Below, piece after piece: positions 1 through 42,741 of a stretch of 42,741 nucleotides of DNA. The notes beneath the pieces were generated by a model, which had not been told where the DNA came from, searched no databases, and saw only the letters and a list, made by a program, of their open reading frames with translations. A program made the position numbers and the translations under genes. Source of the DNA: an uncultured Elusimicrobia bacterium (GTDB taxonomy: Bacteria; Elusimicrobiota; Elusimicrobia; Elusimicrobiales; Elusimicrobiaceae); assembly GCA_947306425.1 (NCBI GenBank), contig CAMZGO010000012.1, positions 1 through 42,741 of the forward strand, in the 5' to 3' direction. Numbering within the stretch: position 1 is the first letter of the stretch; each line of letters opens with the position of its first letter.

Positions 1-53
1 TAACATTCCATCATTTTTGATACGGTATTAGCAATATTTTTGACCATTAGGCC
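1..53. repeat. 53-bp dispersed repeat, copy 1
   Basis: These 53 bases recur without mismatch at 18569-18621, and a diverged inverted copy lies at 18279-18313. The copy starts at the window edge, so it may extend further left. It lies beyond the 3' end of the autotransporter gene. I see no credible coding potential in it. It is probably a small dispersed intergenic repeat of unknown function. Confidence 0.75.
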
Positions 54-189
54 AATAAATATATAGAAATAACAGCGCGATTTAAACCCCACACTTTTTA
101 TAATGTATCGGAACAAAAATGTGGGGTTAAAATAAAGGGAAAGTAGGAAAATAATTTAAAGAGAGAAGCCTTAAACCATCCCCCTTTTA

Positions 190-2991
190 TTAATCAATAT
201 AACCTCTTAAACCTATTTGGAAGGAAATGCCGCTGGCATTTCCCGCATAAGCGGAAACCTGTATATAACCGGAATAATCTTTAAGGAAAGTATTTTCAAG
301 ACCTACAGAAAATTCCGCAAAGCTTTTTACTTTATGTTTTAACAATGTTAAATCATTAGCCGTTACTTTTCCTTTTTGCCAAGCATTAAAATTATAACTG
401 CCGCTCAAATATGGATACCAACCGTTATAAGAACCCATAATTTTTAAACTAGGGGAAAGTAAAATATTATGAAATTTCGTAGAATTTATTGATGCTCCGT
501 TTGCTGTTGTGTAATTTTGTAAATTAGATAAATTATATAATGCCGTTACAGCAGGCTGTACAACAATATTTTCAGATAAATTCAGGTCTAATTCCCCTTT
601 AACGGAAGCGGTATAAGAAAACACATCAAAAGAACCGCTGTACGTTTTAAAAGAATAGGACTCCGGCCCGTTTGTTATATACATTTGGGCGGATAATAAT
701 GCAAAATAATTTTTTAAAGTTGCCATTAAACCTAAGGCTAAAGAATCGTTATGCAAGGTTGTTTCCTGATATTTTTGTTTTGTACCCAAATATCCCATAA
801 ATACTGTGGGAACAAATAGATTATCATCTGAAATTAAGAAAGGGAAATCTATCCCGACTAAACCCCCATAATAATAATTCTTTACATCTTCTATACCGTT
901 ATCGTGATTAACTTTTTGATAACCGCCGTTAGGTATAAACCAAGCCATGTGGTTTCTACTTTGGGTTGGTAAAACACCTTGTTTAATAGGTTTTTCCGGG
1001 TTTACTTCGGACGTAGGCCCAAATGTTTGAGGATTTTCAATACGGCGATAATTTAAGCGGTCCCTTGAAAACATAATATCTATTCTATTAAATAAACTTG
1101 ACACAGTATTAACAGCACTTATTACTTTGGAATTTGCCGCAATAGGTAAAACGGAAATTGTCGGGTTTACTCTGTTAGTTCTAATTGTTTGAAACCCGCC
1201 GGCAGAAGATTGCAATTTGTAAATATATAAAGGTCCATAAAAATACTCATCAGTATTAATGTTCACGGTTGCCCCGGGTGCTACAGTAATTGTCGGGTCA
1301 GCAGAACTATCACTTAAAATATTTAATTGCGTGTAATTGTTAATACTAAAATTACCGCTGGCGCCGGATATGGTATCAGCGTTATTATTCGCCAAGTCAA
1401 CATCAATATATAAAGGATTATCACCAACTAAAGTAAGGGAAGCAGATGTTAAAGAGCCTATACTGTCATTTTGCATATTTAAAGCAGTACCATTTAATGT
1501 AATTGTGCCGAAAGTTGGGTTACCGACTTTAGCATTTAAGGAACCGCCTGTTATGTTTAAAGTACCGTTATGAGTATTTTCCGTATACCAATTTAAAGTG
1601 GTATTATTGGAATCTATTGTTCCCCCTTTAACACCCCCGTAAAAACTTATAGTGCCGCCGCCGGAAATGTTTAAAGAAGAATTTTCATCCAAGGTTATAT
1701 CATTATACCCCGAACTATCGGTGTTTCCTTTAAAAATGATATTTTCGTTTGTATTTAAATTAATCGTTCCGCTGCTAACATAAATTGCACCGCCGCTCCC
1801 GCCGGAAACATTGTTAATAAAATTTGTATTTCCGTTTAAATCCAAAGTAGAGTTATCTACAAAAACCGCGCCGCCGTTTCCGCCTGCCGTATTGCCGGAA
1901 AATTTTGTGTTTGTAACTTTGATATTACCTTTAGTATAAATTGCACCGCCGTCAAGGACAGATTCATTCCCCTCTAAAGTTGTACTTGAAAGGGCCATAG
2001 TTCCCATATTATAAATTGCACCGCCATTGTTGGCATTATTATTTTTAAAAGTACTACTATCAATTTTTGCTGTTCCTAAATTATAAACTGCACCGCCATT
2101 ATTTGCCGGGGCTGTATTGCTGGAAAATGAAGCATTTGTCATAGAAACGAAATCTGTTATATAAATTGCACCGCCGTTTCCTGCCGTAGTTGTATTGCTT
2201 GAAAAAACAGAGCCGTTTAATGTTAATGTTGAGGCATAAACAGCACCACCATTTCCAACAAGTGCAGTATTATTTAAAAATATTGAAGTCTGTATGGTTC
2301 CGCTGGAAAGATATACTGCTCCGCCGTTTCCGCTGTTTGCTGTATTACTTGAAAATATAGAAGTTAGTATGTTCGCAGTGGAAGCATATATAGCCCCACC
2401 GTCCTCTGTAACAGTATTTGTAGAAAAAATCAATTTTTCCCCTATAAAATCACCGCTGCCTTCATAGTATATTGCACCGCCTTGTGCACCTGTTCCTAAA
2501 GCAGAATTGGTACTGAAAAAAACATTATTCAAATAAGTGCCTTGTTGTGAATTAATATTTAAAGCACCGCCTTTTCCTGCATTAGTATTTGAAATGTTAT
2601 TTGTAAAACTGACATTTTCTATAGTAAAAGTTGAATATGTTTGGCCGGTGCCGGCTGCCCCTACATTTATAAATACTGCCGGGTTTACGGAAGTATTTTG
2701 CGTAGTACTTGAAAAAGTTATATTTGAAATAGTGGAAGAAGCCCCCTCAAAAGTAATCATAGGTGATACTGTATTTCCACTAATAGTGAACGTGCTGCCG
2801 TTAACAGTTGTCAAATTAATATTTTTATGTGCGGTTAAGGAAGTGCTGCCAAAGCTGATATCAGCAGATAATTCAACATTTTCTTGATTTGTATTAATAG
2901 CATTTCTTAATTGGTTATAAGTAGATACTTCAACCGAAAAACAAGGTAATCCCAAAAGAATTAAACAGAAAAAAGATAATATTCTTTTCAT
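190..2991 (-). CDS. Pmp-like autotransporter adhesin
   Basis: This 933-residue protein starts with a signal peptide (MKRILSFFCLILLG, ending near residue 20). The passenger, about residues 60-420, carries at least eleven GGA[IVL] repeats, most followed by Y or F, alternating with FxxN-type motifs such as FSSNT and FLNNT. This is the signature of chlamydial polymorphic membrane proteins and related beta-helix passengers. About residues 660-933 look like an autotransporter beta-barrel. The passenger is expected outside the cell and the barrel in the outer membrane. A TATAAT (3023-3028) and an AGAGG Shine-Dalgarno precede the ATG, so it may be transcribed separately although it follows lpxI by only 53 nt. 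The substrate or adhesion target cannot be read from sequence. Confidence 0.85.
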   Translation of the reverse strand: MKRILSFFCLILLGLPCFSVEVSTYNQLRNAINTNQENVELSADISFGSTSLTAHKNINLTTVNGSTFTISGNTVSPMITFEGASSTISNITFSSTTQNTSVNPAVFINVGAAGTGQTYSTFTIENVSFTNNISNTNAGKGGALNINSQQGTYLNNVFFSTNSALGTGAQGGAIYYEGSGDFIGEKLIFSTNTVTEDGGAIYASTANILTSIFSSNTANSGNGGAVYLSSGTIQTSIFLNNTALVGNGGAVYASTLTLNGSVFSSNTTTAGNGGAIYITDFVSMTNASFSSNTAPANNGGAVYNLGTAKIDSSTFKNNNANNGGAIYNMGTMALSSTTLEGNESVLDGGAIYTKGNIKVTNTKFSGNTAGGNGGAVFVDNSTLDLNGNTNFINNVSGGSGGAIYVSSGTINLNTNENIIFKGNTDSSGYNDITLDENSSLNISGGGTISFYGGVKGGTIDSNNTTLNWYTENTHNGTLNITGGSLNAKVGNPTFGTITLNGTALNMQNDSIGSLTSASLTLVGDNPLYIDVDLANNNADTISGASGNFSINNYTQLNILSDSSADPTITVAPGATVNINTDEYFYGPLYIYKLQSSAGGFQTIRTNRVNPTISVLPIAANSKVISAVNTVSSLFNRIDIMFSRDRLNYRRIENPQTFGPTSEVNPEKPIKQGVLPTQSRNHMAWFIPNGGYQKVNHDNGIEDVKNYYYGGLVGIDFPFLISDDNLFVPTVFMGYLGTKQKYQETTLHNDSLALGLMATLKNYFALLSAQMYITNGPESYSFKTYSGSFDVFSYTASVKGELDLNLSENIVVQPAVTALYNLSNLQNYTTANGASINSTKFHNILLSPSLKIMGSYNGWYPYLSGSYNFNAWQKGKVTANDLTLLKHKVKSFAEFSVGLENTFLKDYSGYIQVSAYAGNASGISFQIGLRGYID

Positions 2992-3044
2992 AAAGACCTC
3001 TTTAAAAAATATTCACAACTAAATTATAACAAAATGTTTGTCTA

Positions 3045-3872
3045 TCATAAAGCAATAATAGAAATATTATTTTTATTTGCAATTTCTATAACTTCTTCAA
3101 TATCTAAAATTACGGTTTTTCCGGCTTCTACTGCAAGAACATCGGCCCCTGCTTTTAACATTGTTTTTATTGTTCCTTTGCCGATGACAGGCAAATCAAA
3201 TCTCTCATCTTGTTTCGGACGGGCAACTTTAACTACCACAAGAGGGTTTTTTATTGTGCTTTTCGCTGTTTTATAGATTTCCCCTCCGCGTTTGATACAT
3301 TCATCTGTTCCTTCCATTGCTTCAACTGCCAATACGGCTTTATCGCTTAAGACAACTGTTAGACCTATATCTAAATCTGCCAAAGTATGTGCTATTTTAA
3401 TACCCAGATTAATATTTAATTTTTCTTCTTCGCTTGGGGCTCTTTTTGTTAAAACACCTTCTTTAACGGCACAATTTTTTAAGAAAGAAAAGGAAGATAA
3501 CATCTCTATATCATCCTTTTTAAATTCTGCTATTGCTGCATTTAATAAACTTTCTGCCCTTTTATCACGAAGTGTAGCCAAGACCTTAGCCATACGCATA
3601 TCTGGTATAAGGGAGAAGATATTTATGTGTTTTACGCGTCCTGCCATAATGGCATGCGTTACACCGTTTTGTTTAAAAAATTCTATACATTTTGAAAGCT
3701 GCCCTATTTTCAAAGTATTTGTCACTTTGGCATAAGGTTTAAAATCGCTTTCCGCGGCATTTCCTTTAACGCAAGCAACTATTACCTGCCAGCCTTCTTC
3801 AGCTGCACCTTTAGCTGTTAAAACAGGGTATTTTCCTTCTCCTGCAATTATGCCAAGTATTTTATTCATCAT
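3045..3872 (-). CDS. lpxI: UDP-2,3-diacylglucosamine pyrophosphatase LpxI
   Basis: This 275-residue protein matches the LpxI (DUF1009) family: an N-terminal GIIAGEGKYPVL motif, the central AGRVKH segment, and the C-terminal ADVLAVEAGKT block. LpxI hydrolyses UDP-2,3-diacylglucosamine to lipid X in lipid A synthesis and replaces the unrelated LpxH in many bacteria. The start overlaps the end of lpxA by 11 nt, so the two are probably translationally coupled. No lpxH is visible in the window, and LpxI completes the path to LpxB, which is encoded separately at 20423-21559. Family assignment is firm; the reaction is inferred from the family. Confidence 0.92.
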   Translation of the reverse strand: MMNKILGIIAGEGKYPVLTAKGAAEEGWQVIVACVKGNAAESDFKPYAKVTNTLKIGQLSKCIEFFKQNGVTHAIMAGRVKHINIFSLIPDMRMAKVLATLRDKRAESLLNAAIAEFKKDDIEMLSSFSFLKNCAVKEGVLTKRAPSEEEKLNINLGIKIAHTLADLDIGLTVVLSDKAVLAVEAMEGTDECIKRGGEIYKTAKSTIKNPLVVVKVARPKQDERFDLPVIGKGTIKTMLKAGADVLAVEAGKTVILDIEEVIEIANKNNISIIAL

Positions 3873-4680
3873 TATCTTCTTCTGTTTTATTTGTTTTTTT
3901 ACGAGGTGTTGTTAACCCGCGTTCGGTTGTTTCACAAAATTCAATCATTTCCATAACTTCCGGAACTTGAGGTTTAGAACGCAAAAATTCAATACTTTCT
4001 TTTAAAGTTCTGCTTGATAAAAATAATTCCATATAAGCTTTTTTGATTGCTCTCACCGTTTCAGAACTAAAACCGGCACGCTTAAGGCCGATTATATTTA
4101 AACCGGCAAGTTTTGCCCTTGTACCTGTTGCATAACAAAAAGGAGGAAGGTCCAAAGTAAGACCGCTTAGACCTGAAAGCATAGCAAGGCGTCCAACCCT
4201 TACAAATTGGTGTAAACCTGTTAAGCCCGACATTATTGCCCTGTCTGCAATCCTGACATGGCCTGCAACGGCACAGGAGTTGGCCAAAATAATATTATTT
4301 CCTAAAATACAATCATGTGCAACATGGGAATTTGCCATTAAAAGACAACTGTCGCCGATAACAGTAGGTTGTTCTAATTTAGTAGAACGGTGAATTGTTA
4401 CACATTCGCGTATTTTATTTTTACTTCCTATCTTAACACGGCTTTCAAAACCGTCTTTATAAGATAAATCTTGCGGTTTAACACCTATGAAACAATGTCC
4501 TATTAATTCGTTTTCATCACCCATATCAGTATTTTCAATGATACAACTTGGGCCGATTCTATTATTTTTACCGATTGTAGTATCTTTACCGATAATGGTA
4601 AAAGGGCCGATAACGGTTCCTTCACCGATTTTAGCGGAAGGGTCAATAATTGCTGTTGGGTGTATAACGGGGTATTTCAT
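3862..4680 (-). CDS. lpxA: UDP-N-acetylglucosamine O-acyltransferase LpxA
   Basis: This 272-residue protein has left-handed beta-helix hexapeptide repeats (IGEGTVIGPF and similar) over about residues 10-190 and a C-terminal helical domain. The catalytic histidine lies in NSHVAHDCILGNN, equivalent to His125 of E. coli LpxA. It transfers an acyl chain from ACP to the 3-OH of UDP-GlcNAc, the first step of lipid A synthesis in the cytoplasm. The ATG is preceded by AGGAG. It lies 8 nt after lpxC and overlaps lpxI. Its length is normal for the family, which also has a charged C-terminal tail here (RKKTNKTEEDNDE). Confidence 0.96.
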   Translation of the reverse strand: MKYPVIHPTAIIDPSAKIGEGTVIGPFTIIGKDTTIGKNNRIGPSCIIENTDMGDENELIGHCFIGVKPQDLSYKDGFESRVKIGSKNKIRECVTIHRSTKLEQPTVIGDSCLLMANSHVAHDCILGNNIILANSCAVAGHVRIADRAIMSGLTGLHQFVRVGRLAMLSGLSGLTLDLPPFCYATGTRAKLAGLNIIGLKRAGFSSETVRAIKKAYMELFLSSRTLKESIEFLRSKPQVPEVMEMIEFCETTERGLTTPRKKTNKTEEDNDE

Positions 4681-4688
4681 AAATTCTC

Positions 4689-5510
4689 CTATATATTGTC
4701 TAATAATATTTTAGCAAAATTTGTATTGCCTGTATGACCTCCGCAAGAACAAATTATGTGCATTGGTCCTAAAACATAACCGGTTAAAGAAAGGTCGCCG
4801 ATTAAATCAAGAATCTTATGACGTACTTGTTCATCAGGGAAACGCAAAGGAGTGGAAAATTTATCTTTGAAAATTACTACACAATTTTTTGGGTCTCCGC
4901 CAAGAGCAAGGCCGTTTGCTTTTAAGAAAGAAAGTTCTTCCTCAAATCCAAAAGTGCGGGAGGGGGCTATTTCTTCAATATAACCGTCTTTAGACATTTC
5001 AAAAGTATATTCCTGATGATTAACCAAAGGATGATTTCTTAAATAAATAAAGGTAAAAGTTAATTTATCTGCCGGTTTTGCGGTATAAGACATATTTTTT
5101 TCTTCGTATTTTATTTCTTTTCTTATATTTAAAACTTTGGCGGGCAAGTTTAAATCTTTAAGGCCGGCTTTTAAAATATGTTCGGCAAAAACCAAAGAAG
5201 AACCGTCAGTTAAAGGCGGTTCGGGGCCGTCCATTTCCACAAGTAAATCTGTAATTCCTAGGGCTACGCAGGCACTTAGTAAATGTTCAACAGTATGTAC
5301 ACTTGCATTACTGCTTGCCATATTTGTTCCGCGTAGAGTGGATTTAATACTTGAAAGATGTGCTTTGATGGGCTCAGCATTTTGGATGTCTTTCCTTAAA
5401 AAAGATATATATCCCTGCTCGCTTGGTTTCAAAGTAATAGTACTGTTTTTGCCTGTATGCAAACCTATACCGCTTAAAGTTGTTTCTTGTGCAATAGTAA
5501 ATCTGTTCAT
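4689..5510 (-). CDS. lpxC: UDP-3-O-acyl-GlcNAc deacetylase LpxC
   Basis: This 273-residue LpxC carries the zinc site: TVEHLLSA (first His), RHKILDLIGDL (second His and Asp), and the catalytic His in GGHTGN near the C-terminus. It removes the N-acetyl group in the committed step of lipid A synthesis. It is somewhat shorter than the roughly 300-residue proteobacterial enzymes because it ends soon after the GGHTGN motif. It sits 7 nt downstream of lpxD and 8 nt upstream of lpxA, in one minus-strand operon. Confidence 0.96.
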   Translation of the reverse strand: MNRFTIAQETTLSGIGLHTGKNSTITLKPSEQGYISFLRKDIQNAEPIKAHLSSIKSTLRGTNMASSNASVHTVEHLLSACVALGITDLLVEMDGPEPPLTDGSSLVFAEHILKAGLKDLNLPAKVLNIRKEIKYEEKNMSYTAKPADKLTFTFIYLRNHPLVNHQEYTFEMSKDGYIEEIAPSRTFGFEEELSFLKANGLALGGDPKNCVVIFKDKFSTPLRFPDEQVRHKILDLIGDLSLTGYVLGPMHIICSCGGHTGNTNFAKILLDNI

Positions 5511-5517
5511 AAAACCT

Positions 5518-6540
5518 CTAAATATTATATTTTTTTCTCAAAGACTGAATTTCTTTATAAAATTCCGGCAGTTTTTTAAGAATTACTTGTAAACGCATAA
5601 AATCAGAATAAGACATTGCCGGTGAACCCATAACTTTTGAACCTGCTTCAAGCGCGGAAATGATACCTGCTTGAGGGCCGATAACAACCCTGTCCCCCAC
5701 TTTTAAATGTCCAGAAACACCTGCCTGCCCAGCGATAATAACACCGTTGCCGATTTCCGCAGAACCTGCAACACCGACTTGCGAAACTAAAATGCTGGAC
5801 ATACCGATTTTAACATTATGCCCTATTTGAACCAAGTTATCAATTTTGGTATTTGCTCCAATAACCGTTTCGTTCATCTTTGCGCGGTCAATGGTTGTAT
5901 TTGCGCCGATTTCAACATCATCTTGCAAAATAACTTTGCCGATTTGCGGAATCTTTTCATGTTTATTTATAAACACATAACCAAAACCGTCAGAACCTAT
6001 AACCGCCCCCGGCTGCAAAATAACATAATCTTTTAAAACACATTCTTCGCGGATGGTAACTTTTGGGTAAATAATACAATTTTTACCGATTTTAACATCA
6101 CATCCTATATAAACTTGCGGGTAAATTATTGTACCTTCGCCGATTTCCGCACCGTCTTCAATCACACTTAAAGCACCTATTGCGACATTTGCACCTATTT
6201 TTGCATTTTCCGAGACAACCGCCGTCTTATGAATTTCCCTCTTTATATTTTTATTTAATGTGGTAGCGGCTCTCATGATCAAAGTAAAAGCCCATTCAGG
6301 ATTATCTGCATATAAAATATTCCCTTTATAGATAATTTCCTGACCTTTAATTTTTGACGGAACAATCAAAGCACCCAATTCATTATTTGTAGGAGCGTTT
6401 GCATCTCGGAGTTCAGCCGCATAGGCGATACCGTCTTTAATAACCTTATCTAGGCCACACAAGCAGGTTGGTTTAAAATTTTCGTCTCCCACAAGTTCCG
6501 CGCCGGAAATCTGAGACATCTCTTTTAATGTTAAGTTCAT
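5518..6540 (-). CDS. lpxD: UDP-3-O-acylglucosamine N-acyltransferase LpxD
   Basis: This 340-residue protein has an N-terminal uridine-binding domain (about 1-100), then hexapeptide-repeat beta-helix (about 105-310) and a C-terminal helix. The catalytic histidine lies in [10 protein letters not shown], matching His239 of E. coli LpxD. It adds the second acyl chain, on the amine of the LpxC product. The start overlaps the end of the OmpH-like gene by 4 nt (ATGA type). The order OMP chaperone, lpxD, other lpx genes after bamA is the common conserved arrangement, but fabZ is absent here and lpxC takes that place. Confidence 0.95.
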
Positions 6541-7634
6541 TTTTTATCTCCTAATTGTTTTTTATATTTGGTATGATAATTTTTCATCCACTTTATAAAT
6601 TCGTCAGTAACATTCAGGGGTTTTCCGTAAAGTAAATTATTTTTATCTACCACCATACCTATATTACGAGCAGCGGCATACTCTTTAAGTCCGCTGTAAA
6701 TTTCTTTCAAAATTTCACCTACAATATAATCTTGGCGTGATTCTATTTCTTCTTTTGACATTTCTTTAAAATTAAGTAAAAAGGCCTCTTTATCAATTAT
6801 TGCCTTTTTTGTTTCCCTTATTTGCTCTTTAAGAACATTTATTTGTTTGGGGGTAAGGGGAGTATTTTGTACAGTCTGACAGGAACAAAATAAAAGGTCT
6901 TGCAGTATATATTTTAAGATATTTTGTTTTATTCGGGGATAGGTGTTGTCATTTGTCGGCGGTACATATTCAAGTTCCTTATAAAATGGTTGTTCTTCTG
7001 CAATTTCGTTGCGAAGAAGATTAAGTTTCCCTTTCAAATTTTTTACCTGCTCTTGTAATTGGGCATATTCAAGTTGTTTTTCTTCGAGTTCAAGTCTCAT
7101 TGTTTTACGAGCTTCAATAGTCCAAGGATTATTATTAAATACTTCTTCCATATTTATGTATACGGCCAAAGTTCCTTCCGGTATTTTTGATAATTTTTGT
7201 TCCTTATCATTTAAGGCAATTCTTAAATTTTGCTTATCTTCTTCTATAGGAGCATTAGTAGCAAGTGAATTTTTTTCAGGTGTTTGCATAGCGGCATCCT
7301 GTGGATTTTCCACAGGTGCTAAGGCACTTTGGGAAACATTAAAATCTTGGCTTCCTTCAGGTGCGGACTGGGACATTATGGAATCAAAATTACCGGCTTT
7401 TTGATCTTTTGAAGGGCTCATAACAGGTATTTCTACTATTGCAGTTGTATCGTATTTTTCAAGCGGTATTTGGCTTGCGCCCGGTAACTGGTTTAAAACC
7501 GCTTGGGTTTTTGAACTTTCTGTTTTTTCTATTTCTTTTTCAAGTTCGGCAATATCAACTTTATCTTGTGCTCTTAAGAAAGAGGCAAAAGTAATTAAAA
7601 ATACAAAACTTGATATTCTATAGAAAAACCTCAT
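6537..7634 (-). CDS. OmpH/Skp-like periplasmic chaperone, enlarged
   Basis: A signal peptide ([16 protein letters not shown], cut near Ala-Gln at 22-23) indicates periplasmic location. The OmpH/Skp core starts near residue 155 ([17 protein letters not shown]), continues as a charged coiled coil, and ends with [14 protein letters not shown] and DEFIKWM. At 365 residues it is about twice the size of Skp. There is a roughly 130-residue Pro/Gln/Ser-rich N-terminal extension and an insertion of about 40 residues, containing two Cys (CSCQ), inside the core. Position between bamA and lpxD supports a role in carrying outer-membrane proteins to BamA. The function of the extension is unknown. Confidence 0.85.
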
Positions 7635-7660
7635 ACTGTTAGTAAAGCAATTTTTTAGTA

Positions 7661-10111
7661 TTAAAACAAGTTTGCCATAGAGAAATAAATATAACCGCGC
7701 TTTTCCCCGGGCTTATGATTTAAACCGTACCCCCAGTCCAAACGAATAGGGAGAGAGGGTGTTACTATTCTTAATCCGAAACCTACACCCATTTTAAAAT
7801 CACCTACGTTTTCTCCTGTTTTTAAGCGAACATCACTGATATTTTTCCAAGAGTTACCTATATCAAAAAATGCCGCCAGCTGTGCCAAAGTTCTGCGTCC
7901 TTCGCGGGCGATAGGGAATTTAAGTTCCACATTTCCTATATAGTATATTTCACCGCCTGTTTCCGGTCCGATTTGGCCTGTCGTTTCATATCCTCTTATG
8001 GTATCAGCACCTCCCAGAAAAATTCTTTCATAAGCGGGAACTATATTTGAACGTCCATAGGCTTTAACTGAACCGGCCCTCTGTCCTATCATTAAAACGA
8101 TGGGGTAGTCTTTTCCTATATTGAACAAGGTAAAGTTATAGGCAGATTTTAAATTGATTTTATAAATATCTACATTACCCATAAAAGGCCCGCCTGTAAG
8201 TTCTAAACCGATAGAATTTCTTGACCCTTCGGTAGCATCAAAAACACTATCCCTTGAATCCCTTATAGCGGTTACACCGAAAGTAGACTGTGTTGATTTT
8301 CCCTTAATAAGGCCGTTTTCTTCTTGGTTTGCATATTTGGAATCAATATCATAGATATTTATATTTTCTAAGGCATAAGAAAAGTTTAAACCGTAAATAT
8401 CATCGCTAAATCTTGGGCCGACGTTTAAACGAAACCCTACTCTTTTTTCAGTATATGCTGAATAAGTATCCATATAAGAACGGTATCTTCTTGTATCAAA
8501 AGCATCAATACCGAAACCGACCGGCCTGTCATAAACCCAAGGGGTATACCAGCTAATTGTATAATCCAAAATTCTTTTGCCGAACATAGCACGGGCTGTT
8601 AAACGTTGGGCGCGATGGAATAAATTTAAATGGCTGATAGAAATATCTCCATATAAACCGTCAAGGGAAGACATTGCAATACCCGCCGTAAACATACCGG
8701 GGCGTCCTTCCACAATATTATATCCGACGTCAACTTTGTTTATATCATTCGTAGGGGTAATATCAATTTGTGCATCATTTAAAAAACCAAGGTTCATTAA
8801 TTTATTTTGCCCACGCTGCACTTTTGAATAATTGAATACAGATCCCTCTTTAAAAGGTATTTCCCTTGCAAAGATATATTTTGGTGTATCGCCTTCCCCG
8901 GTAATATCTATGTGGTCCACGTATACAAGATTATTTTGTTGTATTTGGAATTTTATATTAAGAGTATTATCCTGTAAATCTTTTTCAGGAACTATTTCTG
9001 CCCTTAAATAACCGTTATTTGCATAGGCCTCTTGCAAAGCACGGACTGTACCGTCAAACTTCTGCTGGTTAAAAAGTTTCCCTTTTGAATAAAAGATACT
9101 TTTATCAAGTTCCTTTTCCGTTAATACGGTATTTCCTTGAAAAGTAGTGTCTCCGAAATATGCTTTAACGCCTTCTTGTACAGTATAATTTAGGGTTACT
9201 TCGCTGTAGTCATCACTAAAAACAGGAACATAATTTTCAATTTTAAAATCAAAATAACCTTCATTTCTAGCATATAAAGTAGCCTTATAATTATCAGTAG
9301 GCATATTTTGCACTTTATACACTTTACCGGGGCGGTTTTTTAATTGTTTTAAAAATTTCTTAACGGGTATTTTGTTTAACCCTTCAACATTAACCTCTTT
9401 AACACGTGTTTTTTGTCCTTCGTTAATATTAAGCGTAACAATGACGATATTTTCTTCTTTGTTAATTTCAAAGGTGTAAGACACTTGTGCATTTAAAAAA
9501 CCGTTTTCAGCGTAGGTTGCTTTAATTTTATCCATATCTGCAAGCAGTTTAGATTCGCTAAAAGGGTCCTTAAGTTTTGACATCATTGCCTTTTGTATAG
9601 TGCTTTTTGAAAGGGCTTTACGGCCTTCATATAAAAATTTCTCTAAGATAGGTTTTTCTTCTAAAATTACTGTTAAGGAATGGCAGGGGTAAAGTTCTTT
9701 ATCTTTTTTGTCGGCTTTGTTTTTCGCTTTGTTTGCAAGCGGTGTTATATCAATTTCTACATTTTCAAAATTACCCAAAGCCATTAAATTGTTTTTATCT
9801 TCTTGTACGTCGGGAAAATTATAAAAGATATTTTGTTTTGCCGAAATATTTTTTAAAACAGTCTTTTTATTTATGTTTACAAGACCTTCGGTTTTAAGTT
9901 CACAAATAAGCCAAGGTCCTGTTTCGGAAAAATTATTATTTTCTTCTTTTTCTTCTTCTTGACCGACATAATTACCTGAGGTAAAATCCACACCGCTTTT
10001 TCCAAAATAATTTGTGTTTAGGGATCTTGATGCTGAATTAGTACCAAGCAATTGGGCAAAAGTACAAGGTGTCAAAAGTAAAGAAAGGGTTATAACCAAA
10101 AAGTTTCTCAT
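7661..10111 (-). CDS. bamA: Outer membrane assembly factor BamA
   Basis: This 816-residue protein has a signal peptide (MRNFLVITLSLLLTPCTFAQ), a spacer, POTRA repeats over about residues 65-460, and a 16-strand barrel to the C-terminus. The barrel shows the conserved family segments AYGRSNIVPAYERIFLGGADTIRGY (part of the lid/loop-6 region with the (V/I)RG motif) and GFGLRIVTPSLPIRLDWGYG, ending in aromatic Phe. It inserts beta-barrel proteins such as the autotransporter at 190-2991 into the outer membrane. It heads the minus-strand envelope operon. The start codon has no Shine-Dalgarno, and a TATAAT lies 6 nt upstream, so the mRNA may be leaderless. Confidence 0.95.
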   Translation of the reverse strand: MRNFLVITLSLLLTPCTFAQLLGTNSASRSLNTNYFGKSGVDFTSGNYVGQEEEKEENNNFSETGPWLICELKTEGLVNINKKTVLKNISAKQNIFYNFPDVQEDKNNLMALGNFENVEIDITPLANKAKNKADKKDKELYPCHSLTVILEEKPILEKFLYEGRKALSKSTIQKAMMSKLKDPFSESKLLADMDKIKATYAENGFLNAQVSYTFEINKEENIVIVTLNINEGQKTRVKEVNVEGLNKIPVKKFLKQLKNRPGKVYKVQNMPTDNYKATLYARNEGYFDFKIENYVPVFSDDYSEVTLNYTVQEGVKAYFGDTTFQGNTVLTEKELDKSIFYSKGKLFNQQKFDGTVRALQEAYANNGYLRAEIVPEKDLQDNTLNIKFQIQQNNLVYVDHIDITGEGDTPKYIFAREIPFKEGSVFNYSKVQRGQNKLMNLGFLNDAQIDITPTNDINKVDVGYNIVEGRPGMFTAGIAMSSLDGLYGDISISHLNLFHRAQRLTARAMFGKRILDYTISWYTPWVYDRPVGFGIDAFDTRRYRSYMDTYSAYTEKRVGFRLNVGPRFSDDIYGLNFSYALENINIYDIDSKYANQEENGLIKGKSTQSTFGVTAIRDSRDSVFDATEGSRNSIGLELTGGPFMGNVDIYKINLKSAYNFTLFNIGKDYPIVLMIGQRAGSVKAYGRSNIVPAYERIFLGGADTIRGYETTGQIGPETGGEIYYIGNVELKFPIAREGRRTLAQLAAFFDIGNSWKNISDVRLKTGENVGDFKMGVGFGLRIVTPSLPIRLDWGYGLNHKPGEKRGYIYFSMANLF

Positions 10112-10123
10112 ATATACATTATA
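10112..10123 (-). promoter_or_regulatory. bamA -10 box, leaderless start
   Basis: On the minus strand TATAAT (10123-10118) is followed by 6 nt and then the bamA ATG. No Shine-Dalgarno lies within 20 nt and no good -35 is visible. With normal initiation 6-7 nt after the -10 box, the transcript would begin at or next to the start codon. Confidence 0.5.
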
Positions 10124-10170
10124 TGAAATTATGGGCTATTATTTTTGTTTTAATCATAAAAACGAAATGT

Positions 10171-10200
10171 TTGCTATGTCCACAATTTTTATGTTAAAAT
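10171..10200 (+). promoter_or_regulatory. Promoter of the peptide transporter gene
   Basis: TTGCTA (10171-10176) and TAAAAT (10195-10200) are separated by 18 bp. A GGAGG Shine-Dalgarno follows at 10220-10224, 4 nt before the ATG at 10229. Confidence 0.5.
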
Positions 10201-10228
10201 AGGAAAGTATTTTACTCTTGGAGGTTTT

Positions 10229-11533
10229 ATGACAGAAGTTACCCCTAAACAGAAGCAACCGGCAGGTTTATATTTGCTCTTTGCCACTGAAATGTGGGAA
10301 AGATTCAGTTTCTATTCGTTAAAAGCACTGTTTATTTTATATTTAACGAAAGAACTTTTATTAAGTACTAAAGAGGCAAGCGGGCATTTCGGAACATTGA
10401 TGAGTTTGATATTTCTCTCTCCTCTTTTTGGCGGTTATATTGCAGACAAATGGATTGGAAAACGCGCGGCAATAATTATCGGTGCAGTATGTATTGCTGC
10501 CGGGCAACTTTGCATGGGCAGGGGCAGTATGACTTGGGTGTTTTGGGCTATGGCATTTATCGTTATAGGTAATGGGTTTTTTAAACCGAATATTTCAAGT
10601 ATTGTCGGAGACCTTTATGAAAAAAATGACCCTCGCCGCGACAGCGGTTTTACCATTTTTTATATGGGCATAAATTTGGGTTCTTTTTTGGCAGGTTTGA
10701 TTGCAGGTTCCTTAGCGCATGAATTCGGCTGGGGTTGGGGCTTTGGTGCAGCGGCAATCGGCATGATTATTGGTTTATTAACTTTCCTTTGGGGTCAAAA
10801 TAAATTTTTACAAGGTAAAGGTTTGGCCCCTAAAAATTATGAAAAAAAGGAAGTTAAACAAACCTCAAATAATCCTTTGACAAAAGAAGAAAAACAAAGA
10901 ATTGCGGTTATTTTTATAATGGCATTTTTCTCCGTTTTCTTTTGGGCTATTTTTGAACAAAAAGGTGCGGCGCTTAATTTGATTGCCGAACACAATGTAG
11001 ATAGAATCGTACACTTATTTGGCAAAGCATTTGAAATACCTACTGCATGGTTTCAGTCGGTAAATCCATTGTTTATTATGCTTTTTGCGCCTGTATTTTC
11101 AAAACTTTGGGTAACTTTAGGTAAAAAAAATAAAGACTTAAGCATACCGGCAAAATTTGTTGTTGCATTTTGGTTAATTGCGTTAGGTTATGCTTTACTT
11201 TTGACGGCTTCAATAGTATGTAAAGATAAATTTGGTATGCTTTGGATTATCGGTGCATATTTCTTATTTACTATGGGTGAACTTTGTCTGTCGCCGGTAG
11301 GGCTTTCAATGGTAACCAAATTATCGCCGGTAAAATTTATTTCTTTATTTATGGGTATTTGGTTTTTGGCAAACTCCGCTGCCGGATGGCTTGCGGGTAA
11401 ATACTCAGGTTTCTTAGATAAAGATAATTTGACGCAATTTTTCACTTGGCCGGTTATTACGCCGGTAGTTGCTTCTTTGATACTGCTTATTTTAGTTAAA
11501 CCTATTAAGCGTTGGATGCACGGCGTTAAATAA
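10229..11533 (+). CDS. POT family proton-coupled peptide transporter
   Basis: This 434-residue membrane protein has the POT/PTR2 signature ExxERFSFY (EMWERFSFYSL, residues about 21-31) and the second family motif FTIFYMGINLGS in TM5. About 12-14 hydrophobic segments can be seen. The family imports di- and tripeptides with protons, so the gene probably supplies peptides or amino acids. It is somewhat shorter than the roughly 480-500-residue E. coli DtpA group. It is monocistronic, between its own promoter and a terminator at 11558-11591, and divergent from bamA with a 117-bp shared intergenic region. Confidence 0.9.
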   Translation: MTEVTPKQKQPAGLYLLFATEMWERFSFYSLKALFILYLTKELLLSTKEASGHFGTLMSLIFLSPLFGGYIADKWIGKRAAIIIGAVCIAAGQLCMGRGSMTWVFWAMAFIVIGNGFFKPNISSIVGDLYEKNDPRRDSGFTIFYMGINLGSFLAGLIAGSLAHEFGWGWGFGAAAIGMIIGLLTFLWGQNKFLQGKGLAPKNYEKKEVKQTSNNPLTKEEKQRIAVIFIMAFFSVFFWAIFEQKGAALNLIAEHNVDRIVHLFGKAFEIPTAWFQSVNPLFIMLFAPVFSKLWVTLGKKNKDLSIPAKFVVAFWLIALGYALLLTASIVCKDKFGMLWIIGAYFLFTMGELCLSPVGLSMVTKLSPVKFISLFMGIWFLANSAAGWLAGKYSGFLDKDNLTQFFTWPVITPVVASLILLILVKPIKRWMHGVK

Positions 11534-11557
11534 AATTGAAATAAATTATATTTTGAT

Positions 11558-11591
11558 AACACCTGCGGTTAAGCGCCGCGGGTGTTTTTTT
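11558..11591 (+). terminator. Intrinsic terminator after the peptide transporter
   Basis: AACACCTGCGG (11558-11568) pairs with CCGCGGGTGTT (11576-11586) with one G-T wobble and a 7-nt loop. A T run to 11591 follows. The next gene's -10 box begins immediately after it. Confidence 0.85.
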
Positions 11592-11599
11592 GCTAAAAT
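11591..11599 (+). promoter_or_regulatory. rsmE extended -10 box, leaderless start
   Basis: TGCTAAAAT is followed by 6 nt and the ATG at 11606. There is no Shine-Dalgarno. The -35 region would fall inside the preceding terminator hairpin, so the extended TG motif probably carries recognition. Confidence 0.55.
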
Positions 11600-11605
11600 T
11601 TATGT

Positions 11606-12286
11606 ATGCCGCAGTATTTGGCCCAAATAAATGGGGAAAATTTCATTCTCTCAAAAGAGGAAGCACACCACTTAAAAGTGGCACGCTATACTTTAAACCA
11701 AGAAATCAAGATTTTTGACGGGTTGGGTAAAAAATATTTAGCGCGTTTAACAAGCATGCAAGGCGGGGAAATAATTAAACCTCTGCCAAGCCTGGCGCTT
11801 AAAAGAAATATTACGCTTTATTTCAGCGCTATTTCCCGCCCTGCTACAGAGGAATTACTTGACCTTTGCACGCAAGCCGGCGCAAGCACTTTTTGCCCTG
11901 TGTTCAGTAAATTTTGTGATCCAAATTTACTAAAAAAATGGGAGACAAAACAAGAGCGTTGGGGGCAAATTGTTTTGGCATCCGCCAAACAATGCGAGAT
12001 TGCAAAAATACCGCAAATTTTACCTCCTCTTACTTTTGATCAAGCAATAAAAAATTTAAAAATACCTGGCTTAATCTGTTATGAAGAAGAACAAAAAATG
12101 CCGATAACAGAACAAATTCCGTCGGCGACAAATATTGCCCTTTTCATCGGGCCTGAAGGCGGATATGCAGAAGAAGAAATTGCTCTTGCAAAAAATTATG
12201 GTGTAAAACCTGTAACACTCGGTGTAAATATTTTACGTGCGCAAACTGCCGCTGCATGCGCAGCATGGGCTTTGGCTAATTTATGA
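11606..12286 (+). CDS. rsmE: 16S rRNA m3U1498 methyltransferase RsmE
   Basis: This 226-residue SPOUT methyltransferase starts with a PUA-like domain (about 1-70, with KEEAHHLKVARY) and ends with the knotted SAM-binding motifs FIGPEGGYAEEEI (about 178-190) and LGVNILRAQTAA. It N3-methylates U1498 (E. coli numbering) in the decoding centre of 16S rRNA. Its length is slightly below the typical 240 residues. It overlaps mtaB by 4 nt, forming a two-gene operon for RNA modification. The start is chosen because it is the first ATG after the -10 box and matches the family N-terminus. Confidence 0.93.
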   Translation: MPQYLAQINGENFILSKEEAHHLKVARYTLNQEIKIFDGLGKKYLARLTSMQGGEIIKPLPSLALKRNITLYFSAISRPATEELLDLCTQAGASTFCPVFSKFCDPNLLKKWETKQERWGQIVLASAKQCEIAKIPQILPPLTFDQAIKNLKIPGLICYEEEQKMPITEQIPSATNIALFIGPEGGYAEEEIALAKNYGVKPVTLGVNILRAQTAAACAAWALANL

Positions 12287-13506
12287 AAATTTATATTAAA
12301 ACATTCGGTTGCCGTGTTAATCAAGTGGAAAGTGAGGCTTTGCTTGAAGAGTTTTTACGTCGCGGCCACAAAATAGTAACCGCACCGCAATATGCCGATA
12401 TTTGTTTAATAAACACTTGTTCCGTAACACATAAAGCCGATAAAGACGCGCTAAAAGAAGCCAATTTAATTAAACGAAAAAGCCCAAATGCGCGTTTAAT
12501 TTTGACAGGATGTTTTGCAAGACACGGCGCAAAAGAAATTTTGGAAAAAGTTAAGCAAGCAGAAATTGTACAAAAGGAAAATTTACCGCAAGAATTATTT
12601 AAACAAGATATTGATTGGACGGTTAAAGAACATCAAGGTAAAACGCGCGCTTTTGTTAAAATTCAAGACGGGTGTACAAATTTTTGCACTTATTGCATAG
12701 TTCCGTTTACGCGGCCTGTAAAAACTTCTAAACCTAAAGAAATTGTACTTAGAGAGATTAAAAATTTAATTGCTTCCGGTTATAAAGAAATTGTTTTGAC
12801 AGGCATCAACATAGGCAATTATTTTTGCCCGGAAACCAAAACAAATTTGGCCGAGCTTGTTAAAGAAATTTTTAAATTAGAGGGTGATTTCCGCATAAGA
12901 TTTTCTTCCATAGAAATGCCGACTGTAACTGATGAACTTTTGGAAGTCGTTTCAAAAGCCGGAAACAAATTTTGCAATTATTTACACTTGCCTTTACAAA
13001 GCGGTTCAAGCGCGGTATTAAAAGAAATGCACCGCCATTATTCTGCGGAAGATTTTAAAAAACGCGTACAGGAAATACGCAAAAAAATAAAGAATATTTT
13101 TATTTATACTGATATTATCGCAGGTTTTCCTACTGAAAGTTTAGAAGATTTTGAAAGTTCCGTTGCTTTTGTTCGCAAAATAGGTTTTGCGGGTTTGCAT
13201 GTTTTCAGTTACTCTCCGCGCCCAATGACGGCGGCGGCAAAATTGCCGCAAATTGACGTACAAGAAATCAAACGCCGCGCCGATATTTTGCGTGAAGAAG
13301 ATTTAATTTTACGCCGTAAAGCGGCAGAAAGTTTAATTGATACAATCCAAGAAATTTTGGTTGAAGATTTAACTAAAGATGGTAAATATCAAGTGGCAAC
13401 CGCGTCAAATTTTCAAAAAGTTTTAGTTCCTTTAAGTACACCGAAAAACAGTTTGGTAAAAGTAAAAATCACAAAAGCCCAAGACGGCATTTGTTTCGGG
13501 GAATAA
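12283..13506 (+). CDS. mtaB: tRNA t6A37 methylthiotransferase MtaB
   Basis: This 407-residue protein has the methylthiotransferase N-terminal domain (IKTFGCRVNQVESEAL; further Cys in INTCSVT and LTGCFARHG), the radical SAM cluster motif CTNFCTYC (about residues 131-138), and a short C-terminal TRAM-like region. FGCRVNQ and the length place it nearer MtaB than MiaB or RimO. It adds a methylthio group to threonylcarbamoyl-A37 in tRNAs reading ANN codons, using two [4Fe-4S] clusters. It is translationally coupled to rsmE. Confidence 0.92.
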   Translation: MKIYIKTFGCRVNQVESEALLEEFLRRGHKIVTAPQYADICLINTCSVTHKADKDALKEANLIKRKSPNARLILTGCFARHGAKEILEKVKQAEIVQKENLPQELFKQDIDWTVKEHQGKTRAFVKIQDGCTNFCTYCIVPFTRPVKTSKPKEIVLREIKNLIASGYKEIVLTGINIGNYFCPETKTNLAELVKEIFKLEGDFRIRFSSIEMPTVTDELLEVVSKAGNKFCNYLHLPLQSGSSAVLKEMHRHYSAEDFKKRVQEIRKKIKNIFIYTDIIAGFPTESLEDFESSVAFVRKIGFAGLHVFSYSPRPMTAAAKLPQIDVQEIKRRADILREEDLILRRKAAESLIDTIQEILVEDLTKDGKYQVATASNFQKVLVPLSTPKNSLVKVKITKAQDGICFGE

Positions 13507-13540
13507 GAAAATTATATCCACATATTATAATTATGAAATA

Positions 13541-14062
13541 TTAATACAGATAAGCACAAATAGTTCCATCACAAATTGATCTGATAGGTTTATTGGTTTC
13601 CTTTGCACATAAACGGCTTGCTGCACCTTTGGCATCCACACCGTTTAAATTCTGCACAAGACAATAAAAAGGCCTGCCCGTACCCCTGGTAACATAATAT
13701 TTTACTGTTTCTTTGAAAATAGTTCTTTCACAAGCAAGAAAACTATTGTCATTATCAACATTACCAAACCAAACATCACAGATGATACCATCGGTTGTTT
13801 CTATATGTAAACTATAACTGGTTGTTGATTCTCTTTTTATATTTAAATCAATATCTAACCCCGCCATTGTTTTTGGATACTCATTATTATTTAAAAAATA
13901 TCTTTGTGCAGATTGTTGAAGGCTTTTTGTAATATTTTTTAAAGTACTAAACCTTGCTTTACCGACTACCATTTGATATTGCGGCAGTGCGATTGCCGCT
14001 AAAATTCCGATAATTAAAACCACAACTAAAAGTTCTATTAAAGTAAAACCTTTTTTGTTCAT
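13541..14062 (-). CDS. Type IV pilin-like protein A
   Basis: This 173-residue prepilin has the leader MNKKG, then the prepilin-peptidase site G|FTLIE, with Glu at mature position 5, and a hydrophobic helix LLVVVLIIGILAAIALPQYQ. The helix is almost identical in the four other pilins here, but the rest is unlike them. The C-terminal part has several Cys, including ASRLC, which has counterparts in pilins B and C (NRLC). It is a lone gene between mtaB and pfp with its own T-tract promoter. No pilus assembly ATPase, platform protein or peptidase is in the window. It could be a major pilin, minor pilin or pseudopilin. Confidence 0.9.
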   Translation of the reverse strand: MNKKGFTLIELLVVVLIIGILAAIALPQYQMVVGKARFSTLKNITKSLQQSAQRYFLNNNEYPKTMAGLDIDLNIKRESTTSYSLHIETTDGIICDVWFGNVDNDNSFLACERTIFKETVKYYVTRGTGRPFYCLVQNLNGVDAKGAASRLCAKETNKPIRSICDGTICAYLY

Positions 14063-14117
14063 ATATTAAATCTCCGTATTTTATTTATACAGCGTTTTTA
14101 ATTTAGCTATATAGTAT

Positions 14118-14171
14118 ATTGTAGAAAAAAAAAAAAAAAACGTTGTCAAGAGGAATTTAAACACCCCGACG
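14118..14171 (-). promoter_or_regulatory. T-tract promoter of pilin A
   Basis: On the minus strand: CGTCG (14171-14167), 17 nt, TTGACA (14149-14144), ACG, 16 T (14140-14125), C, then TACAAT (14123-14118). The -35 to -10 spacer is 20 bp and mostly homopolymer. The first motif ends 17 nt before the -35 box, exactly as in three other pilin promoters. Confidence 0.75.
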
Positions 14172-14344
14172 ATAAAATAATAAAATATTTCCTTTTATTT
14201 TTACCTCACACTTTTTGCTTGCAAAAAGTAGGTGGGAGTAAATTATAGGAATTATTTTTATATTTTAATTTATCCAAAAGACTTTGACGGCAAAAAATTA
14301 AGGATGCAGATTTCTTTACTATTCTACCAAACCTCTTAATTTTA
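14172..14344. other. Intergenic region between pilin A and pfp
   Basis: The whole gap between the pilin A and pfp start codons is 14063-14381. Outside the two promoters it holds one clear structure: ACTTTTTGC (14210-14218) and GCAAAAAGT (14221-14229), a perfect 9-bp inverted repeat with a 2-nt loop, flanked by partly complementary CCTCAC and GGTGGGAG. A similar ATTTTTGC/GCAAAAAT hairpin lies upstream of pilin B. No gene is evident. Confidence 0.5.
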
Positions 14345-14373
14345 TATAATATAACTATACGTCAGTATAGGAG
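14345..14373 (+). promoter_or_regulatory. pfp -10 box and hairpin touching the Shine-Dalgarno
   Basis: TATAAT (14345-14350) should start a transcript near 14357. CTATAC (14355-14360) and GTATAG (14365-14370) form a 6-bp stem with loop GTCA. The 3' arm overlaps the first bases of the AGGAG Shine-Dalgarno (14369-14373) of pfp. A hairpin at the very 5' end could protect the mRNA or modulate initiation. Confidence 0.45.
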
Positions 14374-14381
14374 ATATTATT

Positions 14382-16040
14382 ATGAACCATTCACCTTTAC
14401 AAGCAGAAAGAATCAAATTTAAACCCGTTTTACCTGCCGTCTTAAAAAGCGGACCGGCAGCAGTAAAAACTAAAATCGGTAAACCCACGAAAAGTGTGGC
14501 AGACCAAGCAAAAATCAAAGCGATGTTCCCAAATACTTACGGTATGCCGGAAATTACTTTTATCAAAGGTAAAAATGCCGAAGCAGGCAAAAAAGTTATC
14601 AAAATGGCAGTTGTTTTGTCAGGCGGTCAAGCACCCGGCGGGCATAATGTTATTGCCGGTATTTTAGACGGCCTCAAAAAAGCAAACCCAAAAAATAAAT
14701 TATATGGTTTCTTAGGCGGGCCAAGCGGTATACTTGAGAATAAATTTGTTGAAATTACGCCTAAACTTATGGCCGATTACAGAAATACCGGCGGTTTTGA
14801 TTTAATTCAATCAGGCCGCACAAAAATTGAAACGGACGAACAACTTAAAACTGCAAAAGAAAATATTTTGAAAAATAAATTTAATGCGCTTGTAATTATC
14901 GGAGGGGATGATTCCAATACCAATGCCGCCGTTATTGCCGAATATTTTAAGCAAGAAGGCGTAAAAGTTAATGTTATCGGCGTACCAAAAACTATTGACG
15001 GCGACTTGAAAAATACTCAAATTGAAACCTCTTTCGGTTTTGATACAGCCACTAAAATTTATGCCGAACTTGTGGGCAATATTTGCCGCGATGTTAACTC
15101 TGCCCGCAAGTATTGGCACTTTGTTCGTTTAATGGGTCGCAGTGCTTCCCATATCACTCTGGAAGTCGCTTTAAAAACACACCCGAATATTACTTTAGTC
15201 GGCGAAGAAGTTTTAGCTAAAAAGAAAACTTTGGGGCAGATTGTAAACGATATTGCTAAAGTTATTATTGAACGCTCAAAAGCAGGTAAAAATTTCGGTG
15301 TTGTTTTGGTTCCGGAAGGTTTAATTGAATTTATTCCGGAAATGAAGGCCTTAATTTCTGCTTTAAACGATTTACTTGCAGATAATGAAGAAGCCCTTTC
15401 AAAACTTAATACACTTAAAGAAAAGAAAGCCTTTGTTATTTCAAAACTTCCTAAAAATTTGGCCGCTTTAATGGAATCTTTACCCGAAGGTATTGCAAAC
15501 CAGCTTATGCTTGACCGCGATCCGCATGGGAACGTGCAAGTTTCCTTAATTGAAACGGAAAAACTTTTAATTGAAATGCTTAAAACCAAATTAAAAGAAC
15601 TCAAAAAATCCGGCAAATATAACGGCAAATTTTCTACTATCACACACTTCTTCGGTTATGAAGGCCGTTGCGGTATCCCCTCAACTTTTGACGCGACTTA
15701 CACTTATGCTTTAGGTTACAATGCCGCCGTTTTAGCACTTAATGACTGCAGCGGTTATTTATCTTCCGTAAGGAATTTAACCAAAAAAGCAGATGCCTGG
15801 GTTTGCGGAGGTATACCCTTAACAATGATGATGAATGTTGAAAAACGTAAAGGTAAAGATAAACCTGTCATCCGCAAAGCGCTTGTTGAACTTAACGGTA
15901 AGCCGTTTAAATTCTTGCAAAAGAACCGCGAAGATTGGGCAAAAAACGACCGCTACACTTTCCCCGGCCCTATTCAATATTTCGGCCCCGCAGTTGTAAC
16001 GGAAATGACAACTTTAACCTTACTATTGGAGCGAAAATAA
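14382..16040 (+). CDS. pfp: PPi-dependent phosphofructokinase (long form)
   Basis: This 552-residue protein belongs to the long PFP class. It has SGGQAPGGHNV near residue 85, GGDDSNTN (about 173-180) and PKTIDGD (about 202-208). Asp in GGDD and Lys in PKTIDGD are the residues that mark PPi rather than ATP as donor (Asp104 and Lys124 in E. coli PFK numbering). It catalyses the reversible phosphorylation of fructose 6-phosphate and conserves PPi energy. A second phosphofructokinase of the ATP type is encoded at 36933-38042. It precedes lysS by 1 nt; aminoacylation releases PPi, but a functional link is speculation. Confidence 0.93.
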   Translation: MNHSPLQAERIKFKPVLPAVLKSGPAAVKTKIGKPTKSVADQAKIKAMFPNTYGMPEITFIKGKNAEAGKKVIKMAVVLSGGQAPGGHNVIAGILDGLKKANPKNKLYGFLGGPSGILENKFVEITPKLMADYRNTGGFDLIQSGRTKIETDEQLKTAKENILKNKFNALVIIGGDDSNTNAAVIAEYFKQEGVKVNVIGVPKTIDGDLKNTQIETSFGFDTATKIYAELVGNICRDVNSARKYWHFVRLMGRSASHITLEVALKTHPNITLVGEEVLAKKKTLGQIVNDIAKVIIERSKAGKNFGVVLVPEGLIEFIPEMKALISALNDLLADNEEALSKLNTLKEKKAFVISKLPKNLAALMESLPEGIANQLMLDRDPHGNVQVSLIETEKLLIEMLKTKLKELKKSGKYNGKFSTITHFFGYEGRCGIPSTFDATYTYALGYNAAVLALNDCSGYLSSVRNLTKKADAWVCGGIPLTMMMNVEKRKGKDKPVIRKALVELNGKPFKFLQKNREDWAKNDRYTFPGPIQYFGPAVVTEMTTLTLLLERK

Positions 16041-16041
16041 T

Positions 16042-17550
16042 ATGGAAAATAACCAAAAACTTTCCCCGCTTGACGAAATTATTAAACATAAAAGGGAAGA
16101 AATTGCCGCCTTAAAGGAAAGCGGTTTTAACCCATACCCCGCGCATGTTGACCCAAAACAAACTTGTGCCGAAGCAAAAGATTTACCGGAAAATACGGAA
16201 GTTGCGGTTGCCGGGCGCTTGGTACAGTTGCGTTCAATGGGTAAAGCGGCTTTTGCGCATATTAAAGATGTTACCGCAAAGATTCAAATTTACGTGCAAA
16301 AAGATTCCCTTGGCGAAGAATCTTATACCTTTTTCAAAAAACATATTGCCGTGGGTGATTTCGTTTTAGTTAAAGGCCATTTGTTTCTTACCAAAACAGG
16401 TGAAAAAACAATTAAAGCAGACAGCGTTGATTTAATTTCAAAAGCAGTGCGCCCTATGCCGGAAAAATTTCATGGCTTGCAAGATACGGAAATCCGTTTT
16501 AGGAACCGCCACCTTGACTTAATTTCCAACGAAGATGTAAAAGAAATTTTTGTTAAAAGGGCAAAAATTATTTCTTCAATTCGCAAAACTTTAGACGGTA
16601 AAGGTTATTTGGAAGTTGAAACACCAACCTTAACCGCAAGTGCCGGCGGTGCTATTGCAAAGCCTTTCCAGACATATCATAATGCTTTGAAAATTCCTTT
16701 GTATATGCGTATTGCTTTGGAACTTTACCACAAACGCCTTGTTATCGGCGGGCTTGATAAAATTTACGAAATCGGCAAAATGTTTAGGAATGAAGGTATT
16801 GACACAACCCATAATCCCGAATTCACCATGATGGAACTTTATCAGGCATACGGCAATGTGAACACGATGGCAGATTTGTTTGATGAACTTATCGGCAATG
16901 CCGCCAAGGCAATAGGTGTAACAAAAGTTAATTACCGCGGGCATGAAGTTAATTTGGTCCCGCCTTTCAAACGCATCTATTTGCCTGAAGTTTGGAAGGA
17001 AACTTTCGGCGAAGACATACATAATATTTTGGACGGCCGCCATTTCAAAAAACCCGAACTTGTTGCGCTTGCCAAAAAAGCCGGTGTTAAATTTGACGAA
17101 AGCGAAGCCGCAAATAAAATCTTTGATGCGGTGTTTGATGAAAAAATTGTTTTCCAATATTCAGACCCTGTTTTTGTTATGGATTACCCGACGGCAGTCA
17201 GTCCGTTTTCCAAAAACAAACCGGGCGACCCTGCCATTGTTGAACGCTTTGAAGCCTTTGTTGCCGGCGGTCAGGAAATTGCAAATGCTTATTCCGAAAT
17301 TAATGACCCGGCGGACCAATATCAACGCCTTAAAGACCAAGCGGCAGAAAAAGCAAAAGACAGTAAAAACGAGGACGCCGATATCGTGGATATGGACTAT
17401 ATTATTGCGATGGAGTCCGGCATGCCGCCGACAGGCGGTATGGGCATAGGTATTGACAGAATCTGTATGATGCTCACCGCGCAAGATTCTATCAGGGAAA
17501 TTATTTTATTCCCGACCTTAAAACCGCAAGAAAAAGAAGAAACAAAATAG
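16042..17550 (+). CDS. lysS: Lysyl-tRNA synthetase, class II
   Basis: This 502-residue protein has an N-terminal OB-fold anticodon-binding domain (about 55-160, VAVAGRLVQLRSMGKAAF) and a class II catalytic core with motif 2 (KMFRNEGIDTTHNPEFT) and motif 3 near the C-terminus (GMGIGIDRICMML). It charges tRNA-Lys using ATP. Its length is typical. It follows pfp by 1 nt, with GGAG of its Shine-Dalgarno inside the end of pfp, so they are cotranscribed. A terminator follows at 17574. Confidence 0.96.
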   Translation: MENNQKLSPLDEIIKHKREEIAALKESGFNPYPAHVDPKQTCAEAKDLPENTEVAVAGRLVQLRSMGKAAFAHIKDVTAKIQIYVQKDSLGEESYTFFKKHIAVGDFVLVKGHLFLTKTGEKTIKADSVDLISKAVRPMPEKFHGLQDTEIRFRNRHLDLISNEDVKEIFVKRAKIISSIRKTLDGKGYLEVETPTLTASAGGAIAKPFQTYHNALKIPLYMRIALELYHKRLVIGGLDKIYEIGKMFRNEGIDTTHNPEFTMMELYQAYGNVNTMADLFDELIGNAAKAIGVTKVNYRGHEVNLVPPFKRIYLPEVWKETFGEDIHNILDGRHFKKPELVALAKKAGVKFDESEAANKIFDAVFDEKIVFQYSDPVFVMDYPTAVSPFSKNKPGDPAIVERFEAFVAGGQEIANAYSEINDPADQYQRLKDQAAEKAKDSKNEDADIVDMDYIIAMESGMPPTGGMGIGIDRICMMLTAQDSIREIILFPTLKPQEKEETK

Positions 17551-17573
17551 GTTTTGTTTTCTTAATCAAAATT

Positions 17574-17605
17574 ACCCCCGTGTGAGAAATTGCGCGGGGG
17601 TTTTA
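17574..17605. terminator. Bidirectional terminator between lysS and pilin B
   Basis: ACCCCCGTG (17574-17582) pairs with CGCGGGGGT (17593-17601) around a 10-nt loop, followed by TTTTAGTTT. It lies between two convergent genes. The plus-strand T run favours lysS termination; the minus-strand side has only TAATTTTG. Confidence 0.7.
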
Positions 17606-18142
17606 GTTTAATATATACTTTTGATAAGTATTTTTATAACCTTTAGGGGTCCATATATTAGTGGTACCATCTTCAATTCCTAAAACACTACATAAACGGT
17701 TTGCTCTTGCATGATTTTCTTCTGCAAGACATAAACCTAGGCGATTTGTTGGTTGATTATTAAAACCAAAAAATTTTTGCACATATATAACAGACAAATC
17801 GTTTTTACCGCAATTTATAACACCGCCATAGTTTTCCCCAGAACTAGACATACAACAAAACATTTCCCTATTTTTCTTACAAGTTCTTCCAACTAGATCA
17901 TATACTTCTATAAAATTTGGCAAAGAAATGGATAAATCATCAAAATTTTTTGTACCTTCGCCGTGAATTAAAACATATTCATCATAAGCATCACGAAGTG
18001 AAGAAACCATTGATTGATATTTCATAAACTCTGCTTTATCTTTTGCTAACTGATATTGTGGCAGGGCAATAGCCGTAAGTATGCCAATTATAAGCACCAC
18101 TACTAATAATTCTATTAAAGAAAAACCTTTTTTGTTTTTCAT
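17603..18142 (-). CDS. Type IV pilin-like protein B
   Basis: This 179-residue prepilin has the leader MKNKKG followed by FSLIELLVVV, with Glu5, and the shared helix ending in IALPQYQLAKDKA. The remainder is distinct, with Cys pairs (RTCKKNREMFCCM, INCGKND, LCLAEE) and the NRLC motif near the C-terminus, suggesting disulfides in the globular head. It is monocistronic and convergent with lysS. AGGAG precedes the ATG. The 55 nt from the -10 box to the ATG differ at only 2 positions from those of pilin C, although the two mature proteins diverge strongly after about residue 30. Confidence 0.9.
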   Translation of the reverse strand: MKNKKGFSLIELLVVVLIIGILTAIALPQYQLAKDKAEFMKYQSMVSSLRDAYDEYVLIHGEGTKNFDDLSISLPNFIEVYDLVGRTCKKNREMFCCMSSSGENYGGVINCGKNDLSVIYVQKFFGFNNQPTNRLGLCLAEENHARANRLCSVLGIEDGTTNIWTPKGYKNTYQKYILN

Positions 18143-18191
18143 AAAATCTCCTAAATTGCTTTATAAGGGCTTTTTGGGGTCCTATGTATAT

Positions 18192-18245
18192 ATTGTAGAA
18201 AAAAAAAAAAAAAACGTTGTCAAGAGGCATTTAAGCACCCCGACG
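18192..18245 (-). promoter_or_regulatory. T-tract promoter of pilin B
   Basis: On the minus strand: CGTCG (18245-18241), 17 nt, TTGACA (18223-18218), ACG, 16 T (18214-18199), C, and TACAAT (18197-18192). The spacer is 20 bp. The layout is identical to that of pilin A. Confidence 0.75.
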
Positions 18246-18278
18246 GTAAAATTGTATTTTATTCCGGTAAGTTTTATT

Positions 18279-18313
18279 GGTCTAATGGTCAAAAATGTTG
18301 CTGATTAAGTATC
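18279..18313 (-). repeat. Degenerate inverted copy of the 53-bp repeat
   Basis: These 35 bases match the reverse complement of 18587-18621 at 29 of 35 positions. With the copy at 18569-18621 they form an inverted pair enclosing about 255 bp of structured non-coding DNA. Confidence 0.6.
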
Positions 18314-18568
18314 TTTTCCTTAAAATTGTTGCTCTTTTATTTTCCTCCCCCTTTGCCGTTTTATTTTTGCCTTAGCAAAAATAAGAAAGGGCGGAGGGGT
18401 TAGGGGTGGGGGTTGCCCATTAATACATTTTACGTCTCTGAAGTTTACTAATAAGGTACCCCCCTCTTGCCTCGCAAATAAAATTTGCTCGGCTTTCTCC
18501 CGCCCATTTTTTACATAGATAAAGACCGTAAAAAATGGGTGGCGAAAATAAAAGAGAAAGCAAAAAAA
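18314..18568. other. Structured non-coding segment with two hairpins
   Basis: This lies in the 554-bp gap between pilin B and the zinc-ribbon gene. Hairpin 1 is ATTTTTGC (18363-18370), loop CTTA, GCAAAAAT (18375-18382), framed by C-rich CCTCCCCCTTT (18344-18354) and G-rich AAAGGGCGGAGGGG. Hairpin 2 is CCCATTTTTTAC (18503-18514) with GTAAAAAATGGG (18528-18539), enclosed by GCTTTCTC (18492-18499) and GAGAAAGC (18554-18561). With its flanking inverted repeats it resembles a small non-autonomous repeat element. I see no convincing gene. Confidence 0.5.
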
Positions 18569-18621
18569 TAACATTCCATCATTTTTGATACGGTATTAGC
18601 AATATTTTTGACCATTAGGCC
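18569..18621. repeat. 53-bp dispersed repeat, copy 2
   Basis: This is an exact copy of bases 1-53 in the same orientation, about 18.6 kb away. The sequence diverges immediately after the final GCC. It forms the right arm of the inverted pair with 18279-18313. Confidence 0.75.
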
Positions 18622-18696
18622 GAAAATTTTAAAATTAAAAAACCGTAGTGTGAATATGTTTACACGCTGTACAGGATACTTAAATATATTTAAAAA

Positions 18697-19002
18697 CTAA
18701 AACATTAAATTGGTAGGGAAAGAACTTATCATTTCTTGTGCTTGTAAAAATAAAAGATAAGTCTTATAACAAAACCAAACTGTAAGAGCAAGAAAAATAA
18801 TAGTGTAAATAATTTTTGCAGGTTTTTTAAGTGCCGGTGAACGCCAAACAAAATATAAGTTAAAAGGCCCTATTATAAAGAAAAGCAAAATAATACCGAT
18901 ATGCTTATAATACATGGGTATATGTTTGCCTTGCCCTGCGCCGCAATATTTACAATAATTATCAAACTCGTTTATATCGTTTTGACATTTCCAGCAAATC
19001 AT
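18697..19002 (-). CDS. Zinc-ribbon membrane protein of unknown function
   Basis: This 101-residue protein begins with a zinc ribbon (CWKC at 3-6 and CKYC at 17-20) and then has two hydrophobic segments, about residues 31-50 and 64-88. Small proteins of this build are common and mostly uncharacterised. The start overlaps the relA/spoT stop by 4 nt, so the two are translationally coupled. A role connected with (p)ppGpp signalling is only a guess from position. The last residues (SFPTNLMF) end close to an AT-rich stretch with a weak hairpin at about 18650-18675. Confidence 0.75.
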   Translation of the reverse strand: MICWKCQNDINEFDNYCKYCGAGQGKHIPMYYKHIGIILLFFIIGPFNLYFVWRSPALKKPAKIIYTIIFLALTVWFCYKTYLLFLQAQEMISSFPTNLMF

Positions 19003-20438
19003 ATCTCAACACCTTTTGTTCGCAAAGTGCTTTTTATTTTGGAACGCGCACGTGCGGTTTTTGCCGCCTCAAGCCACTGACGGGTAGGCTCAGCATTTTT
19101 ACGGGTTTGAATTTCACAAATATCGCCGCTTTTTAATTCGTAAGTCATCTTTACCATTTTGCTGTTCACTAAAGCACCGCTGTAATGCAAACCTATTTCC
19201 GAGTGAACCAAGAAAGCAAAATCAAGCGGGGTTGCATGTTCCGGCAGGACCTTGACTTCCCCCTGGGGAGTGAAAACAAAAACTTGTTTTAAATTAATAT
19301 CCGTTTGGAAACTTTCAATAAATTCACGCGGGGCAGTTAAGTCGCGCTGCCACTCAATCCATTGACGTATCCAATTTAATTTTTCGTCTAGATTTGGGTC
19401 CTCTTTGGAACCGAGTTTATAACGCCAATGTGCGGCTATACCATATTCACAAGTGCGGTGCATTTCCTCAGTTCTGATTTGTACTTCTATCAATTTACCC
19501 TCATATATAATAGTGGTATGAATACTTTGGTACATATTCATTTTGGGCATTGCGATATAATCGGTAAAAGTGCCTACAACAGGTTTGAAATTTGCATGCA
19601 AAGCACCTAAAGCGCGGTAACAATCAAGTTTAGTCTCTGTTATAATTCTGACGCCCAATAAATCCTGAATCTCAGAAAACGGTATATTATGGCTTTGCAT
19701 TTTACGGTAAATTGAATAATAATTTTTTACACGGGAAAGCAACCTGTGTGGGAGTTGCTCTTGTGTTAAAACCTTATCTAATGCTTCTTTAAAAGAGGCA
19801 AGTTTTTTATTTAAATCCCCTGAACGCGATTCCACACCCTTTACAAGTTCCTGATATTTTTCCGGATGCAAATATTTAAAAGATAAGTCCTCAAGTTCAT
19901 TTTTTAAACTAAACATGCCAAGACGTTGTGCTAATGGCGCATATAAAGAAATTGTTTCCTGCGCTTTATCAATTTGCCTTTGTTTAGGAAGGGCATCAAG
20001 CGTTTTCATATTATGTGTTCTATCGGCAAGTTTTATTAAAATAATCCTGATATCGTGCGAAACGGAAATCAGCATTTTACGCCAATTTTCTACGGTTTCT
20101 TCATCGGTTGAAGTGTTTTCAAGTTTATCAATTTTTGTTAAACCCTCCACCATTAAAGCAACAGTCTTATTAAAATTTGTTTCAATATCTTTAACGGATG
20201 TCGGAGTATCTTCAACGGTATCATGTAAGAGGGCGGCGGCAATAGTATCGGCATCAAGTTTATGTTCAAGCAAAATTTTTGCGACCTCGCAACAATGAAT
20301 AAAAAACGGTTCGCCCGTTAAACGTTTTTGCTCTTTATGGGCTTCTTCAGCAAATTTAAATGCCTTTTCAATAATAGCGGTGTCTTGCGTGCTATACTGC
20401 TTGAAGCCGTCAATAATTTGCTTTAAATATTGTTGCAT
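18999..20438 (-). CDS. Short RelA/SpoT-family (p)ppGpp enzyme
   Basis: This 479-residue protein has an HD hydrolase domain (FFIHCCEVAKIL and LLHDTVEDT, both intact), a synthetase domain (LLGVRIITE, MYQSIHTTI, VQIRTEEMH) and a TGS domain (VFVFTPQGEVKVLPEHATPLDFAF, through about residue 450). It then stops, so the helical, zinc-finger and ACT regions of full-length RelA or SpoT (about 700 residues) are missing. Both hydrolysis and synthesis look possible. Without the C-terminus, ribosome-dependent control may be weakened or absent. The gene begins inside the end of lpxB (16-nt overlap). Confidence 0.9.
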   Translation of the reverse strand: MQQYLKQIIDGFKQYSTQDTAIIEKAFKFAEEAHKEQKRLTGEPFFIHCCEVAKILLEHKLDADTIAAALLHDTVEDTPTSVKDIETNFNKTVALMVEGLTKIDKLENTSTDEETVENWRKMLISVSHDIRIILIKLADRTHNMKTLDALPKQRQIDKAQETISLYAPLAQRLGMFSLKNELEDLSFKYLHPEKYQELVKGVESRSGDLNKKLASFKEALDKVLTQEQLPHRLLSRVKNYYSIYRKMQSHNIPFSEIQDLLGVRIITETKLDCYRALGALHANFKPVVGTFTDYIAMPKMNMYQSIHTTIIYEGKLIEVQIRTEEMHRTCEYGIAAHWRYKLGSKEDPNLDEKLNWIRQWIEWQRDLTAPREFIESFQTDINLKQVFVFTPQGEVKVLPEHATPLDFAFLVHSEIGLHYSGALVNSKMVKMTYELKSGDICEIQTRKNAEPTRQWLEAAKTARARSKIKSTLRTKGVEI

Positions 20439-21559
20439 AAATCCTCTAAAATTATTTTCGCTGCGCGTTTTGCTACCGGCGGCTTTCCAAGTTTATTACG
20501 AAGTTCAAGCATTGTTTTTCGCATATTTAAATATTTATTTTTATTACTTAAAATGCCAAGAATTTCTTTTGAAATTGCTTCGGGGTTAACATCTTGTTGT
20601 ATAAACTCGCGCACTACTTCTTTATTGCTTAAAATATTTACCAAAGATATAAAACGCACTTTAATTATCATCCTAACTATCGTATACGTTATAAAAGAAG
20701 TTTTATAAACTACACTCATTGGCAAACCAAGCAAGGCATTTTCCAAAGTAGCGGTGCCGGAACAAGTTAAAACAAAATCCATAGTACGCCTGATTTTGAA
20801 ATCTTTTTCCCGCACAATTTGCATTTCTTCTTTGCTTGCACCGGTTAAATGATAAAGTTTTTCATCACTAACTTCCGGCACTGCAAACATAAAACATTTT
20901 GCGTTTTTATAAACCTTTTTAATTTCCTTAAAAACATCAAAAAATATTTTGCTATGTTTTTCAATTTCCGCGGGACGGCTTCCCACCATTAGGCCGAAAT
21001 TCCAAGCCGCATCTTTCCCCTCTTTATAACTGACTTCCAGCGGTTCGGGAACAGTATCTAAAAGAGGGTTACCGAAAAATACCGGATTGCCGCCATACTC
21101 TTTATAAATATCTGCTTCAAAAGGGAAAATGACAAATTGCTTTCTGGTAAGACGTACAATTTCTTTTGTGCGATAACGTCTTGAAGCCCAAACTTGTGGG
21201 CAGACATAATAATAAGCAGGAATATTTTCCGCTTTGGCAAGTTTCAAAATCTGATGATTAAAACCGTAAAAATCAACAGTAATTACGGCAGAAGGTTTTG
21301 TTTCTCTTAAATAATTTTTGACAAGTTTATACAAATTTAACCATGTGGGTAATTTTTTAATTACAGCATCAAAACCGGCCGCACCTTTGGTGATAAGGTC
21401 GTATAGATAATTATCACTCAATGCCCTCATACGAAGGCCGCCGATAGTATCAATCTTAATTTCGGGCGCAAGCGCTTTTATTGCGGTTATCAAATTAGCC
21501 GCGTGAACATCGCCGGAAATATCGCCGGCTACTATTAAAATTCTCCTTTCACTTGCCAT
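20423..21559 (-). CDS. lpxB: Lipid-A-disaccharide synthase LpxB
   Basis: This 378-residue GT19 glycosyltransferase starts RRILIVAGDISGDVHAANLI, which matches the LpxB N-terminal GExSGD signature with D in place of E. Further motifs are PQVWASRRYR and the GSRPAEIEKH block. It joins lipid X and UDP-2,3-diacylglucosamine to make the lipid A disaccharide at the inner membrane. It is separated from the other lpx genes, at the head of a unit with the RelA/SpoT protein and the zinc-ribbon protein. The ATG has no Shine-Dalgarno and lies 6 nt after a TGCTATAAT box. Confidence 0.93.
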   Translation of the reverse strand: MASERRILIVAGDISGDVHAANLITAIKALAPEIKIDTIGGLRMRALSDNYLYDLITKGAAGFDAVIKKLPTWLNLYKLVKNYLRETKPSAVITVDFYGFNHQILKLAKAENIPAYYYVCPQVWASRRYRTKEIVRLTRKQFVIFPFEADIYKEYGGNPVFFGNPLLDTVPEPLEVSYKEGKDAAWNFGLMVGSRPAEIEKHSKIFFDVFKEIKKVYKNAKCFMFAVPEVSDEKLYHLTGASKEEMQIVREKDFKIRRTMDFVLTCSGTATLENALLGLPMSVVYKTSFITYTIVRMIIKVRFISLVNILSNKEVVREFIQQDVNPEAISKEILGILSNKNKYLNMRKTMLELRNKLGKPPVAKRAAKIILEDLCNNI

Positions 21560-21565
21560 ATATAA

Positions 21566-21574
21566 ATTATAGCA
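21566..21574 (-). promoter_or_regulatory. lpxB extended -10 box, leaderless start
   Basis: On the minus strand TGCTATAAT (21574-21566) is followed by 6 nt and the ATG at 21559. It is an ideal extended -10 box with no Shine-Dalgarno after it. Confidence 0.65.
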
Positions 21575-21579
21575 TTAAA

Positions 21580-21588
21580 TGGTATAAT
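21580..21588 (+). promoter_or_regulatory. ndk extended -10 box, leaderless start
   Basis: TGGTATAAT is followed by 6 nt and the ATG at 21595. It points away from the lpxB box at 21566-21574; the hexamers are only 11 bp apart inside a 35-bp intergenic region. Confidence 0.65.
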
Positions 21589-21594
21589 TTAGAT

Positions 21595-22044
21595 ATGAAA
21601 GAAAGAACTTTAATCTTAATTAAACCCGACGCCATAAGCAAACGTTTAACGGGTACTATCCTTGACCGTATTGAGCATTTAGGCCTTGATATGAAAGCCG
21701 CAAAAGTAAGAATTATGACAGAAGAACTTGCGCGTAAACATTATGCAAACCTTGCAGGAAAACCGTTTTTACAAGATGTAATTAACTTTATGCGTGGTGA
21801 TTATAACGGTATCAAAGATCACCGCATTTATGCTTTTGTTTATGAAGGTGAGAATGCAATTTCTCAAATTCGCACTTTGCTTGGAGCAACAAAACCCGAA
21901 AATGCCGCACCCGATACAATCCGCGGTGCTTTTGGTTATACCAAAGGTGAAACTATGTTTAACTGCGTTCATGCTTCCGGTACGCCGGAAGATGCTAAAC
22001 GTGAAATAGACCTTTGGTTTAAGCCGGAGGAAATAATTGCTTAA
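21595..22044 (+). CDS. ndk: Nucleoside diphosphate kinase
   Basis: This 149-residue protein begins KERTLILIKPDAISK and has the active-site histidine in TMFNCVHASGTPEDAKREI, corresponding to NxxHgSds of the family. It equilibrates NTPs using ATP. In-frame codons continue upstream to 21553, overlapping lpxB, but the ATG at 21595 gives the family N-terminus and sits 6 nt after a -10 box, so I choose it. It is the first gene of a tightly packed operon with the hydrolase-like gene, murQ, anmK and nagZ. The length is normal. Confidence 0.93.
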   Translation: MKERTLILIKPDAISKRLTGTILDRIEHLGLDMKAAKVRIMTEELARKHYANLAGKPFLQDVINFMRGDYNGIKDHRIYAFVYEGENAISQIRTLLGATKPENAAPDTIRGAFGYTKGETMFNCVHASGTPEDAKREIDLWFKPEEIIA

Positions 22045-22847
22045 TGCGTAAATTGGTATTACTATCTCTATTTTGTTTGTGTTTTGCAAACATTATGGCA
22101 CAAAGTAATGTTACTTTAAGTACAAATGACGGTTGGGCTATAGCCGGCACTTTTTACCGCGGTAACAGTGAAAACTGCATTATACTATTGCCCGATTTAG
22201 AAAAGACCCGCTCAGAATTCTCTAACTTTGCTTCTAAGTTGCAAGAGGAAGATTTTTGTTATCTTTCCATTGATTTACGCGGGCATGGATATAGCACAAA
22301 TAAAGGTTCTTTTGAGGGATTTGAAAAAACCGGCCAAAAAAATGAATTTAACAAATCCGTTGAAGATGTTTACAGCGCAATAAAATACTTAAAAAATAAA
22401 GGTTTTGAAGAAAAAAATATCTATCTTTTAGGCACAGGACTGGGGGCAAATATCGCAGCAAAAAGTTTAAGCAATAATCAAAACATAGCCGGAATTGCCA
22501 TGTTAACCCCGTCTTTGAAACAGCGTGACGTTATAACTTTAGGCGGAATAAAGGATTATAAAGGGCCGGTATTTATAGGTGTTTCAAGTGAAGACAGAAA
22601 ACATTTTATGGAAGCAAGTTTTATAAGAAATGCCGCTTTTTTGCATTCAGGTCAGGGGAAAGTTACTTTCGTTACCGCATACAATTTAAAAGGAACTGCT
22701 ATGCTAAATAAATATATGTGGCCGGAACTTTTACAATGGCTTAAAACCCCCGCTTTACCGGAAGTAAAAAGTGATATTTTAGTACCCGAAATATATACGG
22801 AAGAAAATCAAATTGCGGAGCAGAACTATGCCCCTTCCCTTAACTGA
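22044..22847 (+). CDS. Secreted alpha/beta-hydrolase-like protein lacking the nucleophile
   Basis: This 267-residue protein has a signal peptide (MRKLVLLSLFCLCFANIMAQ) and an alpha/beta-hydrolase fold: oxyanion-region ILLPDLE, LSIDLRGHGYS, and the nucleophile elbow as GTGLG (residues 130-134). The family elbow is GxSxG, so position 132 is Gly where catalytic Ser is expected. The Asp/His region is also not obvious. It overlaps ndk by 1 nt and murQ by 20 nt. It is either a non-catalytic relative, perhaps binding peptidoglycan fragments or lipids, or an enzyme using another residue. Confidence 0.8.
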   Translation: MRKLVLLSLFCLCFANIMAQSNVTLSTNDGWAIAGTFYRGNSENCIILLPDLEKTRSEFSNFASKLQEEDFCYLSIDLRGHGYSTNKGSFEGFEKTGQKNEFNKSVEDVYSAIKYLKNKGFEEKNIYLLGTGLGANIAAKSLSNNQNIAGIAMLTPSLKQRDVITLGGIKDYKGPVFIGVSSEDRKHFMEASFIRNAAFLHSGQGKVTFVTAYNLKGTAMLNKYMWPELLQWLKTPALPEVKSDILVPEIYTEENQIAEQNYAPSLN

Positions 22848-23715
22848 AACCGAGGCTTTTAATAAACAAACACGAAATTTTGATAAACTGCCATTAAGTA
22901 AAATGGCAGATTTAATGTGTAGCGAAAATTTAAACGCAGTAAAAGCCGTAAAAAAAGCAAAAAAAGAAATTATTAAAGCAGCTGAACTTATAGTAAAAAC
23001 ATATATCTCCAAGGGGAAAATTATTTTTATAGGGGCCGGTACATCCGGCCGTTTGGGTATTTTAGAAGCTGCGGAATGCCCCCCTACATTCGGTACACCA
23101 AAAAATTTATTTTCCGCAATAATTGCAGGGGGGAATAAAGCCGTTTTTAGTTCCATTGAAGGGGCAGAAGATAATGCAAAACAAGGAGCAAATGATTTTG
23201 CAAAAATTTCAAATAAAAAAGACCTTTTAATTGCTATTGCTTCAAGCGGAACTACGCCTTATGTTGTGGGCGCTCTTGATAAGGCAAAGAAGCAAGGTAA
23301 TAAAACAGTATTTATTACCTCAAATAAGGCAGCCCAAAAAGCAGGAGCTACGGTAACAATTTATTTAAATACAGGGGCCGAAGCCATAAGCGGTTCAACA
23401 CGCTTAAAAGCAGGAACTGCACAAAAACTTGTACTTAATATGCTTACGACTATGGCTATGGCAAAAGCCGGAAAAATTTATAAAAATTATATGGTGGACT
23501 TACAAGCCAAGAACAAAAAATTAAAAGACCGCGCAACGCGCCTCATTTCTTTAGCAGCCGATATCACTTTTGATGAAGCCAAAAAATATGCACAAAAAAC
23601 AAACTATTTGGTTAAGGAAGCAATTGTTATGGCTAAATTAAAAGTAAACCAAAAAGAAGCAAAAAAAATATTAAAACAAAATAATGGTTTTTTGAGGAGC
23701 GCCTTAAATGAATAA
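22828..23715 (+). CDS. murQ: N-acetylmuramic acid 6-phosphate etherase MurQ
   Basis: This 295-residue SIS-domain protein has the signature FIGAGTSGRLGILEAAECPPTFG (about residues 66-88) and a C-terminal helical domain. It cleaves the lactyl ether of MurNAc-6-P to give GlcNAc-6-P and lactate. I start at 22828 because GCGGAG lies 7 nt upstream and the N-terminus LPLTETEAFN fits the family; an in-frame TTG at 22813 is less likely. It overlaps the hydrolase-like gene by 20 nt and anmK by 8 nt. With anmK and nagZ it forms a muropeptide-recycling path. Confidence 0.94.
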   Translation: MPLPLTETEAFNKQTRNFDKLPLSKMADLMCSENLNAVKAVKKAKKEIIKAAELIVKTYISKGKIIFIGAGTSGRLGILEAAECPPTFGTPKNLFSAIIAGGNKAVFSSIEGAEDNAKQGANDFAKISNKKDLLIAIASSGTTPYVVGALDKAKKQGNKTVFITSNKAAQKAGATVTIYLNTGAEAISGSTRLKAGTAQKLVLNMLTTMAMAKAGKIYKNYMVDLQAKNKKLKDRATRLISLAADITFDEAKKYAQKTNYLVKEAIVMAKLKVNQKEAKKILKQNNGFLRSALNE

Positions 23716-24769
23716 ATTTGCTTTAGGGTTGATGAGCGGCACTTCGGCCGACGGTCTGACTTTAGCACTCTTAAATGTTAAAGCAAAAAAACTTGTGTGT
23801 TTTAAAAATTATGCCTACCCTAAAAATTTACAACAAACAATTTTACAGGCTCCGTCTTTTAATACAGCACAAATTGCTGAACTTAATTTTAAACTCGGCA
23901 AAATATATTTGGCACTTACACAAAAATTTTTAAAGGATTTCAAAATAAATAAAAATAATATTTCCGTAATAGGTTTACATGGCCAAACAGTTTACCATAA
24001 TGCGGAAAAATTTTGCACTTTACAAATAGGGGAAGGTGCTTTTTTAGCTAAAATTTTGGGGATACCGGTGGTTAATAACTTTAGGCCGGCCGTCATTTCC
24101 TTGGGGGGGCAGGGTGCCCCTTTAGTACCAATTTTTGAGGACTATTTTTTTGCCGGTAAAACTCCAAAAATACTTTTAAATATAGGGGGTATTGCAAATT
24201 GCTCTTATGTGCAAAAGGGTAAGACCTTCGGTTTTGACTGTGGCCCCGGAAATGTATTAAGTGATTTTGCTATCTCAAAGTTAACTAAAGAAAAACAAAG
24301 TTTTGATAAAGACGGCAAAATTGCTGCCAAAAACAAAGCAGACATAAAAAAAGCAAAAGAAATTGCAAAAAAATTCCTTTATAAAAAGATAATTTCTTTA
24401 GACAGAAACGCTTTTACAAAAACCTTTTTTGAAAAATATTTTCCACATCTTACGCAAAAAGATTTGGCTACTTTAAATTATTTGACAGCTTTAATAATAG
24501 CCCAAAATATCAAAAAGTTTATTCTTAAAAAATATAATGCGGAAAATTTATATATTTCAGGCGGCGGTGTTTATAATAAAACTTTACTTAATAATTTAAA
24601 AAACTTGTTACCGCTTAATATTAAAATTTTAAATACTTTAAATCCGATGGCAAAAGAAGCCGCCTGTTTTGCTTACTTAGCCTACTTGAACTTTAATAAA
24701 ATGCCTGTTAATAAGATATTAATCGGAACACAAAAAAATACTATTTTAGGAGCATTAAATTTACCATGA
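23708..24769 (+). CDS. anmK: Anhydro-N-acetylmuramic acid kinase AnmK
   Basis: This 353-residue protein starts with LGLMSGTSADGL, the AnmK nucleotide-binding signature. It continues with IGLHGQTVYH, NNFRPAVISLGGQGAPL and NIGGIANCSY, all conserved in the family. It phosphorylates and opens 1,6-anhydro-MurNAc to MurNAc-6-P, which MurQ then consumes. It overlaps murQ by 8 nt and nagZ by 4 nt. Codon use is noticeably A-rich (many AAA Lys), like murQ. Confidence 0.94.
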   Translation: MNKFALGLMSGTSADGLTLALLNVKAKKLVCFKNYAYPKNLQQTILQAPSFNTAQIAELNFKLGKIYLALTQKFLKDFKINKNNISVIGLHGQTVYHNAEKFCTLQIGEGAFLAKILGIPVVNNFRPAVISLGGQGAPLVPIFEDYFFAGKTPKILLNIGGIANCSYVQKGKTFGFDCGPGNVLSDFAISKLTKEKQSFDKDGKIAAKNKADIKKAKEIAKKFLYKKIISLDRNAFTKTFFEKYFPHLTQKDLATLNYLTALIIAQNIKKFILKKYNAENLYISGGGVYNKTLLNNLKNLLPLNIKILNTLNPMAKEAACFAYLAYLNFNKMPVNKILIGTQKNTILGALNLP

Positions 24770-26172
24770 AAACAAATCGTTTAGTTTTCCCCGGTTTTTG
24801 GTTTGGAAAAAGTTCCGCAGAAGAAGCAAAAGAACTTGCTTCTATGGGTGTGGGCGGTTTCTGTTTTTACGGCGGGAAACCTGAAGAATTAAAAACCCTT
24901 ATTGAATCTTTGAAAAAGTTAGCTCCTCACCAACTTTTATTTGCAGCTGATTATGAAAACGGCCTTGGCCGTTGGCATGAAGGTTTACCGATATTACCGA
25001 CAAATTACACCTTGGGCCTTGCAGGAAGGGAAGACCTTGCCTTAAAAAAAGGCTTTTTAACGGCAATACAAGCGAGGGAACTAGGTATAAATTGGATTTT
25101 CGCACCGGTAGTAGATTTGGCTGATACACCAAGTAACCCAATAGTAAATACAAGGGCATTTTCCTCTGACCCTAAAATAGTTGCGCGTATGGCCAGAGCT
25201 TTTGTTATAGGCATTGTTGACGGGGCTTGCTTAAATAGTTTTAAACATTTTCCCGGGCATGGCAGCACTAAACAGGATTCTCATTTAACTATACCGGAAG
25301 TTACCAAAACATTATCACAACTAAAAGAAGAGGACCTTTTACCATACCGCGAGTTAATAACAAGGGCAGACAGCATAATGGTTTCCCATTTGCTTGTTAA
25401 ATGTTTGGATGATAAAATGCCGGCAAGTTTTTCAAAAAAAATATTGACGGATTTAATCAGAAAAACCATGTACTATAAAGGTCTAATAATAACTGATGCT
25501 TTAACAATGAAAGGTATTAACTCTAAAAACCCGATAGATGCTTTCAAAGCCGGTGCCGATATTTTACTTTGTCCGGAAGATCCTTTTAAAACTATAAAGG
25601 ACTTAGCAGAAACTCTTAAACAAGAACCTTCTTTAAAAGAAAAGATGTTTTATTCAATATCTACATTGGAAATGATGATTGCGCATTTAAATAGTTTACA
25701 TCCTTTGCCTTGCAGGAATATTGAAACCGCCTGCATTCAACTTAATAAAGAAGCCGCTTATACCGTATTGCAAAAATTGAAACCAAAAATAACTTTAAAT
25801 AAATATACCCCTATAACTTATTTAATTTTGGACGAAAAACAGCCTAAAGATTTGCCCCCGTTTTTAATGACTTTGAAAGAAAACGGTTTTAAACTTCACC
25901 CTTATAAACCGGGAAAAAAGAGTGATTTTTTACTAGCCCTAAATTTTGAAGATTATACCGCTTTCAAGGGTACGGTAAATTTAAATAAAGAGCAAAAAAA
26001 TATTTTACAAAAAGCAATTGATACGGCAGATGAATCTTTGCTAATAAGTTTTGGAAGCCCGTATATAAATGAAGACCTTACCGGCTTAAGCACTTTTTTA
26101 CCGCTTGCGAGTAAAGGAAAGGATTTTCAAATTGCTGCCGCGCGCAATCTCTGCGGATTTTTAAATTTTTAG
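24766..26172 (+). CDS. nagZ: Beta-N-acetylglucosaminidase NagZ (GH3)
   Basis: This 468-residue protein has the GH3 catalytic barrel with KHFPGHGSTKQDSH (about residues 164-177, containing the general acid/base His) and ITDALTMKGI, containing the nucleophile Asp. No signal peptide is present, so it should be cytoplasmic like NagZ. It removes GlcNAc from imported GlcNAc-anhydroMurNAc muropeptides, supplying anhydroMurNAc to AnmK. A C-terminal region of about 130 residues after the barrel makes it longer than the roughly 340-residue E. coli NagZ and resembles two-domain GH3 enzymes. It is the last gene of the operon. Confidence 0.9.
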   Translation: MKTNRLVFPGFWFGKSSAEEAKELASMGVGGFCFYGGKPEELKTLIESLKKLAPHQLLFAADYENGLGRWHEGLPILPTNYTLGLAGREDLALKKGFLTAIQARELGINWIFAPVVDLADTPSNPIVNTRAFSSDPKIVARMARAFVIGIVDGACLNSFKHFPGHGSTKQDSHLTIPEVTKTLSQLKEEDLLPYRELITRADSIMVSHLLVKCLDDKMPASFSKKILTDLIRKTMYYKGLIITDALTMKGINSKNPIDAFKAGADILLCPEDPFKTIKDLAETLKQEPSLKEKMFYSISTLEMMIAHLNSLHPLPCRNIETACIQLNKEAAYTVLQKLKPKITLNKYTPITYLILDEKQPKDLPPFLMTLKENGFKLHPYKPGKKSDFLLALNFEDYTAFKGTVNLNKEQKNILQKAIDTADESLLISFGSPYINEDLTGLSTFLPLASKGKDFQIAAARNLCGFLNF

Positions 26173-26234
26173 TTTTTACGCTTATCTATATTTATTTTAT
26201 TAAATAAAATCATCTCACTATTTTTTATTTTCTT

Positions 26235-26287
26235 CGTCGTGGCACAAAATTGCCTCTTGACAACGTTTTTTTTTTTTTTTCTACAAT
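26235..26287 (+). promoter_or_regulatory. T-tract promoter of pilin C
   Basis: CGTCG (26235-26239), 17 nt, TTGACA (26257-26262), ACG, 15 T (26266-26280), C, then TACAAT (26282-26287). The spacer is 19 bp. The 66 bp before the -35 box match those of pilin E at about 56 positions, and the 55 bp from the -10 box to the ATG match those of pilin B at 53. Confidence 0.78.
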
Positions 26288-26336
26288 ATATACATAGGAT
26301 TCCAAAAAGCCCTTATAAAGCAATTTAGGAGATTTT

Positions 26337-26834
26337 ATGGAAAATAAAAATGGTTTTACTTTAATTGAACTTTTAGTTGTAGTTTTAATTATCGGTATTT
26401 TGGCTGCAATTGCTTTGCCGCAGTATCAATTAGCCAAAGATAAAGCAAGGTATACGCAGGCAATGAACTTGCTTGCTTCCATAAATCAAGCACAAAGAAG
26501 ATATGTATTAGCAAATGGAATAGCAACTAGTAACTTCAATGATTTTGATATTGATATGCCTGCTTCCGGAAAAATATCTCAAGCAGGTGATGAATATACA
26601 GATACTTGGGGTTCTTGTTTTTTACATAATACAGGTTATGGACAATGTAATATTAGACTCGGCCTAATCGCAAGTGCTTGGTATTTTCTTAAATGGGATG
26701 ATAATTATTTTAGTTCTAATAATAGATACTGTTGGGTATATCCCAAGAATAATGCAAGGGGAAACAGATTGTGCCAATCATTGACCGGAAAAGAAGGTTC
26801 TGAAGAAGGCAATTATAGGAAATACAAATTTTAA
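26337..26834 (+). CDS. Type IV pilin-like protein C
   Basis: This 165-residue prepilin has the leader MENKNG, then FTLIELLVVV with Glu5 and the shared helix ending IALPQYQLAKDKA. The head contains GSCFLHN, GQCNIRLG, NRYCWVYP and NRLCQSL, giving four Cys that may form two disulfides. AGGAG precedes the ATG by 5 nt. It is a single-gene unit between nagZ and mfd. Its immediate helix extension (PQYQLAKDKA) is the same as in pilin B, but the heads are not alike, which fits duplication followed by rapid divergence or recombination of heads. Confidence 0.9.
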   Translation: MENKNGFTLIELLVVVLIIGILAAIALPQYQLAKDKARYTQAMNLLASINQAQRRYVLANGIATSNFNDFDIDMPASGKISQAGDEYTDTWGSCFLHNTGYGQCNIRLGLIASAWYFLKWDDNYFSSNNRYCWVYPKNNARGNRLCQSLTGKEGSEEGNYRKYKF

Positions 26835-27010
26835 TAATTAATTATATACCTTATTAAGTTCTTCCTTGAACTTAAAGAAAAGAAATTCAAAAACATGGCA
26901 CATAATAATTTTTTAGTGCTACAATACATATTTAATAAAGCCGAACCGAAAGCGTGTACCCGCCAAGAAGAATTTTCTGACAAAAAACTAAAGATGTAAA
27001 ATTACAAATT

Positions 27011-27019
27011 TGCTATCAT
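27011..27019 (+). promoter_or_regulatory. mfd extended -10 box, leaderless start
   Basis: TGCTATCAT is followed by 6 nt and the ATG at 27026, with no Shine-Dalgarno. A second TGCTACAAT at 26917-26925 could give a longer transcript. Confidence 0.5.
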
Positions 27020-27025
27020 TTATGT

Positions 27026-30000
27026 ATGGCAACTGTGTACTTACCTAATATTTCCTCAAGCGCTTTTTTTATAATAAATGCCTTAAAACAAAAAAGCGTA
27101 CATACCCTTTTTGCCTGTAACACTGAGGAAGAACTTGAAATTTTTGAAGCAGCCTATAAAACTTTTGCCCCTCAAAATTTTAATTACCGGCTTGTAAGTG
27201 TGTATGATGATAAATTTTCCTTATACTCCGCTTTGGAAACAATTTCACAATCAACAACACCTCTATTTGTTGTAACAACTTATGCCTCTTTAAAACAAGA
27301 AGTTGCCGGCAAAAAAGATTTCAGTACACAAGTTTTAAGAATAAAACAAGGGCAGGAAATCAACCGAACGGAATTGTTAAATACCTTAAATAAATTAAAT
27401 TATAAACGGATGGATTTTACTGAAAATCCGGCCGAATATGCCGTAAGGGGAAGTGTACTTGATATTTTCCCGATTAACACCCAAAAACCATGCCGTTTAT
27501 ATTTCAGGGCTAATACCGTAGAACAAATTTCATCCTTTGATTTAAACACTCAAAATACAATTAACAAAATTAACGACTTACTTATCTTACCTTTTGAATT
27601 TGAGATAACCCCTTCAACTTTATCCAGATGGCTTAAAGATTTTAAGCCCTATTTTTATGAACCGCAAGAAAATATTGAAGGACTAAACGAAGCCACAATT
27701 TTGACTGCTCTACCATCTAAAGACGGGCAAGACAGTTTTTTACGCGCGCCGCTGGATTTTAAAACAAATTTCGCTTTATTTGACAGTGAAATTTTTAATT
27801 TAAACAGGCAGAATGTTAAAAGTACATTTTTCTGTTTAAACAAAGGGGAACTTGACCGTTTAACCGAAGTTTTCCAAGATTATGAAAATTTAAAAACTCT
27901 GCCGCTTACGATTGCACCTTTACAGGAAGGGTTTTACAGCACTAAAGAAAATTTCGCTTTTTTTACTTCAGCACAACTTTTAAAGCATTCATACAAACAG
28001 ACAAATTTTGCAGAAAAATTTGATAAGACCTATTCCAAACACGTGCGCTTTAAGGAATTGGAAATAGGCGATTATGTGGTCCATCAGGAGCATGGTATCG
28101 GGCGTTACGGTGGGCTTATAACTTTAGAGCAAGATTCCCTACCTCTTGATTGTTTGTTAATTGAATTTAAAGGCTCACAAAAATTATATGTGCCTTTGCA
28201 CGATTTCAGAAAAGTGCAAAAATATATTGGCTTAAAGGGGCGCGCGCCAAAAATATCTTCCTTAAACACTTCGACTTGGAAAGAAGTAAAAAAACGCGTT
28301 AAAGAAGATGCCCAAAAAGTTGCAAAAGAAATTTTGCAGGCCGCCGCCTTAAGAAGCGCACATAAAGCAGATGTCTTACTTGGTAATGAACATTTGGAAA
28401 GGGAATTTGCGGACTCTTTCCCCTATCAGGAAACCGATGACCAAACCCAAGCCATAAACGAAATTTTGCAAGATTTAAACAAAGATATACCTATGGACCG
28501 TGTTCTTGTGGGAGATGTCGGTTTCGGGAAAACGGAAGTTGCCATACGCGCTGCTTTGCGTACCGTTTTAAGTAATAAACAAGTGCTTGTTTTAGTACCT
28601 ACTACCGTATTGGCAAGCCAGCATTTTAAAACATTCAAAGAGCGTTTGCAGTCCTATCCAATAAATGTAGAAATGTTAAGCCGTTTTCAAACAAAAACCG
28701 AACAAAAAAAGATAGTGGAAAATATTAAACAGGGTAAAATTGATATTGTTGTAGGTACGCACCGTTTGCTTTCAAAAGATGTCGCTTTTAAAAATCTAGG
28801 ATTGTGTATTGTTGATGAGGAACACCGCTTTGGCGTAAAACAAAAAGAAAAAATTAAAGCCAAAAGCGTGGGGGTACATACTTTGATGCTTTCCGCAACA
28901 CCGATACCGCGAACTTTAAACCAATCCCTTTCCGCTTTAAGGCAGATGTCAATTATTCAAACCGCACCGCAAGGCCGTATGCCGATAAAAACTTTCTTGT
29001 GCGCTTATGAGGATACTATTGTAACAAATGCCGTCCGCCAGGAACTTGCACGCGGTGGTCAAGTATTTTACCTTTTTAATACCGTTGCTACTATGGAAGA
29101 AAAACGCGAGTATTTACAAAAACTTATGCCGGAAATAAAAATAATTTGTGCGCACGGACAAATGCCGGAGCAAGTTCTTGAAAAAACTTTGTGGGATTTT
29201 TATAATAAAAAATATGACGTTTTGCTCTGTTCTACCATTGTAGAAAGCGGGCTTGATGTTACAAATGCAAATACTTTGATTGTGGAAAATCCGCAAAACT
29301 TCGGCCTTGCACAACTTTATCAATTAAGGGGAAGAATCGGGCGCGGGAACAAAAAGGCCTACTGTTATTTACTTGCACCGTCTTGGATATTAAACAAACG
29401 CGAGGAAGATTTTAATCCCGAAGATTTTTATTTCTCTAAAAAGAAAAATAAACCCTCGTATGCGGAAGCACAAAAAAGATTATCGGCCTTGCTTGAATTT
29501 AGCGAACTCGGCAGCGGTTTTAAACTTGCTTTACGCGATTTGGAAATTAGAGGCGGCGGCGATTTGCTGGGTATTAGACAACACGGTTATGTAAATGCGG
29601 TGGGGCTTTCTCTTTATTGCGATTTAGTGGCAAACGAAGTTAAAAAATTACGCGGAGAGCCGGTTATGCGTAAAATGTATGCAACAGTTAATTTGGGTAT
29701 ACCTGCTTTTATTGCACCTGATTATTTACCAAGTGACGAAGAACGTCTGAAATTTTATAAAGATTTTTTGGATGCAAATAAGGAAACAAAACAAAAATTA
29801 AAACAAAAAATTGAAGATTTATGCGGCCCTGCCCCGCAAGAATTATTGAATTTGATTGAGATTATGCAAATATCTGCTGACGGCGGAAATTTGAAAATTC
29901 GTACCATAGAAGCAGGCCCTAAATTTTACGATTTTTATTTTGCAAGAAATGCGCAAATACCGGAAGAATCACTTACCAAAATAATGCAAATTTTTCCCGT

Positions 30001-30118
30001 AGAATTTTTACAATCGCCCAGCGGAGACGGTTTTAGAATTTTTGCCCCTCAAAACAATAAATTAACCGAAGTAAAACAAATTTTAAACAGTTTAAAAAAT
30101 ATTGTTGCCGTTTTTTAA
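27026..30118 (+). CDS. mfd: Transcription-repair coupling factor Mfd
   Basis: This 1030-residue protein has an N-terminal UvrB-like module, an RNA-polymerase-interacting domain (GDYVVHQEHGIGRYGGL, about 350-366), SF2 translocase motifs (Walker A GDVGFGKTEVA, DEEH box VDEEHRFGVKQKEK, LSATPIPRTL, QLRGRIGRG) and a C-terminal TRCF domain. It removes stalled RNA polymerase and recruits UvrA to DNA lesions. It is roughly 100 residues shorter than E. coli Mfd (1148), mainly in the N-terminal third. The neighbouring genes are unrelated to repair. Confidence 0.95.
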   Translation: MATVYLPNISSSAFFIINALKQKSVHTLFACNTEEELEIFEAAYKTFAPQNFNYRLVSVYDDKFSLYSALETISQSTTPLFVVTTYASLKQEVAGKKDFSTQVLRIKQGQEINRTELLNTLNKLNYKRMDFTENPAEYAVRGSVLDIFPINTQKPCRLYFRANTVEQISSFDLNTQNTINKINDLLILPFEFEITPSTLSRWLKDFKPYFYEPQENIEGLNEATILTALPSKDGQDSFLRAPLDFKTNFALFDSEIFNLNRQNVKSTFFCLNKGELDRLTEVFQDYENLKTLPLTIAPLQEGFYSTKENFAFFTSAQLLKHSYKQTNFAEKFDKTYSKHVRFKELEIGDYVVHQEHGIGRYGGLITLEQDSLPLDCLLIEFKGSQKLYVPLHDFRKVQKYIGLKGRAPKISSLNTSTWKEVKKRVKEDAQKVAKEILQAAALRSAHKADVLLGNEHLEREFADSFPYQETDDQTQAINEILQDLNKDIPMDRVLVGDVGFGKTEVAIRAALRTVLSNKQVLVLVPTTVLASQHFKTFKERLQSYPINVEMLSRFQTKTEQKKIVENIKQGKIDIVVGTHRLLSKDVAFKNLGLCIVDEEHRFGVKQKEKIKAKSVGVHTLMLSATPIPRTLNQSLSALRQMSIIQTAPQGRMPIKTFLCAYEDTIVTNAVRQELARGGQVFYLFNTVATMEEKREYLQKLMPEIKIICAHGQMPEQVLEKTLWDFYNKKYDVLLCSTIVESGLDVTNANTLIVENPQNFGLAQLYQLRGRIGRGNKKAYCYLLAPSWILNKREEDFNPEDFYFSKKKNKPSYAEAQKRLSALLEFSELGSGFKLALRDLEIRGGGDLLGIRQHGYVNAVGLSLYCDLVANEVKKLRGEPVMRKMYATVNLGIPAFIAPDYLPSDEERLKFYKDFLDANKETKQKLKQKIEDLCGPAPQELLNLIEIMQISADGGNLKIRTIEAGPKFYDFYFARNAQIPEESLTKIMQIFPVEFLQSPSGDGFRIFAPQNNKLTEVKQILNSLKNIVAVF

Positions 30119-30139
30119 AAAAGATATAACAAAATTTTA

Positions 30140-30169
30140 TTGACTTGTTTTGCATTTAATTTGTATTAT
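30140..30169 (+). promoter_or_regulatory. Promoter of the pal-cpoB-tolB operon
   Basis: TTGACT (30140-30145) and TATTAT (30164-30169) are separated by 18 bp. AAGGAGG follows at 30177-30183 before the pal ATG at 30188. Confidence 0.55.
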
Positions 30170-30187
30170 ATTATTAAGGAGGAAACA

Positions 30188-30700
30188 ATGAAAAAAACCT
30201 TAAACTTAATTCTGGTTCTTGGTCTTGCTTTAGGACTTGCTGCCTGCAGCAAAAATACAAAGGCAGACCCTAATGCTGACCTCAATGCTGCAGCAACTTC
30301 CAGCGATTATGATACCATAGTCGTTGATGAAGCAGCAGAAGTCGCCGCAGTTGATAATATTGAAATCAATTTATCACCTGTATATTTTGCTTTGGATGAA
30401 TATTCTTTATCAAAAGAAGCAAGAAATATATTAAATGCAAATGCCGAAATATTGAAGATTAAAGGCATCAATAATATCACTGTTGAAGGTAACTGCGACG
30501 ATAGAGGTACCATCGCCTACAATATCGCTTTAGGCCAAAAAAGAGCAAATGAAGTAAGAGATTACTACATTAAACTCGGCTTAAAGGCAGAAAATGTAAA
30601 CACAGTCTCTTATGGCAAAGAAAACCCGGTTTGTATGGAACAAACACAATCTTGCTGGGCAAAAAACAGAAGAGCTGATACTGTAGTCGTAGTCAAATAG
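30188..30700 (+). CDS. pal: Peptidoglycan-associated lipoprotein Pal
   Basis: This 170-residue lipoprotein has a signal with lipobox LAAC (lipidated Cys near residue 20), an Asp/Ala-rich linker, and an OmpA-like domain (about 70-170). The peptidoglycan-binding residues are visible in CDDRGTIAYNIALGQKRANEV. It anchors the outer membrane to peptidoglycan as part of Tol-Pal. I start at the ATG at 30188, which follows a strong AAGGAGG; in-frame codons upstream to 30140 lack one. It is followed by cpoB and tolB. tolQ, tolR and tolA are not in the window. Confidence 0.93.
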   Translation: MKKTLNLILVLGLALGLAACSKNTKADPNADLNAAATSSDYDTIVVDEAAEVAAVDNIEINLSPVYFALDEYSLSKEARNILNANAEILKIKGINNITVEGNCDDRGTIAYNIALGQKRANEVRDYYIKLGLKAENVNTVSYGKENPVCMEQTQSCWAKNRRADTVVVVK

Positions 30701-30719
30701 TTTGAAAGGGGCACACTTT

Positions 30720-31391
30720 ATGATAAGAAGTTACTTAAAATTATTTCTTTTTATGGGGGGTGCCTCTTTTCTTTTTAGCGGATGTTTGGCAACACAAGAA
30801 GATGCCGCAATTTTAAAAATACAAATTTCACAATTAAATAAAACCTTACAAGAATTACAAAAAAATCAAGCAGACAATGCCGTGCAAATGGAAGAAATTA
30901 TGGGGCGTTTAACCCAAGCAACAGATAATATTGATCACTTTGACTATAAACTTGATAATTTAAATTCCAAACTTGATAATTTAGAAGCATCAGTAAAAAA
31001 AGCAAATACTACCCTTTTGCCTACCGAAATTTATGCCCAGGCAAAAAAACAATTTGAAGAAAAACAATATGACAGTGCTTTGCAGGGTTTTGGCCTCTAC
31101 TTAAAAGCAACGGAATCACGCGGGGCCTCAGCAGAAGAAGCATATTTTAACAGCGCCGTAATTTATTTAGAAAAACAGGAATATCAAGCCGCTGCCATAA
31201 CCGCAGCTACTTTGATGGAAAAATTCCCAAAAAGTTCTTTAATGCCGGATGCCCGTCTTATTTATGCAAAAAGTGTAATACCTTTAAAAAAGACTGATGA
31301 AGCAAAAAATTACCTAAAATCTATAGGTCAGGATTTTCCAAAATCAAAAGCAGCAAAAGAGGCCCAAACTCTTTTAAAAGGAATTAAATGA
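30720..31391 (+). CDS. cpoB: CpoB/YbgF-like Tol-Pal accessory lipoprotein
   Basis: This 223-residue protein has a signal with a lipobox-like FSGC (Cys near residue 22), so it may be a lipoprotein, unlike soluble E. coli CpoB. A coiled coil follows (about 30-95), then TPR repeats (EIYAQAKKQFEEKQYDSALQ, SAEEAYFNSAVIYLEKQEYQ and a third). CpoB coordinates peptidoglycan synthesis with outer-membrane constriction. The ATG at 30720 is preceded by GAAAGGGG; an in-frame TTG at 30702 is less likely. It overlaps tolB by 4 nt. Confidence 0.85.
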   Translation: MIRSYLKLFLFMGGASFLFSGCLATQEDAAILKIQISQLNKTLQELQKNQADNAVQMEEIMGRLTQATDNIDHFDYKLDNLNSKLDNLEASVKKANTTLLPTEIYAQAKKQFEEKQYDSALQGFGLYLKATESRGASAEEAYFNSAVIYLEKQEYQAAAITAATLMEKFPKSSLMPDARLIYAKSVIPLKKTDEAKNYLKSIGQDFPKSKAAKEAQTLLKGIK

Positions 31392-32686
31392 TGAAAAAAT
31401 TTTTATCTTTAATTCTCTTTTTACTGCCGGTTTTCCTGTTTGCAAGGGAAAGTGATGTTTTTATAGGTCTTTCATCTAAATATGACCCTTCGGCCTTACC
31501 AAAAATCGGGCTTGCCGCAAATACATACTCTGATACTACCCCGGAAGAAGAAAAAAAGTACAGTAACCTTTTTGCCGAAGTTTTAAGAAGCGACCTTTAC
31601 CGTGCCCGTTATTTTAACATTGAAGAAACAGTACCTGCAGCGGAAACTGCTGCGCTTGGTCCGCAGCTTTCTTTGCTTGAAAAAGAAGGTATGCTATATT
31701 TTGTTTTCTTTAATTTTTTACCTACCGGAACACAAGATGTATGGGAAATACAGGCATTTATGTATGATACATCTTCAAAAAAGGCCTTGCTTGCTAAAAA
31801 ACTTATAGCCCCGACAAAAAGTATTCGTAAAAGTGCCCATCTTTTTGCTGACCAAATCGTGAAGTTATTGACAGGTAAACGGGGCCTTGCAAGTACAAAA
31901 ATTGCTTTTGCAAATGATACAACCGGCAGAAAAGAAATTTATATCGTTGATTATGACGGCTATAATTTGACAAAACTTACAAACGATAAATCTATTTCAT
32001 TACTTCCCAGATGGAGCGACCAAGGCACTAAAATTTATTACACTACTTACCGCAACGGTAACCCTCAAATTTATATGGTTGATTTAAAGGAAGGAGAAAT
32101 TTCACCGATAATTAAAGAAAAAGGGCTTAATTTGATAGGCGGCATTTCAGCAGATAATAAAAAACTTGTTATAACCCTTTCCAGAGGGCAAAACCCAAGT
32201 ATATATTTAAAAGAACTTTCAAGCGGCCGCACTTTGGAATTAACAGACAGATATGGGGTGGATGGTTCTCCTTCTTTTTCGCCGGACGGAAAATATGTAA
32301 CATTTGTTTCTAACCGCTCGGGCAATCCACAAATTTACATTATGAACCTTGAAACAAAAGAAACAAGGCGCTTAACTAAATTTAATTGGACGGATTCCCC
32401 CCAATGGTCCCCTAACGGGGATTGGATTGCTTTTGCCGGGCGTCAAGCACCAGACCACCCGATAGATATATTTTTAATTGACATTACCGGCGGGCAAATA
32501 AGGCAACTAACTGCAGATAGCGGCTCTAATGAGGACCCTTGGTGGTCCCCTGACGGACGATTTTTGGCTTTCACCACTAACCGCGACGGCAAACGACAAA
32601 TATATGTTATGGATGCAGACGGAAGTGCCCAACATCTTATTGCAAATATAAGGGGAAATTCTTTTACACCTAGTTGGAGCAATTAA
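31388..32686 (+). CDS. tolB: Tol-Pal periplasmic protein TolB
   Basis: This 432-residue protein has a signal peptide (MMKKFLSLILFLLPVFLFA), an N-terminal domain (about 25-165) and a beta-propeller made of repeats ending in forms of SPDGKYVTFVSNRSGNPQIYIMNL. It interacts with Pal and the TolA system at the septum and supports outer-membrane integrity. The order pal, cpoB, tolB is the reverse of the usual tolB, pal, cpoB. Two adjacent ATG codons (31388 and 31391) could serve as start; the first overlaps the cpoB stop. Confidence 0.94.
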   Translation: MMKKFLSLILFLLPVFLFARESDVFIGLSSKYDPSALPKIGLAANTYSDTTPEEEKKYSNLFAEVLRSDLYRARYFNIEETVPAAETAALGPQLSLLEKEGMLYFVFFNFLPTGTQDVWEIQAFMYDTSSKKALLAKKLIAPTKSIRKSAHLFADQIVKLLTGKRGLASTKIAFANDTTGRKEIYIVDYDGYNLTKLTNDKSISLLPRWSDQGTKIYYTTYRNGNPQIYMVDLKEGEISPIIKEKGLNLIGGISADNKKLVITLSRGQNPSIYLKELSSGRTLELTDRYGVDGSPSFSPDGKYVTFVSNRSGNPQIYIMNLETKETRRLTKFNWTDSPQWSPNGDWIAFAGRQAPDHPIDIFLIDITGGQIRQLTADSGSNEDPWWSPDGRFLAFTTNRDGKRQIYVMDADGSAQHLIANIRGNSFTPSWSN

Positions 32687-32694
32687 AATATCTT

Positions 32695-33024
32695 ATGTAC
32701 AAACCTGTCGTATTGCTTGTTATTTCAAATATATTTATGACTTATGCTTGGTATGGCCATTTGCGTTTCAAAGATAAAGCCCTTTGGCTTGTTGTTTTAA
32801 CAAGTTGGATGATAGCACTCATTGAATACTGCTTTTTAATCCCTGCTAACCGAATAGGCCACACTTACTTTAGTGCAGCACAACTTAAAGGTATGCAGGA
32901 AATCATTACGCTTATTGTTTTTGCCGTGTTTAGTATAACTTATTTAAAAGAGGATTTACGCTGGAATCATTATGCCGGTTTTGTCCTAATTATTTTAGCT
33001 GCACTTTTAATATTTAAAAAATAA
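32695..33024 (+). CDS. DUF486 (DMT-like) small membrane protein
   Basis: This 109-residue protein has four predicted membrane segments and conserved family features: YGHLRFKDKALW, SWMIALIEYCFLIPANRIGHTYFSAAQLKGMQE, and DLRWNHYAGFVLI. It belongs to DUF486, half-size relatives of drug/metabolite transporters with no settled substrate. The ATG at 32695 fits the family N-terminus. GGAG at 32677-32680 is rather far from it, and a TAAAAT lies 5 nt upstream at 32684-32689, which could be another near-leaderless start inside the end of tolB. Confidence 0.85.
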   Translation: MYKPVVLLVISNIFMTYAWYGHLRFKDKALWLVVLTSWMIALIEYCFLIPANRIGHTYFSAAQLKGMQEIITLIVFAVFSITYLKEDLRWNHYAGFVLIILAALLIFKK

Positions 33025-33136
33025 TGTATAACTTTTACATTAAAATCAAAAATTTTAATTTATTCCTGATTGAAGAAAATAAAAAAATAAAATAATTTCT
33101 ACTTAATCTGGAAAAATAAAATAGATTTAAATATTT

Positions 33137-33232
33137 TTACTTGTTTTTATCGTGTTTAGCAATTAAAAAAACAAAGTAAAAAGCACAAAACATTATCAAA
33201 AAGAAAGATAAAAAAACTAATATTTCCTTCAT
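33137..33232 (-). CDS. 31-residue single-pass membrane peptide
   Basis: An ATG at 33232 on the minus strand, preceded by GGAG with a 5-nt spacer, opens a 31-codon frame ending TAA. The peptide starts MKEILVFLSFFLIMF, has one hydrophobic helix (about residues 4-24) rich in Phe and Leu, and ends in the charged tail AKHDKNK. I do not recognise the family. Its size and shape resemble small subunits such as CydX, CcoQ or KdpF, but no partner gene is adjacent. It lies downstream of tauE and of an attenuator-like leader (33263-33466), which supports it as a real regulated gene. Confidence 0.55.
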   Translation of the reverse strand: MKEILVFLSFFLIMFCAFYFVFLIAKHDKNK

Positions 33233-33262
33233 ATTTTCTCCATTTATAAAAAATAGCCTAAT

Positions 33263-33311
33263 AAAAAACGGCTGTTATTTGAGGAATTCCAAGCACTCAA
33301 ACAAACAGCCG
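33263..33311 (-). terminator. Terminator hairpin upstream of the 31-residue peptide gene
   Basis: On the minus strand CGGCTGTT (33311-33304) and TTTGAG (33301-33296) pair with CTCAAA (33283-33278) and AACAGCCG (33276-33269). Six T follow at 33268-33263. This is a 14-bp stem with a small internal asymmetry, a good intrinsic terminator placed about 30 nt before the peptide start codon. Confidence 0.7.
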
Positions 33312-33370
33312 CCGTCTTTTGTTTTTTAAAAACAAAAGACATATAACGGCTATTTTTGGTTTGGAATTCC
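33283..33370 (-). promoter_or_regulatory. Alternative (antiterminator-like) hairpin
   Basis: Nested inverted repeats: TTGGAATTCC (33361-33370) with GGAATTCCAA (33283-33292); CGGCT (33347-33351) with AGCCG (33307-33311); and a core of GTCTTTTGTTTTT (33314-33326) with AAAAACAAAAGAC (33328-33340). The segments 33307-33311 and 33283 onward are also needed by the terminator hairpin, so the two folds exclude each other. Confidence 0.5.
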
Positions 33371-33466
33371 TTTCTCTCGAAAAGCGGCAAAAGCCCCCAA
33401 AAACAGCAAAATTATTTAGCCCCAAGGGCCAGAGATTAAATAAACCTCCTAACTAAATAAATTATA
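33371..33466 (-). promoter_or_regulatory. Leader of the 31-residue peptide gene
   Basis: On the minus strand an extended -10 box TGATATAAT ends at 33461, predicting transcription from about 33453. The leader contains AGGAGG (33450-33445) with no ATG, GTG or TTG at a usable distance, a GCCC/GGGC mini-hairpin near 33420-33430, and complementary CTCT and GAGAG ends (about 33431 and 33376). It may be a sensing domain before the two alternative hairpins. I do not recognise a known riboswitch class. Confidence 0.4.
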
Positions 33467-33472
33467 TCAATT

Positions 33473-34390
33473 TTAAATATATTGACGAGGATTTTTTATT
33501 GTATATAGAGTAAAAATATTTATGAACGCAAATAAAACAAAAGCACAAATTATCATTAAATAACGACTGAAACTAACTAAACCGCATAAATTTAAAACAG
33601 TATTGGTTATGATAATTAAAATAATGCTCCCAAAACTTTTTTGTAAAATTTTGACATATCCTTTTCTTACAACTATTTTGCCATATTTTACCCCCATAGG
33701 GAAACCGAAAGCCCCGCCAAAAGCAATAAGAATACCTAAAAATAAAATGTGAGTATGAAAATTCCCGTCATCAAACAAATAAAACATTGAGCCGCTGACA
33801 GTTGCCACCAAAAGTAAAAAACGTATGGCTTTAGCGGCGAGTTTTTCCGCTACTTTAAAACCGTTTATTATAACAGGCCTAAAAATTAAAGCACCGCTGA
33901 TACCGAGTAAAGAACTTAAAATACCTGTCATCATTCCGCAAAGAAATGCAATTAAACTTTGTCCTTTTGTAAAATGCGGAATTAGATTCTGATTAGTTTC
34001 AGTTTTACCAAATATGCTTTTGAGCCCTATAAACAACATAACGAAAGCAAAAATACTAAGCAAGGCTTTAGAACCGAACTTATCATACAAGTAGGCATTT
34101 ATTAAACGTCCGCTGAAAGCAGTTAAAACAACACCTAAGGCCATAGGCAAAGCAAGGCCTCTCATTAAAGAACGTTTACCCCAAGAAACAGTTTTTATTT
34201 CCTTTAATACAGTAGGCGCAGTAGATAAAACCATCTGAAAAAGTGCCGCCCCCACTGCTTCCATTGGCTGAAAACCGAATATAAGCATCGTCGGGACTAT
34301 TAACCAACCACAACCGACACTCCAAAACCCGCCGCAAAACATTCCTATAAAACCAATCAACGGGAAAAATAAATAATTATACCAAGCCAT
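33473..34390 (-). CDS. TauE/SafE-family membrane transporter
   Basis: This 305-residue protein has about eight hydrophobic segments. Its N-terminus GFIGMFCGGFWSVGCGWLIVPTM and the internally repeated counterpart GMMTGILSSLLGISGALIFRPV show the two-repeat architecture of TauE/SafE (DUF81) permeases. Members export sulfite, sulfoacetate or other small anions; the substrate cannot be assigned here. The start lies just beyond the rpmA terminator-like hairpin, with a TAAAAT box (34401-34396) 5 nt upstream and no Shine-Dalgarno, so it may be a separate near-leaderless transcript. Confidence 0.85.
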   Translation of the reverse strand: MAWYNYLFFPLIGFIGMFCGGFWSVGCGWLIVPTMLIFGFQPMEAVGAALFQMVLSTAPTVLKEIKTVSWGKRSLMRGLALPMALGVVLTAFSGRLINAYLYDKFGSKALLSIFAFVMLFIGLKSIFGKTETNQNLIPHFTKGQSLIAFLCGMMTGILSSLLGISGALIFRPVIINGFKVAEKLAAKAIRFLLLVATVSGSMFYLFDDGNFHTHILFLGILIAFGGAFGFPMGVKYGKIVVRKGYVKILQKSFGSIILIIITNTVLNLCGLVSFSRYLMIICAFVLFAFINIFTLYTIKNPRQYI

Positions 34391-34412
34391 AAGATATTTT
34401 ACTATTTAACAC

Positions 34413-34440
34413 AACCCCCGTGTTGGAAAACACGGGGGTT
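34413..34440. terminator. Hairpin between rpmA and tauE
   Basis: AACCCCCGTGTT (34413-34424) and AACACGGGGGTT (34429-34440) form a perfect 12-bp stem with a 4-nt loop. On the minus strand it lies 39 nt beyond rpmA. No long T run follows, but the stem is strong enough to end or stabilise the ribosomal-protein transcript. Confidence 0.7.
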
Positions 34441-34478
34441 TAAAACAATTTATTGTTTATAACAATTATTTGTTTAGT

Positions 34479-34865
34479 TTATTTTGCTGCTTTTTTTGCT
34501 GCAGGTTTAGCGGCTGCTTTTTTAGGAGCGGCTTTCTTGGCTGCTTTTTCTGCTTTTGCAGCAGGTTTAGCAGTTTCTTTTTTTACTGCAGGTTTAGCGG
34601 CTTGTTTGGCTTCAACGGGATAGACGGAAACTTGTTGTTTACCGCGTTTTGCCCATTCAAAAGTAACAATGCCGGATTTGCGTGCAAATAAACTATCGTC
34701 GCTGGCGCGGGAAACATTGACGCCCGGTAAAATGCGGGTGCCGCGTTGTTTCAAGATAATTTCCCCCGCATTAACAAATTGGGAGCCGTATCTTTTAACG
34801 CCTAAACGTTGACCGTGAGAGTCCCTTCCGTTTGAGGAGGAACCTTGTGCTTTTGTATGTGCCAT
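34479..34865 (-). CDS. rpmA: Ribosomal protein bL27 with basic C-terminal tail
   Basis: Residues 1-85 of this 128-residue protein are a normal bL27 ([42 protein letters not shown]). Residues about 88-128 are an added tail made almost only of Lys, Ala and Pro, with repeated [15 protein letters not shown] and similar units, resembling histone H1 tails. bL27 sits near the peptidyl-transferase centre through its N-terminus, so the tail would extend elsewhere on the ribosome or bind RNA. AGGAGG precedes the ATG. It is cotranscribed with rplU, 17 nt upstream. Confidence 0.93.
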
Positions 34866-34882
34866 AAATTAACCTCCTGTTA

Positions 34883-35191
34883 TTAGAGAGAAATCTCTTT
34901 TATTTTAATTTCAGTAAGATCTTGCCTATGCCCTTTGGTTCTTTCATAACCTTTTTTAGGGCGTTTTTTGAAGATAAGAATCTTAGGACCGCGTAAGTGT
35001 CTTACAACTTCCGCGGTGACCTTAGCAGTTTTACCTGCCTTGGCATCTGATGAGGTACCTGATTCTTCAGCAGCCCATAAAACTTTGAGTTCTACGGTCT
35101 TGCCTGCTTCGGCTTCAAGCTTTTCAACCTTCAGATTTTGGCCTGGGGTTACCCAGTACTGTTTTCCACCAGTTTCTATGATTGCGTACAT
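34883..35191 (-). CDS. rplU: Ribosomal protein bL21
   Basis: This 102-residue protein starts MYAIIETGGKQYWVTPGQ and ends with the RPKKGYERTKGHRQDLTEIKI motif of bL21, which binds 23S rRNA. The rplU-rpmA order is widely conserved. No good Shine-Dalgarno is seen. A -10 box at 35289-35284 predicts an mRNA leader of about 85 nt, in which AAGCG and CGCTT (followed by T residues) could form a weak hairpin just before the start. Leader-mediated autoregulation is possible but not shown. Confidence 0.95.
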   Translation of the reverse strand: MYAIIETGGKQYWVTPGQNLKVEKLEAEAGKTVELKVLWAAEESGTSSDAKAGKTAKVTAEVVRHLRGPKILIFKKRPKKGYERTKGHRQDLTEIKIKEISL

Positions 35192-35283
35192 AATACTTTT
35201 GTTCTAAAAAAGCGAAAATTAACCCGCCCGCTTTAACTGTTTTAAAGGGGCAAGAACTTTTTTAGGGAATTTCTTCCAAATAT

Positions 35284-35292
35284 ATTATAGCA
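35284..35292 (-). promoter_or_regulatory. rplU-rpmA promoter
   Basis: TGCTATAAT on the minus strand (35292-35284) is an ideal extended -10 box. No strong -35 is seen. It lies about 93 bp upstream of the rplU start codon. Confidence 0.6.
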
Positions 35293-35396
35293 TATTTTGG
35301 AATTGATGGGTAAAAGTCCAATATGTGTTTGATATTTTGCAAATTTAAAAGAGGAAATTGAGATTTATCGTTCCTAACCGTATAAAATGAGAAACT

Positions 35397-35888
35397 TTAT
35401 ATTGGACTATTTTCTGTTTGGCACACAAAGCATGGAATTAGTTGTAAGAAAGAAACACAATTTGATGACCCATTTGATAGAAAACACTTAGGTGCATTTG
35501 TAAAATTTTTACAAGCTTGTGCTAAAGCAGAATTAACATCTTGTGTTTTTGCAGCACATTCCGAAAAATTACTGTATCTGTGCCGCGATAAAGCAAATTT
35601 ATCATTGTAACAAAGGGGAGAGGAACCATTTAGGCGGCAATTTACATTGCTTGTTATTGTAACATCTAAGGTATTTATATCCTTGGCATACTCGCCATGG
35701 GTCAAATAATATCTATCAGTTGCACTTTTCAGACTTTTAACAGCCATAATAATTTGTGCGAGTTTTGCTTTTGCTACCACTTTCCGATACTGTGATAAAG
35801 CAATTGCGGCAAGTATACCTATAATCAGAACGACTACCAGCAATTCAAGTAAAGTAAAACCTTTACTACTGTTTTTTGTTTTACACAT
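35397..35888 (-). CDS. Type IV pilin-like protein D
   Basis: This 163-residue prepilin has a longer leader (MCKTKNSSKG), then FTLLELLVVV with Glu5 and the shared helix, ending IALSQYRKVVAKA. The head has about nine Cys, many paired by spacing (CRLNGSSPLC, CAAKTQ, ACKNF, CFLSNGSSNC, CFVC). It ends in the CxxC-containing tail CFVCQTENSPI. It is monocistronic between rplU and ispH. Its promoter is the most divergent of the five, lacking the CGTCG element and having GGTG instead of ACG after TTGACA. Confidence 0.88.
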   Translation of the reverse strand: MCKTKNSSKGFTLLELLVVVLIIGILAAIALSQYRKVVAKAKLAQIIMAVKSLKSATDRYYLTHGEYAKDINTLDVTITSNVNCRLNGSSPLCYNDKFALSRHRYSNFSECAAKTQDVNSALAQACKNFTNAPKCFLSNGSSNCVSFLQLIPCFVCQTENSPI

Positions 35889-35938
35889 AAAGCCTCCTAA
35901 TTTAACTTATAAAGAGTTTTCAAATATTTTTCCCTAAA

Positions 35939-35970
35939 ATTATACAAAAAAAAAAAAAAACACCTGTCAA
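35939..35970 (-). promoter_or_regulatory. T-tract promoter of pilin D
   Basis: On the minus strand TTGACA (35970-35965), GGTG, 15 T (35960-35946), G, TATAAT (35944-35939). The spacer is 20 bp. The preceding CCTC is conserved; CGTCG is absent at the expected position. Confidence 0.72.
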
Positions 35971-36057
35971 GAGGCTTCTTATAAAATAAAGGTATATCAT
36001 TATTTTTTAACTTCGGCAAATAAAAAATTAAGAATCAAAATATAACCCTTATATTTT

Positions 36058-36066
36058 TGCTAAAAT
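36058..36066 (+). promoter_or_regulatory. ispH extended -10 box, leaderless start
   Basis: TGCTAAAAT is followed by 6 nt and the ATG at 36073, with no Shine-Dalgarno. Confidence 0.55.
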
Positions 36067-36072
36067 ATCTAT

Positions 36073-36936
36073 ATGAGTAATAACTATAAAATAACTATAG
36101 CATCAAGTGCAGGGTTCTGCCCCGGTGTTAAAAACGCTATAGAGCGTGTTTTACAACTTGCAGAAAAAGGTAAAAAACCGGTTTATACCGTAGGTCCTTT
36201 GATACATAATAAACAAGTGACTCAAATGCTTGAAAAAAAAGATATTTTTACAATAAACCGTTTAAATGAAGCTATTGATAAACAAGGCGTTTTAGTTATT
36301 CGCGCACACGGCATAACACCGGAATATCAAAAGCAAGTTTTTGATACCGGCCTTGAAGTTATTGATTGCACCTGCCCGCTTGTTAAACGCGCACATACCA
36401 TAATAGATGAATATGCAAAAAAAGGTTATTATACTGTTATTATCGGCGATGCGGAACATGCGGAAGTTATCGGCCTGCTTGGTTACACACAGGGTAAAGG
36501 CATTGTGGTTGCTGACGCGGAAGAAGCAAAGAAATTGCCTGCTTATGATAAAGTAAATGTTGTCGCGCAAACGACACAAAAGGAACAAACTTTTTTTGAA
36601 GCGGCAGAAGTTATAAAACAAAAATCAAAAGTCTGCCAAATATCAAATACAATTTGCACACCGACAAAGCAAAGGCAAAAAGAAACTTTAGAACTTGCAA
36701 AAAATGCGGACCTTGTTATAGTCGTGGGCGGTAAACATAGTGCAAATACGGCACGCCTTGCAAAACTTTGCGGTGAACTTTGCAAAAAAGTTTTGCATGT
36801 GGAAACTGCCGAAGAAGTTAAAAAAGAAATTTTAGAAGATGCAAAAAATATTTTAATTACCGCAGGTGCTTCCACCCCTGATTGGATTATTCAGGAAGTA
36901 GCAAAAAAAGTGGAAAGCATTAAGGGGGAAAAATGA
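36073..36936 (+). CDS. ispH: HMBPP reductase IspH
   Basis: This 287-residue protein has the three [4Fe-4S]-ligand cysteines in GFCPGVKNAIER, IDCTCPLVKRAH and ISNTICTPTKQRQ, plus the conserved VIRAHG. It makes IPP and DMAPP in the last step of the MEP isoprenoid pathway. It overlaps the phosphofructokinase gene by 4 nt, so four unrelated housekeeping genes (ispH, pfk, rlmB, mnmA) form one compact operon. Length is typical. Confidence 0.96.
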   Translation: MSNNYKITIASSAGFCPGVKNAIERVLQLAEKGKKPVYTVGPLIHNKQVTQMLEKKDIFTINRLNEAIDKQGVLVIRAHGITPEYQKQVFDTGLEVIDCTCPLVKRAHTIIDEYAKKGYYTVIIGDAEHAEVIGLLGYTQGKGIVVADAEEAKKLPAYDKVNVVAQTTQKEQTFFEAAEVIKQKSKVCQISNTICTPTKQRQKETLELAKNADLVIVVGGKHSANTARLAKLCGELCKKVLHVETAEEVKKEILEDAKNILITAGASTPDWIIQEVAKKVESIKGEK

Positions 36937-38042
36937 GTGATATTAAAAGAATCGGCGTTCTTACCGCCGGTGGGGATTGCCCAGGTTTAAATGCGGTTGT
37001 CCGCGCAGTTACAAAATATGCTTTACTTAAAAATATTGAAGTTTACGGTTTTAAAAACGGTTTTGACGGGCTTGTTAAAAATGAATTTATTCTTCTTGAT
37101 AATAAAGCCGTTTCCGGTATTTTAACACGCGGCGGAACTATACTTGGAACAAGCAATATTGCAAACCCTTTCCGCTACACTTTGGCCCCGTTGGGCACAC
37201 CGGAAAAACCTAAAGACGTTTCAGACCTTGTTTTGCAAAATATAGAAAAAAACAAAATTGATGCAATAGTTACTATCGGCGGGGATGGAACTTTATCAAT
37301 GTCAAAACAATTTATTGATAAAGGTGTAAAAATCGTGGGCGTACCAAAAACTATTGATAATGATTTGTCCGCCACCGATTATACTTTTGGTTTTGACAGC
37401 GCTTTGGCTATCGCTACTGATGCCGTGGACCGCATACATACTACTGCCGAATCGCACCATCGTGTTATGATTGTTGAAACTATGGGCCGCTATGCCGGTT
37501 GGATTGCTTTGCGCTCATGTATAGCAGGCGGCGGTGATATTTGTTTGATACCTGAAATACCTTATAATGATGATTTAATAGTAAAAGCAATTTTAGAACG
37601 CCAAAAACAAGGCAAAACTTTTAGTATAATTGTTGCGGCGGAAGGCGCAAAAAATGAGAAAGGTGAAATGGCGGTGCAAAAAACCGTTGCCGGCTCAACT
37701 GATCCTATACGTCTTGGAGGCATAGCACAAAGAATTGCCGATATGGTTGAAAGTGAAATTAAAACCGAGTGCCGCGTTGTTGTGCTTGGGCATTTGCAAC
37801 GCGGGGGAACACCGACCGCTTTTGACAGATGGCTTTCCACACGTTTTGGAAGTGCGGCGGTTGACCTTATCTTAAGAGGTAAAACAGGTTATATGGTTGC
37901 TTTAAGAGAAACGGAAATTGTGTCCGTTCCAATCGCTGAAGCAGTTGCGCACTTAAAGCTCGTTGACCCCAAGGGGCAAGAAGTACGCGCGGCAGTAAGC
38001 GTCGGTACAAGTTTCGGCGCAAAATTAAATTTTGAGGATTAA
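36933..38042 (+). CDS. pfkA: 6-phosphofructokinase, ATP-type
   Basis: This 369-residue protein starts with GVLTAGGDCPGLNAVVRA and has GGDGTL (about 116-121) and PKTIDND (about 138-144). Gly in GGDG (E. coli Gly104) points to ATP as donor, while Lys in PKTIDND is found in group III enzymes, including ATP-dependent actinobacterial ones. So it is most likely an ATP-dependent group III phosphofructokinase, though the donor needs an assay. The bacterial PEP/ADP allosteric site is not obvious. It complements the PPi-type enzyme at 14382-16040. Confidence 0.92.
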   Translation: MSDIKRIGVLTAGGDCPGLNAVVRAVTKYALLKNIEVYGFKNGFDGLVKNEFILLDNKAVSGILTRGGTILGTSNIANPFRYTLAPLGTPEKPKDVSDLVLQNIEKNKIDAIVTIGGDGTLSMSKQFIDKGVKIVGVPKTIDNDLSATDYTFGFDSALAIATDAVDRIHTTAESHHRVMIVETMGRYAGWIALRSCIAGGGDICLIPEIPYNDDLIVKAILERQKQGKTFSIIVAAEGAKNEKGEMAVQKTVAGSTDPIRLGGIAQRIADMVESEIKTECRVVVLGHLQRGGTPTAFDRWLSTRFGSAAVDLILRGKTGYMVALRETEIVSVPIAEAVAHLKLVDPKGQEVRAAVSVGTSFGAKLNFED

Positions 38043-38043
38043 T

Positions 38044-38784
38044 ATGATAAATAAACAAGAATTAATGTTCGGAATTCACCCGATTCGTGAAGCGTTAAAA
38101 AGTAAAAAACGCCATATTTTTGAATTGTATATCGTTAAAGATAAAACAAAAAACCGCGCTGTTGATGAAGTTATTAAAATGGCAAAGGCGGCAAATGTTA
38201 TTATCAAAAGTATAGAAGCACGTTTAATGGATAATATGGTAAACGGGCAAAACCATCAGGGTTTAATTGCACGTGCCGAGCCTTTAAAAACTTTGCGCTT
38301 GAGTGATGCAATTTATCAGGCACAAGGCAAAAAAGAACTTTGGCTTGCTTTAGATGAAGTTACAGACCCGCAAAATTTGGGTGCTATGTTAAGAAGTGCC
38401 GCCTGCTTAGGGTTTTCCACTGTGTTATTACCGAAGCATAGAACTGTGGGTATAACACCGGCGGTGCATAAAGTTGCTTGCGGTGCTTTGGAAACTTTAA
38501 ATATTGTTGAAGTTTCAAATTTAAATACCGCGATTTTAGATTTAAAAGATGAAGGCTTTTGGGTTTACGGTGCTGATATGGCCGGTAAAGATATTAAACA
38601 TTTTTCCTATGCTTACCCGGCTTTGCTTGTGATTGGCTCAGAAGGCACAGGTTTACGCGAAAAAACAAAAGAACATTGTGATGATATAATTGCCATTAAG
38701 CAAAAAGGCGGAGTTAGCAGTTTGAATGCATCGGCCTCTGCTGCAATTATAATGTATGATTTAAGTTCAAAATTAGGAGATTAA
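38044..38784 (+). CDS. rlmB: 23S rRNA 2'-O-methyltransferase RlmB/TrmH family
   Basis: This 246-residue SPOUT methyltransferase has an N-terminal substrate-binding domain (ELMFGIHPIREALKSKKR) and the three SPOUT motifs: DEVTDPQNLGAMLRSA, LVIGSEGTGL and SLNASASAAI. It is closest to RlmB, which methylates G2251 of 23S rRNA, but related TrmH-type enzymes cannot be excluded. The start at 38044 follows GAGG at 38034-38037, one nt after the pfkA stop; in-frame codons from 38032 lie inside pfkA and are less likely. Confidence 0.88.
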   Translation: MINKQELMFGIHPIREALKSKKRHIFELYIVKDKTKNRAVDEVIKMAKAANVIIKSIEARLMDNMVNGQNHQGLIARAEPLKTLRLSDAIYQAQGKKELWLALDEVTDPQNLGAMLRSAACLGFSTVLLPKHRTVGITPAVHKVACGALETLNIVEVSNLNTAILDLKDEGFWVYGADMAGKDIKHFSYAYPALLVIGSEGTGLREKTKEHCDDIIAIKQKGGVSSLNASASAAIIMYDLSSKLGD

Positions 38785-38787
38785 TTT

Positions 38788-39843
38788 ATGAAAGTTGTCG
38801 TCGGCATAAGCGGTGGGGTAGATTCAGCATTATCAGCATATTTACTTAAAGAACAAGGGCATGAAGTCATTGGTGCTATGATGCTTACTTGGGATAAATC
38901 TATGCCAATCCCCCCTATAACAGGCGGTTGCCTTGCCCCGGAAGAAGAAGATTTGGAAGCGGCTGAGGCCGTCGCAAAATCTGTCGGTATACCTTTGGTA
39001 ACTGTAAATTTGGCAAAAGAATTCAGTGAAATTGTTTTAAAAAATTTTAAGCAAGAATATGCCAATGGCAGAACGCCAAACCCGTGTTTAATTTGTAATC
39101 AAAATTTGAAATTTGGACTCCTTATGCAAGGTGTAAAAAAGCAGGGTATTGATTTTGATAAATTTGCTACAGGCCATTACTGCCGCATAAGTTACGACGA
39201 AAATTTAAAACGTTTTCAACTTAAAACTGCAAGCGATATAAAAAAAGACCAAAGTTATTTTTTGTACCGCTTAAATCAAGAGCAACTTTCAAAAATAATT
39301 TTTCCCTTAAGTGAACTTACAAAAACAGAAGTACGAAAATTAGCGGAAAGATATAATTTACCCGTCGCGAAAAGGCAAGACAGTCAAGATTTTTACGCAG
39401 GTGATTATAAAGATATTTTACAATTTAAACCAAAACGCGGCGATATTGTTGACAAAACCGGCAAAGTACTTGGACATCACGAAGGTATTTGGAATTTTAC
39501 TATCGGCAAACGCAAAGGCCTTTTGGGCGGTGGCACAAAAGAACCTATTTATGTTATCGGTTTAGATTCCTGCCATAACCGCGTTATTGTTGGCGGTAAA
39601 AACGATTTATTTTCAAAAGAAATTATTGTTGAAAATATCAATTGGGTATCAATTCCCCCGACTGAAAATTTTAGAGCACAAGTTAAAATACGCGCTCAGC
39701 ATAAACCGGCTGATGCGGAAATTATTGTTAAAGATAATACTGCAAAAGTTATTTTTGATGAACCGCAAATGGCAGTTACCCCGGGGCAGAGTGCTGTGTT
39801 TTATAACGGCGAAATTTTGCTTGCCGGCGGTGTGATAAAATAA
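38788..39843 (+). CDS. mnmA: tRNA-specific 2-thiouridylase MnmA, atypical
   Basis: This 351-residue protein has the PP-loop GISGGVDSALSA, the first catalytic Cys region PNPCLICN (Cys100, Cys103), and KDQSYFLYRL. In E. coli the second catalytic Cys (Cys199) lies in DSTGICFIGE; the aligned segment here is DSQDFYAGD (residues 198-206), with no Cys. MnmA thiolates U34 of Lys, Glu and Gln tRNAs. The CxxC and other Cys (GGCLAP, HYCRI) may support a different sulfur-transfer or Fe-S mechanism. It is the last gene of the ispH operon, 3 nt after rlmB. Confidence 0.88.
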   Translation: MKVVVGISGGVDSALSAYLLKEQGHEVIGAMMLTWDKSMPIPPITGGCLAPEEEDLEAAEAVAKSVGIPLVTVNLAKEFSEIVLKNFKQEYANGRTPNPCLICNQNLKFGLLMQGVKKQGIDFDKFATGHYCRISYDENLKRFQLKTASDIKKDQSYFLYRLNQEQLSKIIFPLSELTKTEVRKLAERYNLPVAKRQDSQDFYAGDYKDILQFKPKRGDIVDKTGKVLGHHEGIWNFTIGKRKGLLGGGTKEPIYVIGLDSCHNRVIVGGKNDLFSKEIIVENINWVSIPPTENFRAQVKIRAQHKPADAEIIVKDNTAKVIFDEPQMAVTPGQSAVFYNGEILLAGGVIK

Positions 39844-39926
39844 ATTCTTCCAAAAAATACTATCTTTACTTATACTTTTAATTTTATTTTATTAAATAGA
39901 ATTATCTGACTATTTTTCATTTTCCT

Positions 39927-39979
39927 CGTCGTGTGGTATAATTGCCTCTTGACAACGTTTTTTTTTTTTTTTGTATAAT
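39927..39979 (+). promoter_or_regulatory. T-tract promoter of pilin E
   Basis: CGTCG (39927-39931), 17 nt, TTGACA (39949-39954), ACG, 15 T (39958-39972), G, TATAAT (39974-39979). The spacer is 19 bp. The upstream block 39883-39948 matches the one before pilin C at about 56 of 66 positions. Confidence 0.78.
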
Positions 39980-40012
39980 TTTTAATATAGATTATATTTT
40001 GCGAGGTAATTT

Positions 40013-40570
40013 ATGTTAAAAAATTATAAAGGTTTTACTTTAATAGAGTTATTAGTAGTTGTTTTAATAATTGGCATTTTAGCAGCTATTGCTTTACCGC
40101 AATATAGAAAAGCAATTGAAAAAAGTAAAGCAAGTCAAGGTCTTATTATATTGAAAGCGGTTGATCAAGCCTTTCGTGATTTTTATCTAGTTAATGGAAA
40201 GTACCCAACCTCTTTTGACGAACTTGAAATATCACTTCCATCAAATTTTGATATAAATGAAAATTTTATTCCTAATAATCAAACTTATGGTAAATCAAAT
40301 CAAGATTGGAACATATCTTTTGAGAAGACTGTTTATAAAGAAATTTTTATGGTACGTAAAAGTGGAAAATTTCAAGGTGCTGGATTTTATATATATTATA
40401 ATAACCAGTATGGAGCTGTTCCTTCAAATAAAATATTATGTTTAGAAAGAAAAGCAGGGGCTATATATAAATTTAATTCGGATTTATTAGCAGGTGAATT
40501 TTGTGAGAAAGTAATGGGTGCAAAAAAATTATTAATAGAAAGTTATTATGCTCGTGTATACGGTATGTAA
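40013..40570 (+). CDS. Type IV pilin-like protein E
   Basis: This 185-residue prepilin has the leader MLKNYKG, then FTLIELLVVV with Glu5 and the shared helix ending IALPQYRKAIEKSKAS. The early head region DFYLVNGKYPTSFDELEISLP resembles the D[FI]DI motif region of the other pilins. It has only two Cys (ILCLER and GEFCEK), near the C-terminus, so at most one disulfide. GAGG precedes the ATG. It is a single-gene unit between mnmA and the rRNA promoter region. Confidence 0.9.
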   Translation: MLKNYKGFTLIELLVVVLIIGILAAIALPQYRKAIEKSKASQGLIILKAVDQAFRDFYLVNGKYPTSFDELEISLPSNFDINENFIPNNQTYGKSNQDWNISFEKTVYKEIFMVRKSGKFQGAGFYIYYNNQYGAVPSNKILCLERKAGAIYKFNSDLLAGEFCEKVMGAKKLLIESYYARVYGM

Positions 40571-40842
40571 TTCATAAAGTCAAATCGAGTGCGTAAACCC
40601 GACAATTATTTTTGAGGAAAGTTATTAAAATGTTGAAGTTCAGAGTTAAAGCGTACGAACGCATTTTGTGCGACGTAGCAAATTTAAGATGATTTTTAAC
40701 TTTTCTCTGCGACGACGAGTACCCAGAAGAACTTGGAGCGAAGCGACATATCGGTACTCTAGGAGCAGAAAAATTAAAAAGCACTTAAATTTGCAAGAAC
40801 ATGCACACTAATTAACATAATTCGTCATAACAAAAATACCCC
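40571..40842. repeat. Gap with a 117-nt imperfect palindrome
   Basis: From 40678 to 40794 the sequence folds back on itself: GCAAATTTAAG (40678-40688) with CTTAAATTTGC (40784-40794); ATTTTTAACTTTTC plus TCTGC with GCAGAAAAATTAAAAA; and GAGTACC with GGTACTC, around a loop of about 29 nt. It could be a structured RNA, a processing or termination signal, or a palindromic repeat element. A 70-codon open frame covers it on the minus strand, but its sequence follows the palindrome and lacks a convincing start. Confidence 0.55.
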
Positions 40843-40871
40843 TTGACAAATAAGTAAATATGTTATACACT
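40843..40871 (+). promoter_or_regulatory. rRNA promoter P1
   Basis: TTGACA (40843-40848), 17-bp spacer, TACACT (40866-40871). Confidence 0.6.
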
Positions 40872-40949
40872 ATATTATCGCAAGTACATTAGTACCTCTG
40901 CAAAGACGTAAAAGTTAGCCCTTTTTTAAAAGGAATAAAAAAAAGGGGG

Positions 40950-40978
40950 TTGACATTTCGCTCTTTTTATGTTACAAT
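40950..40978 (+). promoter_or_regulatory. rRNA promoter P2
   Basis: TTGACA (40950-40955), 17-bp spacer, TACAAT (40973-40978). A/T-rich sequence just upstream may act as an UP element. Confidence 0.75.
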
Positions 40979-41015
40979 AATAAGGTAGCTCTTTTAAGAA
41001 CTTGAAACAACACGG

Positions 41016-41046
41016 TTGACAAACTTAAATACCTGTTGAATATAGA
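41016..41046 (+). promoter_or_regulatory. rRNA promoter P3 (weak -10)
   Basis: TTGACA (41016-41021) with TATAGA (41041-41046) at a 19-bp spacer. It is preceded by the 20-bp block 40993-41012, which also precedes P5. Confidence 0.45.
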
Positions 41047-41080
41047 TATGCAACTTTACGGCGTTGAATCAGCAAAAGGC

Positions 41081-41109
41081 TAGACAACCCCCTAAATGCG
41101 TGCTAAAAT
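41081..41109 (+). promoter_or_regulatory. rRNA promoter P4
   Basis: TAGACA (41081-41086), 17-bp spacer, extended TGC then TAAAAT (41104-41109). Confidence 0.5.
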
Positions 41110-41119
41110 ATTAAACAAA

Positions 41120-41169
41120 TTTAAGAACTTGAAACAACAGTTGACAACCTTAAAAATAAATGCTATAAT
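41120..41169 (+). promoter_or_regulatory. rRNA promoter P5 with repeated upstream block
   Basis: The 20 bases TTTAAGAACTTGAAACAACA at 41120-41139 repeat those at 40993-41012. TTGACA (41141-41146), 17-bp spacer and TATAAT (41164-41169) follow: a consensus promoter. Confidence 0.8.
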
Positions 41170-41315
41170 AATTAAGTAACAAAAATAAATTTGATCTTTT
41201 TAGTTTTTAGTTTCAACAGATTTTAAAGCAGGTCATGCTAGATTAAAAATCAGTACCCTAGGCTTAGGTTTAGGGATTTTAAAAGTCAAAGTTTCCGACG
41301 TTAAAAAAGGAAAAC

Positions 41316-41344
41316 TTGACAAACGTAGAAAAATTTTATATAAT
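41316..41344 (+). promoter_or_regulatory. rRNA promoter P6
   Basis: TTGACA (41316-41321), 17-bp spacer, TATAAT (41339-41344). It is the last promoter before the 16S gene and predicts initiation near 41351. Confidence 0.8.
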
Positions 41345-41350
41345 ATTCTT

Positions 41351-41661
41351 ATAACCTAAAAACGGTTGTAAGGAAAGACAAAATTTCCAGGTTGTTAATC
41401 CGGAAGGAAAACAGCCAAGGAGATTTCGCTCTCTGAAAATTTGATCGCAAATGTGCGAATGGGCAGTTTGAAGCAAGAGAAACCGGATTTCCGGTGGAAC
41501 TTAATTAAACTGACATTCAAACTAGTAACTTATATATACCTTATATATAAGCCAACGTAAATTCAAAAGAGTAGTACAAAACTAATAGAGTCATAAGTCA
41601 ACAAATCTTCGTTAAGTGATTAAAATCCACTAAACAAGAAATTGCTTAGCGGTTTTTAATT
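41351..41661 (+). other. rRNA leader
   Basis: About 310 nt from the last promoter to the 16S 5' end. Small hairpins are visible: AACC/GGTT around 41353-41366, ACCGGA/TCCGGT around 41481-41494, and CTTATATATA paired with TATATATAAG around 41528-41550. A clear boxA was not found. The left half of the RNase III processing stem should lie near 41590-41660 but cannot be confirmed without the 3' flank. Confidence 0.5.

Positions 41662-42741
<1,080 letters not shown>

Follow-up and report, generated by a model that had tools for sequence, protein, structure and literature searches.

The leader upstream of a 31-residue membrane peptide gene is one member of a multi-copy structured RNA family that has no match in Rfam. 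Every copy ends in a terminator, and nearly all copies stand before an open frame. The element is best explained as a cis-acting transcription attenuator within a large family of RNA leaders; this reading is likely rather than established, as there are no transcript data and condition-dependent termination is inferred.

Layout of the leader and extent of its family

The leader (33460-33263, minus strand, ∼190 nt) lies in the window, the whole 42,741-nucleotide stretch of Elusimicrobia DNA that was analysed, downstream of a TauE-family gene (33473-34390; Pfam TauE). In transcript order, the locus contains a promoter, the leader, its terminator, a GGAG sequence and an ATG (33232) that opens a 31-codon frame ending at 33137 on the minus strand. 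The −10 box is TATAAT (33466-33461) with TG before it, and a partial −35 box, TCGTCA, starts at 33488 with a spacing of 16 nt. The features and the basis of each assignment are as follows.

33461..33488 (-): promoter, TCGTCA, 16 nt and extended −10 TGATATAAT
33417..33430 (-): P0, small 5' hairpin (GGCCC..GGGGC); a hairpin is at the same place in most copies
33397..33406 (-): P1 5' strand CTGTTTTTGG, segment 1; helix 1 of the family alignment
33386..33395 (-): P2 hairpin, inside P1; fold and orthologue comparison
33372..33384 (-): P3 hairpin region, inside P1; other sequence in orthologues, still a hairpin
33361..33371 (-): J, AGGAATTCCAA, partner of L5; different sequence in each paralogue of the same genome
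33346..33359 (-): P1 3' strand and its extension CCGT, segment 2; alternative partners P1 5' or P5 5' arm
33314..33340 (-): P4b hairpin; two pairs with compensatory changes in the orthologues
33296..33312 (-): P5 5' arm, segment 3; family alignment and covariation
33284..33295 (-): L5, terminator loop with the complement of J; family alignment and J:L5 test
33263..33283 (-): P5 3' arm (segment 4) and U-tract, intrinsic terminator; sequence, alignment and covariation
33137..33232 (-): 31-residue single-helix membrane peptide MKEILVFLSFFLIMFCAFYFVFLIAKHDKNK, with stop; homologue comparison

The antiterminator-type helix spans 33371-33283, and the terminator spans 33312-33269 with T6 at 33268-33263. 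P5 is missed by a simple terminator scan because its loop is longer than 8 nt. The window leader folds at −73.8 kcal/mol, compared with −50.7 kcal/mol for dinucleotide shuffles (z −5.3; 0 of 200 shuffles as stable), and two competing folds are visible in its MFE and centroid structures. A first-pass annotation made from sequence alone had described an extended −10 box, two folds, a terminator, a GGAG-ATG start and a 31-residue frame, and all of these parts are present on the minus strand. The CGGCT that it considered to be shared between the folds is correct, and the exclusive segments are longer, consisting of the P1 3' strand and extension on one side and the P5 5' arm on the other, continued by J:L5.

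The family shares a common anatomy. From 5' to 3', a copy consists of the promoter, P0, P1 5' (CTGTTTTTGG), P2, P3, J, P1 3' (CCAAAAACAG) with a YYGU extension, P4, P4b, the P5 5' arm (ACGGCTGTT..), L5, the P5 3' arm, the U-tract, a Shine-Dalgarno (SD) sequence and ATG. The window copy and its two orthologues, like a few other copies, do not have the larger P4 hairpin of the fuller copies. Of 180 copies, 107 have an extended −10 (TGnTAnnnT) at 30-130 nt before P1, with 35 expected in shuffles, and an SD-preceded ORF of ≥30 aa follows within 300 nt in 170 of 183 copies (median distance 35.5 nt).

In two genomes of the genus, a DNA search identified the same unit behind tauE, and it found diverged copies at other places. 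With a covariance model derived from 12 copies, 49-50 copies are detected in the genome of the window (1,436,810 of 1,437,240 bases searched), and 52 of 60 genomes of the Elusimicrobiaceae have matches. In the phylum, 70 of 248 sampled genomes contain matches, all within two families; same-order genomes outside the family, as far as they are listed, have none. A gapped pattern run over 84,980 genomes matched 92 stretches. All listed matches whose title names the phylum or a lower group belong to Elusimicrobiota, with sources that include rumen, horse and chicken; the title of a few matches is only 'uncultured bacterium'. The placement of the window's own genome in the Elusimicrobiaceae is an inference from such relatives. 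The exact pattern search of IMG/VR yielded no match. This repeated family behind the leader could not be seen by the first-pass annotation, and a role of the leader for the 31-residue peptide alone is too narrow a view.

No Rfam release 15 family reaches its curated score over the whole window (T-box, c-di-GMP, ROOL, GOLLD, OLE and others), and none was accepted at the window locus at permissive thresholds; the weak matches look like chance matches to hairpins or low complexity. For ten further copies compared with Rfam at permissive thresholds, the element has no match above any family's curated score. The open-access literature that was searched contains no paper describing the element, although this does not prove it to be novel. 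We know of no other element that unites dozens of copies with copy-specific clamp helices and palindromic loops.

Mutually exclusive helices and the attenuation reading

Comparison of the copies shows three structures that the leader can form and that are all selected: P1 (segments 1:2), an antiterminator (J and segment 2 with segment 3 and L5) and a terminator (3:4). The J:L5 pairing varies in sequence and is specific to each copy. The 47 copies analysed from the genome of the window have 47 different J:L5 helices of roughly 10 bp, in which J pairs with its own partner at −15.5 kcal/mol and with the partners of other copies at −5.4 kcal/mol. The own partner ranks first in 42 of the 47. In 183 copies from many genomes, the corresponding values are −16.3 and −6.7 kcal/mol, and 179 copies have their own partner in the top five. 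One exception in the genome of the window, C17:26803, has a broken J:L5. The region C17:26803-27017 is 94% identical to C4:15088-15299 of the same genome, a duplication that includes the leader, and the C17 J mismatches L5.

P1 and P5 are supported by compensatory changes. In the alignment, 98.7% of the P1 cells are paired, and three P1 pairs have two-sided changes. P1 and P5 together exhibit two-sided changes in 13 of 25 pairs, a number reached by 0 of 500 shuffles and lost in slid structures; the fitting of the alignment to these helices works in their favour. In the orthologues of the window copy, P4b is retained through two compensatory pairs. The antiterminator pairing of P1 3' and the five following bases with the P5 5' arm is better with the copy's own arm than with those of other copies (z −8.2), whereas the control pairing of P1 5' with P5 3', at equal relatedness, has no own-partner preference (z −0.5). 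The P1 3' strand is followed by four bases without a counterpart in P1, which read YYGU in 131 of 183 copies. In the nine copies in which the fourth base of the extension is C, the matching P5 base is G (9 of 9). The relatedness of the copies is not fully removed in the permutation tests. The first-pass reading of attenuation is supported by these results, since both pairings are conserved in relatives.

The different conservation of the helices can be explained by their arrangement. Segments 2 and 3 serve two helices each, so that a change requires several partners to change together, and P1 and P5 are therefore conserved. J and L5 pair only with each other, and no further assumption is needed to account for the contrast. 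Selection for distinct J:L5 sequences is not excluded and remains possible.

The two states were compared by separate folds of segments using an energy model only. As long as the nascent RNA lacks the P5 3' arm, 100% of copies favour the antiterminator, by a mean of 12.6 kcal/mol, and in the full-length RNA the terminator state is preferred in 97% of copies by a mean of 10.5 kcal/mol. The gap between the states is only 4.4 kcal/mol in the window copy. Shuffling J moves the balance ∼6 kcal/mol further towards the terminator. In the terminator state, J:L5 would be a pseudoknot, which the model does not score. The modelled energy pattern is that predicted for a kinetic attenuator and fits one without proving it.

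In the proposed mechanism, P1 would form first as RNA polymerase proceeds. Once the P5 5' arm and L5 have been transcribed, J would nucleate pairing with L5, and the long antiterminator would form. The P5 3' arm, on emerging, would then compete for the P5 5' arm, and its success would end transcription at the U-tract. Transcription would reach the gene under the influence of an as yet unidentified signal that makes the antiterminator more stable or the strand exchange slower. The gene encodes the small membrane peptide at the window locus and mostly a pilin elsewhere.

The leader has two hallmarks of an attenuator, namely an intrinsic terminator between promoter and gene and a conserved antiterminator that is mutually exclusive with it. 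Competing helices and a U-tract terminator upstream of a gene are also found in transcription attenuators with 1:2, 2:3 and 3:4 helices, such as the rplJL leader (PMC4538822) and the amino-acid operon leaders. Unlike these, the window copy has no leader peptide and no known protein ligand. It also differs from known attenuators in that a single type of leader is used for dozens of unrelated genes of the same genome and that the antiterminator has a copy-specific extension of ∼10 bp (J:L5). Besides the lack of transcript data, the residual relatedness of the copies, the unscored pseudoknot and the broken J:L5 of C17:26803, two further points stand against the attenuator reading: the downstream genes have no common pathway, which is unusual for a metabolite riboswitch, and no ligand, protein or codon signal has been identified. 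The window leader contains no SD-placed ATG and does not qualify as a leader-peptide attenuator, a type that requires a translated leader ORF whose regulatory codons overlap segment 1. As a separate observation, an SD-AUG stands before P1 in 33 of 180 copies, and in 25 of these 33 the AUG is followed at once by UAG or UAA; the start-stop pair sits at the foot of P0 (for example, C14:37949 and C1:206308 in the genome of the window). The target of ANTAR proteins consists of two adjacent hairpins with hexanucleotide loops, the second of which overlaps a terminator. The leaders do not fit this layout, as most P5 loops are ∼12-17 nt.

Downstream genes, probable gene exchange and palindromic P4 loops

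Pilins are the most frequent genes behind the leaders. In the genome of the window, 25 of the 47 analysed copies precede type IV pilin/PulG-like genes and seven precede TPR-like genes. Among the 183 copies, 88 precede pilins, and the rest include glycosyltransferase, zinc-ribbon, methylase-like, defence-like, small TPR-like and other accessory protein genes; these names were assigned from sequence motifs, not family searches. The orientation is fixed, with the element upstream in the sense direction of 27 pilins and inverted at none. When the regions before the other pilins were scanned for terminators of the leader type, without requiring sequence similarity, a few additional, diverged copies emerged, with little above background.

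The 1.44-Mb genome contains 98 ORFs with the type IV pilin/PulG N-terminal signature (in the window, for example, 13541, 17603, 26337, 35397 and 40013). Some pilin promoters have a run of ∼14-16 T in the −35/−10 spacer (window 39949-39982 (+), 35970 (-), 26257 (+), 18223 (-) and 14149 (-)). Genome-wide, there are 47 such poly-T spacer promoters, 44 of which stand before a pilin-signature ORF, and slipped-strand phase variation is the obvious reading. The genome thus appears to use slipped-strand phase-variable promoters, known for surface genes, for 44 other pilin-signature ORFs; unlike these, no leader of the family has a poly-T promoter within 500 nt.

The 31-residue peptide belongs to a real family, a check for homologues having been proposed in the first-pass annotation. 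Six homologues were found in three other genomes, some as paralogues away from tauE, and each of the seven members, which occupy several loci, has the leader ∼20-30 nt ahead of its start. The seven members share an AFYxVxLIAKH core and have many silent differences; no Pfam family matches the peptide. As a small hydrophobic helix that has a charged tail, the peptide could be a type I toxin or a small regulator in the membrane; both remain possible and undecided.

Genes appear to have been exchanged behind the leaders. One gene pair of the genome is ∼99% identical behind different leaders (C5:103755-104262 and C5:112172-112677), a second is 90% identical behind different leaders (C2:25666 and C6:20951), and in both pairs the alignment starts within the P5 3' arm. 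In a relative with a 75% identical TauE, tauE adjoins a DMT gene, and the promoter-leader-peptide unit is missing as one block. The gene pairs and the absent block therefore make exchange of genes behind leaders likely, by cassette insertion or gene conversion; the mechanism is undecided. An exchange specifically at the 3' end of the leader is no more than possible.

Other repeats were observed in the same genome. A repeat of ∼345 bp with inverted ends (GGYCTAATGGTCAAAAATG...) occurs at ∼15 sites with ∼99% identity, including window 18273-18641, and looks like a recently active MITE. A second repeat of ∼125-146 nt is found at C5:26929-27074, C10:7498-7643 and C6:75537-75660; the C5 and C10 copies lie between a leader and its gene, beginning a few bases past the U-tract. 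A hairpin repeat, GTACC(A/G)..(C)GGTACT, lies downstream of some genes in ∼20 copies (for example, C2:26178, C5:22731 and C6:21529). The GTACC..GGTAC hairpin was rejected as a cassette end, being present after only 4 of 46 leader genes.

The P4 apical loops are predominantly self-complementary. All 115 loops of 9-11 nt contain a 6-nt palindrome, with 9.1 expected after shuffling, and so do all 21 distinct loops. The central tetramers over all P4 loops include AATT, GATC, CATG, TATA, AGCT, TCGA, GGCC, TGCA, CTAG and ACGT; a minority of loops, chiefly of the CC-GACG-GG type, are non-palindromic. In 86 loops, the palindrome follows two bases and precedes one. The palindrome axis is half a base off the hairpin axis, which makes a symmetric double-stranded DNA site a poor explanation. 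An intramolecular partner was rejected, as the hexamer recurs within the leader in only 16 of 115 copies. A predicted loop-loop contact between two RNAs is a good explanation of the palindromes; dimerisation itself has not been shown.

In HIV-1 and related retroviruses, a purine-flanked 6-nt palindromic loop mediates kissing dimers (PMC5874298). The family meets the corresponding structural requirement of the dimerisation element (DIS), a self-complementary 6-nt apical loop, and the window copy has no P4 hairpin. An apical loop with a 6-nt palindrome is common to both systems. Unlike the HIV-1 DIS, the element here is a bacterial leader, its palindrome sequence varies among copies, the hairpin is absent in the window copy and dimerisation is only predicted. 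Three large structured bacterial RNAs, OLE, ROOL and GOLLD, are known homo-oligomers (PMC12286853); they are much larger than the leaders, and the leader family has no Rfam match. RNA dimerisation as an input to the switch is a possibility for which no dimer data exist.

Alternative explanations and implications

A new class of small-molecule riboswitch, in which P1 with P2, P3 and J would form an aptamer for a metabolite or ion that sets the switch, would account for a multi-helix 5' domain closed by a conserved P1 beside an expression platform, and the element is widespread in two families of one phylum. It is considered unlikely because pilins, TPR proteins, glycosyltransferases and defence-like genes have no common substrate and because little sequence inside P1 is conserved beyond short stretches, unlike a ligand pocket. 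The label 'riboswitch' in the first-pass annotation, in the sense of a small-molecule ligand, is neither supported nor refuted, as there are no binding data. A different reading places the function at the DNA level, with the 3' end of the leader acting as an exchange or insertion site for accessory cassettes and the hairpins as recombination structures. The two gene pairs with breaks in the P5 3' arm, the missing unit between tauE and the DMT gene and the accessory, heterogeneous nature of the leader genes speak for it. However, J:L5, the antiterminator, the U-tract after P5 and the leader's own promoter are what RNA attenuation needs, no linked recombinase was noticed, albeit without a dedicated search, and gene conversion between paralogues would yield the same gene pairs; this alternative is also improbable.

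The terminated leader could itself be the product, a trans-acting or oligomeric small RNA, with the downstream gene expressed only by leak-through. The self-complementary P4 loops of the fuller copies, which resemble the HIV-1 DIS, and the homo-oligomers formed by large bacterial RNAs are in favour of this view, but the P4 hairpin is absent in the window copy and a few others, and the precise placement before start codons favours cis control, leaving the small-RNA product doubtful. A mobile palindromic repeat without regulatory function is the least credible of the four (very unlikely). It would explain ∼50 copies per genome; however, the copies are highly diverged in sequence and retain several pairing sets, their orientation to genes is fixed, and the MITE-like repeat of the same genome looks different (∼345 bp, ∼99% identical). 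The first-pass annotation had named such a repeat lacking an open frame as one outcome that would refute its reading, and the copies do not show it: 42 of 50 copies in the genome have a well-placed frame of ≥80 aa downstream, compared with 10 of 50 on the other side.

The attenuator remains the preferred reading. A bolder joint reading, in which dimers formed through P4 loops, with themselves or between loop-sharing loci, set termination and the leaders are also landing sites for accessory-gene exchange, is held to be unlikely. If it were true, contact between RNAs, and not a protein or metabolite, would coordinate dozens of pilin and accessory genes. With these conserved self-complementary loops, regulated dimerisation of RNA can be tested directly in bacterial leaders, and the 183 related switches provide an unusual natural data set with a common pairing logic and differing sequences. 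In a phylum of mostly uncultured gut bacteria, a large share of the pilin repertoire is preceded by this structured RNA family, which Rfam lacks and which can reach ∼50 copies in one genome.
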